The notes under the pieces: model-generated
Database searches by the model: none
The model's input: only the letters and a program-made list of their open reading frames with translations
What the model was told of the DNA's origin: nothing
Made by a program: the position numbers and the translations under genes
Assembly: GCF_006385175.1 (NCBI RefSeq)
Contig: NZ_VFIY01000004.1
Span: 1-64,000 of the forward strand
Length of the DNA stretch: 64,000 nucleotides
Source: Emcibacter nanhaiensis
GTDB taxonomy: Bacteria; Pseudomonadota; Alphaproteobacteria; Sphingomonadales; Emcibacteraceae
Direction of reading: 5' to 3'
In this document: positions 1-64,000 of the stretch, in pieces
Layout: each line of letters begins with the position of its first letter
How positions within the stretch are numbered: position 1 is the first letter of the stretch

Positions 1-264
1 ATGAGTGTTAATGCGTTGGAAGCGGCTTTGTGGCAGTTGTATCTTCATCCTGGGGATGCGGACAGCTTCCGCTCGGATGCAGCGTCCTATGCGGCGGATT
101 ACCGTGTGACGGACAAGGAGCGGGAGCTTCTGGTCTCGGTCGATGTGATGGGTCTGATTGACCACGGGGTCAACAGCCTTCTGGTGCTGATGGCGTTCCA
201 GACCATTTACGGCCCGGAACGGCTGCATGATTATTTTGACATCGTCAACGCGCCGGCGGCTTAA
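1..264 (+). CDS. LigA-type small subunit of a class III extradiol dioxygenase
   Basis: An 87-residue protein resembling the alpha (LigA) subunit of protocatechuate 4,5-dioxygenase-type enzymes. In that family the alpha subunit caps the active site of the LigB subunit. The stretch ending GLIDHGVNSLLVLMAFQ fits the helical LigA domain. It is followed 56 bases later by the LigB-type subunit on the same strand, so the two most likely form one enzyme that opens a catechol-type ring. The first base of the window is the A of its ATG. No upstream sequence is visible, so an earlier start or an N-terminal truncation cannot be excluded; family members of about 90 to 140 residues exist. The aromatic substrate cannot be named from sequence. 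Confidence 0.8.
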   Translation: MSVNALEAALWQLYLHPGDADSFRSDAASYAADYRVTDKERELLVSVDVMGLIDHGVNSLLVLMAFQTIYGPERLHDYFDIVNAPAA

Positions 265-320
265 GCCGCGGGCCGGGCAGATAACCGGATAGGGCAGGCA
301 ACAAGAGAAAGAGAGAGACA

Positions 321-1154
321 ATGGCAGAGTTGGTAGGTGGTTTCCTGATGCCGCATGTGCCGTCGATCCCGACGGGCGGCTATGGTGAAGAACCCTGGCA
401 GAAAGAGGCTTCGGACAAGGCCTTTGCGCATATTTCCAAACGGGTTGAAGAGCTTGAGGCGGATACGGTGATTATCGTCGGCGACGATCACTATGAGAAT
501 TTCGGTCCGCGCTGCATCCCCAACTGCCTGATTGCGACCGGCGATGTGGGGGTTTCCGCCCATGCCCAGACCCTGGGCCTGACCGGCGATGCGATCCCCA
601 ACAACGAGGAACTGGCGCAGCATATCCTGGAGACGGGGTATCGGGAAGGTGTCGACTGGGCCTTTGCCAAGTCGCTTGATGTGGACCATTCGGTGGCCAT
701 TCCCTATCACATGTCGCTGAAACGGCTGGGCGTCAAGGCGATCCCGGTTTACCTGAACTGTGTGGTGGCGCCGCTGATCCGGAGCCGCCGGGCCTTTGAG
801 ATCGGCCAGAGCATCGGCCGGGCGGTCGAGAGCTGGGACGGCGTCGAGCGGGTTGTGGTGTTCGGCACCGGCGGCATCAGCCACTGGGTCGGCAGTCCGG
901 GCATGGGTTTTGTCAATGAGGAGTTTGACCGCAAGGTGCTGGCGATGGTGGAAGCGGGCGACATTGACGGCCTGATCGCCCTGCCGGACGAGGTGATCCT
1001 GGAGAGCGCCGGCAACGGCGCGCTGGAGATCAAGAACTGGCTCTGCGCCATGGGCGCCCTGCCGGCCGGCACCACGGCCGAGACCATCGCCTATGAGCCG
1101 ATCCCGACCTGGATTACCGGCTGCGGCTTCGCCGAACTGAAACCCGCCGCTTGA
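321..1154 (+). CDS. LigB-type catalytic subunit of a class III extradiol ring-cleavage dioxygenase
   Basis: A 277-residue catalytic subunit. The non-haem Fe(II) ligands of the LigB fold are visible: His12 in FLMPHVPS, His57 in VGDDHYENF and Glu236 in NGALEIKNW. The conserved second-sphere histidines are His123 (DVDHS) and His188 (GGISHWVG). His12 falls at the same position as in Sphingobium LigB. The family inserts both atoms of O2 next to a catechol diol, giving a muconate semialdehyde. Pairing with the LigA-type gene upstream and a membrane protein 37 bases downstream suggests a three-gene operon. Whether the substrate is protocatechuate, gallate or another catechol is unknown. No other ring-degradation gene is in view, because the window starts here. 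Confidence 0.88.
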   Translation: MAELVGGFLMPHVPSIPTGGYGEEPWQKEASDKAFAHISKRVEELEADTVIIVGDDHYENFGPRCIPNCLIATGDVGVSAHAQTLGLTGDAIPNNEELAQHILETGYREGVDWAFAKSLDVDHSVAIPYHMSLKRLGVKAIPVYLNCVVAPLIRSRRAFEIGQSIGRAVESWDGVERVVVFGTGGISHWVGSPGMGFVNEEFDRKVLAMVEAGDIDGLIALPDEVILESAGNGALEIKNWLCAMGALPAGTTAETIAYEPIPTWITGCGFAELKPAA

Positions 1155-1191
1155 GCGAAAAAACAATATAGGGCAACAAGAGGGAAGAAAA

Positions 1192-1626
1192 ATGCAAGCA
1201 GATAAGAAAATGCGCTGGAGCGTTCATATTTTACGTACACTGTTTGGCGCCTGGAACCTGTTTTTCGGCCTGGTGTTTTTCTTTGAGTTCATTCCGCAGC
1301 CCATGGGCCATGGCGAGATGACGCCTTACCTGAACCAGACCCTGATCGACACTCATCTGTTTCATGTGGTGAAGGTGATTGAGATTATCGTTGGTATCCT
1401 GTTGCTGACCAACCGGGCGGTGCCGCTGGCGCTGTGCGTCTACTTCCCGGTCACGGTTGTGATCTATATCGTCAATATGTATCTCGAAGAATTTGCGGCC
1501 GGTCCCTTTATCGCCATTATCTATCTGGCAGTTCACCTGTTCCTGTTCTGGGCCTATCGCAGCTATTACCTGCCCATGCTGGCCTGGCGGGCAGAAATCA
1601 ACCCTTTCAAGTCCCAAAAAGACTGA
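1192..1626 (+). CDS. Small four-helix membrane protein, possibly DoxX-like
   Basis: A 144-residue protein with about four hydrophobic segments: near residues 14-32 (LFGAWNLFFGLVFFFEF), 55-72, 76-94 and 103-122. It has a short basic amino end and a charged tail. The length and topology resemble DoxX-like membrane proteins, but no diagnostic motif is obvious, so the family is a guess. It is 37 bases after the ring-cleavage dioxygenase on the same strand with a purine-rich ribosome site (GAGGGAAGAAAA), so it is probably co-transcribed. It might support uptake or respiration linked to aromatic degradation, which is inference. A hairpin follows at 1647-1673. Confidence 0.6.
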   Translation: MQADKKMRWSVHILRTLFGAWNLFFGLVFFFEFIPQPMGHGEMTPYLNQTLIDTHLFHVVKVIEIIVGILLLTNRAVPLALCVYFPVTVVIYIVNMYLEEFAAGPFIAIIYLAVHLFLFWAYRSYYLPMLAWRAEINPFKSQKD

Positions 1627-1646
1627 GAGCAACAAATCCAGTATTG

Positions 1647-1673
1647 CGATCTCAGGTGTTCAGCCTGAGATCG
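1647..1673. terminator. Intergenic hairpin between convergent genes
   Basis: A perfect 10-bp inverted repeat (CGATCTCAGG / CCTGAGATCG) with a 7-base loop sits between the convergent ends of the membrane-protein gene and emrB. There is no T-run on either strand, so it is a candidate bidirectional terminator or mRNA 3'-end stabiliser rather than a classic intrinsic terminator. Confidence 0.5.
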
Positions 1674-1682
1674 TGGCGAGGG

Positions 1683-3236
1683 TTAGTCGATAAGCAATTC
1701 TGCCGTTTCAGCAGTATCCGGCGCGGGCTGCTTGTCGTTCCGGTTTAAGAGCAGGACCAGGGGCGCCGCCAGTATGGTCAGGATCATCAGAAAGTAGAAA
1801 TCGTTGAGGTAGGCAATGGTGGCGGCCTGTTTCGTGACTTCGGCATTCAGCGCAACAACGCCGCTTTCAAAGTGCCATTCCCAGTTCAGCGGCAGGGAAG
1901 GCTGAAAGAAGGCGGCCCGGAACGGTGTGATATTTTCCGCAAGGACGGCGTGGTTTTCCTGCGTACCCCGGGCAAGCATGGTGATCAGAACGGAAATCCC
2001 GATACTGCTGCCGATGTTCCGGACCAGGTTGGCAATGGATGTGCCCTCGGTCCGCAATTTGTGATCAAGGGTGGCGAACGCAGCCGTGTTCAGGGGAACA
2101 ATGATGAACCCCATGCCAACGCCCTGGACAATACCGGTCCAGATGATAGTGCTGCTGGAGACCTCGAGCGTAAAGCCGGCCATTTCCCACAGGGAGAAGG
2201 CAATGATCAGCTGTCCGGCAAGAATCAGGATACGGGGGTCAAGTTTCGCTGTCAGTCGGCCGGTCAGGATCAGGCCAATCATGGTTCCCAGGCCCCTGGG
2301 CGCCAGAAGGTAACCGACATAGAGGACGGGATAGCCCATCAGGTTCTGCAGGAACGGCGGCATCAGGGCCATGGTCGCCAGCAACAGGATGCCGACATAA
2401 AACAAAAACATCAGGCCAATGACAAAGTTCCTGTCCTGGAATATCCGACGATCAAGGAAGGGGTGGTCCACCGTGAACATCTGGACAATGAACATATAAA
2501 AGAACACCAGGGCCAGGATGGCTTCGGTGATGATCTCCGGTGAGGAAAACCAGTTTTGTGATTCTCCGCGGTCGAGCATAAGCTGGAGAGCGCCGATTGC
2601 CAGGCTGAGCAGGGCGAACCCGAGAAAATCAAATTTCCTGGGTTTTTCCAGATCGCTTTCTGGCAACAGGGAAATCATGCCGACCAGGGCGAAAAGACCG
2701 AGGGGAAGGTTGATAAAGAAGACCCAGCGCCAGTTATAAAATTCTGTGAGATAGCCGCCGAGGGTCGGGCCCAGGATCGGGCCAAGCATGACGCCGATGC
2801 TCCAGATGGTCATCGCCTTGCCGTGTTTTTCCTTGGGATACATGTTCAGCAGGATGGTCTGGCTGAGGGGAACCAGGGCAGCGCCAAAGGCCCCCTGCAA
2901 CATGCGGAAGACAATAATCTGTGACAGTGATGTGGCCAGGCCGCAGAGCATCGAGGCGACGGTAAAACCGCCAACCGAAATAAGGAACAGGCGCTTGTGG
3001 CCGATACGCGACGCGATCGCTGCCGTCGGCGGGATCATAATGGCCGCCGTGACGATGTAGGATGTCAGTACCCAGGACATCTGATCCTGTGTCGCTGACA
3101 TGCTGCCCTGCATATGGGGCAGGGCCACGTTGGCAATGGTCGTATCCACGGCCTGCATGATCGTGGCCATCATGACAGCAACCTGCAGCAGGCCGCGCTG
3201 CAGCGGAGATTTTAGTTGTGTAAGCGCCGCATTCAT
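1683..3236 (-). CDS. emrB: EmrB/QacA-type drug efflux permease (DHA2, major facilitator superfamily)
   Basis: A 517-residue membrane protein with the length and about 14 hydrophobic segments of the DHA2 family. Early motifs include DTTIANVALPHMQGSM, a loop IASRIGHKRLF and the motif-C-like GPILGPTLGGYL. EmrB exchanges protons for hydrophobic toxins and works with the periplasmic adaptor EmrA and an outer-membrane channel such as TolC. Its ATG overlaps the stop codon of emrA by 4 bases (ATGA), so translation is probably coupled. It is the last gene of a marR-emrA-emrB operon on the minus strand. The substrate is unknown. Confidence 0.92.
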   Translation of the reverse strand: MNAALTQLKSPLQRGLLQVAVMMATIMQAVDTTIANVALPHMQGSMSATQDQMSWVLTSYIVTAAIMIPPTAAIASRIGHKRLFLISVGGFTVASMLCGLATSLSQIIVFRMLQGAFGAALVPLSQTILLNMYPKEKHGKAMTIWSIGVMLGPILGPTLGGYLTEFYNWRWVFFINLPLGLFALVGMISLLPESDLEKPRKFDFLGFALLSLAIGALQLMLDRGESQNWFSSPEIITEAILALVFFYMFIVQMFTVDHPFLDRRIFQDRNFVIGLMFLFYVGILLLATMALMPPFLQNLMGYPVLYVGYLLAPRGLGTMIGLILTGRLTAKLDPRILILAGQLIIAFSLWEMAGFTLEVSSSTIIWTGIVQGVGMGFIIVPLNTAAFATLDHKLRTEGTSIANLVRNIGSSIGISVLITMLARGTQENHAVLAENITPFRAAFFQPSLPLNWEWHFESGVVALNAEVTKQAATIAYLNDFYFLMILTILAAPLVLLLNRNDKQPAPDTAETAELLID

Positions 3237-4387
3237 CGGGTGGTTTCTGCGTGCGCGGTCTGGATGGCGGGATTATTTTCTTTCCGGAACATGGCGGAGA
3301 TAATCTGGCCAAGGCTGCGTTTATGACCTGTATCGATCTCCACGGACGTGCTCATGCCGGATCGCAGCAGGGCGTCATTCTCGGTCGAATTCAACGCGAT
3401 CCTCACCGGGATGCGCTGAACCACCTTGACCCAGTTGCCGGTGGCATTTTGTGCGGGGATGACGGAGAATTCAGAGCCGGTAGCCTGGGCCAGGCTTTCC
3501 ACCGTGCCATGCCATTCGAGGCCCGGGTAGGTGTCTACATGGATTTTGACAGTCTGGCCCGGACGGACATTGGTCAGGTCGGTTTCCTTGAAATTGGCAA
3601 CGATCCAGAAGTCCCGGTTATCGACCAGTGTCATGACCGGGCTGCTCAGGGCGCCGCTGCCGACCACCTGCTGCCCCACTTTCGGTGTGCTGCTGGCAAT
3701 TCCGTCAAAGGGGGCGCGGACAATGGTCCGTTCCAGATCCAGGCGGGCGCGGTCGAGGGCCGCTTTGGCAGCAATATAACGGGGATGTTGTTCCGGGGCG
3801 ATATTGGGATCTCCTGCCAGATCGGCAAGGACCTCGGCTTTTTCACTTTCGATAACCCTGATCTTGACCCGGGCAGAATCGAAAGCATGTTTGGCGGCAT
3901 CATAGCTGGTTTGCGAGACGTTTCGCGAGGCGACGAGTTCGCTCTGCCGGTCCAGTACGGTTCTGGCATAGGCAAGGTTGGTTTCAGCCAGTTCGAGTTC
4001 TTCCTGCTTTTGTCGGTAGCTGGCTTTCAGCCCGGCGATATCATCGCCGACACGTTTAAGCCCGGCCTCCTTTTCTGCAAAGGCAATGCGATAGGGACGG
4101 TCATCGATGTAAAACAAAATGTCGCCTTTACTGACCTGCTGATTTTCACGAACCGGAACCCTGGTAACCGGGCCGGAGACTTCCGCCGCGACCATAAGCT
4201 TGTCTGACTTGACATAGGCGTTTTCGGTTTCCACAAAACGTCCGCCGGACAGATAGACGGCGCCACCAATCAAGATGGCGACTACGGGACCGACCACAAG
4301 CAGGGTAAAGCGAAGCTTTGCCTTGCGTTGTTTCTTTCGATCTTTGGTAGACGTAGTTTTAGTCATTGTCGTTGTTGTTCCTGTCAT
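3233..4387 (-). CDS. emrA: EmrA-type membrane fusion protein (HlyD family)
   Basis: An adaptor of about 384 residues. It has a basic N-terminal tail, one transmembrane helix (LLVVGPVVAILIGGAVYL), then a biotinyl-lipoyl-like half-motif (VSGPVTRVPVRENQQVSKGD), a coiled-coil hairpin and a barrel domain ending near FDGIASSTPKVGQQV. It should link the EmrB pump to an outer-membrane channel across the periplasm. The start at 4387 is chosen because AGGAAG lies a few bases upstream. Two other in-frame ATGs exist, at 4417 and 4366. The start lies inside the 3' end of the marR-type gene, so the operon is tightly packed. Confidence 0.9.
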   Translation of the reverse strand: MTGTTTTMTKTTSTKDRKKQRKAKLRFTLLVVGPVVAILIGGAVYLSGGRFVETENAYVKSDKLMVAAEVSGPVTRVPVRENQQVSKGDILFYIDDRPYRIAFAEKEAGLKRVGDDIAGLKASYRQKQEELELAETNLAYARTVLDRQSELVASRNVSQTSYDAAKHAFDSARVKIRVIESEKAEVLADLAGDPNIAPEQHPRYIAAKAALDRARLDLERTIVRAPFDGIASSTPKVGQQVVGSGALSSPVMTLVDNRDFWIVANFKETDLTNVRPGQTVKIHVDTYPGLEWHGTVESLAQATGSEFSVIPAQNATGNWVKVVQRIPVRIALNSTENDALLRSGMSTSVEIDTGHKRSLGQIISAMFRKENNPAIQTAHAETTR

Positions 4388-4838
4388 TCGCTTCCTGCAG
4401 GGCAAGGCACTCGGCATCCTGCAGGTTCTGTTTAATATGGCTGAGTTTCTGCAGCAGGTCGGTCTTTTCCTGTTCCGTAAAGCCGACCATTGCTGTTTCC
4501 CGCGTCTCTTCCAGTAGCGGCTGTACCTCGTCGAGGAAGGGGTGAGCCTTTTCTGTCAAATAGATTCTGAAGGCCCGCCGGTCGTCGGGATCCCGGCGGC
4601 GATCAACAAGGCCGGATTCCTCGAGACTGTCGATCAGCCGGGCGAGGGTGATCGGCTGGATTTCCATGCTTTCCGCCAGGGTAATCTGCTTCACGCCTTC
4701 ATGCCGATAGACCCTGAACAGGGTCATCCACTGGGCCTGCGAGAGCCCGAGCTTCTGGGCGCGACGCAGGAAATTCCGCCGCATGAGGCGGGAAACGTCA
4801 TGCATCAGAAATCCAATACTTTTACCTGCGTCTGTCAT
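4359..4838 (-). CDS. MarR-family transcriptional regulator of the emrAB operon
   Basis: A 159-residue winged-helix regulator. The DNA-binding core runs from about residue 35 to 100 (LSQAQWMTLFRVYRHEG, ITLARLIDSLEESGLVDR), with the typical wing RRRDPDDRRAFRIYLT. It is the first gene of the efflux operon and overlaps the start of emrA. MarR-type proteins of this arrangement (EmrR/MprA) repress their own efflux genes and release DNA when a drug or phenolic ligand binds. A 9-bp AT-rich inverted repeat at 4878-4904, just upstream of the start, is a plausible operator. The ligand is not predictable. Confidence 0.92.
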   Translation of the reverse strand: MTDAGKSIGFLMHDVSRLMRRNFLRRAQKLGLSQAQWMTLFRVYRHEGVKQITLAESMEIQPITLARLIDSLEESGLVDRRRDPDDRRAFRIYLTEKAHPFLDEVQPLLEETRETAMVGFTEQEKTDLLQKLSHIKQNLQDAECLALQEANDRNNNDND

Positions 4839-4877
4839 AGGCCCGGTTCCACTCCTTTGCGCCTAATATATGGTCTA

Positions 4878-4904
4878 AATATAATAAGTAAAGTATATTA
4901 TATT
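4878..4904. promoter_or_regulatory. Candidate MarR operator
   Basis: A 9-bp perfect inverted repeat (AATATAATA / TATTATATT) with a 9-base spacer, about 40 bases upstream of the marR-type start. MarR proteins bind AT-rich palindromes of this kind over their own promoters. The assignment is by position and symmetry only. Confidence 0.4.
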
Positions 4905-5167
4905 AATTAATTATTTATTTTTTGTGGATAAAGCGGGAAAAGTTATCGGTGGGATAGGGGACACTGGTTGGCGCGGGCGAGGGACCAGCCTCTGAAAGCG
5001 GCTTGTAATTCTGTCTGTGGAGAAGAGTTCTGCAGCAGGGAAGCGCGGCAGAAGACACCGCATTGTATATGCACCAATAAGTAGAAAAATTATTCTGTGC
5101 TGGGTTAAAAAGTATTATTGATTTCTAATATAAGATGAGGTAAGGTTGAAATACCTCTGGAGCAAAA

Positions 5168-5216
5168 GGACGTTTCACCTGTCCGATCCCCCCAAGCGGA
5201 AAAAGGTGAAACGTCC
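5168..5216. repeat. 13-bp perfect inverted repeat forming a long hairpin
   Basis: GGACGTTTCACCT (5168-5180) is repeated exactly in inverted form as AGGTGAAACGTCC (5204-5216). The 23-base loop contains a further TCCG/CGGA pair (5182-5185 and 5197-5200). The loop is too long for a normal intrinsic terminator, although CTTCTCGTTTTG follows. It could be a protein-binding dyad, part of a small RNA, or a remnant of a mobile repeat. Confidence 0.7.
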
Positions 5217-5540
5217 CTTCTCGTTTTGCCCCCCAAAACTGCCTGTAGCAAAAATTCCGAAGCAAGAGCCATACTTGCTGGCTATTATAATATGCCTCAC
5301 ATCGCAGAGGGTAAATACGACAAATTGCTTAATGGCCTAATCTATATGTACTAGTTTTGTCGCGGAATTAAGTGTTATGACGGGTAAATTATCTGGGAAC
5401 ACACGTTAAGCTGTGTTAGAGTTTACGTCCCCTTGAAAATGCAAGAATCCATCTAGGTTGGCAGGCTCCCTGCAGGAAACCACGACTTTGCGAAGCAAGA
5501 GCATGACAAAAGAAAAAAAGAAACTGAGGAGAGGAAAAGA

Positions 5541-6167
5541 ATGCGCATGCTTCTGGTTGACGACCATGCCCTGTTCAGGGATGGTCTGAAATTTGTTTTG
5601 AATGACCTGGACGGGGATGTGGAGATTCTGGAAGCCGGCAATTGCAATGATGCGTTTGCCATTCTGGAAGAAGACGATGATTTTGACCTGATCCTGCTGG
5701 ATCTGGATCTTCCGGGCATGTCAGGGCTGGAGGGGTTGCAAAAGATCAGGGTAATGACGCCGGTGATCCCGGTCGTAATTCTGTCCGGGTCCGAAGACGG
5801 CAACCTGGTCCGGCGCGGCCTGGAGCTGGGGGTTATGGGGTATATCCCCAAGTCCCTGTCCAGCGATATTATGCTGCAGGCCCTGCAACTGGTGATGAAG
5901 GGGGGACGCTATGTGCCGGACAATATCCTTTTGAGCGCTCCGGAAAAAAACAAGCGCAGTCTTCAATCCCTGACGTCGCGCCAGCTCGAGATACTGAGAC
6001 ATATTACCATGGGAAAATCCAACAAGGAAATTGCCCGGGCACTGGGGATCGCCGACAATACGGTCCGGGTCCATATCTCGGCCATTTTCCAGGTTCTGAA
6101 TGTAAACAACCGGACCGAGGCCGCCTATGCTGCCATGCAGGAAGGGTTGATCGAGTCGTCGAACTGA
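5541..6167 (+). CDS. LuxR/NarL-family response regulator
   Basis: A 208-residue two-domain regulator. The receiver domain (residues 1-120) has the acidic pair in LLVDDHALFRDGLK and the phosphoacceptor Asp54 in ILLDLDLPGM. The C-terminal LuxR-type helix-turn-helix (about 145-205) reads LTSRQLEILRHITMGKSNKE then NTVRVHISAIFQVL. It has a strong ribosome site (GAGGAGAGG). The hybrid kinase gene starts 7 bases after its stop codon, so the two are almost certainly a cognate pair. The genes downstream on the same strand (paralogue pair, DyP peroxidase, P450) are candidate targets by position only. The signal is unknown. Confidence 0.92.
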   Translation: MRMLLVDDHALFRDGLKFVLNDLDGDVEILEAGNCNDAFAILEEDDDFDLILLDLDLPGMSGLEGLQKIRVMTPVIPVVILSGSEDGNLVRRGLELGVMGYIPKSLSSDIMLQALQLVMKGGRYVPDNILLSAPEKNKRSLQSLTSRQLEILRHITMGKSNKEIARALGIADNTVRVHISAIFQVLNVNNRTEAAYAAMQEGLIESSN

Positions 6168-6174
6168 CTTTTCC

Positions 6175-7935
6175 ATGATCGCGACGCCCCAGGACAGATA
6201 TATTCAGATGGAACAGACCAGGCTCCTCATGAAGCAGGTGCCGTCTCTGGCCCTTTTGTCGGTGGTTGTCGCCCTGGTCATCGCTTTTTTTATTACACAG
6301 TGGGTCTCACCCGAAGTGGCGCTGATCTGGGGTGGTTTGATTTGTGTTTCATCCGCACTGCGTTACTGGCACTACCGCGCTATCAGGGAGCGGAAGATTA
6401 CCATCGACAACTATATGAACCTTCTGGTGTTGCTGGTGTTTTTTTCCGCCGTGTCAGGCGGGCTCTGGGGGGCGCTGGGAATAATTCTGCCGGTGACGGA
6501 TAATGTCCTGGTGATGGTCCTTACGGTAATGTTGCTGGTCGGGATGGTGGCCGGCTCGCTGGCGTCATTGTCCAGCTATAACTATGCCTACTTTGCCTAT
6601 GCCATTCCGGCCATCCTGCCATTGGCAATAAGATGCCTTGTGGCCGATGACCAGGTCCTGCATATGGTCGGTGTGCTGTCTCTGGCCTTCCTGCTGGTCA
6701 ATATGTTCCACAGTCATCTGGCGCAGAAGGCGGTAATACGATCCATCAACCTTGTGCTTGAAAACCAGAACCTTATCCAGCGTCTGGAGTTTGAAAAAAA
6801 TAATGCCATTGCCGCCCGGGAACAGGCCGATCGCAACAGTGAGGCAAAATCGCGGTTCCTGGCGGCGGCAAGCCATGACCTCAGGCAGCCGTTGAACGCC
6901 ATGGGCTTTTTTGTCGCTGCCCTGATTAACGCGGCGCAAACCCAGAAAGTCAAGGATCTCGCGGCCAAGATAGACCAGTCTCTGGAGGCGTTAAGAGACC
7001 TGTTTAACAGCCTGCTGGACCTGTCAAAAATTGAAGCCGGGGTTCTGGCGCCGAACATTACGTCTTTCAGATTGTCCGATTTGTTTGAGGAAATCAGGAA
7101 TGATTTCGCCACCCATGAAAAAATCACGCATATCAATCTGGAAATAGGCGATAGCGGGGATGCGGTGGTGATGTCCGACCGGCAGATGCTGAACCGCATA
7201 TTACGCAACCTGGTTTCCAACGCCCTGCGCTATACGCACGAGGGGTATGTGCGGCTCTATTGTGAACCGGCGACAGAGCATTTTGTTATTCATGTCTCTG
7301 ACAGCGGCGAGGGGATCCCCGAAGACAAGCGGGAGGACATTTTCAGGGAGTTTTACCAGATCGGCAACCCGGAACGGGACCGGACCAAGGGCCTTGGTCT
7401 TGGCCTGTCCATTGTCGATGGCCTGTGCCGCATTCTGAAGCACCGCATCAACCTTATTTCTGAAGAAGGGAAAGGGTCGACTTTCTCGGTTCTGGTCCCG
7501 CAGGGAAAAATCGAGGCCGTTGAACCATCCATCACCGAGGTCGGGGCGTGGACTGACACGAGAAGCAGTAATATCATCGTAATTGATGACGAGGAATATT
7601 CCCGCGCTGGCATGCGCGAACTGATCAGTCAGTGGGGGCACGGCGTCTTTGCCTTTGAAAATCCGGATGAAGCTGAGCTGTTCCTGGACATGGAAGGGAT
7701 CGAGCCGGATCTGATTATTTCCGACTATCGCCTGAGAAACGGGGTGACCGGCGACAAGGCGATCCGGCGGCTGCAGTCGAAAATAGGTCATGAAGTTCCG
7801 GCGCTTATTGTCACGGGAGACACGGACAAGGACAGGATCATGGAAGCAAAGTCCAGTGGTTTCTCCCTGCTGCACAAACCTGTTCAGCCGGCGAAGCTGC
7901 GCAGCGCACTTTCCTATCTCCTGGCCAACAGATAG
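6175..7935 (+). CDS. Hybrid sensor histidine kinase with integral membrane input domain
   Basis: A 586-residue kinase. Residues 1-180 hold about six hydrophobic segments and no large extracytoplasmic domain, so the signal may be sensed in or near the membrane. A short linker leads to the H-box with His234 (FLAAASHDLRQPLNA), an N-box (NRILRNLVSNALRYT), and ATP-lid motifs (DSGEGIP, GLGLGLSIVDGL). A C-terminal receiver domain carries Asp517 in IISDYRL. The SHDLRQP H-box is seen in kinases paired with LuxR-type regulators, matching the gene just upstream. The ribosome site at 6175 is weak; ATG at 6208 is an alternative start. Confidence 0.9.
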   Translation: MIATPQDRYIQMEQTRLLMKQVPSLALLSVVVALVIAFFITQWVSPEVALIWGGLICVSSALRYWHYRAIRERKITIDNYMNLLVLLVFFSAVSGGLWGALGIILPVTDNVLVMVLTVMLLVGMVAGSLASLSSYNYAYFAYAIPAILPLAIRCLVADDQVLHMVGVLSLAFLLVNMFHSHLAQKAVIRSINLVLENQNLIQRLEFEKNNAIAAREQADRNSEAKSRFLAAASHDLRQPLNAMGFFVAALINAAQTQKVKDLAAKIDQSLEALRDLFNSLLDLSKIEAGVLAPNITSFRLSDLFEEIRNDFATHEKITHINLEIGDSGDAVVMSDRQMLNRILRNLVSNALRYTHEGYVRLYCEPATEHFVIHVSDSGEGIPEDKREDIFREFYQIGNPERDRTKGLGLGLSIVDGLCRILKHRINLISEEGKGSTFSVLVPQGKIEAVEPSITEVGAWTDTRSSNIIVIDDEEYSRAGMRELISQWGHGVFAFENPDEAELFLDMEGIEPDLIISDYRLRNGVTGDKAIRRLQSKIGHEVPALIVTGDTDKDRIMEAKSSGFSLLHKPVQPAKLRSALSYLLANR

Positions 7936-8026
7936 TCCATATGTAATATTTTCAGCCGTAACAATCTTATAGTATGGTGGGCGTCAGAGAATAAATGCTA
8001 ACTTGAATAGCGGGGACACACATCTG

Positions 8027-8209
8027 ATGGGTGACTGGGCCTTTCTGTATTATGCCGTTGCCGTAGCGGTCATTTTGTTTTTTTCCTTGGGCTACCTGTT
8101 TATTACCACAGTCCAATGTTCCATCGCTGATACCAATGGTTATTTTGTCAAAACCTATCTGATCTCCCTGGCTTTGCTTCTGGTAAACGGTTATTTTTGC
8201 TTGACCTGA
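8027..8209 (+). CDS. Tiny two-helix membrane protein, unknown
   Basis: A 60-residue protein with two predicted transmembrane helices (about residues 6-28 and 40-58) and little else. The frame is open from a TTG at 8003; I chose the ATG at 8027 because the upstream extension has no better ribosome site. It sits between the hybrid kinase and the paralogue pair, 48 bases before the next gene, on the same strand. No family is recognised. It could be an accessory of the kinase or of the oxidative enzymes downstream, or not a gene. Confidence 0.45.
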   Translation: MGDWAFLYYAVAVAVILFFSLGYLFITTVQCSIADTNGYFVKTYLISLALLLVNGYFCLT

Positions 8210-8257
8210 CAGAGCGGAGACAGTGCGAGAAAGGCGGATATCAAAAGGGGGGGAACA

Positions 8258-8872
8258 ATGGCTGAAAAATGCAGGAATGTGAATGGCAAGGCCTATGCCA
8301 TAAATGTGATCACGCCGATCAAGCCGTGGACAACACTTCTCCAGAAACTGGTCTTCTGGTATGTCGGGGTGCGCCCGTCTACCGCCACCCGTCTGGTCAA
8401 GTTATCCTTTATCCATTTTGCCCGCTGGGTAATCGTGGAGAAAGACCAGTTTCCTTACCTTGGGGAGGGGCAGCCCAAAGAGGAATTGAACTACGATTAT
8501 CTGCTGTTCAACAGTAACTTCAACGGCACCTGGTCCCAGTATATTGACGCTTTTTCCGATGTTTTGCCGTCAGGCCTGAACCTGATCTGGAACTGGAGCG
8601 TCAAATTCCCGGGATCGCGCCCCGCGACAAGCTTCAAGAAATATATCCGGCATAACCAGATTGATACGGAATATTATTATGTGGCCTACCCGGGCGCGGC
8701 CATCAATGACGTTAAATCGGCCCGGGTTGTTTCTGACGAGGTGCAAAAGCTGGCCGGGGAAATGGACAATTGTTCTGCGGAGGAGTTTGAGCAGAAATAT
8801 AATCTCATGCTCCTCAAAGTTCAGAAAAACCTGGGGCAGACCGGCAAGGCGCCGCTGCCGGCGTCGGATTAG
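8258..8872 (+). CDS. Conserved unknown protein, first of a paralogous pair
   Basis: A 204-residue soluble protein of unknown function. It clearly shares a scaffold with its neighbour at 8882: an amino end NGKAYAINVITPIKPW, a middle HFARWVIV, then LLFNSNFNGTWSQYIDAF, and KFPG followed by a FKKYIR-N-Q-DT stretch. These occur in the same order and spacing in the neighbour. There is no signal peptide or convincing transmembrane helix. It has a strong ribosome site (AAGGGGGGGAA). The paralogue starts 9 bases after its stop codon, and the DyP peroxidase and P450 follow, so a shared pathway is likely. A ferredoxin-like fold related to DyP peroxidase domains is my guess; no haem ligand is identifiable. 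Confidence 0.75.
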   Translation: MAEKCRNVNGKAYAINVITPIKPWTTLLQKLVFWYVGVRPSTATRLVKLSFIHFARWVIVEKDQFPYLGEGQPKEELNYDYLLFNSNFNGTWSQYIDAFSDVLPSGLNLIWNWSVKFPGSRPATSFKKYIRHNQIDTEYYYVAYPGAAINDVKSARVVSDEVQKLAGEMDNCSAEEFEQKYNLMLLKVQKNLGQTGKAPLPASD

Positions 8873-8881
8873 GAGCGGGAT

Positions 8882-9505
8882 ATGCCGAATATCAACGGAA
8901 ATACCTATGGCCTGACCATTCTTTGTCCCATCAAAAGCTGGCGTACTCACAATCCGGCACCGGAACAGTTGCTCAGGAAATATATTGACGGCATGCCCAA
9001 CGGGAGCGCATCGCCGTTTACCCGGGTGCGGTCCACCCATTTCGCCCGCCTGACTATTATCGACAATGTCTATTTCGAGGGGGCGACGGCCCGGGAAGAC
9101 CATCTCAAATCCCAATATCTCTGGTTCAACAGCAATTTCGACGGTGACCTGGAGAACTATCTGGATGATATGTTCCTGCAAATGCCAACCGAAATAGAGG
9201 AGATATGGAAACATTGTGTGGCGTTTCCCGGCCTGGAGAACGGGCGGGACGAGTGGAAGCGCTATATGATCAGGTGCCAGGTCAAGACAACCTTCTTCTT
9301 TGCCGCGGTCAACGACATGACTGTCGAGGAAATGCTCCGGGCTTTGATGTTGCAGCGGGAATTCAGTAGCTTTGTCGCTCGAAACCAGGGCGTTCCGGCA
9401 GCGGAACTGCAGCAGAATTTCAAGGAGTTTATGGCGGCTTACCGCGAGGCTCCGACACCGGAGCCGGGAACCATAGACTATAAATTTTCCAGACAGGGGG
9501 CGTGA
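8882..9505 (+). CDS. Conserved unknown protein, second of a paralogous pair
   Basis: A 207-residue relative of the preceding protein with the same ordered blocks: NGNTYGLTILCPIKSW, THFARLTII, YLWFNSNFDGDLENYLDD, IWKHCVAFPG and WKRYMIRCQVKTTFFFAA. The best-conserved element is FNSNF(N/D)G followed by a Tyr-(I/L)-Asp helix. Its ribosome site (TAGGAG) overlaps the stop codon of the preceding gene, and its own TGA is immediately followed by the ATG of the peroxidase gene, so all three are translated from one message. The function is unknown; the pair may form a heterodimer. An ordinary tandem duplication within the operon is the simplest origin. Confidence 0.78.
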   Translation: MPNINGNTYGLTILCPIKSWRTHNPAPEQLLRKYIDGMPNGSASPFTRVRSTHFARLTIIDNVYFEGATAREDHLKSQYLWFNSNFDGDLENYLDDMFLQMPTEIEEIWKHCVAFPGLENGRDEWKRYMIRCQVKTTFFFAAVNDMTVEEMLRALMLQREFSSFVARNQGVPAAELQQNFKEFMAAYREAPTPEPGTIDYKFSRQGA

Positions 9506-10990
9506 ATGTCACATATTCTTGAACTGACCGACATTCAGGGGAATGTGGTTCTGGCCTACAAGTTTCCCCTGTCCAGGTATATCCTGTTACGGGTCAATGA
9601 TGCGGAAGGGGGGCGTGACTTCCTGCAGCGGGCGTTGCCCCATATCAACTCGGGGGAACTCTGGGAAGACGGCGCAAAACCCGAGGCAACGACCAACATC
9701 TCTTTTACCTACACGGGACTGAAGGCGCTGGGCGTGCCGCAAAGCAGTCTCAGGACCTTTCCGGTCGCCTTTCAGGAAGGGATGAAAGCCCGGGCAGACA
9801 TTCTTGGCGATACCGGTACAAGTGCTCCGGAAAACTGGGACGAATGCTGGCGCGGCGAGGTGCATATACTGCTGTCCATCAATGCCCGGACTGTTACACC
9901 GATCCAGGATCTCACGGAGATTACCGAGGCGGAAAAGAAATATCTGCATGACCATTATGAGGCGTTGAGGTATCTGTGGGAAGCGAACGGCAGCATCACC
10001 TGGCTGGGGGAACAGGACGGCAATGTGCTGTTTTACGACGGTCACCCGACAGCGAAAGAGCATTTCGGTTTTACCGACGGAATCGGCAATCCGGCCTTTT
10101 CCGGCATGGACCTGAAACAGATGAAGGTGCCGGGCCGGGGCAAGCAGCTGCCGGACGGCCGCTGGGTGCCGCTTGCTGCCGGGGAGTTTGTGCTGGGCTA
10201 TCCCGACGAGGCCCAGGAACTGCCACTTGCCCCCGCACCACATATGCTCAGCCGCAACGGCACTTTCATGGCTTACCGCAAACTGCACCAGAATGTCGCC
10301 AGCTTCCGCAAGTATTTGATGGCGCAGGGCAAGAGATATGAAAAAACCCTGGATATGAGCAAATATCGCCACGCGGACGGCCGCGAGGTGCAGGGCTGGG
10401 AAATACTGGCCGCCAAGATGGCCGGGCGCTGGCTGGACGGTACGCCGGTCGAACTGTCTCCTTACGGGGAAAATCCGGCGGTGCTGAATGATCCCATGAA
10501 GAACAACGATTTCGATTATGATGAGGACCTGGAAGGGGCGCGCTGTCCGCTCGGCGCCCATGTGCGGCGGGCCAATCCCCGCGATGCCCTGGGCTTTCAG
10601 GGGCAATTGACCAACCGCAGGCGCATCCTGCGCCGGGGATTGCCCTATGGGACCGCGACCCCTTTTGGTGAACTGGGCAATGACGACGGCGAGCACGGCA
10701 TTATTTTCATGTCCCTCAATGCCAGCATCGAACGTCAGTTTGAGTTTGTTCAGCAGCAATGGATGAATTACGGCAATGATTTTATCCAGGGTAATGACAA
10801 GGATATTCTGGTTGGTGACAATGACGGCAGCACCCAGGCGGTGATCCAGAATGATCCGGACGGCGACCGGCCGCCGTTTGTCTGCGCCGATATCCCCCGG
10901 TTTGTGGAAGTGCGTGGCGGAGATTATTTCTTTATCCCCAGTCTGACGGCCCTGCGGATGATCAGCAAGCAGGATATTTCCACCATTTAA
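9506..10990 (+). CDS. DyP-type haem peroxidase
   Basis: A 494-residue dye-decolourising peroxidase. The family signature is clear: FGFTDGIGNPAFSG with the catalytic Asp191. The proximal haem histidine is probably His352 in CPLGAHVRRANPRDA, the distal arginine is Arg376 or Arg377 in ILRRGLPYG, and the C-terminal block GIIFMSLNASIERQFEFVQ follows. At nearly 500 residues it belongs with the larger DyP classes rather than the compact EfeB type. No Tat or Sec signal is visible, so it is probably cytoplasmic. It uses H2O2 or organic peroxides to oxidise a substrate that cannot be predicted. The P450 gene starts 23 bases downstream of its stop, and the two unknown paralogues lie directly upstream. 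Confidence 0.93.
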   Translation: MSHILELTDIQGNVVLAYKFPLSRYILLRVNDAEGGRDFLQRALPHINSGELWEDGAKPEATTNISFTYTGLKALGVPQSSLRTFPVAFQEGMKARADILGDTGTSAPENWDECWRGEVHILLSINARTVTPIQDLTEITEAEKKYLHDHYEALRYLWEANGSITWLGEQDGNVLFYDGHPTAKEHFGFTDGIGNPAFSGMDLKQMKVPGRGKQLPDGRWVPLAAGEFVLGYPDEAQELPLAPAPHMLSRNGTFMAYRKLHQNVASFRKYLMAQGKRYEKTLDMSKYRHADGREVQGWEILAAKMAGRWLDGTPVELSPYGENPAVLNDPMKNNDFDYDEDLEGARCPLGAHVRRANPRDALGFQGQLTNRRRILRRGLPYGTATPFGELGNDDGEHGIIFMSLNASIERQFEFVQQQWMNYGNDFIQGNDKDILVGDNDGSTQAVIQNDPDGDRPPFVCADIPRFVEVRGGDYFFIPSLTALRMISKQDISTI

Positions 10991-11013
10991 CCGCAGACAG
11001 GAAGGAAGCATTG

Positions 11014-12378
11014 ATGGAATTTGTGATCGCACCTTTGAGGTCAGTTTTTTCCTGTATTTACAATATCTTCAGAAATATTTTTAAAGCGATTTATGTGTGG
11101 TGTTACGGCCTGTGGAATCTGCTGTGGCTGATCAAGGAACTGTTGTTCGGCAAGGGCACCCTTGCCGACAAGGCCGCTTCGGTTGGCGTGCAACATGCCG
11201 GCATGATGTTCCTCCGGGCGTTCCTGCCGACGATTGTGCTCCGCAAGAAGCTGATCACGGCCTATGAAAATACCGGCACGGCGGTGGTGACCGCGGCGGA
11301 GGATGTGTGGGAAGTGGTGAATCAGGACGAAGTCTTTCTTACCGCCTATGCGCCGAAAATGGCGGTGCTGACGAATGGCAGCAACTTCTTTCTCGGCATG
11401 CAGAATACGCCCCGGTATACCAACAATGTCAGTGACCTGAGGCTGGCGGCCAACCGGGATGACATTCCGCGTGTAATTACGCCGACCGTCAGCCGAGAAG
11501 CCGGACAGATCGTGGCCGGGGCGGGGGGCGAGCTGGATCTGCCGCAGCAATTGACCCTGCCGGTGATGGCGCAATTGGCGGAAGAATATTTCGGGACAAC
11601 CGGTCTTTCCAAGGAAACGTTGATCCAGTGGACCCATGCCATTTTCCGCTATATTTTCTTCGATTTTTCCGAGGAGCCTGCGGTGAAAGATCCGGCGGCC
11701 CAGGCGGCGAAGGAAATGCGGGACTATCTGGACCAGCTGATTGCAGACCGCAAGGCGGGGCCGGAAAAGGATGATGTGCTGGGCCGCTGCCTGAAGCTGC
11801 AGGCGGCGGGGATGCCGGCTATGGGGGACGAGAATATCCGGGATAATTTCCTTGGTATGTTGACGGCAATGGTGCCGACCATTCCCAATGCCGCGGCAAA
11901 AATTCTGGATGTGTTCCTGGACAAGCCGGAAGCCCTGGCCGGGGCGCGGGCGGCAGCACTGGCGGATGACGATGAACTGTTGCTGAAATATATCATCGAG
12001 GCCTTTCGCTTCAATCCCATGAATCCGGTGATTTTCCGTATTGCCGCCCGGGACTATGTGGTGGCGGAAGGCACCCTGCGGCAGCGGACCATACCCAAGG
12101 GTACCTTTGTCTTCGCCGCCAACCTGTCGGCCATGTTCGATCCCTGGGCGGTCAGCTCACCGCAGAAGTTTGATATCACCCGCCCGCCGGAAGATTATAT
12201 TCTCTGGGGTCTGGGCCTGCATCGCTGTTTCGGGGAATATATCTCCCATGCGGCTCTGCCGGCATTTTTCAAGCCGCTGCTGCAACAGGAAAATCTGCGC
12301 CGGGCGCCGGGCGCGGCGGGTCACATTGAAACCGGTCAGGGCCCGTTTCCCTGGCATTTCCATATCGAGTGGGACTGA
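11014..12378 (+). CDS. Divergent cytochrome P450
   Basis: A protein of about 454 residues counted from the ATG at 11014, which has AGGAAGGA at the right distance (a TTG one codon earlier is possible). The P450 hallmarks are the K-helix ExxR (Glu329-Ala-Phe-Arg332) and the haem-binding cysteine Cys405 in LGLHRCFGEY. The I-helix region (about 279-296, FLGMLTAMVPTIPN) lacks the usual acidic-threonine pair used for O2 activation. That is also true of P450s that rearrange peroxides, such as CYP74 and the P450 domain of fungal Ppo enzymes. A hydrophobic amino end (about 10-45) suggests membrane association. No ferredoxin or reductase gene is nearby, so the enzyme may use a peroxide rather than O2 and electrons. 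Confidence 0.9.
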   Translation: MEFVIAPLRSVFSCIYNIFRNIFKAIYVWCYGLWNLLWLIKELLFGKGTLADKAASVGVQHAGMMFLRAFLPTIVLRKKLITAYENTGTAVVTAAEDVWEVVNQDEVFLTAYAPKMAVLTNGSNFFLGMQNTPRYTNNVSDLRLAANRDDIPRVITPTVSREAGQIVAGAGGELDLPQQLTLPVMAQLAEEYFGTTGLSKETLIQWTHAIFRYIFFDFSEEPAVKDPAAQAAKEMRDYLDQLIADRKAGPEKDDVLGRCLKLQAAGMPAMGDENIRDNFLGMLTAMVPTIPNAAAKILDVFLDKPEALAGARAAALADDDELLLKYIIEAFRFNPMNPVIFRIAARDYVVAEGTLRQRTIPKGTFVFAANLSAMFDPWAVSSPQKFDITRPPEDYILWGLGLHRCFGEYISHAALPAFFKPLLQQENLRRAPGAAGHIETGQGPFPWHFHIEWD

Positions 12379-12444
12379 CCTTTCACGCTCCTGTCATCTT
12401 CCGCTTCCATAACACAGCAAACACTTTCGCGGAGGATTTGAAAC

Positions 12445-13446
12445 GTGATAAAATATGGCGCAGTTATCCTGTCTTTATTGTGGAGCTTGACGTCCATGTC
12501 CAACGCCGCAGATGCTGTCCCGACCCTGACCGGGGAAAAGCCGGTGATTATTGCCCATCGCGGCGCCAGCGGCTATCGCCCGGAACATACCCTTGCGTCC
12601 TACAAACTGGCCATCGAGATGGGCGCCGACTATATCGAGCCGGACCTGGTGATGACGAAGGACGGGGTGATGGTGGCGCGCCACGACCGCTACCTCGGCA
12701 CCACCACCGATGTGGCCGATCATCCCGAATTCGCCGACCGCAGGCGGGAAGACAGCCGCACCGGCCGCGACCGGCATGAAGGCCTGGAATGGTTTGTGGA
12801 GGATTTCACGCTGGCGGAAATCAAGACCCTGCGCGCCCGCCAGGTTTGGGACAGCCGCCCCAAGCAATTCGATGGGAAGTTCGAAATCCCCACTTTCGAG
12901 GAAATCCTTGAGCTGGTGCAACAGGTGAAAACGGCAACCGGCAGGACGGTTGGAATCTATCCGGAAACCAAGGCGCCCGGCTATTTCAAGTCGATCGGGC
13001 TCGATTTCGAGGCACCGCTGCTGGCCATGCTGAAAAAATACGGCTATGACAGCGCGGAAGACAAAATCTTCATCCAGAGTTTTGAGCCGGAAATCCTCGA
13101 AAGCCTCAACCAAAAGACCGGCATGAAGCTGATCATGCTGCTGTGGCCCGACGATATGAAGGTCATGGTGCCCAACTATGACCTCGACTATGTGGCCGCA
13201 TTCGCCGACGGGATCGGGCCGCTGAAATTTATGCTCCTCAACGAACAGGGCCAGGACAATGGCCTGGTGAAGCAGGCCCACGCCCTCGGCCTCGAAGTGC
13301 ACCCCTATACTTTCCGCAATGATCAGTTGCCGGAGCAGTTTGCCACGCCGCAGGCGGAATATGAACATTATTTCCGCATGGGTGTTGACGGCCTGTTCAG
13401 CGATTTTTCCGACACCGCGCTGGCGGTTCGCGACCGCCTATACTGA
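12445..13446 (+). CDS. glpQ: Secreted glycerophosphodiester phosphodiesterase
   Basis: A 333-residue protein with a Sec signal peptide (about residues 1-22, ending SNAADA) and the GDPD fold. The HRGASGYRPEHTLASY block supplies the first catalytic His and Glu, EPDLVMTKDGVMVARHD the metal ligands and second His, and IYPETKAPGYF and IFIQSFEP later strands. It hydrolyses glycerophosphodiesters such as glycerophosphocholine to sn-glycerol 3-phosphate and an alcohol in the periplasm. The length and insertions match the GlpQ (periplasmic) rather than UgpQ type. It starts with GTG after a good GGAGGA site. It lies 66 bases after the P450 on the same strand, and co-transcription is possible but unproven. 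Confidence 0.92.
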   Translation: MIKYGAVILSLLWSLTSMSNAADAVPTLTGEKPVIIAHRGASGYRPEHTLASYKLAIEMGADYIEPDLVMTKDGVMVARHDRYLGTTTDVADHPEFADRRREDSRTGRDRHEGLEWFVEDFTLAEIKTLRARQVWDSRPKQFDGKFEIPTFEEILELVQQVKTATGRTVGIYPETKAPGYFKSIGLDFEAPLLAMLKKYGYDSAEDKIFIQSFEPEILESLNQKTGMKLIMLLWPDDMKVMVPNYDLDYVAAFADGIGPLKFMLLNEQGQDNGLVKQAHALGLEVHPYTFRNDQLPEQFATPQAEYEHYFRMGVDGLFSDFSDTALAVRDRLY

Positions 13447-13470
13447 ATAACCGGACCCGATAAGGGGAAC

Positions 13471-14379
13471 TCAATCACTCCAGGCGACGTTGGTGATTTC
13501 TACACCATAGACATGGTGTCCCTTACTGGCCTTTTGCAGGGCGGTTTCCACGCTCTGCTGCATTTCCAGTTGCAGCGCGCGATAAATCGTTTTGTTATCC
13601 CAGTCCTGGTGCAGGTTTTTCTTGATCGCCCGGTCGGCGCCGCGCTGGAAGACCGTCTGCCGGTTCTCCTCGATCTGTGCCTCATCAAGGTCGGTGGTAA
13701 GCTTGTAGGTAATGTCCAGGGTCTTGTGCCCGTTGAAACTGCGCATGACCCGTGTGTAATGCAGCTGGATTTCGACGCTATTCAATGTTGCCCCTTGTGG
13801 CGCAGGGGGAATATCGCCGAGCAGATGCGCTTCATATTCATCCAAATTCAGGCAGGACTTCTGGAGTGTGGCGGAGAGCCAGAATGTTTTCTGGCTTGGC
13901 AGGGGCGGCTCTTCCCGGACCAGTTCCAGTTCCGAACGCGCCATACTGGCGCAATAGCCGCCGGCCGCGGCACCGGCACGTTTTTGTAGGGAATTATGCA
14001 ATTTGACAAACTGGTTGATTTCATCTTCCGACAGTTCTTCTTTTTTCCTGGCGCGTATCAGAAGCGGGCAATAAGGGACGAGATCCTGCATGATCTCCTC
14101 GCCATTTTCCTCAATCATTTGCTCCTTGTAAACGTCTGCGCGATCATGGAACTCCCGGGATTTCTTTTGTTTTTCCGCTACAAGCTGATTCGGGTAATCG
14201 AGGATAAAATCCCGGCCGCAACTGCAATTGATGAATTTGCGTTGTTCGGGACTGGCGGCGTCACAGGCTTCCAGAAAAGCCGCCGCGCGGGTTTCCAGCG
14301 TGGCTTCTTCTTCAGCGACGACCGGGCCGCTCAAAACAAAGAAAACAAAGGGAGTCAAAAGCAAGATGAATTTACGCAT
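13471..14379 (-). CDS. Secreted protein of unknown function
   Basis: A protein of about 302 residues beginning MRKFILLLTPFVFFVLSG, a clear signal peptide probably cleaved after VVA before EEEATLE. The start at 14379 is favoured by AGGA about 11 bases upstream; the open frame extends another 14 codons. The mature part has a short cysteine cluster near its start (FINCSCGRDFI), two more isolated cysteines, charged helical stretches and no recognisable domain. It is a single gene, convergent with glpQ and separated from the AI-2E permease by about 64 bases. I do not recognise the family. Confidence 0.7.
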   Translation of the reverse strand: MRKFILLLTPFVFFVLSGPVVAEEEATLETRAAAFLEACDAASPEQRKFINCSCGRDFILDYPNQLVAEKQKKSREFHDRADVYKEQMIEENGEEIMQDLVPYCPLLIRARKKEELSEDEINQFVKLHNSLQKRAGAAAGGYCASMARSELELVREEPPLPSQKTFWLSATLQKSCLNLDEYEAHLLGDIPPAPQGATLNSVEIQLHYTRVMRSFNGHKTLDITYKLTTDLDEAQIEENRQTVFQRGADRAIKKNLHQDWDNKTIYRALQLEMQQSVETALQKASKGHHVYGVEITNVAWSD

Positions 14380-14484
14380 TTCCAGATCCTGAAGTGGGTG
14401 CCTGAACATATCTACGACCACTCCATTAACATGAGATATTTTACAGCTTTATGACAATCCTGTGACGGCGGACAATTCTGCGGC

Positions 14485-15594
14485 TTAACAGAGGTCTTTC
14501 TGTTCGGTGAGTATGTCCCTGAAGGCATCCCTGTAGATGCCGAGGACGGTGATCATCACGGCGGCCAGCACCGGGCCCAGAATGATCCCGGCGGCGCCGA
14601 ACGCGGTAAGGCCGCCCAGCGTACTAACCAGCACCAGCAGGTCCGGCATTTTTGTATCCCGCTCCACAAGCCGCGGACGCAGGATATTGTCCACCATGCC
14701 GACGATAAAGAACCCCCAGGCGAAGAGGCCGGCGGCAAGGCCGTAGTCGCCGCTGGCCAGAAGGTAAAGGAAAGCCGGAACCCAGATGATGCCGGAACCA
14801 ATGCCGGGAATCGCGGAAATCAGGACCACGATCAGGCCCCAGAAGACCGGGGCATCAATGCCGCAGACCCAGAAGGCCAGGCCGAGAAGGGTTCCCTGGA
14901 TGGAGCCGATGATCAGGATGCTTTTCAGCATGGCCTGGGACATGAACAGGCCCTTTTGCCGGATCAACTGACGGTCTTTTTCACACAATGGCAGATACTG
15001 GTAGATGGCCTCCATTGTGCCGTGGCCCCAGATCAGGAAAAAGAACATGGCATAAACCATGATGAACAGGTCCACCAGCATCTGGGCTGTGCCCTGGGTG
15101 GCAGCCGACAGGGTCCTGATGACGAAGCCGCTGGCGGTGCCGGCCCATTCGGCAAGCTTCGAGTAAATAGTGGATTTATAGGCGGCGAGTTCGTCCGCAA
15201 AGGGGAACCAGTCGGGCAAAACGCCGTTCACGGTACTATTCTGGCTGACCTGCAGATTGATCCAGCTGATCACGGCGTGGGAAATCTTCAGGCCCTCTGC
15301 CGCTGCCAGGGACAAGAGGCCGATCACAGGAATCCCGACCACAATCATGACCAGGAACAGCAGCAGCCCTGCCGTGAGGCCCCGGCGTTCCGTCCCCAGT
15401 TTGGCGAGCAAGGCATCATAGGCGGGTTGCAACAGGGCGGCGAAGATGGTTGCCATGATAATGGTAATGATATAGCCGTGGATCACCCACAGGAAGACGC
15501 TGGTAAACAGAATCATCAGGCCAATGATGAATCTTTTGCGCTGTCTGAGCGACAAATCTTCTGTCTGAACCTGTTCTGTTACTTCCTCTGCCAT
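14485..15594 (-). CDS. AI-2E family transporter (PerM-like permease)
   Basis: A membrane protein of about 369 residues from ATG 15594. The open frame runs further upstream, but that part has no protein character and overlaps a terminator. It has about eight hydrophobic segments with a long extracytoplasmic region near the middle. The family pattern includes FAALLQPAYDAL and the late block GSIQGTLLGLAFWVCGIDAPVFWG...ISAIPGIGSGIIWVPAF. Members export autoinducer-2, sodium/protons or unknown solutes, so the substrate here is open. It stands alone on its strand, with the ahpD terminator just upstream. Confidence 0.88.
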   Translation of the reverse strand: MAEEVTEQVQTEDLSLRQRKRFIIGLMILFTSVFLWVIHGYIITIIMATIFAALLQPAYDALLAKLGTERRGLTAGLLLFLVMIVVGIPVIGLLSLAAAEGLKISHAVISWINLQVSQNSTVNGVLPDWFPFADELAAYKSTIYSKLAEWAGTASGFVIRTLSAATQGTAQMLVDLFIMVYAMFFFLIWGHGTMEAIYQYLPLCEKDRQLIRQKGLFMSQAMLKSILIIGSIQGTLLGLAFWVCGIDAPVFWGLIVVLISAIPGIGSGIIWVPAFLYLLASGDYGLAAGLFAWGFFIVGMVDNILRPRLVERDTKMPDLLVLVSTLGGLTAFGAAGIILGPVLAAVMITVLGIYRDAFRDILTEQKDLC

Positions 15595-15654
15595 GTCTCC
15601 GCCCCGAAATGGTTGCCGGATTAGTCTAGGGGGAAATTGCTGTATGGCAAAGAA

Positions 15655-15686
15655 TAAAAAAGCCCCGCCGTACACGCCGGCGGGGC
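15655..15686 (-). terminator. Rho-independent terminator after ahpD
   Basis: On the minus strand a perfect 9-bp GC stem (GCCCCGCCG / CGGCGGGGC, 15662-15686) with a 7-base loop is followed by a run of T (A-run 15656-15661 on the plus strand). It lies about 37 bases past the ahpD stop, a textbook intrinsic terminator for the ahpC-ahpD transcript. Confidence 0.92.
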
Positions 15687-15722
15687 AGTTTGCTAGTCGC
15701 ATCTAAGGAGGGGTAGGGAGGT

Positions 15723-16259
15723 CTAGCTGTAATCTTCGATGACAATGGCTTGGGCGGCCGCATTGATCACGGCGGCAATCCGGACGGTGGACTGTACGCC
15801 CACTTTGGAGATTCCGGCCTTGATCACTTCATTGACATGGGCCTCGAGGCACATACCACAGCCGTTGATGGCGCTCACCGCCAGGGAATAAAGTTCGAAA
15901 TCCACTTTTTCGATCCCCGGTCGGCCGATCACATTCATGCGCAGCTTGGCCGGCAGGCCCAGGTAATCCTTGTCGCGCACCATATGGGTGAAGCGGTAAT
16001 AAACGTTGTTCATGCCCATGATGGTCGCCGCCGCCTTGGCGGCATTGATTTCTTCGGCCGTGATATTGCCTTCGGTCTCGATGGTCAGGGCCTCGATCAC
16101 GGCCTGGTTTTTGGTGGCATAGGCACTGGCCAGGGCAATACCATAAATCTGGTTCTGGTTCAGGCCTTCCGCACCTTCCTCTGACAGGACACTGGACAGA
16201 TTAAGTTTGATGTCCTTGGCATAGTCGGGCATGCGGGATTTGATATTCTGTACTGACAT
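15723..16259 (-). CDS. ahpD: AhpD-type alkylhydroperoxidase
   Basis: A 178-residue protein of the carboxymuconolactone-decarboxylase fold. It has the redox motif Cys134-Gly-Met-Cys137 followed by His141 (CGMCLEAHVNEV), as in mycobacterial AhpD, plus an upstream glutamate region. AhpD reduces the peroxiredoxin AhpC or acts directly as a thiol-dependent peroxidase. It is the second gene after ahpC on the minus strand, about 104 bases downstream, and is followed by a strong terminator. No ahpF reductase gene is present, so AhpD is the likely electron donor for AhpC here. Confidence 0.93.
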   Translation of the reverse strand: MSVQNIKSRMPDYAKDIKLNLSSVLSEEGAEGLNQNQIYGIALASAYATKNQAVIEALTIETEGNITAEEINAAKAAATIMGMNNVYYRFTHMVRDKDYLGLPAKLRMNVIGRPGIEKVDFELYSLAVSAINGCGMCLEAHVNEVIKAGISKVGVQSTVRIAAVINAAAQAIVIEDYS

Positions 16260-16363
16260 AACTGCTTCCTTTCAAAAACTTTTCTGCTGGTGCCCTCTGT
16301 CGGGAGGGAGAAGAGGGTGGCGGAGACCAGGGGAGGACGGTCTCCGCCCACTGTGGGAGGGGT

Positions 16364-16903
16364 TTATTCCACAGTGATGGTTTCTTCACCCTGCTGCCAG
16401 TTGCAGGGGCACAGTTCGTCGGTTTGCAGGGCGTCCAGCACCCGCAGGACTTCTTTCGGGTTACGGCCCACGTTCATGTCGGTCACCATGACGAAGCGGA
16501 CAATGCCGTGCGGGTCGATGATGAAGACAGCGCGCTGGGCGACGCCCGCTTCCGGATCAATGATGCCGAGGGCTTCAGACAGTTCGCGCTTGACGTCGGC
16601 CAGCATCGGGAAGGGGAGGTCATTCAGCTCCTCCTTGTCCTTGCGCCAGGCCAGGTGCACAAACTCGCTGTCGATGCTGGCGCCGAGGATCTGGGCGTCG
16701 CGGTCCTGGAAGTCTTCGTTCATTTCACCGAAAGCTGCAATTTCCGTCGGGCAGACGAAGGTAAAGTCTTTCGGCCAGAAGAAGAGCACCTGCCACTTGC
16801 CGGCATATGTCTGGTCTGTGATTTCGGTAAAGGCATTGTTCACATCGTTGGAAACGGTCGCCTGCACTTTAAATTCGGGAAGTTTCTGACCTACGCTAAT
16901 CAT
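16364..16903 (-). CDS. ahpC: Peroxiredoxin AhpC
   Basis: A 179-residue 2-Cys peroxiredoxin. The peroxidatic Cys51 lies in KDFTFVCPTEIAAFGE. The resolving cysteine is in the tail LCPCNWQQGE (Cys165 and Cys167; the CxC is an extra thiol relative to most AhpC). It reduces H2O2, organic hydroperoxides and peroxynitrite. It is the first gene of the ahpC-ahpD operon and divergent from oxyR across a 118-base intergenic region, a common arrangement in alphaproteobacteria and actinobacteria. A clear ribosome site (AAAGGAG) precedes the ATG. Peroxide induction through OxyR is expected. Confidence 0.95.
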   Translation of the reverse strand: MISVGQKLPEFKVQATVSNDVNNAFTEITDQTYAGKWQVLFFWPKDFTFVCPTEIAAFGEMNEDFQDRDAQILGASIDSEFVHLAWRKDKEELNDLPFPMLADVKRELSEALGIIDPEAGVAQRAVFIIDPHGIVRFVMVTDMNVGRNPKEVLRVLDALQTDELCPCNWQQGEETITVE

Positions 16904-17021
16904 TGGGTATCTCCTTTAAGTCATTGTTTGCTGCGGTTGAGTTGAAGATATGTTTTTAAAAACGATATGTACAATCGATTGTTATTAGTGTTATGATAAG
17001 AAAAACTTATTAAGGTGAAAT
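16904..17021. promoter_or_regulatory. Divergent ahpC/oxyR control region
   Basis: An AT-rich region of 118 bases between the divergent ahpC and oxyR genes. The segment about 16947-16985 contains two GATA tetrads and an AATCGATT dyad, resembling the spaced tetrads of an OxyR site. The exact operator is not resolved by eye. Control by OxyR is inferred from gene arrangement. Confidence 0.45.
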
Positions 17022-17906
17022 ATGAACCTGCGGGACCTGAACTATCTTGTTGCGGTGGCGGACAATGGCCATTTTGGCCGGGCTGCAGAAGTCTGCCATG
17101 TTAGCCAGCCGGCGCTGAGTATGCAAATCCGGAAGCTGGAGGACTTCCTTGGCGTGCCCCTGTTTGAGCGCACCAACAAGACCGTCATGATTACGGAAGC
17201 AGGGCGCCAGATTGTCGCCCGGGCGCGGGTAGTCCTGCAGGAGGCGGAAAATATTCGCGAGATTGCCGACAGCTTCCGGGATCCCCTTGCCGGTAAAATC
17301 CTGCTTGGCGCCTTTCCGACCTTGGCGCCTTATCTGCTGCCGAAAGTCATACCGGCTCTGCATCAGCATTTTCCGGCGCTGGCCCTCTACCTGGTGGAGG
17401 AGAAGACCGAGGTTCTGGTCGAGAAAATCAAGGCGGGGGAAGTTGAGGCTGCCATGCTGGCCATCCCGGTGGAGGAGGAACAACTGGACTCCGAAGAGCT
17501 GTTTACCGAAGAGTTTCTGCTGGCGCTTCCTGCCGATCACAGGCTTGCCGGGCACACGTCCGTATCCTTTAATGACATCCGCAACGAAAGCCTGTTGCTG
17601 CTGGAGGAAGGGCATTGCCTGCGGACCCAGGCGCTGAAGGTTTGCACTCTGGTGGGGGCGCGGGAAAATACCGAGTTTCGCGCCACCAGCCTGGAAACCC
17701 TGCGCCAGATGGTGGCTGCGAGTGTGGGCATGACCCTGATGCCGGAGTTTGCCGTACGCGAGCAGGAGGGGGTCGTCTATCTGCCTTTTACCGGCGATGT
17801 GCCAAGCCGGACTATCGCATTGTTTTATCGCAAAAGTTCAGTGCGCAAGAAACTGCTGTCCGAGATCGCCGGACATGTCCGTGACCTTATCGGGCAGGCA
17901 GGCTGA
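17022..17906 (+). CDS. oxyR: OxyR peroxide-sensing LysR-family regulator
   Basis: A 294-residue LysR-type protein. The helix-turn-helix occupies residues 1-60 (FGRAAEVCHVSQPALSMQIR). The two sensor cysteines are at 199 and 208 (GHCLRTQALKVC), exactly the positions and spacing of E. coli OxyR, which form the regulatory disulfide on exposure to H2O2. It is divergent from ahpC-ahpD, its likely main target. Its 3' end overlaps the convergent ogt gene by 20 bases, so no terminator separates the two. Confidence 0.95.
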   Translation: MNLRDLNYLVAVADNGHFGRAAEVCHVSQPALSMQIRKLEDFLGVPLFERTNKTVMITEAGRQIVARARVVLQEAENIREIADSFRDPLAGKILLGAFPTLAPYLLPKVIPALHQHFPALALYLVEEKTEVLVEKIKAGEVEAAMLAIPVEEEQLDSEELFTEEFLLALPADHRLAGHTSVSFNDIRNESLLLLEEGHCLRTQALKVCTLVGARENTEFRATSLETLRQMVAASVGMTLMPEFAVREQEGVVYLPFTGDVPSRTIALFYRKSSVRKKLLSEIAGHVRDLIGQAG

Positions 17907-18396
17907 GGCCTTCCAGTTCCAGAAGGCGTTGCTTCCGCTCCACACCGCCGGCATAGCCGGTGAGGGTGCCGTCGCTGCCGATGACCCGGTGGCAGGGGAC
18001 GATAATGGCAACCGGGTTTTGGCCGTTGGCAGTGCCGACCGCCCGTACCGCCTTTTCATTGCCGACGGCCCGGGCCAGTTGCGCGTAGGTCCAGGTTTGC
18101 CCGGCGGGAATGGTGCGCAGCGCCTGCCATACTTTGACCTGGAACGGCGTTCCCTGCATTTCCACGTCGATATCATCCAGGCTGTCTGTCCGGCCGGAAA
18201 AATAGCTTTCCAGCTTGCACCGGAGAGAGGGATTTTTCTGCTTGGTCAGGGTGTAGTCCCCATATCTTTTTGACAACAAACGATGCATTCGCTCCTCATA
18301 ACTCTCGAAATCAAGGGCGCAGATCCTGGTCCCGTGACTGACGGCAAAGATCCTGCCGACCGGGCTTTCGATATGGTCAATGGTGAGGTCAGTCAT
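17887..18396 (-). CDS. ogt: Methylated-DNA-protein-cysteine methyltransferase
   Basis: A suicide repair protein of about 169 residues with the acceptor cysteine in IIVPCHRVIGSDG and the following GYAGGVERKQRLLELE helix. The DNA-binding wing TPFQVKVWQALRTIPAGQT precedes it. It removes methyl groups from O6-methylguanine in one irreversible transfer. The start at 18396 has AAGGAT upstream and overlaps the end of the ada-alkA fusion gene by 8 bases, so the two are translated together. Its 3' end overlaps oxyR on the other strand. Confidence 0.94.
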   Translation of the reverse strand: MTDLTIDHIESPVGRIFAVSHGTRICALDFESYEERMHRLLSKRYGDYTLTKQKNPSLRCKLESYFSGRTDSLDDIDVEMQGTPFQVKVWQALRTIPAGQTWTYAQLARAVGNEKAVRAVGTANGQNPVAIIVPCHRVIGSDGTLTGYAGGVERKQRLLELEGLSLPAR

Positions 18397-19876
18397 CGGC
18401 GAAATCCTTGTGAAGTGAAGACCAGAGATACATGGTGGCATAGCCCCGGAACGGGCGCCATTTTTCCGCGATTTGCAGCATGCCCAGGCTGGATTTGCTG
18501 TTTTGTTCCAGGCCCAGGGCCTTGATCAGGCCCAGGTCATTGACGGGGAAGGCGTCCGGCTCGCGGAGCCCCCGCATGGCGATATAGTTGGCCGTCCAGG
18601 GACCAATCCCCTTGAGAGCGCACAGGTTCTGGACCACATCCTCCAGCTGCGCGGGGCGGCGCAGGAAATCCGGGTCCTTCATAACCCTGGCCGAGAAGCT
18701 TTTGAGCAATTCCTGACGGCTCCGGGGAATGCCGATATCGGACAGGTCGGCGGCGGCAATATCCTCAGGCCGGGGAAACAGGAGCGAAAGTCCTTCGGGG
18801 GCCCCGGCGAGCGGTCGTCCCAGCTTGCGCACCAAGCGGCTGGCGAGGGTGGTGCCGCCTTCAACGCTGACCTGCTGACCGAGAATCGCCCGGATGGCCA
18901 GTTCAAAGGGGTCCCAGCATCCCGGAATCCTGATGCCCGGATTTTCCCGGACAGGGCCAAGTAGTCGGCCATCCTGTTTCAGGCTCTGGTTGATGCTTTG
19001 CATATTGCAATCCAGGTCAAGCATCTGGCGAACGCGGCTGACAATCACGGCCAGGGCCGAGAGTTCAGGATAGACGATATCCACTCGGAATGCCGATTGG
19101 TCCGGCAGGTGTTCGACGATCAGGTAGCCACCGCGTCCATTCAGTTCAAAGCTTCTCTGGTACCGATGGTCAGAAACCAGCTCGACGTTCCTGAGGGCCC
19201 GGGTTCTGAAATAATTTCTGGTCCAGAACCAGCTGTAGGGCGGCGTATAGCGAAGCGTGAGTTGCAGGCCGCCGTCGGGGCCTCCGGCATCAGTCACACT
19301 GCGGCGACGGAAGTCGCGCGGCGCCCGCTGGTAGCTTTTCAGGAAAGCGTCATTAAACCGGCGCAAACTGTTAAATCCCGCCGCCAGGGCGACTTCTGTC
19401 AGGGGCAGGCTGGTCTCCGTGATCAGTTGTTTGGCAAACAACAGCCTGCGGGTGTCGGCGATCTCTTTTGGCGAAGCTCCGAGATATTGCTCGAACAGCC
19501 GGCGCAGGTGGCGGCCGCCAAGCCCCACCCGGTCGGCCAGATCCTCCACCGATCCTTCATTCAGGGCGCCTTCATTGATCAGGCGCAACGCCCGGGAAAC
19601 CGTACTTGCCGATCCTTGCCACGCAGGCAGGTCGGGGGAGACTTCCGGCCGGCATCTGAGGCAGGGGCGGAACCCTGCGGCCAGGGCTGCGGCAGCGCTG
19701 GGCAGGAAGGTGCAGTTTTCCTTTTTCGGCGTTTTGGCCGGACAAACCGGGCGACAGAATATCCCGGTGGTCAGGACGGCGGTGAAAAATCTGCCGTCGT
19801 AACTCTTGTCCCGACTCAGGAGAGCCTGATAACATTGGTCCCGGTCGAGTGGGTTTGGAGTGTTTCTCGTGTTCAT
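18389..19876 (-). CDS. alkA: Ada-type regulator fused to AlkA DNA glycosylase
   Basis: A 495-residue three-part protein. Residues 1-80 form the Ada metal-binding module with four zinc cysteines (Cys41, Cys45, Cys72, Cys75; the first cysteine is the methyl acceptor in Ada). Residues about 85-185 form an AraC-type helix-turn-helix (SLPLTEVALAAGFNSLRRFNDAF). Residues about 200-495 form an AlkA 3-methyladenine glycosylase with the helix-hairpin-helix LCALKGIGPWTANYIAM and the catalytic aspartate in FPVNDLGL. It should sense methylphosphotriesters, activate repair genes and excise alkylated bases. The methyltransferase domain is supplied by the separate ogt gene just downstream. Confidence 0.93.
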   Translation of the reverse strand: MNTRNTPNPLDRDQCYQALLSRDKSYDGRFFTAVLTTGIFCRPVCPAKTPKKENCTFLPSAAAALAAGFRPCLRCRPEVSPDLPAWQGSASTVSRALRLINEGALNEGSVEDLADRVGLGGRHLRRLFEQYLGASPKEIADTRRLLFAKQLITETSLPLTEVALAAGFNSLRRFNDAFLKSYQRAPRDFRRRSVTDAGGPDGGLQLTLRYTPPYSWFWTRNYFRTRALRNVELVSDHRYQRSFELNGRGGYLIVEHLPDQSAFRVDIVYPELSALAVIVSRVRQMLDLDCNMQSINQSLKQDGRLLGPVRENPGIRIPGCWDPFELAIRAILGQQVSVEGGTTLASRLVRKLGRPLAGAPEGLSLLFPRPEDIAAADLSDIGIPRSRQELLKSFSARVMKDPDFLRRPAQLEDVVQNLCALKGIGPWTANYIAMRGLREPDAFPVNDLGLIKALGLEQNSKSSLGMLQIAEKWRPFRGYATMYLWSSLHKDFADD

Positions 19877-20184
19877 AGGTGAAATCTAGCATAACACGGT
19901 CGGAAAACTCGCCATTTTCGGACATAAATCGTAAAAATATACGGTTAATCCGTCCCAAAACTCGACTGAAGCTTTAAAATGCCGGGAAATTCTTATATTT
20001 TTATTTGTCGGATTTCGGGAAGAAAATGATGAATTACAGGCATTTATTGGATTTTCTTTAGAACAGGCTTTTAGGCTTTGTTAACGAACTGGACTGTAGA
20101 ATAACAAGATACACCAAAGCCGGATGCAAAGCGCCGGTAAAGTCGGATAAACGGAAAACAGGAAGCGTAGGTAACTAAACCACT
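19877..20184. other. Intergenic region between divergent ada-alkA and DUF2336 genes
   Basis: A 308-base region with no credible gene. It is AT-rich in its left and centre parts, as expected of promoters for the two divergent genes. A weakly riboswitch-like string (ATGCAAAGCGCCGG, about 20123-20136) lies in the leader of the DUF2336 gene but lacks the other conserved blocks. No terminator or repeat was seen. Confidence 0.5.
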
Positions 20185-21315
20185 ATGGGCGCACTTGATA
20201 AGGGGTATAAGGCTGACGAACTGATCAGGCTCGCAGCCGACAAGTCAGTATCTGCACGCAATGAGCTTGTGGAAAATATTACTGACCTCTTTTTGACTCC
20301 CGGGGGCCGACTGAATGAGCACGAACGTGCTCTCATGAATGACATTCTTTCCAAGCTCATCCTCAACGTCGAACAGCATATCCGCAGGGAGCTGGCCAGA
20401 AGGCTGGCCGATTCCATGGACTTGTCCGGTGAACTGGTGGGCATGCTCGCCAACGACAAAATCGAGATCGCCCGTCCTGTGCTGGAAAAAAACAAACTGT
20501 TGCAGGACGCGCAACTGATCGAGGTGATCCGGAACCGGACCGATGCCCATCGCCTGGCCATCGCCATTCGCGAGGATGTGTCCGCAGAGGTTAGCGATGA
20601 ACTGATTGAACATGGCAGCGAGGATGTTGTCGAGGCACTGATCAACAACAGCAGTGCCGAAATATCAGAAGCCTCTATGGAATATCTGGTGGCAGAATCG
20701 AAAAGCCTGGACAGGTTCCAGGAACCGCTGCTTAGCCGCCAGGACCTGCCGCCGGGGCTTGCTTTCCGGATGTACTGGTGGGTGTCTGCGGCTCTGCGCC
20801 GGCGCATCATCAAGGAATTCGAAGTGGATGAAACACTTCTGGATGACGCCATAGAAATGGCGACCAAACATTCTATCCAGCAGGCCGAGGAGGAAGACAG
20901 CGTCATGGATAAGGCGCTGAAGCTCGTCCGCAAGCTGGATGATGAAAACAAACTTAATACGACCTTTGTTCTTCAGGCCCTCAGGCAGGAGAAAGTAAAT
21001 CTGGCAGTTGCCGGACTTTCCCAGATTGCGGGCCTCAGTGTAAAAATAGTCTGGCGGGCTTTCAGAGAAAGAACCGGAGAAAGCCTGGCTGTCATTGCAA
21101 AATCTATCGGGCTTAGTAAAGAGGAATTCACCTCGTTGTTTCTATTGGTCATGCAGACCCGTTCCGGCGGAAAGGCCAGGGCGACCAGTCTGCTGAAGTC
21201 AATTCTTACCATGTATAACGATATCAAGGCCGCCAATGCGCGGGCGGCGGTAAGACATTGGCAGCGCGACCTGGGCTACCAGGACGCTCTGACAGATATG
21301 AAAGAGGCTATATAA
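20185..21315 (+). CDS. DUF2336 domain protein, first copy
   Basis: A 376-residue soluble helical protein. The amino half has HEAT-like repeats: RLAADKSVSARNELVENI, LSKLILNVEQHIRRELARRL, then LLANDEIE-like text (VGMLANDKIEIARPVLEKNK). This is the pattern of DUF2336, an alphaproteobacterial family of unknown function. A second copy lies at 25389-26552 with the same blocks in order. It is 3 bases from the PAS histidine kinase gene that follows, so kinase and DUF2336 protein are probably co-translated and functionally linked. Adaptor or phosphorelay partner is my inference. The ribosome site is weak. Confidence 0.85.
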   Translation: MGALDKGYKADELIRLAADKSVSARNELVENITDLFLTPGGRLNEHERALMNDILSKLILNVEQHIRRELARRLADSMDLSGELVGMLANDKIEIARPVLEKNKLLQDAQLIEVIRNRTDAHRLAIAIREDVSAEVSDELIEHGSEDVVEALINNSSAEISEASMEYLVAESKSLDRFQEPLLSRQDLPPGLAFRMYWWVSAALRRRIIKEFEVDETLLDDAIEMATKHSIQQAEEEDSVMDKALKLVRKLDDENKLNTTFVLQALRQEKVNLAVAGLSQIAGLSVKIVWRAFRERTGESLAVIAKSIGLSKEEFTSLFLLVMQTRSGGKARATSLLKSILTMYNDIKAANARAAVRHWQRDLGYQDALTDMKEAI

Positions 21316-21318
21316 GCT

Positions 21319-23019
21319 ATGCACGGAAAATCGGAATTTTATCGCGAGGCAGGGGAGAGCGGTATGAGGGGATCAGCAACAAGCCGGACAATCGTTCCGC
21401 TGGAAACACTGGAATCCATGCGCCGCGGCAAACGGGCGAAATCGAAATCCGGGTCTTCCCCGCTTCTGGCCCAGGTGAAAACACTGGTCGACCGGATGAA
21501 TATCGATGACAGTGTGCCGCTCTATGTGGCCTCTGTTGAAGGGGAACTGGTTTATGTGAACGACGGCTATCGGGAACTCGTCAGCAGCTGCACGATTTCA
21601 GGAAGCCTGGATGAGGAAAAGGAAGGCAAGGCGCTGCCGTCCAGCCTGATCGCCATTCTCAATGAAGTACAACTGACTCGCCAGACTGTGGTCTCCGAGG
21701 AACAGATCCTGGTCAGCAAGGAACTTCGTCACTACAAATCCCGCCACTTTCCGATCTGTGACGATCAGGGTTTTGTGATCGCGGTGGGCGGAACCTATGT
21801 GGACTTTACGGAACAGAAAAAGCAGGAACGCAGCGAAGGCCTCATGCAACAGCGGTTCCGCGACTTTGCCCGGGCTACATCCGACTGGTATTGGGAAGTT
21901 GACCGGGATTACAGGATCACCTTTGTTTCCGAACGCCTGACCTCCCTGACCGGCCTGCCGGCTTTCATGATGAAGGGCAAGCGGTTCGAACAGGTTGGCA
22001 TCCTGAAAAAGGATGTGGATGGTGAGGAAATCATCTGCGACGATTTTATGGACCTGTACAAACCGTTCCGCGACTATCTCCTGCTGATGGAGGGACAGGA
22101 CGGTGAACCGATTTATGTCCATCTCAGCGGCGTGCCGCTGTTTGACGGCGAAACAGGGGCCTTCCAGGGCTATCGTGGCGCCGGCATGGATGTAACGGTC
22201 AATTACAAGGCGCGCCTTGAGACGCTGGCGGTTCAGAAATCCCTGGAAAATACCCTGGAAGAGCTCACCAACAAGAATATCCAGCTTGATATGGCGTCTG
22301 CCCAGGCCGAAGCGTCACTCAATGCAAAGAGCGAATTCCTGGCGGCCATGAGCCATGAACTGCGCACACCGTTGAATGCGATTATCGGCTTTGCCGAAGC
22401 CATGAACATGGAGGTCTTCGGCGACCTCAATCCGCAGTATATTTCCTACAGCACGGATATCATGAATGCGGGCAAACACCTGCTGGAACTGATCAATGAT
22501 GTGCTTGATGTGGCGGTGCTGGAAAGCGGCAAGCTGTCCCTGGAAGTAACGCCGACCTCGCTGGCGGAGATTATCGAGAAGGCCCTCAACCTGACCATCC
22601 TGCGCGCCAACAGCAAATATCTTGATACCAGCAACGTCAAGATCAGCCAGGATTATATCGTCAATGTGGATGAACGCCGGGCAACGCAGATTTTTGTGAA
22701 CCTGCTCAGCAATGCCGTGAAATTCACCCCGGAATATGGTGAAGTCGGTATTCGCGTCCGCAAACTGGACCGCGGTCATGTGGCAGTGACAGTCTGGGAC
22801 ACCGGCATTGGTATTCCCGAGAGCCAGCAGGAGCTGGTGTTCGAAAAATTCCACCAGGCGACCGACAATATCTATTCCCGCAAGGAAGAAGGCACCGGCC
22901 TCGGCCTGCATATTTCCCGTCACCTCGCGCAGCAGATGGGGGGCGATATCCAGCTGCACAGCGTGGTGAATGAAGGATCTGAATTTACCGTGATCCTGCC
23001 GATCGTTGCGCGGAACTAA
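21319..23019 (+). CDS. Cytosolic PAS-domain sensor histidine kinase
   Basis: A 566-residue kinase without transmembrane helices. Two PAS-like regions (about 65-165 and 175-290) precede a coiled coil. The H-box is SEFLAAMSHELRTPLNAIIGF, then the N-box FVNLLSNAVKFTPE and ATP-binding motifs DTGIGIP and GTGLGLHISRHLAQQ. There is no receiver domain and no response regulator beside it, so it is an orphan kinase. The family is close to the PleC/DivJ/CckA-like HisKA kinases of alphaproteobacteria. It starts 3 bases after the DUF2336 gene, and a second ATG in frame at 21364 is possible. The signal is probably cytoplasmic (redox, light or ligand bound in PAS). Confidence 0.9.
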   Translation: MHGKSEFYREAGESGMRGSATSRTIVPLETLESMRRGKRAKSKSGSSPLLAQVKTLVDRMNIDDSVPLYVASVEGELVYVNDGYRELVSSCTISGSLDEEKEGKALPSSLIAILNEVQLTRQTVVSEEQILVSKELRHYKSRHFPICDDQGFVIAVGGTYVDFTEQKKQERSEGLMQQRFRDFARATSDWYWEVDRDYRITFVSERLTSLTGLPAFMMKGKRFEQVGILKKDVDGEEIICDDFMDLYKPFRDYLLLMEGQDGEPIYVHLSGVPLFDGETGAFQGYRGAGMDVTVNYKARLETLAVQKSLENTLEELTNKNIQLDMASAQAEASLNAKSEFLAAMSHELRTPLNAIIGFAEAMNMEVFGDLNPQYISYSTDIMNAGKHLLELINDVLDVAVLESGKLSLEVTPTSLAEIIEKALNLTILRANSKYLDTSNVKISQDYIVNVDERRATQIFVNLLSNAVKFTPEYGEVGIRVRKLDRGHVAVTVWDTGIGIPESQQELVFEKFHQATDNIYSRKEEGTGLGLHISRHLAQQMGGDIQLHSVVNEGSEFTVILPIVARN

Positions 23020-23034
23020 GGTTCCGCCCGCCGT

Positions 23035-23520
23035 TCAGCAGGCCATTTTTTCAATCACTTTTGCGAGTCCGGACAGAAGTTCCCGGTTGAGGGCGCTGTT
23101 TTCGTCCATATCATCGCTGGTCAATGTGATCTGGATGGCCTGGACATGGGCGCTGAGGCCGGGGATGAAACCTTCATGGTCCTGGCTGCATTTTTCCAGC
23201 ATGTCGCAAATCGACGCACAGATTTTTCCAATCAATTCAAAGCCAATGGTGCCGGCCACTCCCTTGGTCTCAAAGGCAGCGTTGTAAAGGTCCGTCTCTT
23301 CGGGGGTTGCGACGGGAAAGGCCGTCAGATAATCCTGCAGCGCCCGATCCAGTTTTTTGAGGTCCCGCAGCATGTTGTCGGCGACTTTCTTTTTAACTCC
23401 TTCCACGGAGCAGTTGGCGCGTTCAATGGCCTGCCAGTCGATACCGCCAATCTTGCCGCCCATTTTCTCGAGCAGGATATTGGGTGGTGTGACAATCTTT
23501 GGTTTGCCCGTCGGTGTCAC
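23035..23520 (-). CDS. Hpt-like protein lacking the phosphoacceptor histidine
   Basis: A helical protein of about 161 residues. The start is GTG at 23520, 16 bases after the nadK stop, with AAGGA seven bases upstream. The central helix AAFETKGVAGTIGFELIGKI aligns with the Hpt consensus A-A-H-x-L-K-G-x-A-x-x-x-G, but the histidine is Phe83, while Lys86, Gly87 and Gly93 are kept. So it has an Hpt bundle shape without the residue that carries phosphate. It is third in a moaA-nadK-hpt run and its 3' end converges on the PAS kinase gene. It may bind receiver domains without phosphotransfer. Family membership is my reading of one helix. Confidence 0.65.
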   Translation of the reverse strand: MTPTGKPKIVTPPNILLEKMGGKIGGIDWQAIERANCSVEGVKKKVADNMLRDLKKLDRALQDYLTAFPVATPEETDLYNAAFETKGVAGTIGFELIGKICASICDMLEKCSQDHEGFIPGLSAHVQAIQITLTSDDMDENSALNRELLSGLAKVIEKMAC

Positions 23521-23536
23521 TTTATTATCCTTCCCC

Positions 23537-24313
23537 TCAGTTGATGAATTGTTCGTTGAGGATGCGCTCCTCCAAGGTATGTTCCTTGTCGAATAACAGT
23601 GTGATTTCGATGGATTGATCCTGTTCGACAGTGACTTCGGCCACATCCCGGACTTCCTGGATATCGGCCACAGCACTGACTGGCCGTTTTTCCGGATGAA
23701 TGATTTCGAACCGGATGGTTGCCTTTTGCGGCAACAGCGCGCCGCGCCAGCGGCGGGGCCGGAACGCGCTGATGGGGGTCAACGCCACCACATCGGAGCC
23801 AAGCGGGATAATCGGGCCGTGGGCGGAAAGATTATAAGCGGTGCTGCCGGCGGGGGTCGCCACCAGAACGCCGTCACACACCAGTTCGTCGAGGCGCTCC
23901 TTGCCGTCGACGAATATCCTGATCTTGGCGGTTTGCCGGGTTTCGCGAAGAAGCGATACTTCGTTGATCGCCAGCCCTGTATGGCATTCGCCGGAGGTGG
24001 TCACGGCGGTCATTTTCAGGGGATGGAAACAATAGGATTCCGCCTGCCTGATCCGCTTGGCAAGATTGCCCACGCCAAATTTATTCATCAGGAAGCCGAC
24101 CGTGCCGCAGTTCATGCCGAAGATGGGCGTGTCATTGTGCAGCAGGTCATGCATCAGGTGCAGCATATAGCCGTCACCGCCGAGGGCGACGATGACATCG
24201 GCCTCTTCAACCGGGACAAAATCATAAAATTCCCTGAGCTTCTCTGCAGAGGAGATGGCATTCTCCGTGTCGCTGTTTACCAAGGCGAGCTTCATATTGT
24301 TATTTTTACTCAT
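23537..24313 (-). CDS. nadK: NAD kinase
   Basis: A 258-residue enzyme that phosphorylates NAD to NADP. It has the GGDG motif (VIVALGGDGYMLHLMHD), an NE-type block (GLAINEVSLLRET), and the substrate loop DGVLVATPAGSTAYNLSAHGP. The length is typical of alphaproteobacterial NadK. Its ATG lies within 2 bases of the moaA stop codon, so the two are co-translated, with the Hpt-like gene 16 bases further on. There is no clear functional link between the three beyond shared transcription. Confidence 0.96.
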   Translation of the reverse strand: MSKNNNMKLALVNSDTENAISSAEKLREFYDFVPVEEADVIVALGGDGYMLHLMHDLLHNDTPIFGMNCGTVGFLMNKFGVGNLAKRIRQAESYCFHPLKMTAVTTSGECHTGLAINEVSLLRETRQTAKIRIFVDGKERLDELVCDGVLVATPAGSTAYNLSAHGPIIPLGSDVVALTPISAFRPRRWRGALLPQKATIRFEIIHPEKRPVSAVADIQEVRDVAEVTVEQDQSIEITLLFDKEHTLEERILNEQFIN

Positions 24314-24314
24314 A

Positions 24315-25307
24315 TTATCCGCCGGTCATACTCATGTGACGTTGCAGGGTCGGCCGGTTGTGTTCCGGATCAATAGTGAAATAATGCCGTTCCGGCTTTT
24401 TGGAGATCGCAGAAATTATGGCTTGTTCCACGGCCTGCCGGTCTCCCTGATGATTCCGCAAAACCTCGCGCAGGTCAATATTGTCCTCATGCCCCAGGCA
24501 CATGAAAAGCTGGCCGGTACAGGTCACGCGGATCCGGTTGCAGCTGTCGCAGAAATTATGGCTCATGGGGGTGATCATGCCCAGTTTCCTGCCGCTGCTG
24601 CCGACGGAATAATAGCGGGCCGGGCCGCCGGTGCGGTAGTCGCTTTCCGCCAGCTCCCAACTGTCGGCCAGCTGTTCCCGGACCTGTTGCAGGGACAGAT
24701 ATTGTTCGTGTCGGTTGACGTCGATTTCCCCCAGCGGCATGGTCTCGATCAGGGTCAGGTCCATCTGGTTGCGCACGCACCAGTCCAGCATCTGTCCGAT
24801 TTCATCGTCATTGATGCCTTTCAACGCCACCATGTTGATCTTGATGGCAAGGCCGGCGTCCTGGGCCGCGCGGATGCCGTGCAGGACCTGGTCCAGGTTG
24901 CCCCAGCGGGTAATATGGCGGAACTTGGCTTCATCCAGGGTATCGACGGAGACATTGATCCGGCGCACGCCGGCCTCATAGAGGCCGCTGGCATATTTTG
25001 CCAACTGGCTGCCGTTTGTGGTCAGGGTCAACTCCTCAATGATGTTGTCCTTCACATACTGGCCCAGGTTGTCGATCAGCGACATCATGTTTTTGCGGAC
25101 CAGCGGTTCACCGCCGGTCAGCCTGATCTTTTTAACGCCGTTGGCAATGAAGGCCGTGCAGAGGATTTCCAGTTCCTCGAGGCTGAGCACATCGGATTTG
25201 GGCAGGAACTGCATATTTTCCGCCATGCAGTACTGGCACCGGAAATCACACCTGTCGGTGACCGATAGGCGCAAATAAGTGATATGCCGTCCGAACGGAT
25301 CGATCAT
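24315..25307 (-). CDS. moaA: GTP 3',8-cyclase MoaA
   Basis: A 330-residue radical-SAM enzyme for the first step of molybdenum cofactor synthesis. The N-terminal cluster is Cys20-x3-Cys24-x2-Cys27 ([10 protein letters not shown]). The C-terminal cluster is [18 protein letters not shown], and the essential C-terminal Gly-Gly is present (MSMTGG). It converts GTP to 3',8-cyclo-GTP, which MoaC then processes; no moaC or other moa gene is in this window. It heads the moaA-nadK-hpt run. Confidence 0.96.
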
Positions 25308-25388
25308 TGGGTATCCAGTAATCTGTTATCTCTTCAGACTTTTATAAACAGATAAAACCGAATAATCCATTCAAGAATGGGTGAACTG

Positions 25389-26552
25389 TCAGAACAGCGG
25401 GGATTTGCTGGCGTCCTGGACCCAGCTGTGCAGTGTCAACTGGGCGCGCCGGGGCTCCATGTTGTTGAAGCGGTCATAGGCGCGGTCGATTTCTTCCTGG
25501 CTCAGCTTGGTTTCCATGTCGCGCGCTTCCCGCGTCATCCGGTAGATGGTGAGAAAGACGCTGCGGTCGATATTGATCGCCCGGCAGGCAATGGCGAGCG
25601 CTTCCGACCCCCGGTCATAAAGGATGGAGGACATGATGTCCTTCGGAATATTGGCCAGTTTGGCAAAACCCGCCTCGAACAGGGAGACCTGCCCCTGGCT
25701 CAGCGATTTCATCAGGAAAGCCGGGCCCAGCTTGCCGGCCTTGCTCAGTTTCTCGATCAGGTTCTCTTCGGCGCTAAGTAGTCCCGCGCGTTTCTCGTCC
25801 TCAGTCTCGATTTCCCTCAGGGTGCCGCTGACGATATCGTTGATATCCTCGACCGACATGGAATGGGTATCCAGGATAATTTCTTTCAGGGAATCCGACA
25901 CCCACTGATACATCTGGGCGCAAAGTTCGCGCGGGAGATCCTCGCGGTTGATCAGCGGCGCCTGAATTTCTTCCCGGTTCCGGGACTGTTCGACCAGACC
26001 CGCCAGGGTTTCATTGTCGATATTGGCATCTTTGTTGGACAGCAGGGACACCACAACCCGGTCATTGCCGGTGGTGATCAGTTCGCGGCAGACGCCCGAG
26101 GACAAATGCTTGCGGGCGGTGATGCTGAGCTGATGCTGGATGGTCTTATGGCGGATGATCTTGATCAGGTTTTTGTCGTCAAGAAGCTTGCTCAGCATAA
26201 GAACCGGGCGCGCCACTTCAATTTCGTCATTGGCCAGCAGGATAATCAGGTCCACGGATGTGTCCATGCGGGTGGCCAGCCGTTCGGCGAGCTTCTTGCG
26301 CACTTCCATTTCCACATGATGGAAAAGAGTGCCCAGGATTTCTGTCATCAGGGAAACTTCTTTACCGGACAGGTCATCATGACGCCGTTCCAGAAGGTCT
26401 GCAATAGATTCGAAAAGCTCACTGCGTCCGGAGATTGATTTTTCGTGGGCCAGTTTGATTAGACCAGTAACTTCCCCATCGAGAGTGTTGTTAACGCTCG
26501 CCATGTTGTTTAACTCTTGTACTATATTATTTAAATCTTTAAGCCTGCCCAA
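25389..26552 (-). CDS. DUF2336 domain protein, second copy
   Basis: A 387-residue helical protein clearly related to the one at 20185. It shares the ordered blocks LIKLAHEKSISGRSELFESI, HHVEMEVRKKLAERLATRMD, ILLANDEIEVARPVL and PLINREDLPRELCAQMYQWV. DUF2336 has no assigned biochemical role. The frame starts at a TTG (26552) with GAGGA upstream; ATG at 26504 is the alternative. It is transcribed alone on the minus strand, with the c-di-GMP-controlled rod-protein gene upstream. Two copies flanking one PAS kinase and one Hpt-like protein suggest a shared signalling role. Confidence 0.85.
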   Translation of the reverse strand: MGRLKDLNNIVQELNNMASVNNTLDGEVTGLIKLAHEKSISGRSELFESIADLLERRHDDLSGKEVSLMTEILGTLFHHVEMEVRKKLAERLATRMDTSVDLIILLANDEIEVARPVLMLSKLLDDKNLIKIIRHKTIQHQLSITARKHLSSGVCRELITTGNDRVVVSLLSNKDANIDNETLAGLVEQSRNREEIQAPLINREDLPRELCAQMYQWVSDSLKEIILDTHSMSVEDINDIVSGTLREIETEDEKRAGLLSAEENLIEKLSKAGKLGPAFLMKSLSQGQVSLFEAGFAKLANIPKDIMSSILYDRGSEALAIACRAINIDRSVFLTIYRMTREARDMETKLSQEEIDRAYDRFNNMEPRRAQLTLHSWVQDASKSPLF

Positions 26553-26703
26553 GGACCATCCTCACAATTTATGCTTAATATAGCGGACAATAGTAAACAA
26601 ACCCTTGCTTATGCAATAGTTTACATCATTTTTCGAATTTGGAACAAGAGGTTGGGGGAAATACTGGAATTATTATTGTGCTACAATATGGTGATTTCAG
26701 GTT

Positions 26704-26734
26704 TGGTCCGGGTTGTTGGGATAGCAACGGACCA
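26704..26734. repeat. Hairpin downstream of the rod-protein gene
   Basis: A TGGTCCG / CGGACCA inverted repeat with an inner TTG/CAA pair lies just past the stop codon of the FlgC-like gene. No T-run follows on the minus strand, so it is a possible factor-dependent terminator or 3'-end stabiliser. Confidence 0.35.
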
Positions 26735-26741
26735 GGGCTGA

Positions 26742-27164
26742 TCAATCCTTGAACTGATCCAGGAAATCTTCTTCGATTTCGGCCAGGGTTGACAGTACCT
26801 GGGCGTTGGCCTTGTAGGCGTTGGTGGCCTTGATCATTTCCCCGACTTCGACGAATTCATTCACATTGGGGATCGCCACATAACCGTCTTCGTTGGCCAC
26901 CGGATCGTCCGGGGCATAGGCGGTGAGGCTGGCCGGATTGACCGGGATATTATAGCTCATCACCCCGCCGTATTTGTTGCTGCTTTGCTCGTGTTTCAGC
27001 GGCGTATAGGCCTTGTTGACCAGCGCGGCGGCGGAGGGGTTGGCGGCAAAAGTGCCTTTGGGGGTGGAGGTATTACGGGAATTGACAATGTTGCTGGCTG
27101 CAACATTGAGCTTTGATGTGGACGCCAGAAGTCCGGAAAGACTTGTATTGATAGCGTTGTTCAT
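26742..27164 (-). CDS. Orphan FlgC-like flagellar rod protein
   Basis: A 140-residue protein with the two ends of flagellar rod proteins. The N-terminal block is TSLSGLLASTSKLNVAASNI and the C-terminal block is DGYVAIPNVNEFVEVGEMIK followed by ATNAYKANAQVL, close to FlgC. The start at 27164 has AAGGGAA upstream. FlgC normally sits in a flgB-flgC-fliE operon and builds the proximal rod in the periplasm. Here it stands alone, with no other flagellar gene in the window. Its leader carries a c-di-GMP-I riboswitch. It may be a paralogue used in a second motility or adhesion structure. Confidence 0.82.
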   Translation of the reverse strand: MNNAINTSLSGLLASTSKLNVAASNIVNSRNTSTPKGTFAANPSAAALVNKAYTPLKHEQSSNKYGGVMSYNIPVNPASLTAYAPDDPVANEDGYVAIPNVNEFVEVGEMIKATNAYKANAQVLSTLAEIEEDFLDQFKD

Positions 27165-27169
27165 CCGTG

Positions 27170-27256
27170 TTCCCTTGGTAACTCCGCTGTCCCCTGTTCT
27201 GGGGACCGGTGGTTTTGCGTCCCGGCGTCGCCGCCGGTTTGCCGTTGTCAGGAAAA
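27170..27256 (-). ncRNA. c-di-GMP-I riboswitch (GEMM-I) in the leader of the flgC-like gene
   Basis: Read on the minus strand, the leader holds the conserved GEMM-I blocks in order: GGCAAACC (27243-27236), a 6-bp stem CCGGCG/CGCCGG capped by the GNRA tetraloop GCGA (27231-27228), GGGACGCAAA (27223-27214), a second hairpin GTCCCC/GGGGAC (27206-27189), and AGCGGAGTTACC ending at 27177. These match the Vibrio Vc2 aptamer at its ligand-contacting segments. The ribosome site AAGGGAA follows directly. A possible closing helix pairs TTCCT (in 27250-27256) with GGGAA of that site, which would hide it when ligand is bound. The switch direction is inference. Confidence 0.88.
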
Positions 27257-27348
27257 CCCCTTTTCCCTGCCTACAGAGTCGCACAGGGGGTTTAAAAATC
27301 ATTTAAGGAATAGGGTTAATTTTAGGCAATGGGAAAAGTCGTGAAAAA

Positions 27349-30300
27349 TCAGCCCTTTGCGACTTTAGCCAGGGCCCGGGCCAGGTTGAGGGAGCCCTTG
27401 AGCCGGCTTTCGATCTTGCTCCATTTGCGCACATAAACCAGTTTGTGATCGGGCCGCAGTTTGGCCACGGCGGTCTGGTTGGAAATAAAGTCGATCAGGC
27501 CTGCCGGGTTGGCGAATTTATCACCCCGGAAACTGAGGATTGCACCCTTGGGCCCGGTCTCGATCTTCTCGACCCCGGCCTCGCGGCAGTAATGCTTGAT
27601 CAGGATCACCTGGAGCAGATGCTCCACTTCCTCGGGCAGGGGGCCGAAGCGGTCAATCAGTTCCGCGCCGAAGGCGTCGATGTCCTGCTTGTCGGTGAGC
27701 TCCGCCAGCCGGCGATAGAGCGACATGCGCAGGTTCAGGTCCGGGATATATTTTTCCGGGATCAGCACGGCGGCGCCCACATTGATCTGCGGCGACCAGC
27801 TGTGGTCCTCGGCCTCGGCGGCGCCACCTTTGGCCTGGGCCACCGCTTCCTCCAGCATCTGCTGGTAGAGCTCGAGCCCCACTTCCTTGATATGGCCCGA
27901 CTGTTCCTCGCCCAGCAGGTTGCCGGCGCCGCGGATGTCCATGTCATGGCTGGCAATGGTGAAGCCGGCGCCGAGCGTATCCAGCGCCTGCAGCACCTGT
28001 AGCCGTTTTTCCGCATTGGCGGTGGGGATACGCCGCGGTGGCAGGGTCAGGTAAGCATAGGCCCTGATCTTGGAGCGGCCAACCCGGCCCCGGAGTTGAT
28101 ACAGCTGAGCCAGGCCAAACATATCGGCCCTGTGGATGATCATGGTATTGGCGGTCGGAATGTCGAGGCCGGATTCGACGATGGTGGTGCTCAGCAGCAC
28201 ATCATATTTGCCTTCATAAAAGGCATGCATGATGTCCTCGATCTCGGCTGGCGGCATCTGGCCGTGAGCGACGACGAATTTCACTTCCGGCACATGCTCT
28301 TTGAGGAAATCGGCAATTTCCCTGAGGTCGGCGATGCGCGGGCAGACATAGAAGCTCTGGCCGCCGCGGTAATGCTCCCGAAGCAGCGCTTCGCGCACCA
28401 CCAGGCTGTCCATGGGCAAAATAAAGGTGCGCACCGCGAGGCGGTCGACCGGCGGAGTGGCGATCAGGCTCAGGCCGCGCATACCACTCATGGCCATCTG
28501 CAGGGTGCGCGGGATTGGCGTCGCGGTCAGGGTCAGCACATGCACGTCCTGGCGCAGCTTTTTCAGCCGTTCTTTGTGGGCGACGCCGAAATGCTGTTCC
28601 TCGTCAATGATCAGGAGTCCCAGGTTGCGGAACTGGATATTCTTGCCGAGCAGGGCATGGGTGCCGATGACGATCTCGCAGGTGCCTTTCTGCAGCTCTT
28701 CCCGGGTCAGCTTCTGTTCCTTTGACGGCACCAGCCGCGACAGGTGGCCGATCCGGACCGGCAGGCCGCGGAATCGTTCGCTGAAATTCTTGTAATGCTG
28801 GCGGGCAAGCAGGGTGGTGGGGGCGACAATCGCCACCTGGAAACCGCTCATGGCGGCGATAAAGGCGGCGCGGAGCGCCACCTCGGTCTTGCCGAAGCCC
28901 ACATCGCCACACACCAGCCGGTCCATGGGGCGGCCGGAGCCCAGGTCGTCAATCACATCCTGGATGGCGCGCAACTGGTCGTCGGTCTCGTTATAGGGGA
29001 AGCGGGCGCAGAATTCCTCATACAGTCCCTCCGGCGGGGTGATGGTTGCGCCCTTGCGCAGCTCGCGCTCGGCGGCGAGCCTGATCAGTTCATCGGCCAT
29101 TTCCAGCAGCTTTTTCTTGAGCCGGGCCTTCTTGCCCTGCCAGGCGGTGCCGCCCAGCTTGTCGAGCTGGGCCTCGGTGCCTTCGGAGGAATAGCGGCTT
29201 AGCACCTCGATATTTTCCACCGGCACATAAAGCTTGTCGCCGCCGTGATAGGTCAGCATGACGCAGTCATGGGCCGCGCCGCCCACCTCCAGGGTCTTGA
29301 GCCCCTCATAGCGGCCGACGCCGTGATCCATATGAATGACCAGGTCGCCGGGGGTCAGCGCCGAGGCCTCGGTCAGGAAATTTTCCGCCTTGCGCGAGCG
29401 GCGCGCCTTGCGGATCAACCGGTCACCGAGGATATCCTGTTCGGCGACGATTGCCAGATCATCTGTCTCAAACCCGTGTTCCAGCGGCAGGATGATCAGG
29501 CCGAGGGCGTCCCCGGGTAATTTTTCCACATCGACCCAGTCATCCAGCAGCCGGTGCCGGCCCATATCATGGTCCTTGAGCACGCCGGACAGACGGTCGC
29601 GGGCGCCGACGCTATAGCTGGCGATCAGGACTTTCTTTTCATTCTGGATCAGCGACACCGCATGCTGGCGCAGGGCGTCATAGATATTGATGTCCCGGTT
29701 ATTGCGTTCCGGGGCGAAATCCCGGCCGATTTTGCCTTTCAGGTCCAGGTGGTCCACACCCGGCGGCGAGGCATAGGGGGAGAAGCGGTGGATGCAGTGG
29801 TCTTCGCTGAGGGCCTGCCATTCCTCCGCACCCAGATACAGCAGCGCCGGGGGCAGCGGTTTATAGACACTGGCGGTCTGGCTGCCGGCGGGGCGGCTTT
29901 TCCAGTCGCTGTGCCGGGCTTGGTAATAATCCTGCACCGCCTTGAGGCGATCATCGACCGCTTCCACGCCCAGATGGTCCAGGGTCATGGGACAGTCGGG
30001 CAGGTAATCGAACAGGGTTTCCAGCTTTTCGTGGAACAGCGGCAGCCAGTGTTCCATCCCCTGGTGCTTGCGGCCTTCAGTCACCGCATCGTAGAGCGGG
30101 TCGTCATCCAGTACGGTGCCGAATTCAGCCACATAGCGGGCGCGGAAATGACGGATCGAGGCCTCGTCCAGGAACACCTCGCTCATGGGCACCAGCGCCA
30201 CCCGCTCCACCTTGTCGCCGGAGCGCTGCGAGAGAGCGTCAAATTCCCGGATCACATCCACTTCATCGCCAAACAGGTCGATGCGGACCGGATTTTCAAA

Positions 30301-30840
30301 GCCGGGCGGGAAAATATCCACCAGCCCGCCGCGCACGGCAAAGTCGCCATGCTCCATCACCGAGCTGGCGCGGCTGTAACCGTTGAGGCTCAGGAAGGCG
30401 GTAAGCTTGTCGATATCCAGCAGGCTGCCGGGGGTGATGACAAAGGAGCTGTCCCGCATGATGCGCCGTTCCGGCAGGCGCTGGCTCGCTGCATTGACAG
30501 AGGTGAGGACCAGGATCTTTTGTCCCGCCGGTGCGCTCTCCAGCCGCGCGAGCCGGCTCAGCGTCATCATCCGTTCGGCAACGATTTCATGATTGGGCGA
30601 GACCCTGTCGTAAGGCAGGCAGTCCCAGGCCGGGAAGGTGAGGATTTCAATTTCCGGCGCAAAATAGCCGATCAGTTCCGCCATATTGGCGAGCCGGGTA
30701 TCGTCCCGGGCGATATGCAGGAAGATCTGCCGGTCGGTTTCCTCGATGGTGCGCGCCAGGAACAGCGCATCCATGCCTTCCGGCGTTTTTGCGATCAGAA
30801 GGGGCACTTCGGCGTCGATGAACTGGTCGAGGATAGTCAC
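27349..30840 (-). CDS. mfd: Transcription-repair coupling factor Mfd
   Basis: A full-length 1163-residue DNA translocase that removes stalled RNA polymerase and recruits UvrA. It has an N-terminal UvrB-like module, an RNA-polymerase-binding domain (about 470-540, GDLVIHMDHGVGRYEGLK) and a RecG-like motor with Walker A GDVGFGKTEVALRAAF and Walker B DEEQHFG. It also has the TRG-motif region QLRGRVGRSKIRAYAYL and a C-terminal autoinhibitory domain. It starts with GTG, overlapping the sdhE stop by 4 bases (GTGA). The sdhE-mfd order with divergent recG is common in alphaproteobacteria. Confidence 0.97.
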   Translation of the reverse strand: MTILDQFIDAEVPLLIAKTPEGMDALFLARTIEETDRQIFLHIARDDTRLANMAELIGYFAPEIEILTFPAWDCLPYDRVSPNHEIVAERMMTLSRLARLESAPAGQKILVLTSVNAASQRLPERRIMRDSSFVITPGSLLDIDKLTAFLSLNGYSRASSVMEHGDFAVRGGLVDIFPPGFENPVRIDLFGDEVDVIREFDALSQRSGDKVERVALVPMSEVFLDEASIRHFRARYVAEFGTVLDDDPLYDAVTEGRKHQGMEHWLPLFHEKLETLFDYLPDCPMTLDHLGVEAVDDRLKAVQDYYQARHSDWKSRPAGSQTASVYKPLPPALLYLGAEEWQALSEDHCIHRFSPYASPPGVDHLDLKGKIGRDFAPERNNRDINIYDALRQHAVSLIQNEKKVLIASYSVGARDRLSGVLKDHDMGRHRLLDDWVDVEKLPGDALGLIILPLEHGFETDDLAIVAEQDILGDRLIRKARRSRKAENFLTEASALTPGDLVIHMDHGVGRYEGLKTLEVGGAAHDCVMLTYHGGDKLYVPVENIEVLSRYSSEGTEAQLDKLGGTAWQGKKARLKKKLLEMADELIRLAAERELRKGATITPPEGLYEEFCARFPYNETDDQLRAIQDVIDDLGSGRPMDRLVCGDVGFGKTEVALRAAFIAAMSGFQVAIVAPTTLLARQHYKNFSERFRGLPVRIGHLSRLVPSKEQKLTREELQKGTCEIVIGTHALLGKNIQFRNLGLLIIDEEQHFGVAHKERLKKLRQDVHVLTLTATPIPRTLQMAMSGMRGLSLIATPPVDRLAVRTFILPMDSLVVREALLREHYRGGQSFYVCPRIADLREIADFLKEHVPEVKFVVAHGQMPPAEIEDIMHAFYEGKYDVLLSTTIVESGLDIPTANTMIIHRADMFGLAQLYQLRGRVGRSKIRAYAYLTLPPRRIPTANAEKRLQVLQALDTLGAGFTIASHDMDIRGAGNLLGEEQSGHIKEVGLELYQQMLEEAVAQAKGGAAEAEDHSWSPQINVGAAVLIPEKYIPDLNLRMSLYRRLAELTDKQDIDAFGAELIDRFGPLPEEVEHLLQVILIKHYCREAGVEKIETGPKGAILSFRGDKFANPAGLIDFISNQTAVAKLRPDHKLVYVRKWSKIESRLKGSLNLARALAKVAKG

Positions 30841-31154
30841 TTTACGATCTTGAGGTAATCCATGCCTCTGAGAAGCTGCATGATCTCGTGGTTAAGGTGC
30901 TCCGGCGGCTCCCGGTCGGAGGTGATCCAGGCCACCAGGTCGCTGTCCGCTTCGCGGAGCAGGTCTTCATAAATATCAAGCTGAGCCGCATTGAGGTCAT
31001 CAAGATGACTATCGGCGAAATTGCCCAGCAGAAGGTCAGCTTCCTTGATGCCGCGATGCCAGCTCCTGAACTTGAGGCGCTTGCGGCGGATCTCGATGCT
31101 TTCACTTTTGTCAATTTCCGGTTCGTTAAAACCCGGTGCGTCAAGTCTGCTCAT
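30837..31154 (-). CDS. sdhE: Succinate dehydrogenase assembly factor SdhE
   Basis: A 105-residue SdhE/SDH5-family protein needed to attach FAD to the SdhA flavoprotein. The conserved RGIKEAD is preceded by RRKRLKFRSWH (RGxxE motif). The middle LDIYEDLLREADSDLVAWI is the usual helical continuation. The start is the ATG at 31154; an upstream continuation of the frame for 630 codons lies opposite recG and is not coding. It is translationally coupled to mfd and divergent from recG. Confidence 0.93.
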   Translation of the reverse strand: MSRLDAPGFNEPEIDKSESIEIRRKRLKFRSWHRGIKEADLLLGNFADSHLDDLNAAQLDIYEDLLREADSDLVAWITSDREPPEHLNHEIMQLLRGMDYLKIVK

Positions 31155-31259
31155 GATCTTTTCTGTCCATTTCGGGATTCTGTTTTTGCTATCCCGCGGA
31201 GTTCGGCTATGTTTATCCTTGTCTACAGGATATCGACAGGAAAATAAAACAACAAAACC

Positions 31260-33353
31260 ATGCGTCCGGAGATTCTTTACCCCTTTTTTGCTGAAACCGT
31301 GAGCCTGCCCGGCGTGGGCGGGCGCATCGCTCAGTTGCTGGAAAAAGTGGTCGGCCGCCGGGTGCTGGATCTGTGCTGGCATTTTCCGGTCGATATCATC
31401 GACCGGCGAAACTCCCCCAAGCTGGGTGACATCCGCCATGAACAGATGGTCACGGTGGAGGTGGAAATCGGCAGCCACGACGCGCCGCCGCCGCGCACCA
31501 AACGGCCATACCGGGTCTGGTGCCATGACGATACCGCCCAGATGCAGCTGGTGTTTTTCCATGCCAAGGGCGACTATCTGCTGCGCCAGCTGCCGGAAGG
31601 CGAAAAGCGCGTGATCAGCGGTAAGGCGGAGATTTTCAATGGCCAGCTGCAGATGACCCACCCCGACTATATGGTGGCCCCGAACAAGCGCGACGAAATC
31701 CCGGCCATCGAACCGGTCTATCCGCTCACCGCCGGGATCAGCGGCCGGGTGATGGGCCGCATTGTCAGGGCGGCGCTCGAGCGCACGGTGGAACTTCCGG
31801 AATGGCTCGATCCTGCGCTGAAAAAACGCGAAGGCTGGCCCGACTGGCGCGCGGCCCTGATGGCCCTTCATCATCCGGAGGCTCCCGGCGATGTGGACCC
31901 GTCGTGCAAGACCCGCCGGCGACTGGCCTATGACGAATTCCTCGCCAACCAGTTGGCGCTGGCCCTGATCCGCCGCCAGGAAAAAAGGAAAAAAGGCCGG
32001 GCTCTCAAGACCGAAGGGCCGCTGGTTGAGAAGCTGATTGAAAAACTGCCTTACCGGCTGACCAACTCGCAACAGGAATGTATCGCCGAGATCAACACCG
32101 ATCTCGCCAGTCCCCACTCCATGATGCGCCTGCTGCAGGGCGATGTGGGCAGCGGCAAGACCGTGGTGGCGATGGTCGCCATGCTGGCGGCGGTGCAGTC
32201 GGGCGCCCAGGCGGCCCTGCTGGCGCCGACCGAGATATTGGCCCGGCAGCATTATGACAGCCTCACGGAAATGAGTGAGGGGCTGGATATCCGTATCGAA
32301 GTGCTGACCGGCCGCGACAAGGGTAAGGCGCGGGAGAGGCTGCTGGCCGATCTGGCGGCGGGGGAGATCGACATCCTGGTTGGCACCCATGCCCTGTTCC
32401 AGAAGGATGTGGTCTATCATGACCTGGCGCTGGCGGTGATTGACGAACAGCACCGCTTCGGCGTTGAGCAACGTCTGGCGGTGGCTGCCAAGGGCACGTC
32501 GGGGCAGGGCATGGACATGCTGGCGATGACGGCAACGCCGATCCCGCGCACGCTGACGCTCACCGCCTATGGCGACATGGATGTTTCGCGCCTGACGGAA
32601 AAGCCGCCGGGGCGCCTGCCGGTGGATACCCGAACCATTTCCCTTAATCGCCTTGACGAAGTGGTCCGCTCCCTCCAGCGCCCGTTGGAGGGCGGGGCAC
32701 GGATCTACTGGATCTGCCCACTGGTGGAGGAATCGGAAAAGTCGGACCTGGCAGCGGCAGAGGAGCGCTTTCGCCAGCTGGACCAGATTTTCCCGGGCCG
32801 GGTCGGGCTGGTGCACGGCAAAATGAAAGGCCCGGAAAAGGACAAGGTCATGGCCGCCTTTGCCGGCGGCGCTCTGGATGTGCTGGTCGCCACCACGGTG
32901 ATTGAAGTGGGCGTCAATGTACCGGAAGCGACCGTGATGGTGATCGAGCATGCGGAACGTTTCGGGCTGGCGCAACTGCATCAACTCCGGGGCCGGGTCG
33001 GGCGCGGCAGCGGCCAGTCGGTATGTCTGCTGCTCTATGGCCATCTTGGCAGTGAAAATGCCCGGGCGCGCATGAAGATCATGCGCGAGACCGAAGACGG
33101 GTTCCGGATTGCCGAGGAGGACCTGCGCCTGCGTGGCGCCGGCGAGTTACTTGGCACACGTCAGTCCGGCATGCCTGACTTCAAGGTGGCGTCGCTGGAA
33201 TTCCACAGCGACCTGATTCCCATGGCCCGGGATGATGCCAAACTGATTCTGCAGACCGATCGCGAGCTGAAAACTGACCGGGGGCAGGCGCTCAGGGTAT
33301 TGCTCTATCTGATGGAGCAGGATGAGGGAATCAGATACCTGAGATCAGGATGA
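31260..33353 (+). CDS. recG: ATP-dependent DNA helicase RecG
   Basis: A 697-residue branch-migrating helicase. The wedge (OB-fold) domain is near residues 50-150. Motor motifs are Walker A GDVGSGKTVVAMVAML, Walker B VIDEQHRFGVEQR, motif III MTATPIPRTL, and the TRG region QLHQLRGRVGRGSGQSV. It rescues stalled forks and processes Holliday-type junctions. It is divergent from sdhE-mfd across 105 bases. Its 3' end overlaps the convergent DUF502 gene by 9 bases. Confidence 0.97.
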   Translation: MRPEILYPFFAETVSLPGVGGRIAQLLEKVVGRRVLDLCWHFPVDIIDRRNSPKLGDIRHEQMVTVEVEIGSHDAPPPRTKRPYRVWCHDDTAQMQLVFFHAKGDYLLRQLPEGEKRVISGKAEIFNGQLQMTHPDYMVAPNKRDEIPAIEPVYPLTAGISGRVMGRIVRAALERTVELPEWLDPALKKREGWPDWRAALMALHHPEAPGDVDPSCKTRRRLAYDEFLANQLALALIRRQEKRKKGRALKTEGPLVEKLIEKLPYRLTNSQQECIAEINTDLASPHSMMRLLQGDVGSGKTVVAMVAMLAAVQSGAQAALLAPTEILARQHYDSLTEMSEGLDIRIEVLTGRDKGKARERLLADLAAGEIDILVGTHALFQKDVVYHDLALAVIDEQHRFGVEQRLAVAAKGTSGQGMDMLAMTATPIPRTLTLTAYGDMDVSRLTEKPPGRLPVDTRTISLNRLDEVVRSLQRPLEGGARIYWICPLVEESEKSDLAAAEERFRQLDQIFPGRVGLVHGKMKGPEKDKVMAAFAGGALDVLVATTVIEVGVNVPEATVMVIEHAERFGLAQLHQLRGRVGRGSGQSVCLLLYGHLGSENARARMKIMRETEDGFRIAEEDLRLRGAGELLGTRQSGMPDFKVASLEFHSDLIPMARDDAKLILQTDRELKTDRGQALRVLLYLMEQDEGIRYLRSG

Positions 33354-34127
33354 TTCTTTGTCCTCGTCCGGTTCTCCATCAGCCCATTCGGTAATGCGGG
33401 AACCGCGCACCGGGCGGGCCCGTCTTTTCAGGTCTTCGGGCTGGTCTTTGCCGTTTTGGGGGTCCACCAGTCCGGCGGAAATCACATATTTGACCCCTTC
33501 GTCGGTGGTCATGTCCAGGTAGATCAGATCCTTTTTCGGCACGAACAGCAGGAAGCCGGAGGTGGGATTCGGGGTCGTCGGCAGGAACACATTGATGATA
33601 TTGTTTTCCAGCCGTTCCTGAACCTCGCCTTTGTTTTCACTGGTGACAAAGGCGATCGCCCACAGGCCGCGACGGGGATATTCCACCAGCACCACATCCT
33701 TGAAGGAGCCGGTATTTTGCGTCACCACCGTCTCGAAAATCTGCTTTATCGTATTGTAAACACTGCGGATAATGGGCATGCGATTAAGGATGCGCTCGCC
33801 CATGCGGATCAGGGCGCGGCCAAACAGGTTCGCCGTCAGGGCGCCAAGGACGGTCAGGAACACCACCACCACAACCAGGCCAAGTCCGGGGATGCCGAAC
33901 GGCAGGTAGGTCTCCGGGTTATAGGCCTTGGGGATCAGCGGGGTGACGTTGCGGTCAATGGTGTTGATGAAGGCCCAGGCCAGATAGACGGTAATGCTGA
34001 TCGGGGCGGCAACGACCAGGCCGGTCAGGAAATAATATCTGATCCTGGACCCCAGTCCCTGTTTCGGAACCAGCGGATTGCCGTTTTCGTCGACGCTGTT
34101 TTCTTCTTCCGGCGTATTTTCAGACAT
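33345..34127 (-). CDS. DUF502 membrane protein
   Basis: A 260-residue protein with two hydrophobic segments (about 29-54, YYFLTGLVVAAPISITVYLAW, and 77-100, GLGLVVVVVFLTVLGALTAN). The family block RMPIIRSVYNTIKQIFETV and the soluble part VLVEYPRRGLWAIAFVT follow. DUF502 proteins are widespread and mostly uncharacterised inner-membrane proteins; related plant COV proteins act in vascular development. It is a single gene converging on recG, with acidic tails at both ends. No role can be assigned. Confidence 0.87.
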   Translation of the reverse strand: MSENTPEEENSVDENGNPLVPKQGLGSRIRYYFLTGLVVAAPISITVYLAWAFINTIDRNVTPLIPKAYNPETYLPFGIPGLGLVVVVVFLTVLGALTANLFGRALIRMGERILNRMPIIRSVYNTIKQIFETVVTQNTGSFKDVVLVEYPRRGLWAIAFVTSENKGEVQERLENNIINVFLPTTPNPTSGFLLFVPKKDLIYLDMTTDEGVKYVISAGLVDPQNGKDQPEDLKRRARPVRGSRITEWADGEPDEDKESS

Positions 34128-34220
34128 TTTCCAGCCCTTTGATATGCCGTTGTTCCGGCACCGTTGACTTCAATTCAGTGAATTTACTAGCTGCCGAAAA
34201 TGGCAAATATGTGTCTGTTT

Positions 34221-35381
34221 TCACAGTTCCCTGACAAACAGCCGATAAGTCTTGTAATGGGCGCAGCCGATGGTTTCCAGCATTTTCTGCAGCCGGGTGT
34301 TTTCTTCCAGCACCCAGCCCAGCTCCGCATGGGTGCAGCCGGCCGCCGCAGCATGAATACGGCAGGTTTCAATCAGGGAAAAGGCCATGGCGCCGCCCAG
34401 CATGCCGTTCTGGTGTTTCTTGCGCACCCCCATCAGCGGCACACGCACGGTTTTGTAATTGGGGTGGATTTTCAGGCGCCACAGCAGCTTGATAAAGCCG
34501 AACGGCAACAGTTTCCCGTCGAGGTCACGAATAATCTCGTTCAGGTTGGGCAGGGTCACCATCATGGCCTGGGGTTCGCCGTCCATTTCCGCGATATAGG
34601 TAAAGTCGGGCCGGATAATCTGTTTCATATCCTTGGCGGCCTGCTTGAGCTCATTCTCGGTGAAGGGGATAAAGCCCCAGTTGTCCGACCAGGCGTCATT
34701 GAAAATATCCAGGATCGCCGCCAGGTCCCGGTCGTAATTCTTCATGTCGATCGGCCGGATCGTAATCTTGTCGTTGTTGAAGGTCCGTTTCACCAGTTTG
34801 TCCACGGCCGGTGGCAGGATCTCCTGGCTGATGTCCAGCCAGTAAGCCCAGACGTCCTTGACCTTCTCGAAGCCATGATTGCGGACCAGGTTCTCATAAT
34901 AGGGGCGGCTGTGGCCCATCATCAGGCTTGGCGGGGTATCGAAACCGTTCACCAGCATGCCGGTTTCTTCATTGATGGACAGGCTGAAGGGACCGATTAC
35001 TTTTTCCGCCCCCTTGTCGCGCAGCCAGCTTTCCGCCGTATTCAACAACGCGTCCGCGACGCCCTGGTCCTCGATACAGTCGAAAAAGCCGAAATGGCCG
35101 GTTTTTTCGCCGTGATATTTCTGCACCAGCTGATCCATTTGCGCTGAAATACGACCGACAGTTTCGCCATTCCGTCGGGCAATCCAGTAACAGGCTTCGG
35201 CATGTTCGAAATAGGGATTCTTGTCGCGGGACAGAATATCCTTCCGTTCCATTTCAAGCGGCGCGATATAGGCCGGATCGTCCTTGAAAATGGAATAGGG
35301 CGCCCGGATAAAGTCATTCAGCAGCTTGCCGTCGGTGACTTCAATGATGTCCAGGTTGGTCGGGGGGACTTCGGTACTCAT
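34221..35381 (-). CDS. bcerS: GNAT-type acyltransferase, probable bacterial ceramide synthase
   Basis: A 386-residue two-lobed acetyltransferase-fold protein. The N-terminal block is FIRAPYSIFKDDPAYIAPL, a middle section is FGFFDCIEDQGVADALLNTA, and the end is GCTHAELGWVLEENTRLQKM. The type fits the GNAT-like ceramide synthase described in Caulobacter, which transfers a fatty acyl group to the sphingoid base. The assignment rests on family type plus location: the LptF/G-like permeases are immediately upstream on the same strand, and serine palmitoyltransferase, its ACP, reductase and acyl ligase lie a few kilobases away. A generic N-acyltransferase is the alternative. Confidence 0.8.
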   Translation of the reverse strand: MSTEVPPTNLDIIEVTDGKLLNDFIRAPYSIFKDDPAYIAPLEMERKDILSRDKNPYFEHAEACYWIARRNGETVGRISAQMDQLVQKYHGEKTGHFGFFDCIEDQGVADALLNTAESWLRDKGAEKVIGPFSLSINEETGMLVNGFDTPPSLMMGHSRPYYENLVRNHGFEKVKDVWAYWLDISQEILPPAVDKLVKRTFNNDKITIRPIDMKNYDRDLAAILDIFNDAWSDNWGFIPFTENELKQAAKDMKQIIRPDFTYIAEMDGEPQAMMVTLPNLNEIIRDLDGKLLPFGFIKLLWRLKIHPNYKTVRVPLMGVRKKHQNGMLGGAMAFSLIETCRIHAAAAGCTHAELGWVLEENTRLQKMLETIGCAHYKTYRLFVREL

Positions 35382-35403
35382 ATTTTTGCCTCTGTAGCGC
35401 GGG

Positions 35404-36531
35404 TCATTCTTCAGTCAGGAGAATAAAGCTTATACCTGTCAAACTGAACAGCAGGAGTGGCAGCCAGGCGGCGATGAATGGCGGTACGGCGCCATACTGG
35501 CCCAGAGCGACAAACAGGTTATTGATCACAAAATAGCCAAATCCCATGCCAAGGGTCAGCAGGATGCGCCCGAACAGATTGCCGCCGCGGTGCAGGCCAA
35601 AGGCGGCCAGGCCGGCCAGCAGCGGCATCAGCAGGGTGCTGAGCGGCGAGACGAATTTCTGGTGCAGCGCGGTTTCATAATCGTTGGTCGCATGCCCTTC
35701 CATTTGCAGCTGCTTGATCGCCTGGCGTAACTGTTGCAGGTTGACCTGGTCCGGTTTCAGTGCCAGCGCGATATAGCGTTCCGGCGGCACGTTGGTCTTC
35801 CAGTCCAGGTTTTCCATCGGAGTGACTTCCAGGGTCTTGAGATCGAATTTCTTGACCTCGAACAGGGTCCAGGCACCATCCCGGTAGACGGCGAAGTCGG
35901 CCTTGATCAGGGCGGTGACCTGCTGCTCCTTGTTGCGGATATATTGGGTCACATTGTCCAGCAGCAGAATGCTGCCGTTGCGGCTGGCGCTTTCCGCCTT
36001 GATCAGGTTGTTGCCGTCGGCCACCCAGCTGTCATAGACCACATCCGGCGCAGGCGGCAGGTCGGCGGCAAAATCATGTTCCTCCCAGTTGCGGAGTTCC
36101 GCCCTCGCCTTGACCGAAACGGTTTCGTTGAACACGAAATGCAGGGCGGCAATCAGGATCGACATCATGATCAGCGGCAGAACAATGCGGAAGGCGTTCC
36201 AGCCGGCGGCTTTCATGATGATGATTTCGCTGTGCACATTGAGGCCGGCAAAGGAGAGGATAGCGGCCAGCAGGGCGACGAAAGGGGAAAAGAGCGAGGC
36301 GAGCTGCGGTGTGCGCAGGGTCACATAGGTCCAGAGATCCGCCATGGTGGCGCCTTCGCCGGCCAGGATTTCATCGGATTTGGCCAGCAGGTCCAGCGCC
36401 TGCAGCGTGGCGATCAGGCCGACCAGGATCACCAGGTAGCGAAGAAGGAAGACCTTGGCCAGATAGAGGTCGAGGCTGCCCGGATTAAACAGCCTGCCGA
36501 TAATGCTGGAATATCTCAGTACCCGCTGCAT
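35404..36531 (-). CDS. LptG-like permease (YjgP/YjgQ family)
   Basis: A 375-residue inner-membrane permease with three N-terminal transmembrane helices (one around LSFAGLNVHSEIIIMKAAGW, a typical coupling-helix region). A periplasmic jellyroll-like domain follows (about 150-275), then three C-terminal helices. In the LPS exporter, LptF and LptG pair with the ATPase LptB to extract lipid. It starts 1 base after the stop of the LptF-like gene, and the ceramide-synthase-like gene follows 22 bases later. There is no lptD, surA or pdxA next to it, which usually accompany the LPS pair, so it may be a paralogue serving sphingolipids. Confidence 0.82.
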   Translation of the reverse strand: MQRVLRYSSIIGRLFNPGSLDLYLAKVFLLRYLVILVGLIATLQALDLLAKSDEILAGEGATMADLWTYVTLRTPQLASLFSPFVALLAAILSFAGLNVHSEIIIMKAAGWNAFRIVLPLIMMSILIAALHFVFNETVSVKARAELRNWEEHDFAADLPPAPDVVYDSWVADGNNLIKAESASRNGSILLLDNVTQYIRNKEQQVTALIKADFAVYRDGAWTLFEVKKFDLKTLEVTPMENLDWKTNVPPERYIALALKPDQVNLQQLRQAIKQLQMEGHATNDYETALHQKFVSPLSTLLMPLLAGLAAFGLHRGGNLFGRILLTLGMGFGYFVINNLFVALGQYGAVPPFIAAWLPLLLFSLTGISFILLTEE

Positions 36532-36532
36532 C

Positions 36533-37708
36533 TCAGTCCACCGTTCTCAGTCTGCTGATAAGGCTTGTAATGGCTTCCACCACGACTTCATAGATGATCT
36601 CGAGCCGTCTGAGCGGTAGACCGCCCACCTTGTAGGCCCCGATATAATAGAGCCGGGCCGTCAGCAGAATAAACAGAAAGGTCGGCAACCAGATCGACAG
36701 CCAGGGCGAGATGGCGCCTTCGGCAGAGAAGGCCTGTCCGAATTCCAGGACCTTGTGATAGACCAGCAGGATCACGATCCCCACTGTAATCCCGAGTGCA
36801 CGTCCTGACCGTTTGGCGACAAGGCCGAGCGGGAAGGCCAGGAAAGGCACGATCAGGATGGACAGGGCCCGGGCCGTGCGGGCGTGCAACGCTGCCACAT
36901 AGGAGTCATTGCCGCTGCTGCGTTCCTGCCACAACTCCAGGAACGTCATTTCCCGGGCGTCTTCGCCGCGGGCGCGGAATTGCTCGAACATGGGCACGTT
37001 GAGCGGCAGGTCATGTTCGTCGAAATTGAGCACCCGGGGTTTGGCCTGGCTGGAATCCAGTTCGATGATGGTGCCGTCAAACAGTTTCAGGATCAGGTAT
37101 CTTTCATCAGGCGTAATGAAGAAACCGCCTTTTTTCGCCGTAATGGCAAGGACGCGACCGTCTTCATTTTCTTTCTGCGCGAAGATGTCCAGCAGTTCCC
37201 GGCCGGAATCGCGGCTTTCCTCGATCCTGAGGGTCAGGCCGTCGCCGAGGTCGGTGAATTCACCGGCCTTGATGCTGGCGCCCAGCGCCCCGCTACGGAC
37301 ATCGAAATAAAGGCCATTATAGGCATAGCGGCTGTAGGGCTGGATGAAACCAACCACAATCACATTGACGATCAGCAGAAAGGCGGCGATGCCGATACAG
37401 GGGATGATCAGTCGGTTGAGGCTGACGCCGCTGGCCAGCAGGGCATCCAGTTCACTGTTGAGCGCCAGCTTGCGGATCGCCAGCAGAACGCCGAGGAACA
37501 TGGCGAGCGGAATAACCAGGGTCAGATACTGCGGCATCAGGTTGCCGAGCATCTGCCAGACAATGTCAATCGGCCCGCCTTCGTTGATGACAAAATCAAA
37601 CAGGCTCAGCATTTTTTCCAGCAACAGGAGCAGGGCGGCGATACCCAGGGTCATGACCAGAGGTACGATCGTCTCGCGCAGAATGTAATAATCAATTTTT
37701 TTCAGCAT
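36533..37708 (-). CDS. LptF-like permease (YjgP/YjgQ family)
   Basis: A 391-residue partner of the gene above. Its N-terminal helices include LGNLMPQYLTLVIPLAMFLG, and the coupling region KLALNSELDALLASGVSLNRL matches the family's cytoplasmic loop. A periplasmic domain at about 135-260 and three C-terminal helices follow. It is first in the run of LptF-like, LptG-like and acyltransferase genes, divergent from the lipid-kinase gene across 201 bases. The substrate is either LPS or, as context suggests, ceramide-type lipids. The ATPase would have to be shared (LptB) or encoded elsewhere. Confidence 0.82.
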   Translation of the reverse strand: MLKKIDYYILRETIVPLVMTLGIAALLLLLEKMLSLFDFVINEGGPIDIVWQMLGNLMPQYLTLVIPLAMFLGVLLAIRKLALNSELDALLASGVSLNRLIIPCIGIAAFLLIVNVIVVGFIQPYSRYAYNGLYFDVRSGALGASIKAGEFTDLGDGLTLRIEESRDSGRELLDIFAQKENEDGRVLAITAKKGGFFITPDERYLILKLFDGTIIELDSSQAKPRVLNFDEHDLPLNVPMFEQFRARGEDAREMTFLELWQERSSGNDSYVAALHARTARALSILIVPFLAFPLGLVAKRSGRALGITVGIVILLVYHKVLEFGQAFSAEGAISPWLSIWLPTFLFILLTARLYYIGAYKVGGLPLRRLEIIYEVVVEAITSLISRLRTVD

Positions 37709-37909
37709 GAACCTGATTTTTGGTATGGATTTTACAGTCTATCCTGCCTATAGCTGCTTATAGCTAGGAATATATACAAGGAAATGAATTTTTCCATTTA
37801 AGAATTTAGAAGCTTTGGCCTTTTTTGTGTTTTTTTCAGGGCGCACGCCAAGAAAAGACCATATTCGCCGGAATATTATGCAGGCTTCAAAAACCAGCGG
37901 GACAGTCCA

Positions 37910-38869
37910 TTGAGTGTTATTGCCATTTTATCCAGTCCGTCATCCTTCAGGGGAAGTGATGAGATGGACCGTTTACGCCAGGTGATTTCCGCTGGTTCCG
38001 GCATCATTCATTACGAAGTTGAGAAACACCGCCATATCGGCGAAGCCCTGGAAACCTTTCACAAAACCAATGCCGAAGCGATCGTCATTATCGGCGGCCA
38101 GGCGCTGGCGGCAGCCACGTTTGAGTTCCTGCTCGAGAAAGATCCTTTCGCCGGCAAGGTGCCGCCGCTGGCCATCCTGCCTGCCGGCGACAATAATATC
38201 ATCGCCGAGAATCTGGGCGCCCAGTCCGCAAGTCCTCATCGCGAGCTTGCCCGCCTGCTGAAGGTGCGCAAATCCGGACAGCTTTTGACCAATATTCTGT
38301 CAGTGCCCCTGCTCAAGGTAGAGGGGGTTTACGGGGTCGGCACCGTCTACGGCCTGTATCTCTGTTGCGGCGAGGTGACCCGGGAGAAAAATATCTTCAG
38401 TGGAGCGATTGCCGGCAGCGGCCTGTTGAGCCGGGCCAAACGGCGCCTGTCGACCATGGGATTTATCCGCCGGGCTTCCATGAAAGCAAGGAAGGACAAG
38501 GGCATGGACAGTGCTGTCCGCGTCAACCTGAACCAGCGCGGTGCCGTGGTGGGGCGTTATTTCATGGTCTGTATCACCACCCTGCGCGCGGTGCTTCTGG
38601 GCGCGCAGCTACCGGCGCCGCAAAAGGCGGACAAGCTGCAGTTCATGAGCGTCGAGAATACGTCCGAGGCGCTGCTTTCCATGGGCAAGCAGCTGCTCAA
38701 GGGACAATTTGACGACAGGATCATGCCCGGACAGGTGATCAAACAGATTGCCCATGCCCGTATCGTCCAGCACAAGCCTTTTGTGCTTGACGGCAGCTAC
38801 TTCGAGGTGGAAAAAAACGGCGAACTGCTGATTAGCTCAACAGATCGCCTGTCTTTTATTTCGCTGTAA
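37910..38869 (+). CDS. Diacylglycerol-kinase-like protein, probable ceramide kinase
   Basis: A 319-residue protein with the lipid-kinase (DAGK catalytic) layout. Residues 56-67 (AEAIVIIGGQAL) stand where the family has GGDGT. Residues 89-103 (ILPAGDNNIIAENLG) stand for the PxGTxN(D)xA block. A later half resembles the second lobe. The GGDGT glycine motif is therefore degenerate. It starts with TTG at 37910. In Caulobacter a kinase of this superfamily (CpgB) phosphorylates ceramide, and placement between the LptF-like and serine-palmitoyltransferase genes supports that role. It converges on the spt gene with only 15 bases between them. Confidence 0.75.
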   Translation: MSVIAILSSPSSFRGSDEMDRLRQVISAGSGIIHYEVEKHRHIGEALETFHKTNAEAIVIIGGQALAAATFEFLLEKDPFAGKVPPLAILPAGDNNIIAENLGAQSASPHRELARLLKVRKSGQLLTNILSVPLLKVEGVYGVGTVYGLYLCCGEVTREKNIFSGAIAGSGLLSRAKRRLSTMGFIRRASMKARKDKGMDSAVRVNLNQRGAVVGRYFMVCITTLRAVLLGAQLPAPQKADKLQFMSVENTSEALLSMGKQLLKGQFDDRIMPGQVIKQIAHARIVQHKPFVLDGSYFEVEKNGELLISSTDRLSFISL

Positions 38870-38873
38870 AGCC

Positions 38874-38897
38874 GGAGACCGTTCTCACACGGTTTCC
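38874..38897. terminator. Possible shared hairpin between lipid-kinase and spt genes
   Basis: GGAGACCGT pairs with ACGGTTTCC (one G-T wobble) around a 6-base loop at the junction of two convergent genes, overlapping the spt stop codon. No T-run is present. It may end both transcripts, at low certainty. Confidence 0.3.
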
Positions 38898-40111
38898 AGG
38901 GCCTTGTCGCTCAGGATTCCAAGCTTGCGACCGACCAGCTCGAATTTCTCCAGCATATAGTCAATCTGCTCGTTGGTATGGGCGGCGGAAAGGCTGCAGC
39001 GCATCAGGTTGTAGTTGTTCGGGGTTGCCGGCGGCAGCGCCAGGTTCACATAGACCCCTTCCTTGATCATTTCGCCCCAGAAGGCGATGGCCTGGTGCAT
39101 GTCCGGCACGATGATGGCGGCAATGGGGCTTTCCCCGGTGGTACCCATGTTAAAGCCGATTTTAGCCAGGCCCTTGTTCAGGCGCATGCTGTTGGCCAGC
39201 AGCTTTTCCCGAAGGTTGGTATTGGCAATAATCTGCAAGGCCTTGGTCGCCGACGCCACCACTGACGGCGGCAGAGACGCAGTAAACATATAGGGGCGGC
39301 AGACCAGCCGCAGCACTTCGAATTTCGGGTGGTTGGAGACGCAATAGCCGCCGATGGTGCCGACGCTTTTCGAGAAAGTGCCGACAATAAAGTCGATCTG
39401 GTCTTCCACGCCCTGAGCCTGGGCGACGCCGCGGCCGGTGGCGCCGAATACGCCGATGGAATGGGCTTCGTCCACCAGGATATAGGCATTGTGTTTTTTG
39501 GACACCGCCGCCAGTTCCTTGAGCGGGGCCTGGTCACCCAGCATGCTGTAGACCCCTTCGACCACCACAAGGACCCCGGCTTCGGGGTCGCTTTTGCGCA
39601 GGCGGGTCAGGCGTTTGTCCAGATTTTCCGGATCATTATGGGCAAAGCGGATCACCGTGGCATTGCCCATGGCGCAGCCGTCATAGATGCTGGCATGGCT
39701 GTCGGCATCGATCAGGATATAGTCCTTGGGGCCGGCCAGGGTGGCAATGATACCCAGATTGGCCTGGTAGCCGGTGGAAAAGACCATGGCATGCTCTGTG
39801 CCGTAGAATTTCTTCAGTTCCTCTTCCAGCGCCTTGTGGCTGTTATAGGTCCCGTTGAGCACGCGGGAGCCGGTGGTGCCGGTGCCCTGGGTGAGCAGGG
39901 CGTCCTGGGCGGCGGCAACGGCTTCCTCGTTAAAGGTCATGCCCATATAGTTGTTGGTTCCGGCAAGGATGGTTTTGCGGCCGTTGATGATGGCCTCGGT
40001 CGGAGAGAGTATTTTCTCCATGCTGACGGTGAAGGGATTGGATTCACCTTCAGGCAGTTGCCGGAAGTTGTTCAGGGTTGCATCAAATTTTTCAAAAAGA
40101 TCAACAGTCAT
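38885..40111 (-). CDS. spt: Serine palmitoyltransferase (alpha-oxoamine synthase)
   Basis: A 408-residue PLP enzyme of the KBL/BioF/Spt family. The PLP lysine is in FIVGTFSKSVGTIGGYC, the cofactor-binding DEAHS is in YILVDEAHSIGVFG, and the N-terminal block is NYMGMTFNEEA. Members condense an acyl thioester with an amino acid; the neighbouring ACP, acyl ligase, reductase and acyltransferase identify it as the sphingolipid-forming type rather than BioF or glycine C-acetyltransferase. Its ATG overlaps the ACP stop codon by 4 bases. It is the committed step to 3-ketosphinganine. Confidence 0.88.
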   Translation of the reverse strand: MTVDLFEKFDATLNNFRQLPEGESNPFTVSMEKILSPTEAIINGRKTILAGTNNYMGMTFNEEAVAAAQDALLTQGTGTTGSRVLNGTYNSHKALEEELKKFYGTEHAMVFSTGYQANLGIIATLAGPKDYILIDADSHASIYDGCAMGNATVIRFAHNDPENLDKRLTRLRKSDPEAGVLVVVEGVYSMLGDQAPLKELAAVSKKHNAYILVDEAHSIGVFGATGRGVAQAQGVEDQIDFIVGTFSKSVGTIGGYCVSNHPKFEVLRLVCRPYMFTASLPPSVVASATKALQIIANTNLREKLLANSMRLNKGLAKIGFNMGTTGESPIAAIIVPDMHQAIAFWGEMIKEGVYVNLALPPATPNNYNLMRCSLSAAHTNEQIDYMLEKFELVGRKLGILSDKALETV

Positions 40112-40356
40112 TGTTCACTTAATATTTTGTCAACTGCATCGGCAACCTGGCCTACTTTTTCCAGGTCCGGCAGGATATTCAGGGGCACAGTAATATCGAA
40201 ATGGTCCTCAATCTCGGCCAGCAGGTCCATCACGGCCAGCGAATCCAGCTCCAGGTCGGTGCTGAAAGTGGTGTCGGCGGTCAGGGAAATCCCCTTCTTG
40301 TTGAAGGGCTCGATCAAGGTGCAGATTTGCTCTAGCGTAGTTTCTGTTTCTGTCAT
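40108..40356 (-). CDS. Dedicated acyl carrier protein
   Basis: An 82-residue carrier with the phosphopantetheine serine in LELDSLAVMDLL and the usual four-helix pattern (VPLNILPDLEKVGQVADAVD). It has a clear ribosome site (AAGGCGAGAG). It lies directly upstream of spt, which overlaps it by 4 bases. It most likely carries the fatty acyl chain made by the ligase at 41467 to Spt, as in the Caulobacter sphingolipid cluster. It is distinct from the housekeeping AcpP, which is not in this window. Confidence 0.9.
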   Translation of the reverse strand: MTETETTLEQICTLIEPFNKKGISLTADTTFSTDLELDSLAVMDLLAEIEDHFDITVPLNILPDLEKVGQVADAVDKILSEQ

Positions 40357-40427
40357 GTCTCTCGCCTTAGATAAGGCTGGCTAAGTTACATAAAAAATAA
40401 TGGTAAATCCATCTAAAATCAGGCTGG

Positions 40428-41366
40428 CTACAACAAATTTTCTTCCCTGTACCAGCGGAAACATATCTCCAGTCCCTTATTTAGCCCGATTTTTGGCTCC
40501 CAAGCTATGAAATTCTTGATATGTTCGTCCCGGCAGCGCCAGTCCGGGTGGCAGAGTTCATTGACCTTTTCCGGCGAAACCATTGGAACATAACCGAAAA
40601 TCCGGGACATGAACTTGTTGGTGTGGGCAAAAAGTTTCAGGGATTTTCGCCCGGCGGTCAGCTTTACCGCCCGCCTGTTCATGATTTCCGAAGCGGTGGA
40701 GAAAATCTCCTGCAGGCTGTAGCCGTCTTCCCGGTTGTCATCCACATCGAGGATTTTTGAATAAACCTGTTCGCAGTTGGCGCATTCGGCCATCGCGCCG
40801 ACCAGGTCCTCGACGAAAATCAGGGAGGTGCGGTTGCTTTTGCTGCCCGGGACCAGGGAGAAGCCCCACTTCAGGGACTTGAACAGCTTCAGGATCTCAT
40901 AGTCGCCGGGGCCATAGACCGCGGGTGCGCGGATGATGGTCCAGTCAAGGTCCGCGGGCGCATGATCAAACAACACTTCCTCGCCCTGACGTTTGCTTTC
41001 GGCGTAGTGGGACAAGCTGCGTTCCCGGGCGGCGAGGGACGATAAAAGAATGAAATGAGGCCGTGGTTCGTCGTTCGGCAGTGCATTGAGGAGCGCCATC
41101 ACGCTGTCACGATTTATGGTGGCGAATTCGGCGAAATTGCGGGCCTTGATGGCGCCGGCAATGTGATAGACCACGTCGGCGCCGGTGATCAGCCGGGTCA
41201 GGGCGAGCTCGTCCTGGAAGGTGCCCTCAACCCATTCCACATGATCGGAATCCGGTTGCGGGCGTCGGGTCAGGGCCCGGACATGGTATCCCTGCCGTGT
41301 CAGCAGGCGAACCATGTGTTTTCCCACGAAGCCGGTTGCCCCGGTAACTGCGGCAATTTTGTTCAT
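40428..41366 (-). CDS. cerR: NAD-dependent epimerase/dehydratase-family reductase, probable ceramide reductase
   Basis: A 312-residue extended short-chain dehydrogenase. The Rossmann motif is VTGATGFVGKHMVRL and the catalytic YxxxK is in SHYAESKRQGEEV, with Ser-rich LLSSLAARE before it. Sequence alone says oxidoreductase. Its position between the acyl ligase and ACP-spt genes points to CerR, the reductase that converts the keto group of the ceramide precursor in Caulobacter. It is the second gene of the minus-strand acyl-ligase, cerR, ACP, spt run. Confidence 0.82.
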   Translation of the reverse strand: MNKIAAVTGATGFVGKHMVRLLTRQGYHVRALTRRPQPDSDHVEWVEGTFQDELALTRLITGADVVYHIAGAIKARNFAEFATINRDSVMALLNALPNDEPRPHFILLSSLAARERSLSHYAESKRQGEEVLFDHAPADLDWTIIRAPAVYGPGDYEILKLFKSLKWGFSLVPGSKSNRTSLIFVEDLVGAMAECANCEQVYSKILDVDDNREDGYSLQEIFSTASEIMNRRAVKLTAGRKSLKLFAHTNKFMSRIFGYVPMVSPEKVNELCHPDWRCRDEHIKNFIAWEPKIGLNKGLEICFRWYREENLL

Positions 41367-41466
41367 CAGACCCCGAACGTCATTTCATGTTGTACTGCAC
41401 AAAATATAACCCTCTGTTGAAACGGGTCAACAGAGGGCTGAATAATCCGAATAAATTGTAACAGAA

Positions 41467-43215
41467 TCAGGATGCCAGCTTGCCGGCAAGATATTGCTGG
41501 CGGGCCTTGCTGCGGCTCAGTTTGCCGGATGAGGTGCGCGGCAGGGAGCGCGGCGGCAACAGGACAACGCGGGCGCTGGCACCGACCATTTCCTTGACCT
41601 TGCTCTTGATCCGGTCTTCCAGTTCCATGCGGTCAGATTCGTCCCGGGTACGGCACTGGACGAGAATGGCGGGAATTTCCTCGTTATTGTCACCGGGAAT
41701 GGAAATGGCGGCACTGTCGCCGGAACGGAGGTCGGCAATCTGTTCCACCGCCCATTCAATATCCTGGGGCCAGTGGTTTTTGCCATTAATGATGATCAGG
41801 TCCTTGATTCGGCCGATGATGTAGATGGAGCCGTCGGCCACGTATCCCATGTCGCCGGTATCCAGCCAGCCGTCTTCGCTGAGGCAGGCGCGGGTGGCTT
41901 CCTCGTCGTCAAAATAGCCGACCATGACACTGGGGCCGCGCACACAGATGCGGCCGATTTCCCGCTCGCCGAGGTCATTGTCATCTTCGTCACGGACTTC
42001 GAGCTCATATTGAGCCAGCGGGCGGCCGCAATTGACTACCTCGCGGTAGCTGGCGGCATGGCCGTTGACCTTGCTCTTGTCCAGGCGTTCCAGGGTCTTG
42101 ATTTCGCCGGTCAGGACCTTTTCGTTGACCATGTCGATCTGGACGCCGGTGTCCAGCGTCATGAAGCTGACCGCCAATGTACATTCGGCGAGGCCGTAGC
42201 TCGGCAGGAAACTGGTATCACGGAAACCGTGGGTTTCGAAGGTGTCATGGAAGTTCCGCAGCACATCGGCGCGGATCATGTCGCCGCCGATCCCGGCGAC
42301 CCGCCAGCTTGACAGGTCCAGGCCTTCGGTATCCTTGCCGTTGGCACGGCGGGTGCAGATTTCATAGCCGAAGGTCGGGCTGTAGGTAATGGTGCCCTTG
42401 TTGCGGGAAATCAGCTTGAGCCATTGCATCGGCCGGCGGGCGAAAGCCTCGGTTGCCAGATAATCAGTGGTCATCTGGCAGGAAATCGGGGACAGAAGTG
42501 TCCCCACCAGGCCCATGTCGTGATAGAAGGGCAGCCAGGAAACCACCCGGTCATTGTCATTCACATCCACGCCTTCGGCACTGATGCCGTGACAGTTGGC
42601 CATCAGCGAGCGATGGGTCACGGCGACACCGTGGGGGAAGCGGGTGCTGCCGGAAGAATACTGCAGATAAGCGAGATCCTCGGGCTGCAACTCGGGAAGT
42701 TCCACACCGTCCAGGTTTTTCAGTTCGGCCTGTGCTTCAAAAGTATCGGCGGTGCCGACAAAACGCATTTTCAGGCCTTCCGTCGCCTCATCCAGAAGCG
42801 GCAGCATGTAGGAGGCGGAGAAAGCCATTTGTGCGCCGCAGCTTTTCATCTGCTGGTGCAGCTGGCTGGTGTAGCCGTCCCGGCCGCCGAATGAGGTCGG
42901 CAGGGGCAGGGGAACCGGCAGCATGCCTGCATACTGGCATCCCATGAAATAACAGACAAAGTCTTCGCTGGTTTCGGCGATCAAGGCAACCCGGTCACCT
43001 TTCTGCATGCCGAAATGAATAAGACGACGACCCATCTCCATGGCGCGTTCCCGGATCTGCGCAAATGTTATGCTGCTTTCCAGTTCGCCTCTGGGAGAAT
43101 AGAAGTTCAGACCCCTGATTCCCTTGGCCGCATAATCCAGGGCGTCCGGGAGGGTGTCAAAATCCGCAACACGCCTTGGCAGCGTCGGATCTAGTGTAGG
43201 AATAGGTTCACGCAT
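41467..43215 (-). CDS. Fatty acyl-AMP ligase / acyl-ACP synthetase
   Basis: A 582-residue adenylate-forming enzyme of the fatty acyl-AMP ligase type. The P-loop is LQYSSGSTRFPHGVAVTH, the A5 region is SYGLAECTLAVS, and the hinge is DTGDMGYVADGSIYIIGR, followed by the lysine-containing tail SLPRTSSGKLSRS. It should activate a fatty acid and load it on the ACP encoded two genes downstream. It is the first gene of the biosynthetic run. The promoter region upstream holds two CGATA/TATCG dyads. Confidence 0.9.
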   Translation of the reverse strand: MREPIPTLDPTLPRRVADFDTLPDALDYAAKGIRGLNFYSPRGELESSITFAQIRERAMEMGRRLIHFGMQKGDRVALIAETSEDFVCYFMGCQYAGMLPVPLPLPTSFGGRDGYTSQLHQQMKSCGAQMAFSASYMLPLLDEATEGLKMRFVGTADTFEAQAELKNLDGVELPELQPEDLAYLQYSSGSTRFPHGVAVTHRSLMANCHGISAEGVDVNDNDRVVSWLPFYHDMGLVGTLLSPISCQMTTDYLATEAFARRPMQWLKLISRNKGTITYSPTFGYEICTRRANGKDTEGLDLSSWRVAGIGGDMIRADVLRNFHDTFETHGFRDTSFLPSYGLAECTLAVSFMTLDTGVQIDMVNEKVLTGEIKTLERLDKSKVNGHAASYREVVNCGRPLAQYELEVRDEDDNDLGEREIGRICVRGPSVMVGYFDDEEATRACLSEDGWLDTGDMGYVADGSIYIIGRIKDLIIINGKNHWPQDIEWAVEQIADLRSGDSAAISIPGDNNEEIPAILVQCRTRDESDRMELEDRIKSKVKEMVGASARVVLLPPRSLPRTSSGKLSRSKARQQYLAGKLAS

Positions 43216-43260
43216 ATACGTTTTTTATCACTTACCTAAGCCTTGGTTAGCTTTTCCTCA

Positions 43261-43334
43261 AACGATAACACGATGCTTTTCGCGCTATCGTTAATTTAAA
43301 TTTCCCTCTCGATACATTTACTCGTGCTGTATCG
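43261..43334. promoter_or_regulatory. Two CGATA/TATCG dyads upstream of the sphingolipid operon
   Basis: AACGATA pairs with TATCGTT (43261-43292), and CGATACA pairs with TGTATCG (43310-43334). The four CGATA/TATCG half-sites are spaced about 20-24 bases apart, roughly two helical turns. They lie 45 to 120 bases upstream of the acyl-ligase start. A repeated operator is plausible. The binding protein is unknown. Confidence 0.4.
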
Positions 43335-43418
43335 CAAGAAATTTATTTTATTTTTGCCACTTCCTTTCCCGGCAAAAGATAAAATATCTGCGGGAAAAAA
43401 GTTTACTAAGATGTTGAA

Positions 43419-44333
43419 TTATATGTCAATTAACTTTTTTTCAGCCTTCTGTTTCCATCTTTCTGTAAGATATATACCTGTCAACACCAGAAAAACCGAC
43501 GCAAATGTTGTCTCTTTGAGCGGCTCATTCAGCCAGATATATCCGGTAAATACCCCTGTCAGCGGAACAATGTAATTGTTGTAGGCGACAAATGTGGCAC
43601 CAACAAGATGGGTCAGGTGAACAAGCACGATGGTCGCCAGGCCCGTGGAAACGATCCCCAGGAAGGCAACCGACCAAAGCCCGCCTGTATCGGGTGATCC
43701 GGTCCAGGGTTTGTCAACAATCAGGGCAATCGGCCAGATAACACATGAGGAACAGATCAGCATGACGGTGGCACCGACCAGGGGGTTCTTGTTTTTGAAG
43801 TGCCGGATCATGACGCCGCTCAGGGAGTAGCAAAGTCCTGTTACCAGGAAAGCAAGGAAGCCCAGAATTTGAAGAATTCCTTCCGTTTCAAAGTTGGTTG
43901 AATCGATAAACAGGATCACGATCCCCGAAACCCCGAAGATAATGCCGACCAGCTTTATCCATGACATTTTTTCGTCATGGGTCAGGAAATGCGCCAGAAT
44001 GAAAGTATGCAGGGGAACCAGCGACATGCATATGGCGGCGGTGCCCGCATTCTGGTATTTGACCCCCCAGCTCACCAGCATGAAGGGCAGGGCGGTGCCC
44101 AAAATGCCGACCCGTCCGATATTCCACCAGCTTCTGATGTCTTTCGGCAGGCTGAGTTTCTGATGGCGCAGGATCAGCCAGACGACAAACGCGCCCAGGG
44201 AAATTCGGCTTGCAGCAATGGTGATCGGCGGAATAGACTGGACGGCGATTTTATTGAACATAAAAGCAGACCCCCAGGCCAGGGCGAGAAAAAGCAGGTA
44301 AATGTAATGCTTCGGGGTTCTGTGATGCTGCAT
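43419..44333 (-). CDS. EamA/DMT-family transporter
   Basis: A protein of about 304 residues with ten hydrophobic segments arranged as two EamA repeats (FLALAWGSAFMFNKIAVQSI in the first, VGATFVAYNNYIVPLTGVF in the second). The end is lysine-rich. Members export amino acids, nucleosides or other metabolites; the substrate is not predictable. The start at 44333 has only a weak ribosome site (GAAGAA). It is divergent from recX with 18 bases between the two starts. The same frame stays open for over 500 codons upstream, but that part is opposite recX and the MFS gene. Confidence 0.87.
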   Translation of the reverse strand: MQHHRTPKHYIYLLFLALAWGSAFMFNKIAVQSIPPITIAASRISLGAFVVWLILRHQKLSLPKDIRSWWNIGRVGILGTALPFMLVSWGVKYQNAGTAAICMSLVPLHTFILAHFLTHDEKMSWIKLVGIIFGVSGIVILFIDSTNFETEGILQILGFLAFLVTGLCYSLSGVMIRHFKNKNPLVGATVMLICSSCVIWPIALIVDKPWTGSPDTGGLWSVAFLGIVSTGLATIVLVHLTHLVGATFVAYNNYIVPLTGVFTGYIWLNEPLKETTFASVFLVLTGIYLTERWKQKAEKKLIDI

Positions 44334-44351
44334 AAACGGGTTCTTCGGACA

Positions 44352-44933
44352 ATGACCACAAAAAACAGAAAAGCAGGGAAAATCACCCCTGATTATCTGC
44401 GCAATGCAACCTACAGGTACCTGGAAAGATACGCAAGCTCGGAAGATAACCTGCGCCGCGTCTTGCGGCAAAAAATCAAGCGGCGGTTGATGGCGGCCGA
44501 CCAGGCGGCGGACCTGACCGCCGAGCATGAAGGCTGGATCGAGGATGTTGTCCAGCACTGCCGCAAGCACGCTCTGATAGATGACGAACTTTACGCCCTG
44601 TCCCGGGCACGCAGTTTCCTGCGCACCGGCAACTCCCGGGCAAAGATTATCCAGAAATTGCTGGCCAAGGGGATCTCCCGCGACCTGATTGACCGGGTTC
44701 TTGCGGAGCTGGTTGACGAAATGGGGGATTCCGAACTTTTTGCCGCCGCCAGTTATGTGCGCCGGCGCCGGTTCGGTTCCTTTTCCACCAGGGCGGCAGA
44801 CGACGCCAGGCGGCAAAAGGAAATGGCCTCCCTGGCGCGGGCAGGTTTTTCTTTTGACCTGTCTCGCCGCGTACTGGACTCCGACCGTGACGAGTTGGAA
44901 GATATCCTGTATGGGATGACGGCGCAGCAATGA
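44352..44933 (+). CDS. recX: RecA regulator RecX
   Basis: A 193-residue all-helical protein made of three-helix repeats. Patterns are ATYRYLERYASSEDNLRRVL, ALIDDELYALSRARSFLRTG (the usual LIDD-x-x-YA block) and IIQKLLAKGISRDLIDRVL. RecX binds RecA filaments and limits their activity. The start at 44352 is an ATG with a poor ribosome site; an upstream in-frame ATG at 44325 would overlap the divergent transporter gene. No recA is in the window. It sits 24 bases before the MFS gene on the same strand. Confidence 0.85.
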   Translation: MTTKNRKAGKITPDYLRNATYRYLERYASSEDNLRRVLRQKIKRRLMAADQAADLTAEHEGWIEDVVQHCRKHALIDDELYALSRARSFLRTGNSRAKIIQKLLAKGISRDLIDRVLAELVDEMGDSELFAAASYVRRRRFGSFSTRAADDARRQKEMASLARAGFSFDLSRRVLDSDRDELEDILYGMTAQQ

Positions 44934-44957
44934 ACCGCATGTGCGGAGAGGGGTGTA

Positions 44958-46133
44958 TTGATGATTGACGAGACCGCGCGGCGTTCTGCCTCCATCCGGC
45001 TGGGCGGCACCTTTGGCGCCCTGTTTCTGTATGTGGGAGTATTTCTGCCGTTCTGGGCCGTCTGGCTGCAGTATACAGGCCTTACTCCGGTGGAAATAGG
45101 TCTGGTGATGACGGTGCCCTATGTCCTCAAACCGGTCATTCCCCTGATCTCGACCCAGCTGGCCGACCATATCGGCCGGGTGAAACCTATTTTCCTCGCC
45201 AATCTGGCTTTGACGTTCCTGTTGTTCATTCCCTACCTGTTTGTGGACAGCTTCTGGGGGATTTTGCTGGTGACGCTGTTCCTTAATTTGTTTTTTCAGC
45301 CGCTGATGCCGCTGCTGGATGCCATGTCGGTAAAGCAGGCCCGGTATTGCGGCATGCATTACGGCCGGGTCCGTTCGGTGGGCTCGGTTACTTTTATTAT
45401 CACGGCCTTTCTGATTGGCCTCCTGATCAAGAACACAGATGCGGGTTGGGTGGTGCCGGTCGCCCTTGCCTGCCTCGCGGTTATATTGCTGGTGTCCCTG
45501 GGGCTGCCTCCCGACCCGGTGGAGGAAAGTGAAGAGGAGGATATGGCGGCGCAGGGAAGAAAGCCTCTGCGGCGTCTTCTGGGCGATCGTCGGTTTATCG
45601 GGTTTCTGATTGTAGTGGCCCTGATCCAGATGAGCCACGGGGTATACTATACCCTGGGCAGTGTGCACTGGAAGAACAACGGCCTGGACGAAGATATCAT
45701 CGGCATGCTCTGGGGCATCGGCGTGGTGGCGGAAATTCTGATCTTCATCTTTGCCAGTGAGAAAATTGCCAAAATCGGCCCGATGAAGGCCCTGATGTTT
45801 ATCGCCCTCATGGGCGTCGTGCGCTGGACGACCCTGGGTATGACATTTTCGCTGCCGGTTCTGTTTCTGGTCCAGACCATCCACGGCCTGACCTATGGTG
45901 CGGCACACCTCGCCGCCATATATTATATCGCCAACCGGGTGCCTTCCTTTGCGTCATCCACGGCCCAGGGGCTCTATTCCGCTGTTCCCATGGGAATTGG
46001 CATGGGGATGACGACATTTCTGGCCGGTATCCTGTATGATGGCTGGCAGGGAAAATCCTATTGGGTTATGGCCGCTCTGTGCCTTCTGGCGTTTTTTATC
46101 GCAAATAGATCGCGTTCCGTCGCATCCGCGTGA
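44958..46133 (+). CDS. Major facilitator superfamily transporter (12-helix, HcaT-like)
   Basis: A 391-residue transporter with about 12 hydrophobic segments. The opening RLGGTFGALFLYVGVFLPFW and the loop LADHIGRVKPIFLAN resemble the phenylpropionate-permease (HcaT/YcaD-like) branch. A central cytoplasmic loop (VEESEEEDMAAQGRKPLRRL) separates two six-helix halves. The substrate cannot be predicted. It follows recX by 24 bases and may share its transcript, with no obvious functional link. Confidence 0.87.
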   Translation: MMIDETARRSASIRLGGTFGALFLYVGVFLPFWAVWLQYTGLTPVEIGLVMTVPYVLKPVIPLISTQLADHIGRVKPIFLANLALTFLLFIPYLFVDSFWGILLVTLFLNLFFQPLMPLLDAMSVKQARYCGMHYGRVRSVGSVTFIITAFLIGLLIKNTDAGWVVPVALACLAVILLVSLGLPPDPVEESEEEDMAAQGRKPLRRLLGDRRFIGFLIVVALIQMSHGVYYTLGSVHWKNNGLDEDIIGMLWGIGVVAEILIFIFASEKIAKIGPMKALMFIALMGVVRWTTLGMTFSLPVLFLVQTIHGLTYGAAHLAAIYYIANRVPSFASSTAQGLYSAVPMGIGMGMTTFLAGILYDGWQGKSYWVMAALCLLAFFIANRSRSVASA

Positions 46134-46203
46134 AGGGTTTTCCATTTTATTGCCGTATTATTGTTGTCATGTGGACATTTGGGAGTGGTGAAGGAGAAAA
46201 GAG

Positions 46204-46683
46204 ATGAAGAAACTTTCAGTAGCTATCGTTTCCGGTGTTTTGGCTATGGCTGTCGCCGGTACAGTGGTTGCCCAGGATATGCCCCGCGGACCGGGTAAGC
46301 CGGGTGGAGGCTGGACCAAAGGCATGGGTCCGGGTATGGACCATGGCGGCAGAGGCATGTTCCGCGAACTGATGGATGCCGATGGCGATGGCAATGTCAC
46401 GAAACAGGAGGTTGCCAAATTCCATGAGGATCAGGTGAAAAAGGCGGATAAAAACCGGGATGGTGCGCTGTCCCAGAATGAATTCGCCGCCATGCAGGAA
46501 AATATCATGGAAGAAATGCGCAAAATTCACGAGCGAAAACAGTTCGAGCGCATGGATGCCAATGGCGACGGCAAGGTGACCGCTGAGGAACTGACCGCCC
46601 ATCATGCCGCCAGGTTTGACCGGATGGACCGGAATGACGACGGTATGATTGGCCCGGACGATCGTCGCATGCCGCGGAAATAA
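46204..46683 (+). CDS. Secreted EF-hand protein
   Basis: A 159-residue protein with a signal peptide (about 1-22, ending TVVAQD), a Gly/Pro/Met-rich linker, then four EF-hand loops: DADGDGNVTKQE, DKNRDGALSQNE, DANGDGKVTAEE and DRNDDGMIGPDD. The spacing suggests two pairs. It is probably a periplasmic or extracellular calcium-binding protein of unknown function. It has a strong ribosome site (GGAGAAAAGAG), and a perfect intrinsic terminator follows, so it is a single-gene transcript. Confidence 0.93.
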   Translation: MKKLSVAIVSGVLAMAVAGTVVAQDMPRGPGKPGGGWTKGMGPGMDHGGRGMFRELMDADGDGNVTKQEVAKFHEDQVKKADKNRDGALSQNEFAAMQENIMEEMRKIHERKQFERMDANGDGKVTAEELTAHHAARFDRMDRNDDGMIGPDDRRMPRK

Positions 46684-46704
46684 GCCCTGGAGCAGAAATC
46701 TGGT

Positions 46705-46733
46705 AAATGGCGGGATTTTCCCGCCATTTTTTT
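46705..46733 (+). terminator. Rho-independent terminator of the EF-hand gene
   Basis: A perfect 10-bp stem (AAATGGCGGG / CCCGCCATTT) with a 5-base loop (ATTTT) is followed by a T-run ending at 46733. It lies 22 bases after the stop codon. Confidence 0.95.
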
Positions 46734-46824
46734 GTCTATTTGATGCTGCTATAATATCTTGCTTGCGCTTCGCCTTCAGGAAGACTATTTTGCCTCAAAA
46801 TTAACAGCTATTTCAGGACGTTCG

Positions 46825-47715
46825 ATGACTGCCAAAATGATCAGAGGATCCATTCCCGCTTTGATTACCCCGTTCCGCGACGGAAAAGTGGATGAGGCTG
46901 CCTTTCGAAAGCTTGTGAACTGGCAGATCGAGCAGGGCTCTCACGGCCTGGTGCCGTGCGGGACGACAGGTGAATCCCCGACACTGAGCCACCAGGAACA
47001 TCGCCGGGTGACAGAGATTTGTATCGAGGAGGCCGCCGGCCGCGTGCCGGTGATTGCCGGATGTGGTTCCAACAGCACCGCAGAAGCCGAGGGTCTGATC
47101 CGTTTCGCCAGCGACGCCGGGGCCGACGCCGCGCTTGTGGTGACACCCTATTACAACAAGCCGACCCAGGAAGGGCTGTTCCAGCATTTCAAAGTGCTGA
47201 ATGACGCCAGTGACATTCCGATCATCATCTACAACATTCCGCCGCGTTGTGTCATCGACATGAATGTGGCGACCATGACCCGTTGTTTCAACGAACTGGA
47301 CAAGGTTGTCGGCGTCAAGGATGCCACCGGAGATATCGCCCGGGTCGCCCTGCAGCGGGAGTCCATGGGACCGGATTTTATCCAGCTGTCCGGTGAAGAC
47401 CAGACTGCCCTTGGCCTGATGGCCCATGGCGGGCACGGCTGCATTTCCGTAACCGCCAATGTGGCGCCGGCCCTGCTGGCACAGTTCCAGGAAGCCTGTA
47501 TGGCGGGCAACTACGGTAAGGCGCTTGAGATCCAGGACCGGCTGACGGTACTGCATGATGCCATGTTCGTGGAAGCCAATCCGGGGCCGGTCAAATATGC
47601 GGCTGAGCTGTTGGGCCTTTGTTCCGCTGAAATGCGCCTGCCGATGGTGCCGGTGAGCGAAAATACCCGCCAGGTTGTGCGTGCTGCCCTGGTTAAAGCC
47701 GGACTGCTGGACTAG
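46825..47715 (+). CDS. dapA: 4-hydroxy-tetrahydrodipicolinate synthase
   Basis: An enzyme of about 296 residues from ATG 46825 (AGGA nine bases upstream). The (beta/alpha)8 lysine-pathway enzyme shows the [11 protein letters not shown] pocket, the catalytic Tyr in [12 protein letters not shown], and the Schiff-base lysine in [10 protein letters not shown]. It condenses pyruvate with aspartate semialdehyde. It is the first committed step of lysine and diaminopimelate synthesis. The smpB ATG is 4 bases after its stop, so the two are co-transcribed. Confidence 0.96.
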
Positions 47716-47719
47716 GCAG

Positions 47720-48196
47720 ATGTCCAAAAAGAAGTCAAATGACGGACGGCGGGTAATAGCCGAAAACCGAAAGGCCCGTCACAACTTCTTTATCGAGGAG
47801 GACTTCGAGGCCGGCATTGTCCTTAAAGGCACAGAGGTCAAGTCGCTGCGCCAGGGCGAATGCAATATTGCTGAATCCTATGCGGAAGTGAAAGGCAATG
47901 AAGTCTGGCTGATTAACGCCCATATCAAGGAATACAGCATGGGCAACCGGTTCAATCATGATCCGCGTCGCCCGCGCAAGCTGCTGCTCCATCGCCGGGA
48001 AATCAACAAGATTTTTGCCGCCGTGCAGCGCAAAGGCATGACCCTGGTGCCACTGTCCATCTATTTTGATGACCATAACCGGGCCAAGGTCAAGCTGGGA
48101 CTGGCCAAGGGTAAGAAAGCCCACGACAAGCGCGAAGCCTCCAAAGAACGCGACTGGAGCAGGGAAAAGGCCCGCATGCTCAAGGAGCATAGCTAG
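47720..48196 (+). CDS. smpB: SsrA-binding protein SmpB
   Basis: A 158-residue trans-translation factor. The OB-fold blocks are [39 protein letters not shown] and [18 protein letters not shown], and the tail rich in Lys/Arg ([16 protein letters not shown]) enters the decoding centre. It brings tmRNA to stalled ribosomes. The dapA-smpB arrangement recurs in alphaproteobacteria. No tmRNA gene was found nearby. Confidence 0.95.
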
Positions 48197-48227
48197 GCCT
48201 TTTCGTCTTCTGGCACAGGATTGATTG

Positions 48228-48830
48228 TTATCTGGCGTATTGGGGGACCTGTTTGGCCGGGCCGAACTGCCAGCTGCCGTCCGGCTGCAGACAGGCGGTA
48301 CCATAGGCCGGCACCGTTTCATTGCCAACAGTAATAGTGGTCTGATATTCCCGTTCCTGCAGGCAGGTGCCGTGGCTATAGGATACCTGCTGCGGTGGCG
48401 GTGCGGCGGCCCATCCCTGGCCGCCGGCCGGAGACGGCTGGGCAGCGGGCACATAGACCACATCAGGCTGGTTATTGGCCTGGGCGGCCTGGGTCAGGCC
48501 ATAGACCAGAAGCCCGCCGGCGAGGATACCCAGCGCCACATCATCGCCATGACCGTGGACACCGAAATGCGCCCGTGGCCGATGGGGACGGTAGCTGTAC
48601 CTCACATGATCATAATGATGCGGGCGGTAATAAGTGTACTGCTTGTATTTGTAATGTTTGTTGTATTTATGGTGTTTCTCGTATTTGTGAGAACGGTCGT
48701 GTCTGTTTTCCTGGTGGCGGCGATCGTCCCGGCGACCGTCGGCCCAGGCCTGTGTTGTGGTTACAAAGCCGAATGAAGCCACGCCCAGGATGACTGTGGA
48801 TGTTTTCAGGAACCGTGTAATCTTACTCAT
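48228..48830 (-). CDS. Secreted His/Tyr-rich protein, unknown
   Basis: A 200-residue protein with a signal peptide (about 1-30, ending TTQAWADG). A striking stretch of His, Tyr, Lys and Arg follows (about 31-95, with repeats such as KYEKHHKYNKHYKYKQYTYY). Then come a short hydrophobic segment (ALGILAGGLLVYGLTQAAQA), a Pro/Ala/Gln linker, and a C-terminal domain with two cysteines (GTCLQEREYQ, YGTACLQPDGSW) that probably form a disulfide. Metal binding or surface attachment is suggested by the composition but not shown. It is convergent with smpB and transcribed alone. Confidence 0.75.
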   Translation of the reverse strand: MSKITRFLKTSTVILGVASFGFVTTTQAWADGRRDDRRHQENRHDRSHKYEKHHKYNKHYKYKQYTYYRPHHYDHVRYSYRPHRPRAHFGVHGHGDDVALGILAGGLLVYGLTQAAQANNQPDVVYVPAAQPSPAGGQGWAAAPPPQQVSYSHGTCLQEREYQTTITVGNETVPAYGTACLQPDGSWQFGPAKQVPQYAR

Positions 48831-48963
48831 GGTAATCCTTCCTTGTTATCGATGGTTCATCCCTACACCTGAACTCAGGCTATATTATTGAGTCTGAATA
48901 TGTCCTGAACGTGGCATTCAGCGAAGCCTCATGGAAGAAATAAAGGGGAATTGCCCTGAGCGG

Positions 48964-49614
48964 TCAGGCCAGCTGCGCTTCAATCAGCCGGAACACATCC
49001 TCGAACATTTCCGTCGTCAGCCGCCCGGTGTTGGTGTTGTAGCGGGAGCAATGATAGCTGTCGATCAGGCAGATTTTGTCATTCAGCTGGTGCCGGGCGC
49101 CATGAGCGAATTTATAAGCCGATTTTTTGACCCCAAAGGTGGTCAGCACCGCATTGTGCGCCACCAGCCCCAGGGCCAGCAGGACCCTGACGTTGCTGAG
49201 GGAGTCGATTTGTTCGACCAGAAATGGTCGGCAGGTCTTTTCCTCGGTGGTGGTGGGTTTGTTTTGCGGTGGCACGCAGCGCACCGCATTGGTGATCATC
49301 GCCCGGTTGAGGGTCAGGCCGTCATCGATTTCCTGGCCATAGTTACCCGCGGCAAATCCGAATTTCACCAGGGTCGGGTAGAGCAGGTCGCCGGCGTAGT
49401 CGCCGGTAAAGGGCCGGCCGGTGCGGTTTGCCCCGTGCAGGCCGGGCGCAAGGCCGACCACCAGAAGTTCACAGTCACGGTCGCCGAAGGACGGGACCGC
49501 GCCGTTGAAATAATCGGGAAATTTTTCCTGGTTTTCCTGCCTGAATTCCACCAGCCGCGGGCACAGCATACAGTCCCGCGGGGCTTCGCCTGCGGGCAAA
49601 TTCTCAACTGTCAT
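48964..49614 (-). CDS. Family 5 uracil-DNA glycosylase (UDGb type)
   Basis: A 216-residue repair enzyme. Motif 1 is GLAPGLHGANRTGRPFTGD, the signature of family 5 rather than family 4, and motif 2 is YHCSRYNTNTGRLT. Four cysteines for an iron-sulfur cluster are visible: Cys15 and Cys18 (DCMLC) plus AVRC and KTCRP. It removes uracil and deaminated bases from DNA. Its ATG overlaps the stop of the NYN-domain gene by 4 bases, so they form an operon. Confidence 0.92.
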   Translation of the reverse strand: MTVENLPAGEAPRDCMLCPRLVEFRQENQEKFPDYFNGAVPSFGDRDCELLVVGLAPGLHGANRTGRPFTGDYAGDLLYPTLVKFGFAAGNYGQEIDDGLTLNRAMITNAVRCVPPQNKPTTTEEKTCRPFLVEQIDSLSNVRVLLALGLVAHNAVLTTFGVKKSAYKFAHGARHQLNDKICLIDSYHCSRYNTNTGRLTTEMFEDVFRLIEAQLA

Positions 49615-50156
49615 GGATGCTGTCCGTTCCCCTGGCGGCCAAAGGCGTCGTGCATGTCGGACAGCTCGATGAAAATATCGGCCTGACGGCGCAGTTCGTC
49701 CGCAATCATCGGCGGACTGGTCTTTGTGCTGCTGATGACGGATACCCGCACCCCGCGCCGCTGCACGGCCTCGACCAGTCGGCGGAAATCGCCGTCGCCG
49801 GAAAACAGCACCATATGATCCACATGTTCGGCCAGGCCCATCATGTCGATGGCCAGCTCCATATCCATATTACCCTTGATTTTTCTCTCTCCCCTGTGGT
49901 CGATAAATTCCTTGGTGGGTTTGGTCACAAGGGTATAGCCGTTATAGTCCAGCCAGTCTACAAGTGGTCGCAACGGGGAATATTCCGCTTCCTCGATCAG
50001 GGCGGTGTAATAATTGGCGCGCAACAGGATGCCCCGGGTGGCGAAATATTCACGCAGCCGCTTGTAGTCAATATCAAAGGAGAGTGCCTTGGCTGTGGCG
50101 AACAGATTCGACCCGTCAATGAAAAGGGCAAGTTTCTCGTTCGGATAGAAATACAT
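49611..50156 (-). CDS. NYN-domain protein (LabA/DUF88 family)
   Basis: A 181-residue protein with the PIN-like NYN fold. The first acidic site is LFIDGSNLFATAKALSF, later acidic residues lie in NMDMELAIDMMGL and VLFSGDGDFRRLVEAVQRRG, and the final strand is RVSVISSTKTSPPMIADELR. NYN proteins are metal-dependent RNases or RNA-associated factors. The four Asp positions of the active site appear intact. It is the first gene of an operon with the uracil-DNA glycosylase. Confidence 0.9.
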   Translation of the reverse strand: MYFYPNEKLALFIDGSNLFATAKALSFDIDYKRLREYFATRGILLRANYYTALIEEAEYSPLRPLVDWLDYNGYTLVTKPTKEFIDHRGERKIKGNMDMELAIDMMGLAEHVDHMVLFSGDGDFRRLVEAVQRRGVRVSVISSTKTSPPMIADELRRQADIFIELSDMHDAFGRQGNGQHP

Positions 50157-50314
50157 AACGAAAATTCCTAAATAAATATATCGCTTATTAGTATAACATG
50201 AAATTCATTTTATTACAAATGGTTAGCCGTTTGTCATGCTGACATTTTTTGGTGTTGTTATCAGGTCTGATCCGTTATGGTAGGCGCCGATTACGTCGAT
50301 AAAAAGGCTTTGCT

Positions 50315-50848
50315 ATGATCCTGATCGGATTTGGCGGCAACCTGCCGTCCCCGGAACATGGAGCTCCGGAAAACAATATCCGCGCCGCCATTGAAATTCT
50401 GGAGGCCCATGGTGTCGAGCTCGACCGGCTGTCCGCTTTTTATGAAACCGAACCGGTACCGGTTTCCGACCAGCCCTGGTATGTGAATGCGGTCGCGTCG
50501 GTGACGACGGCGCTGGGGGCGGGGGAATTGCTGGAGCTGCTGCATACCATCGAGCAGGACCTCGGACGGGTGCGCAACAGGCGCTGGGAGGCGAGGCTGA
50601 TTGACCTGGATCTGCTGGCCTATGACGACCTGGTGCTGCCGTCGCCTGAAAGCTGGGCCGAAGCCGGGAAGATGGACCCGCCGACAGAGCCGGTGGTGCC
50701 GCATCCCCGCATGCATCTGCGGGCCTTCGTCCTTGACCCGCTGATGGATATTGCGCCCGACTGGCGCCACCCGGTATTTGGCCGGACCGCGCGCGAGCTT
50801 CGATCAGAGCTGGAAGACCCCGGCCGGATCAGAAAGCTTGTACGCTGA
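50315..50848 (+). CDS. folK: HPPK, 2-amino-4-hydroxy-6-hydroxymethyldihydropteridine pyrophosphokinase
   Basis: A 177-residue folate-pathway enzyme. The start is ILIGFGGNLPSPEHGAPENN, followed by SAFYETEPV, and the catalytic loop is RRWEARLIDLDLLAYDD with its two magnesium aspartates, followed by PHPRMHLRAFVLDPL. It transfers pyrophosphate from ATP to the pterin. It is unusual only in standing apart from folP/folB, with rpoZ following 107 bases downstream. Confidence 0.94.
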   Translation: MILIGFGGNLPSPEHGAPENNIRAAIEILEAHGVELDRLSAFYETEPVPVSDQPWYVNAVASVTTALGAGELLELLHTIEQDLGRVRNRRWEARLIDLDLLAYDDLVLPSPESWAEAGKMDPPTEPVVPHPRMHLRAFVLDPLMDIAPDWRHPVFGRTARELRSELEDPGRIRKLVR

Positions 50849-50888
50849 AAAATAGTGAAAAATATGGGCAAATTAGTGGTTTGCGGGG

Positions 50889-50917
50889 TTTACAGCCGCG
50901 GGTGACGGTTGTATAAG
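50889..50917 (+). promoter_or_regulatory. Candidate sigma-70 promoter of rpoZ
   Basis: TTTACA and TATAAG are separated by 17 bases and lie about 40 bases upstream of the rpoZ start. Good spacing and near-consensus boxes make this a plausible housekeeping promoter. No start-site evidence is available. Confidence 0.5.
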
Positions 50918-50955
50918 CCTCGTTTCAGGAAAATTCTATTGGAGAGCATTGCGGC

Positions 50956-51348
50956 ATGGCACGCGTTACTGTTGAAGATTGCGTAGATAAAGTACCGAAC
51001 CGGTTCGAACTGGTTCTTGTGGCGGCCCAGCGGGCCCGTCAGATTTCATCCGGCGCTCCCCTGACTGTGGACCGGGACAATGACAAAAACCCGGTTGTTG
51101 CCCTGCGGGAAATCGCTGACGAAACCGTCAAGCCGGGAGATCTTGAGGAAGCTATCGTTCACGGTATGCAGAAACATGTCGAAGTGGATGAGCCCGAAGA
51201 GGATGATATTTCCCTGCTGCTGGCCGGTAAAAAACTGGAAGAAGCCAACCAGGATGTGACCCCTGAGAATCTGTCAAAGATTGCAAGCGAAGTCATGGAA
51301 GAGGCGGCAACTGCTGAAGAGCAGGCGGAAGGCGACGAAGAAGAATAA
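50956..51348 (+). CDS. rpoZ: RNA polymerase omega subunit
   Basis: A 130-residue protein. The conserved opening is [20 protein letters not shown], followed by [13 protein letters not shown] and [11 protein letters not shown]. The C-terminal tail is long and very acidic (about 75-130). Omega assists assembly of the beta-prime subunit and mediates ppGpp effects, fitting its place immediately before the (p)ppGpp synthetase gene. An intrinsic terminator follows. Confidence 0.96.
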
Positions 51349-51376
51349 ACGCCTTGAAACAGTGATTTGGAAAAGA

Positions 51377-51411
51377 AGGTCTGCCGGTAAAATAGGCAGG
51401 CCTCTTTTTTT
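51377..51411 (+). terminator. Rho-independent terminator after rpoZ
   Basis: AGGTCTGCC pairs with GGCAGGCCT (one wobble) around a 9-base loop and is followed by a run of seven T. It separates rpoZ from the (p)ppGpp enzyme gene, although read-through is possible. A TTGACA box begins at its T-run. Confidence 0.88.
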
Positions 51412-51485
51412 GACATTTAACCTTTCAAGTTAAAGCGTGGCGACATATATCTGACATAGTGAAAAGAAATTAAACGGATCAGGCA

Positions 51486-53630
51486 GTGATCAGGCAATTT
51501 GAACTTGTAGAACGGGTAAGAAGTTACGATCAGGAGCTCAATGAGAATCTCCTGAACCGCGCCTATGTCTTTTCCATGAAAGCCCACGGCAAGCAGAAAC
51601 GGGCCAGCGGTGATCCCTATTTCTCCCATCCGCTGGAAGTGGCCGGTATCCTGACCAATATGCAGCTGGACTGCGATACCATTGTCACGGCCCTGTTGCA
51701 TGACACAATCGAGGATACGGTTGCCACCTACGAGCAGATAGAGGAACTGTTCGGCGAGGAAATCGCCCGTCTGGTGGACGGGGTGACCAAGCTGTCCAAG
51801 CTGGAATATTCCTCGGAAAGTTCCAAGCAGGCCGAGAACTTCCGCAAGTTCCTGCTGGCCATGTCCAACGATATCCGGGTGCTGCTGGTCAAGCTGGCTG
51901 ACCGCCTGCATAACATGCGCACCCTGCATTTTATCAGCAAACCGGAAAAGAGGGCCCGCATCTCCAAGGAGACCCTCGACATCTATGCGCCCTTGGCGGA
52001 ACGTATCGGCATGCAGGAAATCAAGGAAGAGCTGGAAGCTCTGGCCTTTCCCAATGTCTATCCCGAAGCCCATGAGTCCATTATCCGCCGGCTGGATTTT
52101 CTCCATGCCAATACCGCAGACATTCGCGAACAGGTGATCACCGAACTGGAATGGCTGTTGACTGAAGCGGGGATCGAGGCGGAAGTCAAGGGCCGGGAAA
52201 AGAAACCCTTTTCCATCTGGCGCAAGATGACCTACCGCAACGTGAGCCTGGAAGACCAGGCAGATATCCTGGCGTTCCGGATCATTGTCGATGACACGGA
52301 AACCTGTTACCGGGCGCTTGGCGTGGTGCACCAGAAGTGGCCGGCGGTGCCGGGCCTGATCAAGGACTATATTTCCATGCCGAAGCCCAACGGCTACCAG
52401 TCCATTCATACGGCGGTGATCGGTCCCCAGAAAAAGAAAATCGAAATCCAGATCCGCTCCTCCGAAATGGATGCGGTGGCGGAAAAGGGGGTGGCCGCCC
52501 ACTGGTCCTACAAGCAGCATGCCTCCGAGAAGGAAGGGGCGCAGTATCGCTGGCTGCAGGATCTGCTGGAGATCCTGGAACATTCTTCCGATCCCGAGGA
52601 ATTCCTGGAACATACCAAGCTCGCCATGTACCAGAACCAGGTGTTCTGTTTTACCCCGAAAGGGGAACTGGTCAGCCTGCCGATGGGGGCCACGGTGGTG
52701 GATTTTGCCTATGCGGTGCATACCCGGATCGGCGACAACTGTGTCGGTGCCAAAATCAACGGCAAGCCGGTCCAGCTCAGGACCCGCCTGTCCAATGGCG
52801 ACCAGGTCCAGATTTTGCGCTCCAACGCCCAGCAGCCGTCGCCCAACTGGCTCAGTTTTGTCATCACCGGTAAGGCCAAGTCGGCGATCCGGCGCTTTAT
52901 TCGCCACCAGAAGCGGGACGAATATGTCAAGCTGGGCAAAAGTATTCTGGAGCGGGCATTCCAGCATGAAAGCCGGGATTTCAACAAAAAATCCATGGAG
53001 CTTGCCGCCAAAAACCTGAATATGTCCGATACCGACGAATTGTTCGAGCAGGTCGGCAAGGGCGAGTTGCTGGACCGGAAAGTCCTGGAAACGGTTTTCC
53101 CCGGCATCAAGCTGAACGGCCGGGAAAGTGCCGCCGCTTTTGTGCGTGCCGAGGCGACCGATACCGCCAAGAAAGGCGGCGCCATCCCGATCAAGGGCCT
53201 GACGCCGGGCCTGGCGGTGCACCTGTCCGAATGTTGTCATCCACTGCCCGGAGACCGGATCGTCGGTATTACCACGACCGGCAAAGGGATCATGGTGCAT
53301 ACCATCGACTGCGATGCCCTGGATGTTTATTCGGAGACCCCCGAGGTCTGGCTCGACCTGTCCTGGTCGGCGCCGGGCGAGGATGCGGGCTTTTTTGTCG
53401 GCCGCGTCGAAGTATTGCTGGAGCATGAGCCCGGCGCCTTGGCCAATGTGCTGAATGTGGTGGCCCGGGAGCACGGCAACCTCAGCAACATCAAGTTTGC
53501 CGAGCGTTCGCCGGATATGTTCAGGATTGAGCTTGATATTGAGGTCAGAGATGTTAAACATCTGACCAGCATTATTACCGCCCTGCGGGCCAGCGAGAGG
53601 GTCAACAGCGTGGAACGAGCTTTCAGCTAG
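51486..53630 (+). CDS. spoT: Bifunctional (p)ppGpp synthetase/hydrolase (Rsh)
   Basis: A 714-residue stringent-response enzyme. The hydrolase HD motif is His72-Asp73 (ALLHDTIEDT). The synthetase block contains KDYISMPKPNGYQSIHTAV. A TGS domain (FCFTPKGELVSLPMGATVVD), a helical region and a C-terminal ACT domain (about 635-714) follow. Both active sites look intact, as in most alphaproteobacterial single-Rsh genomes. It starts with GTG at 51486. An rpoZ to rsh to pyrE order is frequent in this class. Confidence 0.95.
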   Translation: MIRQFELVERVRSYDQELNENLLNRAYVFSMKAHGKQKRASGDPYFSHPLEVAGILTNMQLDCDTIVTALLHDTIEDTVATYEQIEELFGEEIARLVDGVTKLSKLEYSSESSKQAENFRKFLLAMSNDIRVLLVKLADRLHNMRTLHFISKPEKRARISKETLDIYAPLAERIGMQEIKEELEALAFPNVYPEAHESIIRRLDFLHANTADIREQVITELEWLLTEAGIEAEVKGREKKPFSIWRKMTYRNVSLEDQADILAFRIIVDDTETCYRALGVVHQKWPAVPGLIKDYISMPKPNGYQSIHTAVIGPQKKKIEIQIRSSEMDAVAEKGVAAHWSYKQHASEKEGAQYRWLQDLLEILEHSSDPEEFLEHTKLAMYQNQVFCFTPKGELVSLPMGATVVDFAYAVHTRIGDNCVGAKINGKPVQLRTRLSNGDQVQILRSNAQQPSPNWLSFVITGKAKSAIRRFIRHQKRDEYVKLGKSILERAFQHESRDFNKKSMELAAKNLNMSDTDELFEQVGKGELLDRKVLETVFPGIKLNGRESAAAFVRAEATDTAKKGGAIPIKGLTPGLAVHLSECCHPLPGDRIVGITTTGKGIMVHTIDCDALDVYSETPEVWLDLSWSAPGEDAGFFVGRVEVLLEHEPGALANVLNVVAREHGNLSNIKFAERSPDMFRIELDIEVRDVKHLTSIITALRASERVNSVERAFS

Positions 53631-53657
53631 ACTGCATCACATAAAAGGAAGAATTCG

Positions 53658-54239
53658 ATGGATCGTGAGGACGTACTGGAACTATTCAGGGAGGCCGGCG
53701 CTCTGCTGGAAGGACATTTCCTCCTGTCATCCGGGCTGCACAGCACCATGTACCTGCAGTGTGCGCGGGTGCTGATGGACGCCCGGCGGGCGGAAAAACT
53801 CTGCGGCGCCCTGGCGGACAAAGTCCGGGCGACAGTCGGCGAAGTCGATATGGTGGTGTCGCCGGCCATGGGCGGTGTGATTGTCGGCTATGAAATGGGC
53901 CGCCAGCTGGGGGTGCCGGCCATTTTCACCGAGCGGGTTGATGGGGAATTCACCCTGCGCCGCGGTTTTGAAATTCCCGAAGGCGCCCGTATTCTGATGG
54001 CGGAAGATATCGTCACCACCGGCCTGTCGTCCCGCGAATGTATTGAGGTGATCCGCAAATATGGCGGCAACGTCACCGTTGCCAGTTGCCTGATTGACCG
54101 CAGCAACGGCGCTGCCGATGTCGGGGTGCCGCTGGTGTCCCTGGTCGGTCTGGATATCCCGACCTATGAAGCGGACAAATTGCCGCCGGAGCTTGAAGGC
54201 ACGGAAGCCGTCAAACCGGGGAGCCGGGGGCTGAAATAA
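53658..54239 (+). CDS. pyrE: Orotate phosphoribosyltransferase
   Basis: A 193-residue pyrimidine-synthesis enzyme. The PRPP-binding motif is ILMAEDIVTTGLSSRECIEV and an N-terminal block is HFLLSSGLHSTMYLQC. It converts orotate and PRPP to OMP. The length is near that of the shorter PyrE forms. It begins 27 bases after the rsh gene, with AAAGGAAG upstream, and is followed by the DUF2062 gene. Confidence 0.95.
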   Translation: MDREDVLELFREAGALLEGHFLLSSGLHSTMYLQCARVLMDARRAEKLCGALADKVRATVGEVDMVVSPAMGGVIVGYEMGRQLGVPAIFTERVDGEFTLRRGFEIPEGARILMAEDIVTTGLSSRECIEVIRKYGGNVTVASCLIDRSNGAADVGVPLVSLVGLDIPTYEADKLPPELEGTEAVKPGSRGLK

Positions 54240-54279
54240 GCAATAATCAGGCTCTGAAGATACAGGAAAGGGAAAGACA

Positions 54280-54921
54280 CTGTTTCTGCGCCGCAAGAAG
54301 AAGACCGTCCTGACCAGGATCCAGGATCTGCTCTGGCCCGCTTTGGGCTGGCGGAGGGCCTTCAGCTATATGCATCACCGGCTGGCGCGCATTCCCGGAA
54401 CCTCCTATGCCCTGGCGGCCGGCTTTGCCAGCGGCGCCGCAATCTCCTTTACCCCCTTTGTCGGACTTCATTTCATTCTGGCGGCGATCTTTGCCTGGAT
54501 TATCCGGGGGAATATCCTGACCTCCGCCATGGGGACCGTGGTCGGCAATCCCTGGACCTTTCCCGTGATCTGGGTGGCAACCTACGAGACCGGCAGCTGG
54601 CTTCTGGGCTGGGAGCCGAAAGACAATATGTGGGGTGGCATGATGGAAGCGGCCGATCATGTGACCTTCGGCAGCCTCTTCGTTGACCCGCTCAAGGCCC
54701 TGGAACCTATCGCACCCTATTTTCATTCCGTATTCCTGCCCATGCTGCTCGGGGGAATTGTGCTTGGTGCAATTGCCTGGGGGGTTGTATATTGGCCCAT
54801 CTATAAACTCGTATCCGAATATAAACGCAAGCGTTTTGAAAAACGCATGAAAGCGCTGGAAAGAAAAATCGCCACAAGCGGTCACAGCGATCTGGGAGAG
54901 GAAGGGAAAACCATATGGTAG
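54280..54921 (+). CDS. DUF2062 membrane protein with probable CTG start
   Basis: A protein of about 213 residues. Residues from [20 protein letters not shown] to [13 protein letters not shown] match the conserved amino end of DUF2062 proteins, so translation must begin near 54280. The only candidates in the open frame are a CTG at 54280 with AGGAAAGGGA upstream, or a TTG at 54343 with no ribosome site that would remove the conserved end. Three hydrophobic segments follow (around [52 protein letters not shown]) and a basic coiled tail. The role is unknown. The end overlaps pdxJ by 7 bases. Confidence 0.87.
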
Positions 54922-55664
54922 AGCAGGACCGTATTCGTCTGGGGGTTAATATTGATCATGTCGCCACCATTCGCAATGCCCGCGGCGGGCAGCATCCGGA
55001 TCCGGTGCGGGCAGCCGTTTTGGCGGCCAAGGCCGGCGCTGACGGCATCACGGCCCACCTCAGGGAAGACCGCCGCCATATCTCTGACAATGACATCGAG
55101 CGGCTGATGGCGGAAATCAGCCTGCCGCTCAATCTGGAGATGGCCGCAACCGAGGAAATGCTCGCCATTGCCCTGCGTCACAAGCCGGCGTCCAGCTGCC
55201 TGGTGCCGGAAAAGCGTCAGGAGCTGACCACCGAAGGCGGACTGGATGTTGCCGGCGCGGAGGACTATCTCGGTCCCTATGTGGAAAAGCTCAAGGCTTC
55301 CGGCATCAGCGTCAGCCTGTTTATCGATCCTGAGGAAAGCCAGATCCGCGCCTCACACAGACTGGGGGCTGATAAAGTGGAGCTGCACACCGGGACCTAT
55401 GTGGAGGCAGAGGGCGAAGATCACCAGCGGGAACTGGATCGGTTACGCCGCGGCGCCAGCCTGTGTGAAGAACTGGGCCTGGAGGTTCATGCCGGGCACG
55501 GGCTGAATTACGACACGGTGGAGGCCGTGGCCCGGATTCCCCAGTTTGCCGAGTTCAACATCGGCCATTTCCTGGTCGGCGAGGCCATTTTTGTCGGTTT
55601 GCCGGAAAGCCTGCGCCGGATGCGGGTGCTGATGGACCGGGGCAGGCGGAACAGGGAAGGCTGA
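54915..55664 (+). CDS. pdxJ: Pyridoxine 5'-phosphate synthase
   Basis: A 249-residue TIM-barrel enzyme of vitamin B6 synthesis. Recognised by [18 protein letters not shown], the ring-closure glutamate region [16 protein letters not shown], and the [11 protein letters not shown] block. It condenses 1-deoxyxylulose 5-phosphate with an aminoacetone phosphate. It overlaps the DUF2062 gene upstream and acpS downstream (1 base), a classic pdxJ-acpS pair. Confidence 0.96.
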
Positions 55665-56077
55665 TGCGGGTTCTCGGCCTCGGCAACGACCTGGTGGATA
55701 TCCGGCGCATAGAGAACTCGCTGGACAAATACGGCGATCGTTTTATCCGGCGCACCTTTCATGAGGTGGAAAAAGAACGGGCGGAGGCCCGGCCACAGAC
55801 CAGGGCGTCGGTTTATGCCAAGCGCTTTGCCGCCAAGGAAGCCTTTTCCAAGGCGCTGGGGACCGGTTTCCTGCAGGACGGGGTCAGCTGGCAGGATGTC
55901 TGGGTGGAAAATGACGACCGGGGGCGACCGCACATCCGGCTTGCGGGCCGGGCAAAGGAGATACTGGAAGCAATGGTGCCGGAAGGTCTGACAGCACAAA
56001 TCGACCTGACGATTACCGACGATTACCCCTGGGCGCAGGCCATTGTCTTAATTACAGCATATTACGCTGATAGATAA
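55664..56077 (+). CDS. acpS: Holo-acyl carrier protein synthase
   Basis: A 137-residue phosphopantetheinyl transferase. The metal-binding GLGNDLVDIRRIE is at the amino end and RFAAKEAFSKALGTG carries the catalytic glutamate and lysine. It activates acyl carrier proteins, including potentially the dedicated one at 40108. It shares one base with pdxJ. The gap to lepB is 144 bases and holds no gene. Confidence 0.95.
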   Translation: MRVLGLGNDLVDIRRIENSLDKYGDRFIRRTFHEVEKERAEARPQTRASVYAKRFAAKEAFSKALGTGFLQDGVSWQDVWVENDDRGRPHIRLAGRAKEILEAMVPEGLTAQIDLTITDDYPWAQAIVLITAYYADR

Positions 56078-56221
56078 ATCCGGAAGCAGGGAGATTTTAT
56101 AAAATCCGCCCGGCTTTTCATTTTTATCATTTGTGATTTGAGGCGGCATGGGCTAAGCCTATGAACAATTGGGTATTTGATTCCTTCACGAGCGTATCGC
56201 GAAAGAGAGATTTTTTGATCA

Positions 56222-57025
56222 ATGACTGAAAATACAAAAGACCAGCCGCAGACTTCTGCCGAGGTCAAAAAAACTGTCGAGATTAAAAAGGAAGAAAGCT
56301 GGCTTGAATTTGCGTCGACCGTTGGTCTTGCGGTTCTGATTGCCATCATTTTCCGCAGTTTTATCTACCAGCCCTTTACGATCCCTTCTGAATCCATGCT
56401 GAATAACCTGATGGTGGGTGACTATCTGCTGGTATCGAAATTTTCCTATGGCTACAGCCATCATTCGCTGCCGTTCAGCCCGCCGCTCTTTTCCGGCCGT
56501 ATTTTCGAAAGCCCGGTCGAGCGCGGCGACGTTGCCGTGTTCAGGCTGCCCCGCGATCCCGGCACCTATTATATCAAGCGTATTCTCGGACTGCCCGGGG
56601 ATCGCATCCAGATGAAGAAGAGCGTGCTCTATATCAATGGCGAAGCTGTCAAGCGTGAACGGCTTGAAGATTATGTCAGGATCAAAAACGGCCGCCAGGA
56701 AGTTTTCAAGCAATATCGGGAAACCCTGCCCAGCGGCCGCAGCTATATCACACTGGATATGGGCTATTTCCCGGGGTCACGGGCTGACGACACGCCGGTT
56801 TTCAGGGTGCCTGAGGGGCATTACTTCGGCATCGGCGATAACCGGGATAATTCCCAGGACAGCCGTTTTCCGAAATCCGAAGGCGTCGGCTATATTCCCA
56901 GCGAGAATGTTATCGGACGGGCGGAATTTCTGACACTTTCCTTCGATGACCAGGCGGCGCTTTGGGAATTCTGGAAATGGTTCCCCAAGGAACGTCGCGA
57001 ACGTTTCTTCACGAAAATCAAGTAG
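56222..57025 (+). CDS. lepB: Signal peptidase I
   Basis: A 267-residue membrane protease with one N-terminal transmembrane helix (FASTVGLAVLIAIIFRSFIY). The nucleophile is Ser58 in TIPSESMLNNL and the general-base lysine is Lys119 in YYIKRILGLPGDRI. The GDNRDNSQDSRF box near the end is also conserved. It removes signal peptides in the periplasm. It is followed by rnc and era, as in many alphaproteobacteria. Confidence 0.96.
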   Translation: MTENTKDQPQTSAEVKKTVEIKKEESWLEFASTVGLAVLIAIIFRSFIYQPFTIPSESMLNNLMVGDYLLVSKFSYGYSHHSLPFSPPLFSGRIFESPVERGDVAVFRLPRDPGTYYIKRILGLPGDRIQMKKSVLYINGEAVKRERLEDYVRIKNGRQEVFKQYRETLPSGRSYITLDMGYFPGSRADDTPVFRVPEGHYFGIGDNRDNSQDSRFPKSEGVGYIPSENVIGRAEFLTLSFDDQAALWEFWKWFPKERRERFFTKIK

Positions 57026-57067
57026 GGTAATACCAAAAAACGCCGACAAAATAAGAATGAGAGAACG

Positions 57068-57751
57068 GTGACGTCAAAAAAAGGACAATATAGCGCTCTG
57101 TACCAGACGCTGGGGTATGAATTCAGGGATGAGGACCTTTTGCGCCAGGCACTGACCCATCCCAGTCTGGAAGGACCGGTGAATTACCAGCGCCTGGAAT
57201 TTGTCGGTGACCGGGTGCTCGGGCTTTTGATTGCCGAATGGATTTATGAAAAATATCCCAATGTGGATGAGGGTGGCATGGCCAGCCGCCATACCAACCT
57301 TGTGCGTCGGGAGACCTGCGCCGAGGCCGCTGAAAAAATGGATCTCGCCGATTATATCCTGATGGCCAAAAGTACCGAGGATACCGGCGGACGAAAACGG
57401 GCGACCATCCTCGGCGATGTCTGCGAGGCGGTGCTGGGCGCCATGTATATGGAAGGTGGCCTGGATGTCTGCCGCAAGCTGATCCGGACCCACTGGCAGG
57501 TCTTTATCGACCAGGATGGCCTGGCGGTGCGCGATGCCAAGACCAGGCTGCAGGAATGGGCCCAGAGCCGGCGCATTTCCACCCCCAGTTATGTGACGCT
57601 CGGACGCGAGGGGCCGGCCCACGAGCCGTTGTTCACCATCGCGGTGCGTCTCAACGGAATGGAGGAGCAGACCGGGCAGGGCGGCTCCAAGCGCGAAGCC
57701 GAGCAGGCTGCCGCGGCAAAAATGCTTGATTACATTGAAGAAAATTACTGA
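57068..57751 (+). CDS. rnc: Ribonuclease III
   Basis: A 227-residue double-strand-specific RNase. The catalytic block is YQRLEFVGDRVLGLLIAEW, a second acidic site is ATILGDVCEAVLGAMYMEGG, and a C-terminal double-stranded RNA-binding domain ends in GGSKREAEQAAAAKML. It starts with GTG at 57068. It matures rRNA and regulates mRNAs. The era gene follows 15 bases after its stop. Confidence 0.96.
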   Translation: MTSKKGQYSALYQTLGYEFRDEDLLRQALTHPSLEGPVNYQRLEFVGDRVLGLLIAEWIYEKYPNVDEGGMASRHTNLVRRETCAEAAEKMDLADYILMAKSTEDTGGRKRATILGDVCEAVLGAMYMEGGLDVCRKLIRTHWQVFIDQDGLAVRDAKTRLQEWAQSRRISTPSYVTLGREGPAHEPLFTIAVRLNGMEEQTGQGGSKREAEQAAAAKMLDYIEENY

Positions 57752-57766
57752 GAACAGGTGATCCCG

Positions 57767-58672
57767 ATGACGACTGAGCAGAATACGCGTTGCGGTTATG
57801 TGGCGTTGATCGGGGCGCCCAATGCCGGGAAATCAACCCTTCTCAACGCCTTGGTGGGCAGCAAGATCGCCATTGTCACCCATAAGGTGCAGACCACTCG
57901 CACCCGCATTCTTGGCGTAGCCATAGACGGTCCGAACCAGATGATCTTCCTGGATACACCCGGGATATTTCAGCCGAAAAAGCGCATGGAGCGGGCCATG
58001 GTGGCCGCAGCCTGGGAAGGGGCTCATGATGCGGATATCATTGTCCTGCTGGTGGATGCCTCGCGCGGCATTGACGAGGATACCCGCCGCATTGCCGGCG
58101 ACCTGAAGGAAAAGAAACGCAAGGTTATCCTGGCCTTGAACAAGGTGGACGGCATGAAGCGGGAGACGCTTTTGCCATTGATCCAGGAAATGAACGAGAT
58201 CGGCGAGTTTACCGATACACTGCTGATTTCCGCCCTCCGGGGGGACGGTCTGGATGAACTGAAGGCAAAGATCGCGGAATATCTGCCCAAGGGGATCTGG
58301 CTTTACCCGGAAGACCAGCTGACCGACATCACCGAGCGCATGCTGGCGGCGGAAATCACCCGGGAGAAATTCTTCCTGCGGCTGCATGACGAGCTGCCCT
58401 ACAGCGCCACTATCGAGACCGAACAGTGGAAAAACCTCAAAGACGGGTCGGTGCGCATCGAGCAGGTGATTTACGTGGAGCGGGAAAGCCAGAAGAAGAT
58501 CGTGATCGGCAAGGGCGGCGCCATCCTGAAGGAAATCGGCAAGCAGGCCCGGGAGGAACTTGAGGAAATCCTCGACCGGCGGGTGCATCTGTTTCTCTTT
58601 GTCAAGGTCCGCAAGGACTGGACCGAAGACAGGGAGCGTTACCGCAACATGGGTCTCGACTGGGTCAAGTAG
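57767..58672 (+). CDS. era: GTPase Era
   Basis: A GTPase of about 301 residues for 30S maturation. G1 is LIGAPNAGKSTLLNALVG, G3 is FLDTPGI, G4 is ALNKVDG, and the C-terminal KH domain contains VIGKGGAILKEIGKQAREEL. I place the start at the ATG 57767, where AGGTGAT is well spaced; GTG at 57758 is an alternative. RecO, often next, is absent here. A convergent gene begins 3 bases past the stop. Confidence 0.95.
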   Translation: MTTEQNTRCGYVALIGAPNAGKSTLLNALVGSKIAIVTHKVQTTRTRILGVAIDGPNQMIFLDTPGIFQPKKRMERAMVAAAWEGAHDADIIVLLVDASRGIDEDTRRIAGDLKEKKRKVILALNKVDGMKRETLLPLIQEMNEIGEFTDTLLISALRGDGLDELKAKIAEYLPKGIWLYPEDQLTDITERMLAAEITREKFFLRLHDELPYSATIETEQWKNLKDGSVRIEQVIYVERESQKKIVIGKGGAILKEIGKQAREELEEILDRRVHLFLFVKVRKDWTEDRERYRNMGLDWVK

Positions 58673-58675
58673 CCG

Positions 58676-59560
58676 TTAGTCTGCTGCCGGACAAGGCTGG
58701 ACGCCGAGTTCGTTATATCCGGCCCAGCCGCAGCGGATCCTGTCCGAATAAGTCTCATCCAGTTCCAGCCCGTTGAGCCGGACGGCGGCCCGTTTGCGAC
58801 CGTCCTCCAGCGGGATATCGTCCGGGATGAGACCGATCTTGTAGGCCAGGCGGTCAGCCCGCCCCGGCAGAAGGATCCGGAAGTCGATGAAATAGGTCTC
58901 GTCGCTGATCGGTGTATTCTTGATCAGGTTGGTCAGGCAGCTGTCGAACAGGGTATTGTAGAAATCCGGACTGTTGTGGAGCTCATTGGTCTCGGTGATA
59001 ACTTTCAGGAAATAGGCCTGCATCACCCGCTTGTCTTCGATCATGACGGGGTACAGCATGACATGTTCCCCCCGCACATGGGTGCGCTGGCCGATGATAT
59101 CCTGTTCCGTCGCCCAGACATAGATTTTGTTGAATTGACGCAACATGCCGCGGAACGCACCGTAATGTTCGCCGGGATGCAGGCGGGTTTCCACTGACAG
59201 CGAGAGATATTCCCCGTTTTCGAATTCGAAGCTGAGGAAATTATGGGCCAGACCCACAGGCCCGAAATGGGAAATTCCGTACCAGATCCGTTTCAGCTCG
59301 CCAGGATAGTAACTGCGGTCAAAATATTGTATCCGGTCCGGCGAGCGGTCGGCATGATAGGTGAAATCCCGCACATTATGCAGATGGATATGCTCGTCCT
59401 CTATTTCCGCAAAGGCCGTGCGGGCCAGCTGCGGCTGCCAGGGGCCGGCCCTGTCGGGGGTTTGTAATTCAAGGAAGATCCAGAGACCGATAACCAGCCC
59501 GCTGAGGATCGCCGCAGCATATTTCAGGAAACCAATAAATCTATTTCTGGAACGAGCCAT
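58676..59560 (-). CDS. DUF4105 (Lnb N-terminal domain) periplasmic protein
   Basis: A 294-residue protein anchored by one N-terminal helix (AAAILSGLVIGLWIFL). The rest has the DUF4105 pattern: LAHNFLSFEFENGEYLSLSV, a RGMLRQFNKIYVWATEQD helix, and NSPDFYNTLFDSCLTNLIKN with its cysteine. The family resembles papain-like or NlpC-type folds in the periplasm, so Cys may be catalytic. No substrate is known. It is convergent with era; its leader holds a hairpin covering the ribosome site (59565-59595). Confidence 0.82.
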   Translation of the reverse strand: MARSRNRFIGFLKYAAAILSGLVIGLWIFLELQTPDRAGPWQPQLARTAFAEIEDEHIHLHNVRDFTYHADRSPDRIQYFDRSYYPGELKRIWYGISHFGPVGLAHNFLSFEFENGEYLSLSVETRLHPGEHYGAFRGMLRQFNKIYVWATEQDIIGQRTHVRGEHVMLYPVMIEDKRVMQAYFLKVITETNELHNSPDFYNTLFDSCLTNLIKNTPISDETYFIDFRILLPGRADRLAYKIGLIPDDIPLEDGRKRAAVRLNGLELDETYSDRIRCGWAGYNELGVQPCPAAD

Positions 59561-59564
59561 GTCA

Positions 59565-59595
59565 CCCCCAACTTACTTTTAAAAATGTTAGGGGG
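59565..59595 (-). promoter_or_regulatory. Hairpin masking the ribosome site of the DUF4105 gene
   Basis: CCCCCAAC (59565-59572) pairs with GTTAGGGGG (59587-59595, one bulged A). On the minus strand, the G-rich arm nearest the start is the ribosome-binding site itself. It may modulate translation. Confidence 0.25.
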
Positions 59596-59624
59596 AAACG
59601 GCCCTTTTGACAAGCCTGTCTGTA

Positions 59625-60836
59625 TCAGCCTTCGTCCTGGAGAACTTCGGCAATCTGTTCGGCCAGCCAGTCGATCTGCTCCATTTCGATCACCAGCGGC
59701 GGGGCGAGACGGATCACATAGTCATGGGTTTCCTTGCACAGAATGCCCCGATCCATCAGCGCTTCGCAATAGGGGCGGGCCAGGCCCACTTCCTTGTGCA
59801 GTTCGATGCCGATAAACAGGCCCTTGCCGCGGATGTCCGCCACCTTGTTGGTGGGGATGGCTTCCAGCTTGCGCATCAGATAGTCGCCCAGCAGGCGGGA
59901 ACGGTCAGCCAGTTTTTCTTCTTCTATGACTTCCAGGGCGGCCAGCCCGACGGCGGCGCCGAGCGGGTTGCCGCCGTAGGTGCTGCCGTGGATGCCTGGC
60001 GTAAAGACCCGGAGAATCTCACGCGAGGAAATCACCGCCGAGACCGGATAGGCGCCGCCGCTCAGGGCCTTGCCGACGATCAGCATGTCCGGTTTGGCAT
60101 GATCTTCATGCTGGTAGCAGAACAGCTTGCCAGTGCGGCCGAGGCCGGTCTGGATTTCATCCATGACCATCAGCACATCATTGTCGCGGCAGATTTTCCG
60201 GGTCGCCGCCAGGTATCCTTCCGGCGGCACGTTGATGCCGGCTTCACCCTGGATCGGTTCCATGATGATGGCGACTGTATTGTCGGTAATGGCGGCCTCC
60301 AGGGCCGCGGCATCGCCGTAAGGCACGATCCTGAACCCGGGCGTGAAGGGGCCGAAATGATGCTTGTAATCCTCTTCGGACGACGCGCTGACGGTGGTGA
60401 CGGTGCGGCCGTGGAAATTACCTTCGAAAAAGATGATCTCAGCCTGGTTGTCGGGCACGCCTTTGACTTCATAGCCCCATTTGCGCACCGCCTTGATCGC
60501 AGTCTCCACCGCTTCGGCGCCGGTGTTCATGGGCAGGGCCATTTCCATTTCCGCCATAGCGCAGAGTTTCTCCAGGAAGTCGCCCATTTGATCATTATGG
60601 AACGCCCGCGAAGTCAGCGTCAGCTTTCCCGCCTGTTCTGTCAGCGCACTGATGATTTTCGGGTGGCAATGGCCCTGGTTGACGGCGCTGTAGGCGCTCA
60701 GGCAATCCAGGTATTTGTTGCCGTCCACGTCCCATACCCAGATGCCCTTGCCGCGGCTGAGAACCAGGGGCAGGGGGTGATAGTTGTGGGCGCTATGCAG
60801 GTCGGTTTTATGAATAATTTCCTGTTGCAGGGGCAT
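59625..60836 (-). CDS. rocD: Ornithine aminotransferase
   Basis: A 403-residue class III PLP aminotransferase. Early text is [20 protein letters not shown] then [16 protein letters not shown]. The cofactor site is [16 protein letters not shown] and the PLP lysine lies in [17 protein letters not shown]. The length and the [10 protein letters not shown] string fit ornithine-oxo-acid transaminase rather than acetylornithine aminotransferase. It converts ornithine to glutamate semialdehyde, consistent with the arginase gene directly upstream (1-base overlap). Confidence 0.93.
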
Positions 60837-61765
60837 TAGCGGGTTCCTTTGGTAGGCGGAAGAATATGATTGCCGAACAGGCTGGCGGCCAAATCTACAG
60901 CCAGTTCTGCAGTTATGTTTTTATGGTCGAGAGCCGGATTGATTTCAGCAATATCCAGTGACCCCATGATGCCGCTGTCATAAACCATTTCCATACACAG
61001 CTGGGCCTCGCGATAGGTCAGGCCGCCCTGGATCTTGGTCCCCACGCCTGGCGCGATGGAAGGGTCGAGGCTGTCCACATCAAAACTTACATGCAGGTGG
61101 GCGTTTTTATCCCGGACCTGCTCGATGATGCTGTGCATGGTCATGCGCATGCCGATCTCGTCGATGCGGCGCATGTCAAAGACATTGATGCCGCTGTCGG
61201 TCACCAGCTTTTTCTCCGCCCGGTCGACGGACCGGATGCCGACCTGATAGATGTTGTTGGGGTTGACCATGGGGGTGACCGAGGACAGGCCGGTCAGTTC
61301 CACCGGGCCCACGCCGGACATGACCGCTACCGGCATGCCATGAATGTTACCGGTCGGACTGGTTTCCGGCGTATTGAAATCCGCGTGGGCGTCAATCCAC
61401 AGGACGCACAGCGGGATATTTTTTTGCGCGCAATAGCGGGAGACGGCGGCAATGGAGCCGATGCTCATGCCGTGATCACCACCCATCATGACGGGGAAAT
61501 GGCCCTCCATCAGTTCCGTATAGACGGCATCCTGGACGTTCTGGCACCAGATCACGGTTTCCTTCAGATGCCTGAGACCGTCCTCGGGAGGGTGGTTGGG
61601 GGTCTTCGGGCCATAGAGGTTTCCGGTATCAACCACCTCATAGCCGAGTTTCTCCAGCGTGGTCGCCATGCCGGCGACTCTGAGCGCCTCCGGTCCCATT
61701 GTGGCGCCGCGATCACTGGCGGAAATATCGCTGGGCACGCCAATAAGTGAAATTTTCTTTGTCAT
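60836..61765 (-). CDS. rocF: Arginase
   Basis: A binuclear manganese enzyme of about 309 residues from ATG 61765. The metal-binding blocks are [25 protein letters not shown] and [14 protein letters not shown]. It hydrolyses arginine to urea and ornithine. Its last base is shared with rocD, so the two make an arginine-to-glutamate-semialdehyde route. The divergent Lrp-type gene is its probable regulator. Confidence 0.95.
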
Positions 61766-61955
61766 ATCCGATTTAACAGCATAGATAGTAATAGCTTGAT
61801 TTGTGCTAGCTTTGCATGAAAACGGAAAAATGAAATATCTATTTTTCACAAAACGCCGAATATTCTTCGGGTTTGTTGGAGAATGTGATACATTGTTCTA
61901 ACATGCTATAAAAACAATATCTAATAACTAAAAACATATTCTACGGAGAGAATTA
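61766..61955. promoter_or_regulatory. Divergent arginase/Lrp control region
   Basis: A 190-base, very AT-rich region between arginase and the Lrp-type gene. Its A/T tracts and short dyads are what Lrp-family proteins bind. No single site stands out by eye. Confidence 0.4.
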
Positions 61956-62441
61956 GTGGCCCGGAAAAAGTCTATGGATCGAATTGATCTGAAGATTCTT
62001 TCGATTCTTCAGGAAAATGCCCGTATTACCAATCACGAACTATCCCAGAAGGTAAACCTGTCCCCCAGCAGCTGTTTGCAGCGGGTGCGCAAGCTGGAAG
62101 AGGACGGCTATATCGACAGCTATATGGCCAATATAAACCTGGACAAGATCTGCCGCACGGTGACGGTGCTGGTGACGGTCAGTCTGCATGATCACACCAA
62201 TGCGAACTTCAAGGCGTTCGAGGAGGCCATGGCCGAGTTCCCGGAGATTGTCGAGTGTTATACGGTAAGCGGCAATTTCGATTATTTCCTTCGCGTGGTC
62301 TGTCCTGACATGAACAGCTACCTCAAGCTGAACGACGACCTGATCGGCAAGATGGAAGGGGTCGCCAATATTTCGAGCCAGGTGGCGCTGGCCCACACCA
62401 AACCCTTCCGGGGTTATGCGCTGGAGCGGTTGGTGGAGTAG
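61956..62441 (+). CDS. Lrp/AsnC-family regulator of arginine catabolism
   Basis: A 161-residue regulator. The helix-turn-helix is DLKILSILQENARITNHELS then NLSPSSCLQRVRKLEEDG. The C-terminal RAM ligand-binding domain contains VECYTVSGNFDYFLRVV. It starts with GTG, preceded by GGAGAG. The divergent position next to arginase-rocD suggests it activates those genes in response to arginine or ornithine, as known for related Lrp-type regulators in other alphaproteobacteria. The ligand is inferred. Confidence 0.93.
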   Translation: MARKKSMDRIDLKILSILQENARITNHELSQKVNLSPSSCLQRVRKLEEDGYIDSYMANINLDKICRTVTVLVTVSLHDHTNANFKAFEEAMAEFPEIVECYTVSGNFDYFLRVVCPDMNSYLKLNDDLIGKMEGVANISSQVALAHTKPFRGYALERLVE

Positions 62442-62579
62442 GGGACCTTTACCGTCCCGGCATACTTTCGGAAAACTTGATAAAAAGGGTGTGATTTTCC
62501 CCAAACGCCCTCTTGCGGAAGCGGCTGCCCGGTGCTAGTTTCCGGCTTTTGGAAATTATCTCAACCTGTCAGGAAGAAC

Positions 62580-62867
62580 ATGTCTGTTGATAAGGATACT
62601 GTGGCGAAAATCGCCCATCTCGCCCGCATCAAAGTGCCTGAAGAAAAGCTGGAGCCTTTGGTGGGGGAACTGAACAATATTCTGGACTGGGTGGAAATGC
62701 TGTCAGAGGTGGATACCGACGGCGTGGAACCCCTGACCAGCGTGGCCGATGTCACCCTGCCCATGCGGGAAGACAAAATCACCGACGGCGGCTATCGGGA
62801 TGATGTCCTGGCCAATGCCCCCGAAGCGCAGCACGGCTTCTTTGCCGTGCCTAAAGTGATCGAGTAG
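62580..62867 (+). CDS. gatC: Aspartyl/glutamyl-tRNA amidotransferase subunit C
   Basis: A 95-residue subunit that stabilises GatA. Recognised by [40 protein letters not shown] and the tail [10 protein letters not shown]. The ATG at 62580 has AGGAAGAAC directly upstream. It is 10 bases before gatA. Confidence 0.95.
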
Positions 62868-62877
62868 GGAGGGCGAG

Positions 62878-64000
62878 ATGAGCGAACTGACAAAACTGAC
62901 AATCGCTGAAGCCCGTGACGGATTCAAGAAGGGTGATTTTACCGCCCGCGAGGTGACGGCGGCTCATATTGAAGCCGTGGAAGCCGCGCGGGAGCTGAAC
63001 GCTTATGTGGCGGAAACGCCGGACCTGGCCCTGGAGATGGCTGATGCGGCCGACGCCATGATCAAGGCCGGCGACCAGAAGGGCATGACCGGGATCCCGG
63101 TCGGCGTCAAGGATCTGTTTTGCACCAAAGGGGTGCACAGCTGTTCCGCCAGCCACATCCTCGATGGTTTCGAGCCCCGCTATGAAAGCACCGTCACCCA
63201 GCAAATGTGGGATGACGGCGCCGTGATGCTCGGCAAACTGAACATGGATGAATTCGCCATGGGCTCTTCCAATGAAACCAGTTATTACGGACCGGTGAAA
63301 AATCCCTGGCGCGCCGAAGGCTACGGCCATGATCTGGTGCCGGGCGGTTCTTCCGGCGGCTCTGTCGCTGCCGTGGCCGCCGATATTGCCATTGCCGCGA
63401 CCGGCACCGACACCGGCGGTTCCATCCGCCAGCCCGCCAGCTTCACCAGCCTGGTTGGTCTGAAACCCACCTACGGACGCTGTTCCCGCTGGGGCATCAT
63501 TGCCTTTGCTTCTTCCCTGGATCAGGCCGGGCCGATCACCAAAACCGTGCGTGACGCGGCCATCATGCTGGAAAGCATGGCCGGCCACGATGCCAAGGAC
63601 AGCACCTCCGTGCCGTCGGCGGTGCCCAACTATGAAGCGGCGCTGACCGGGGATATTCGCGGACTGAAAGTTGGTATTCCCAAGGAATACCGCGTGGAAG
63701 GTATGCCGGAAGAGATCGAGAAGCTCTGGCAGCAGGGCATGGCCTGGCTGAAAGACGCCGGCGCGGAAATCGTCGACATTTCCCTGCCGCACACCAAATA
63801 TGCGCTGCCGACCTATTATATCGTGGCCCCGGCGGAAGCGTCTTCCAACCTGGCCCGCTACGACGGCGTGAAATACGGCCTGCGCGTGGATGGTGAAAAC
63901 CTGGCCGACATGTACAGCAATACCCGGGCCGAGGGTTTCGGTGACGAGGTCAAGCGCCGGATCCTGATCGGCACCTATGTGCTGTCCGCCGGCTATTATG
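62878..64000 (+). CDS. gatA: Glutamyl-tRNA amidotransferase subunit A (3' end outside window)
   Basis: The first 374 residues of GatA; the gene continues past the window edge. The amidase-signature triad is complete: Lys78 ([10 protein letters not shown]), Ser158 ([12 protein letters not shown]) and Ser182 ([14 protein letters not shown]), with the 24-residue serine spacing of known GatA. With GatC and GatB (not in view) it converts mischarged Glu-tRNA(Gln) to Gln-tRNA(Gln), releasing ammonia from glutamine. The full length is normally about 490 residues. Confidence 0.96.

Follow-up and report, generated by a model that had tools for sequence, protein, structure and literature searches.

A class I c-di-GMP riboswitch aptamer abutting the ribosome site of an orphan flgC-like gene in Emcibacter nanhaiensis

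Judged by its sequence, the segment 27252-27173 on the minus strand of the window (the whole 64,000-nucleotide stretch of Emcibacter nanhaiensis DNA that we analysed) is a complete class I c-di-GMP aptamer. It directly precedes the ribosome site of a single gene for a FlgC-like protein of the flagellar rod family. We consider it fairly probable that the arrangement as a whole works as an OFF switch, in which an aptamer inserted behind a CtrA-type promoter would let c-di-GMP lower translation of the flgC-like gene through an extension of the aptamer helix P1.

The aptamer and its ribosome site

The features of the leader RNA are as follows.

27173..27252, minus strand: class I c-di-GMP riboswitch aptamer (RF03167 / RF01051, clan CL00126), from cmscan and our clade model R1
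Within 27173..27252, minus strand: aptamer helices P1, P2 (with a GCGA tetraloop) and P3
27170..27175, minus strand: Shine-Dalgarno (SD) sequence AGGGAA, overlapping the outer end of P1, from the sequence and the Rfam structure line
27249..27256, minus strand: UUUUCCUG, the 5' strand of P1 plus the anti-SD stretch, from folding with the aptamer enforced or free
27262..27269, minus strand: CAGGGAAA, possible competitor strand for UUUUCCUG in the ligand-free state, suggested by the minimum free energy fold

Screening the whole window with cmscan against all Rfam models gave RF03167 (c-di-GMP-I-GGC) as the sole match above gathering, at 27252-27173 on the minus strand (65.3 bits against a cut-off of 59, E 3.6e-13, model positions 1-80 in full). 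The preliminary description had proposed a GEMM-I riboswitch and a search with RF01051 (c-di-GMP-I) as the check; this search matched 27253-27174 on the minus strand with 68.0 bits against a cut-off of 35 and covered model positions 1-87 in full, so that two covariance models uphold the class. A clade covariance model of our own (R1), which was built from 30 sequences with the window copy among them, scores the window aptamer at 78.2 bits. Aligning 30 related aptamers shows pairing-preserving changes on both sides at 10 of 20 base pairs.

All of the motifs that had been named from the sequence are found on the minus strand in the order given, namely GGCAAACC, the hairpin CCGGCG-GCGA-CGCCGG and GGGACGCAAA in the 5' part, and the hairpin CCGGUCCCC..GGGGAC, AGCGGAGTTACC and then AAGGGAACACGG-ATG in the 3' part. 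The originally proposed span of 27165-27260 shrinks to 27173-27252 for the aptamer itself, the rest being the ribosome site and some 5' leader. With RF01051 and RF03167 the aptamer shares the P1/P2/P3 layout, the GNRA tetraloop in P2 and the conserved core, and it is full-length against both; nothing in it breaks membership, and most of the alphaproteobacterial relatives examined share the overlap between the end of P1 and the SD.

The ribosome site does follow the aptamer at once, as had been noted: the outermost P1 pair of the Rfam structure (C27252-G27173) already takes one SD base, and the ATG, which is the first start codon after the aptamer and opens the flgC-like gene, lies 8 nt past the aptamer end. 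Of 53 alphaproteobacterial class I loci, 48 have an SD abutting the aptamer, and in most of the 53 the start codon usually lies 6-15 nt on. The abutting SD in most related loci therefore suggests translational control as a general layout.

The flgC-like gene and its promoter region

The gene behind the aptamer and its surroundings comprise the following features.

26742..27164, minus strand: flgC-like gene, 140 aa, orphan FlgC paralogue (flagellar rod protein family), from profiles and orthologues
27349..30840, minus strand: mfd, conserved upstream neighbour (TIGR00580, 1010 bits; synteny)
25389..26552, minus strand: DUF2336 gene, conserved downstream neighbour (PF10098, 208 bits; synteny)
27292..27306, minus strand: TTAA-N7-TTAA, putative CtrA-like promoter box, from the leader alignment and the sole match in the window

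The best PDB relatives of the encoded protein are FlgC (7bin_V, E 1.5e-19, profile positions 2-130 of 135), and it matches PF06429 with 25.4 over a cut-off of 23. It has both terminal rod motifs and the YxPxxPxAxxxGYVxxPNVN-type core in common with FlgC (TIGR01395), but it reaches 75.6 bits (E 4.4e-21) against a cut-off of 102.1 and its gene stands alone beside mfd. Because the TIGR01395 equivalog cut-off is not reached, we name it a FlgC-like paralogue, not FlgC. A flagellar cluster elsewhere in this genome (C4:284-303 kb) contains a canonical flgC (152 bits, TIGR01395) adjoining flgB. Since this separate gene lies 273 kb from the window gene and the two proteins share 27% identity, we regard the latter as a diverged stand-alone paralogue. 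The early assignment as an orphan flagellar rod-like gene thus holds, given the TIGR01395 and PDB matches and a distant cluster with its own flgB and flgC. The accompanying idea of an envelope structure outside the flagellum found no support; the protein and the CtrA-like promoter point to the flagellum itself. Stand-alone flgC-like genes are also present in other families, at other places (L058, L059, L108, L111), so that orphan FlgC-like proteins seem to form a broader group, as yet unstudied.

FlgC-like orthologues in the Emcibacteraceae have about 40-56% identity, and nearly all of them sit, where contigs allow, between mfd and the DUF2336 gene, as in the window. On the evidence of this synteny and of a promoter motif shared by the relatives, the flgC-like paralogue is old, and the gene order mfd > flgC-like > DUF2336 is kept across the family. 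The window also holds a second DUF2336 gene within 6.5 kb of the first (20185-21315 on the plus strand; 25389-26552 on the minus strand), and both score far under the cut-off of the SpbR family model (173.7 and 157.3 against 400).

All 21 leaders from flgC-like orthologues, which share ancestry, contain the motif TTAA-N7-TTA, against a mean of 1.2 and a largest value of 5 in shuffles, and the exact TTAA-N7-TTAA form is also found 108 nt before flgB. The promoter of the flgC-like gene is probably CtrA-type. From the promoter layout of the relatives, transcription is expected to start near 27270; where this layout would put the -10 element, the window has GACTCT, a poor hexamer. One sigma-70-like site was found, at 27347-27319, and it does not stand out from chance (0.5 expected).

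Distribution and origin of the aptamer

We found the aptamer before the flgC-like gene in one of the 32 Emcibacteraceae genomes searched, which is the genome studied here. None was detected at 18 orthologous loci at relaxed Rfam thresholds, nor in 78 sources, among them the orthologues and more distant homologues; the other 31 family genomes have no aptamer at the flgC-like locus, any copies in them lying elsewhere. Conservation of the riboswitch together with the flgC-like gene is ruled out by these aptamer-free loci. Because synteny and the TTAA-N7-TTA motif are conserved without the aptamer in the relatives, the simplest and most likely reading is a lineage-specific insertion of the aptamer between an old promoter and the SD.

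Where relatives carry the riboswitch, most have their single copy before the gene of an unrelated protein of ~58 aa, and this genome has a copy before the ~58-aa gene too (C5:583142-583225). The window aptamer shares 71% identity with this other copy, while an unrelated, more distant member of the class has a copy that reaches 75%, so a recent duplication is disfavoured as the source of the second copy.

The ~58-aa protein is conserved in relatives and has no Pfam or NCBIfam match (aptamers before its gene are at loci L009, L017, L018, L021-L024, L027-L029). A DUF3450-like gene lies ~0.6-1.1 kb past the ~58-aa gene on the same strand in most relatives (in this genome, locus C5:583142-584100), and from this recurrent order the two genes possibly form a shared unit. 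One relative from the order (L012 1501-1578) has the aptamer before a gene for a subtilisin-like protease (read by eye) rather than the small protein. Across 29 further alphaproteobacterial loci, read by eye, no flagellar or rod genes were seen behind the riboswitch; the genes at these loci include ParA-like, CheY-like and secreted-protein genes. A ParA-like ATPase (SQKGGSGKTTL...) is a recurrent target and stands behind many alphaproteobacterial class I c-di-GMP riboswitches (L062, L064, L068, L069, L071-L073, L076, L080, L082).

Predicted direction of control and ligand

Folding was compared with the aptamer pairs enforced and free, across several assumed transcription starts. The stretch UUUUCCUG can pair either with the SD, which extends P1, or with the upstream CAGGGAAA. 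When the aptamer is enforced, P1 extends over the SD (UUUCC with GGGAA), and for starts at 27276-27264 opening GGGAA is predicted to cost 2.5-2.8 kcal/mol instead of about 1.0, with up to 4.9 kcal/mol for the shortest leader. At no start tested does enforcing the aptamer make the SD clearly easier to open, and with a start upstream of about 27290 the SD is paired in both states. The preliminary description had proposed translational OFF at high c-di-GMP; the rise in opening cost for starts near 27270 (about 1.0 to 2.7 kcal/mol) speaks for this part, but the difference is matched or exceeded in 129 of 300 shuffled 18-nt leaders, so the lean toward OFF is non-specific. The extended P1/SD pairing is in the best 10% at 10 of the 53 related loci, slightly commoner than chance. 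As a proof of direction, conserved anti-SD pairing was rejected, being weakly above chance over the 53 loci. In the search for an intrinsic terminator as expression platform, the sole terminator-like match is on the other strand, inside P3.

Two known riboswitches offer comparisons. Vc2 represses tfoY translation in Vibrio cholerae (PMC7371385) and, like the window riboswitch as we read it, has a class I aptamer acting at translation, with the ligand lowering translation in Vc2 (PMC7371385). It differs in its downstream gene and, going by the title of a work cited there (PMC7371385), hides a ribosome site that lies away from the aptamer, whereas the window SD abuts P1. Cd1 represses flgB operon transcription in Clostridioides difficile as an OFF switch, and is likewise a class I c-di-GMP riboswitch before flagellar rod genes (PMC5386303). 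Cd1 acts by transcription termination before a whole early flagellar operon, whereas the window riboswitch precedes a single orphan flgC paralogue, has no terminator and probably acts on translation. An OFF direction agrees with Vc2 and with the logic of Cd1 at flgB, and these analogies favour it. Class I c-di-GMP riboswitches before flagellar genes are already known (Cd1); what is new is the combination, namely a single orphan flgC paralogue in a single lineage, behind a CtrA-like promoter and probably controlled at translation.

On the favoured OFF direction, toward which the modelled folds lean, an older CtrA-type promoter common to the relatives would drive the flgC-like gene, and the aptamer would have been inserted between promoter and SD in this lineage. 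At high c-di-GMP, the ligand would keep P1 closed and extended over the SD (UUUCC with GGGAA), and the covered SD would give less translation of the extra rod subunit. At low c-di-GMP, UUUUCCUG would pair with the upstream CAGGGAAA and the SD would be open. Physiologically, sessile cells with high c-di-GMP might in this way restrict a rod component. A more speculative extension, to which we give a small chance, is that the lineage-gained RNA lets c-di-GMP set the amount of an alternative FlgC and so decide which subunit the flagellar rod (or a rod-like device of its own) receives.

An ON switch would work in the reverse direction: without ligand, the upstream CCCU would hold the SD and pairing of GACUCUGU-GCGGAGUU would break the aptamer, and the ligand would free the ribosome site. 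Exactly these pairings appear in the ligand-free minimum free energy fold when transcription is assumed to start at 27318-27290, with the GGG of the SD about 0-10% unpaired. Yet the enforced aptamer leaves the SD no more open at any start tested, and the promoter geometry of the relatives places the start near 27270, with the 5' sequences involved outside the RNA, so we regard an ON switch as unlikely. It is still less probable, in our judgement, that a copied or captured aptamer binds its ligand without truly regulating the flgC-like gene. Its occurrence before this gene in one of 32 family genomes and an expression-platform folding no better than that of shuffled leaders would fit such a copy, but the aptamer is fully intact with its conserved core kept, and its spacing is functional, with the SD overlap and 8 nt before the ATG. 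The 71% identity to the other copy also argues against a fresh duplicate that has not yet decayed.

The arrangement places a known riboswitch class under an old, probably CtrA-type promoter before a single flagellar paralogue. A c-di-GMP input at one gene would then set one genome apart from its sister genera, which would make it a clean natural comparison for riboswitch gain and for the roles of orphan FlgC-like proteins.

Ligand-site positions follow Vc2 numbering, in which position 20 is the base preceding the invariant G21-C22. In the alignment, the ligand-site nucleotides G20, G21-C46, A47 and the ACC at the 3' side of P1 are all retained in the window aptamer, and position 20 is G in the second copy of this genome as well. 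In a cGAMP-selective GEMM-Ib riboswitch, changing A20 to G turns selectivity to c-di-GMP (PMC6456294); given this effect and G20 in the window, we expect the ligand to be c-di-GMP. In the same genome, 12 encoded GGDEF domains pass the cut-off. Another cyclic dinucleotide (3',3'-cGAMP) as the cellular ligand would be in keeping with variation at the ligand-selecting position 20, where 8 of the 30 aligned aptamers have A and 2 have C, all ten of them copies from relatives, and with the clan competition, which ranks the GGC variant model best; against G20 in both genome copies and the RF01051 score of 68 bits, we consider it very improbable.

The remaining aligned aptamers have G at position 20, and all ten with A20 or C20 come from relatives in the same order. 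This variation at one locus, that of the ~58-aa gene, suggests ligand switching or lost selectivity, and a varying specificity base before one conserved small gene would offer a direct test of c-di-GMP/cGAMP ligand switching.
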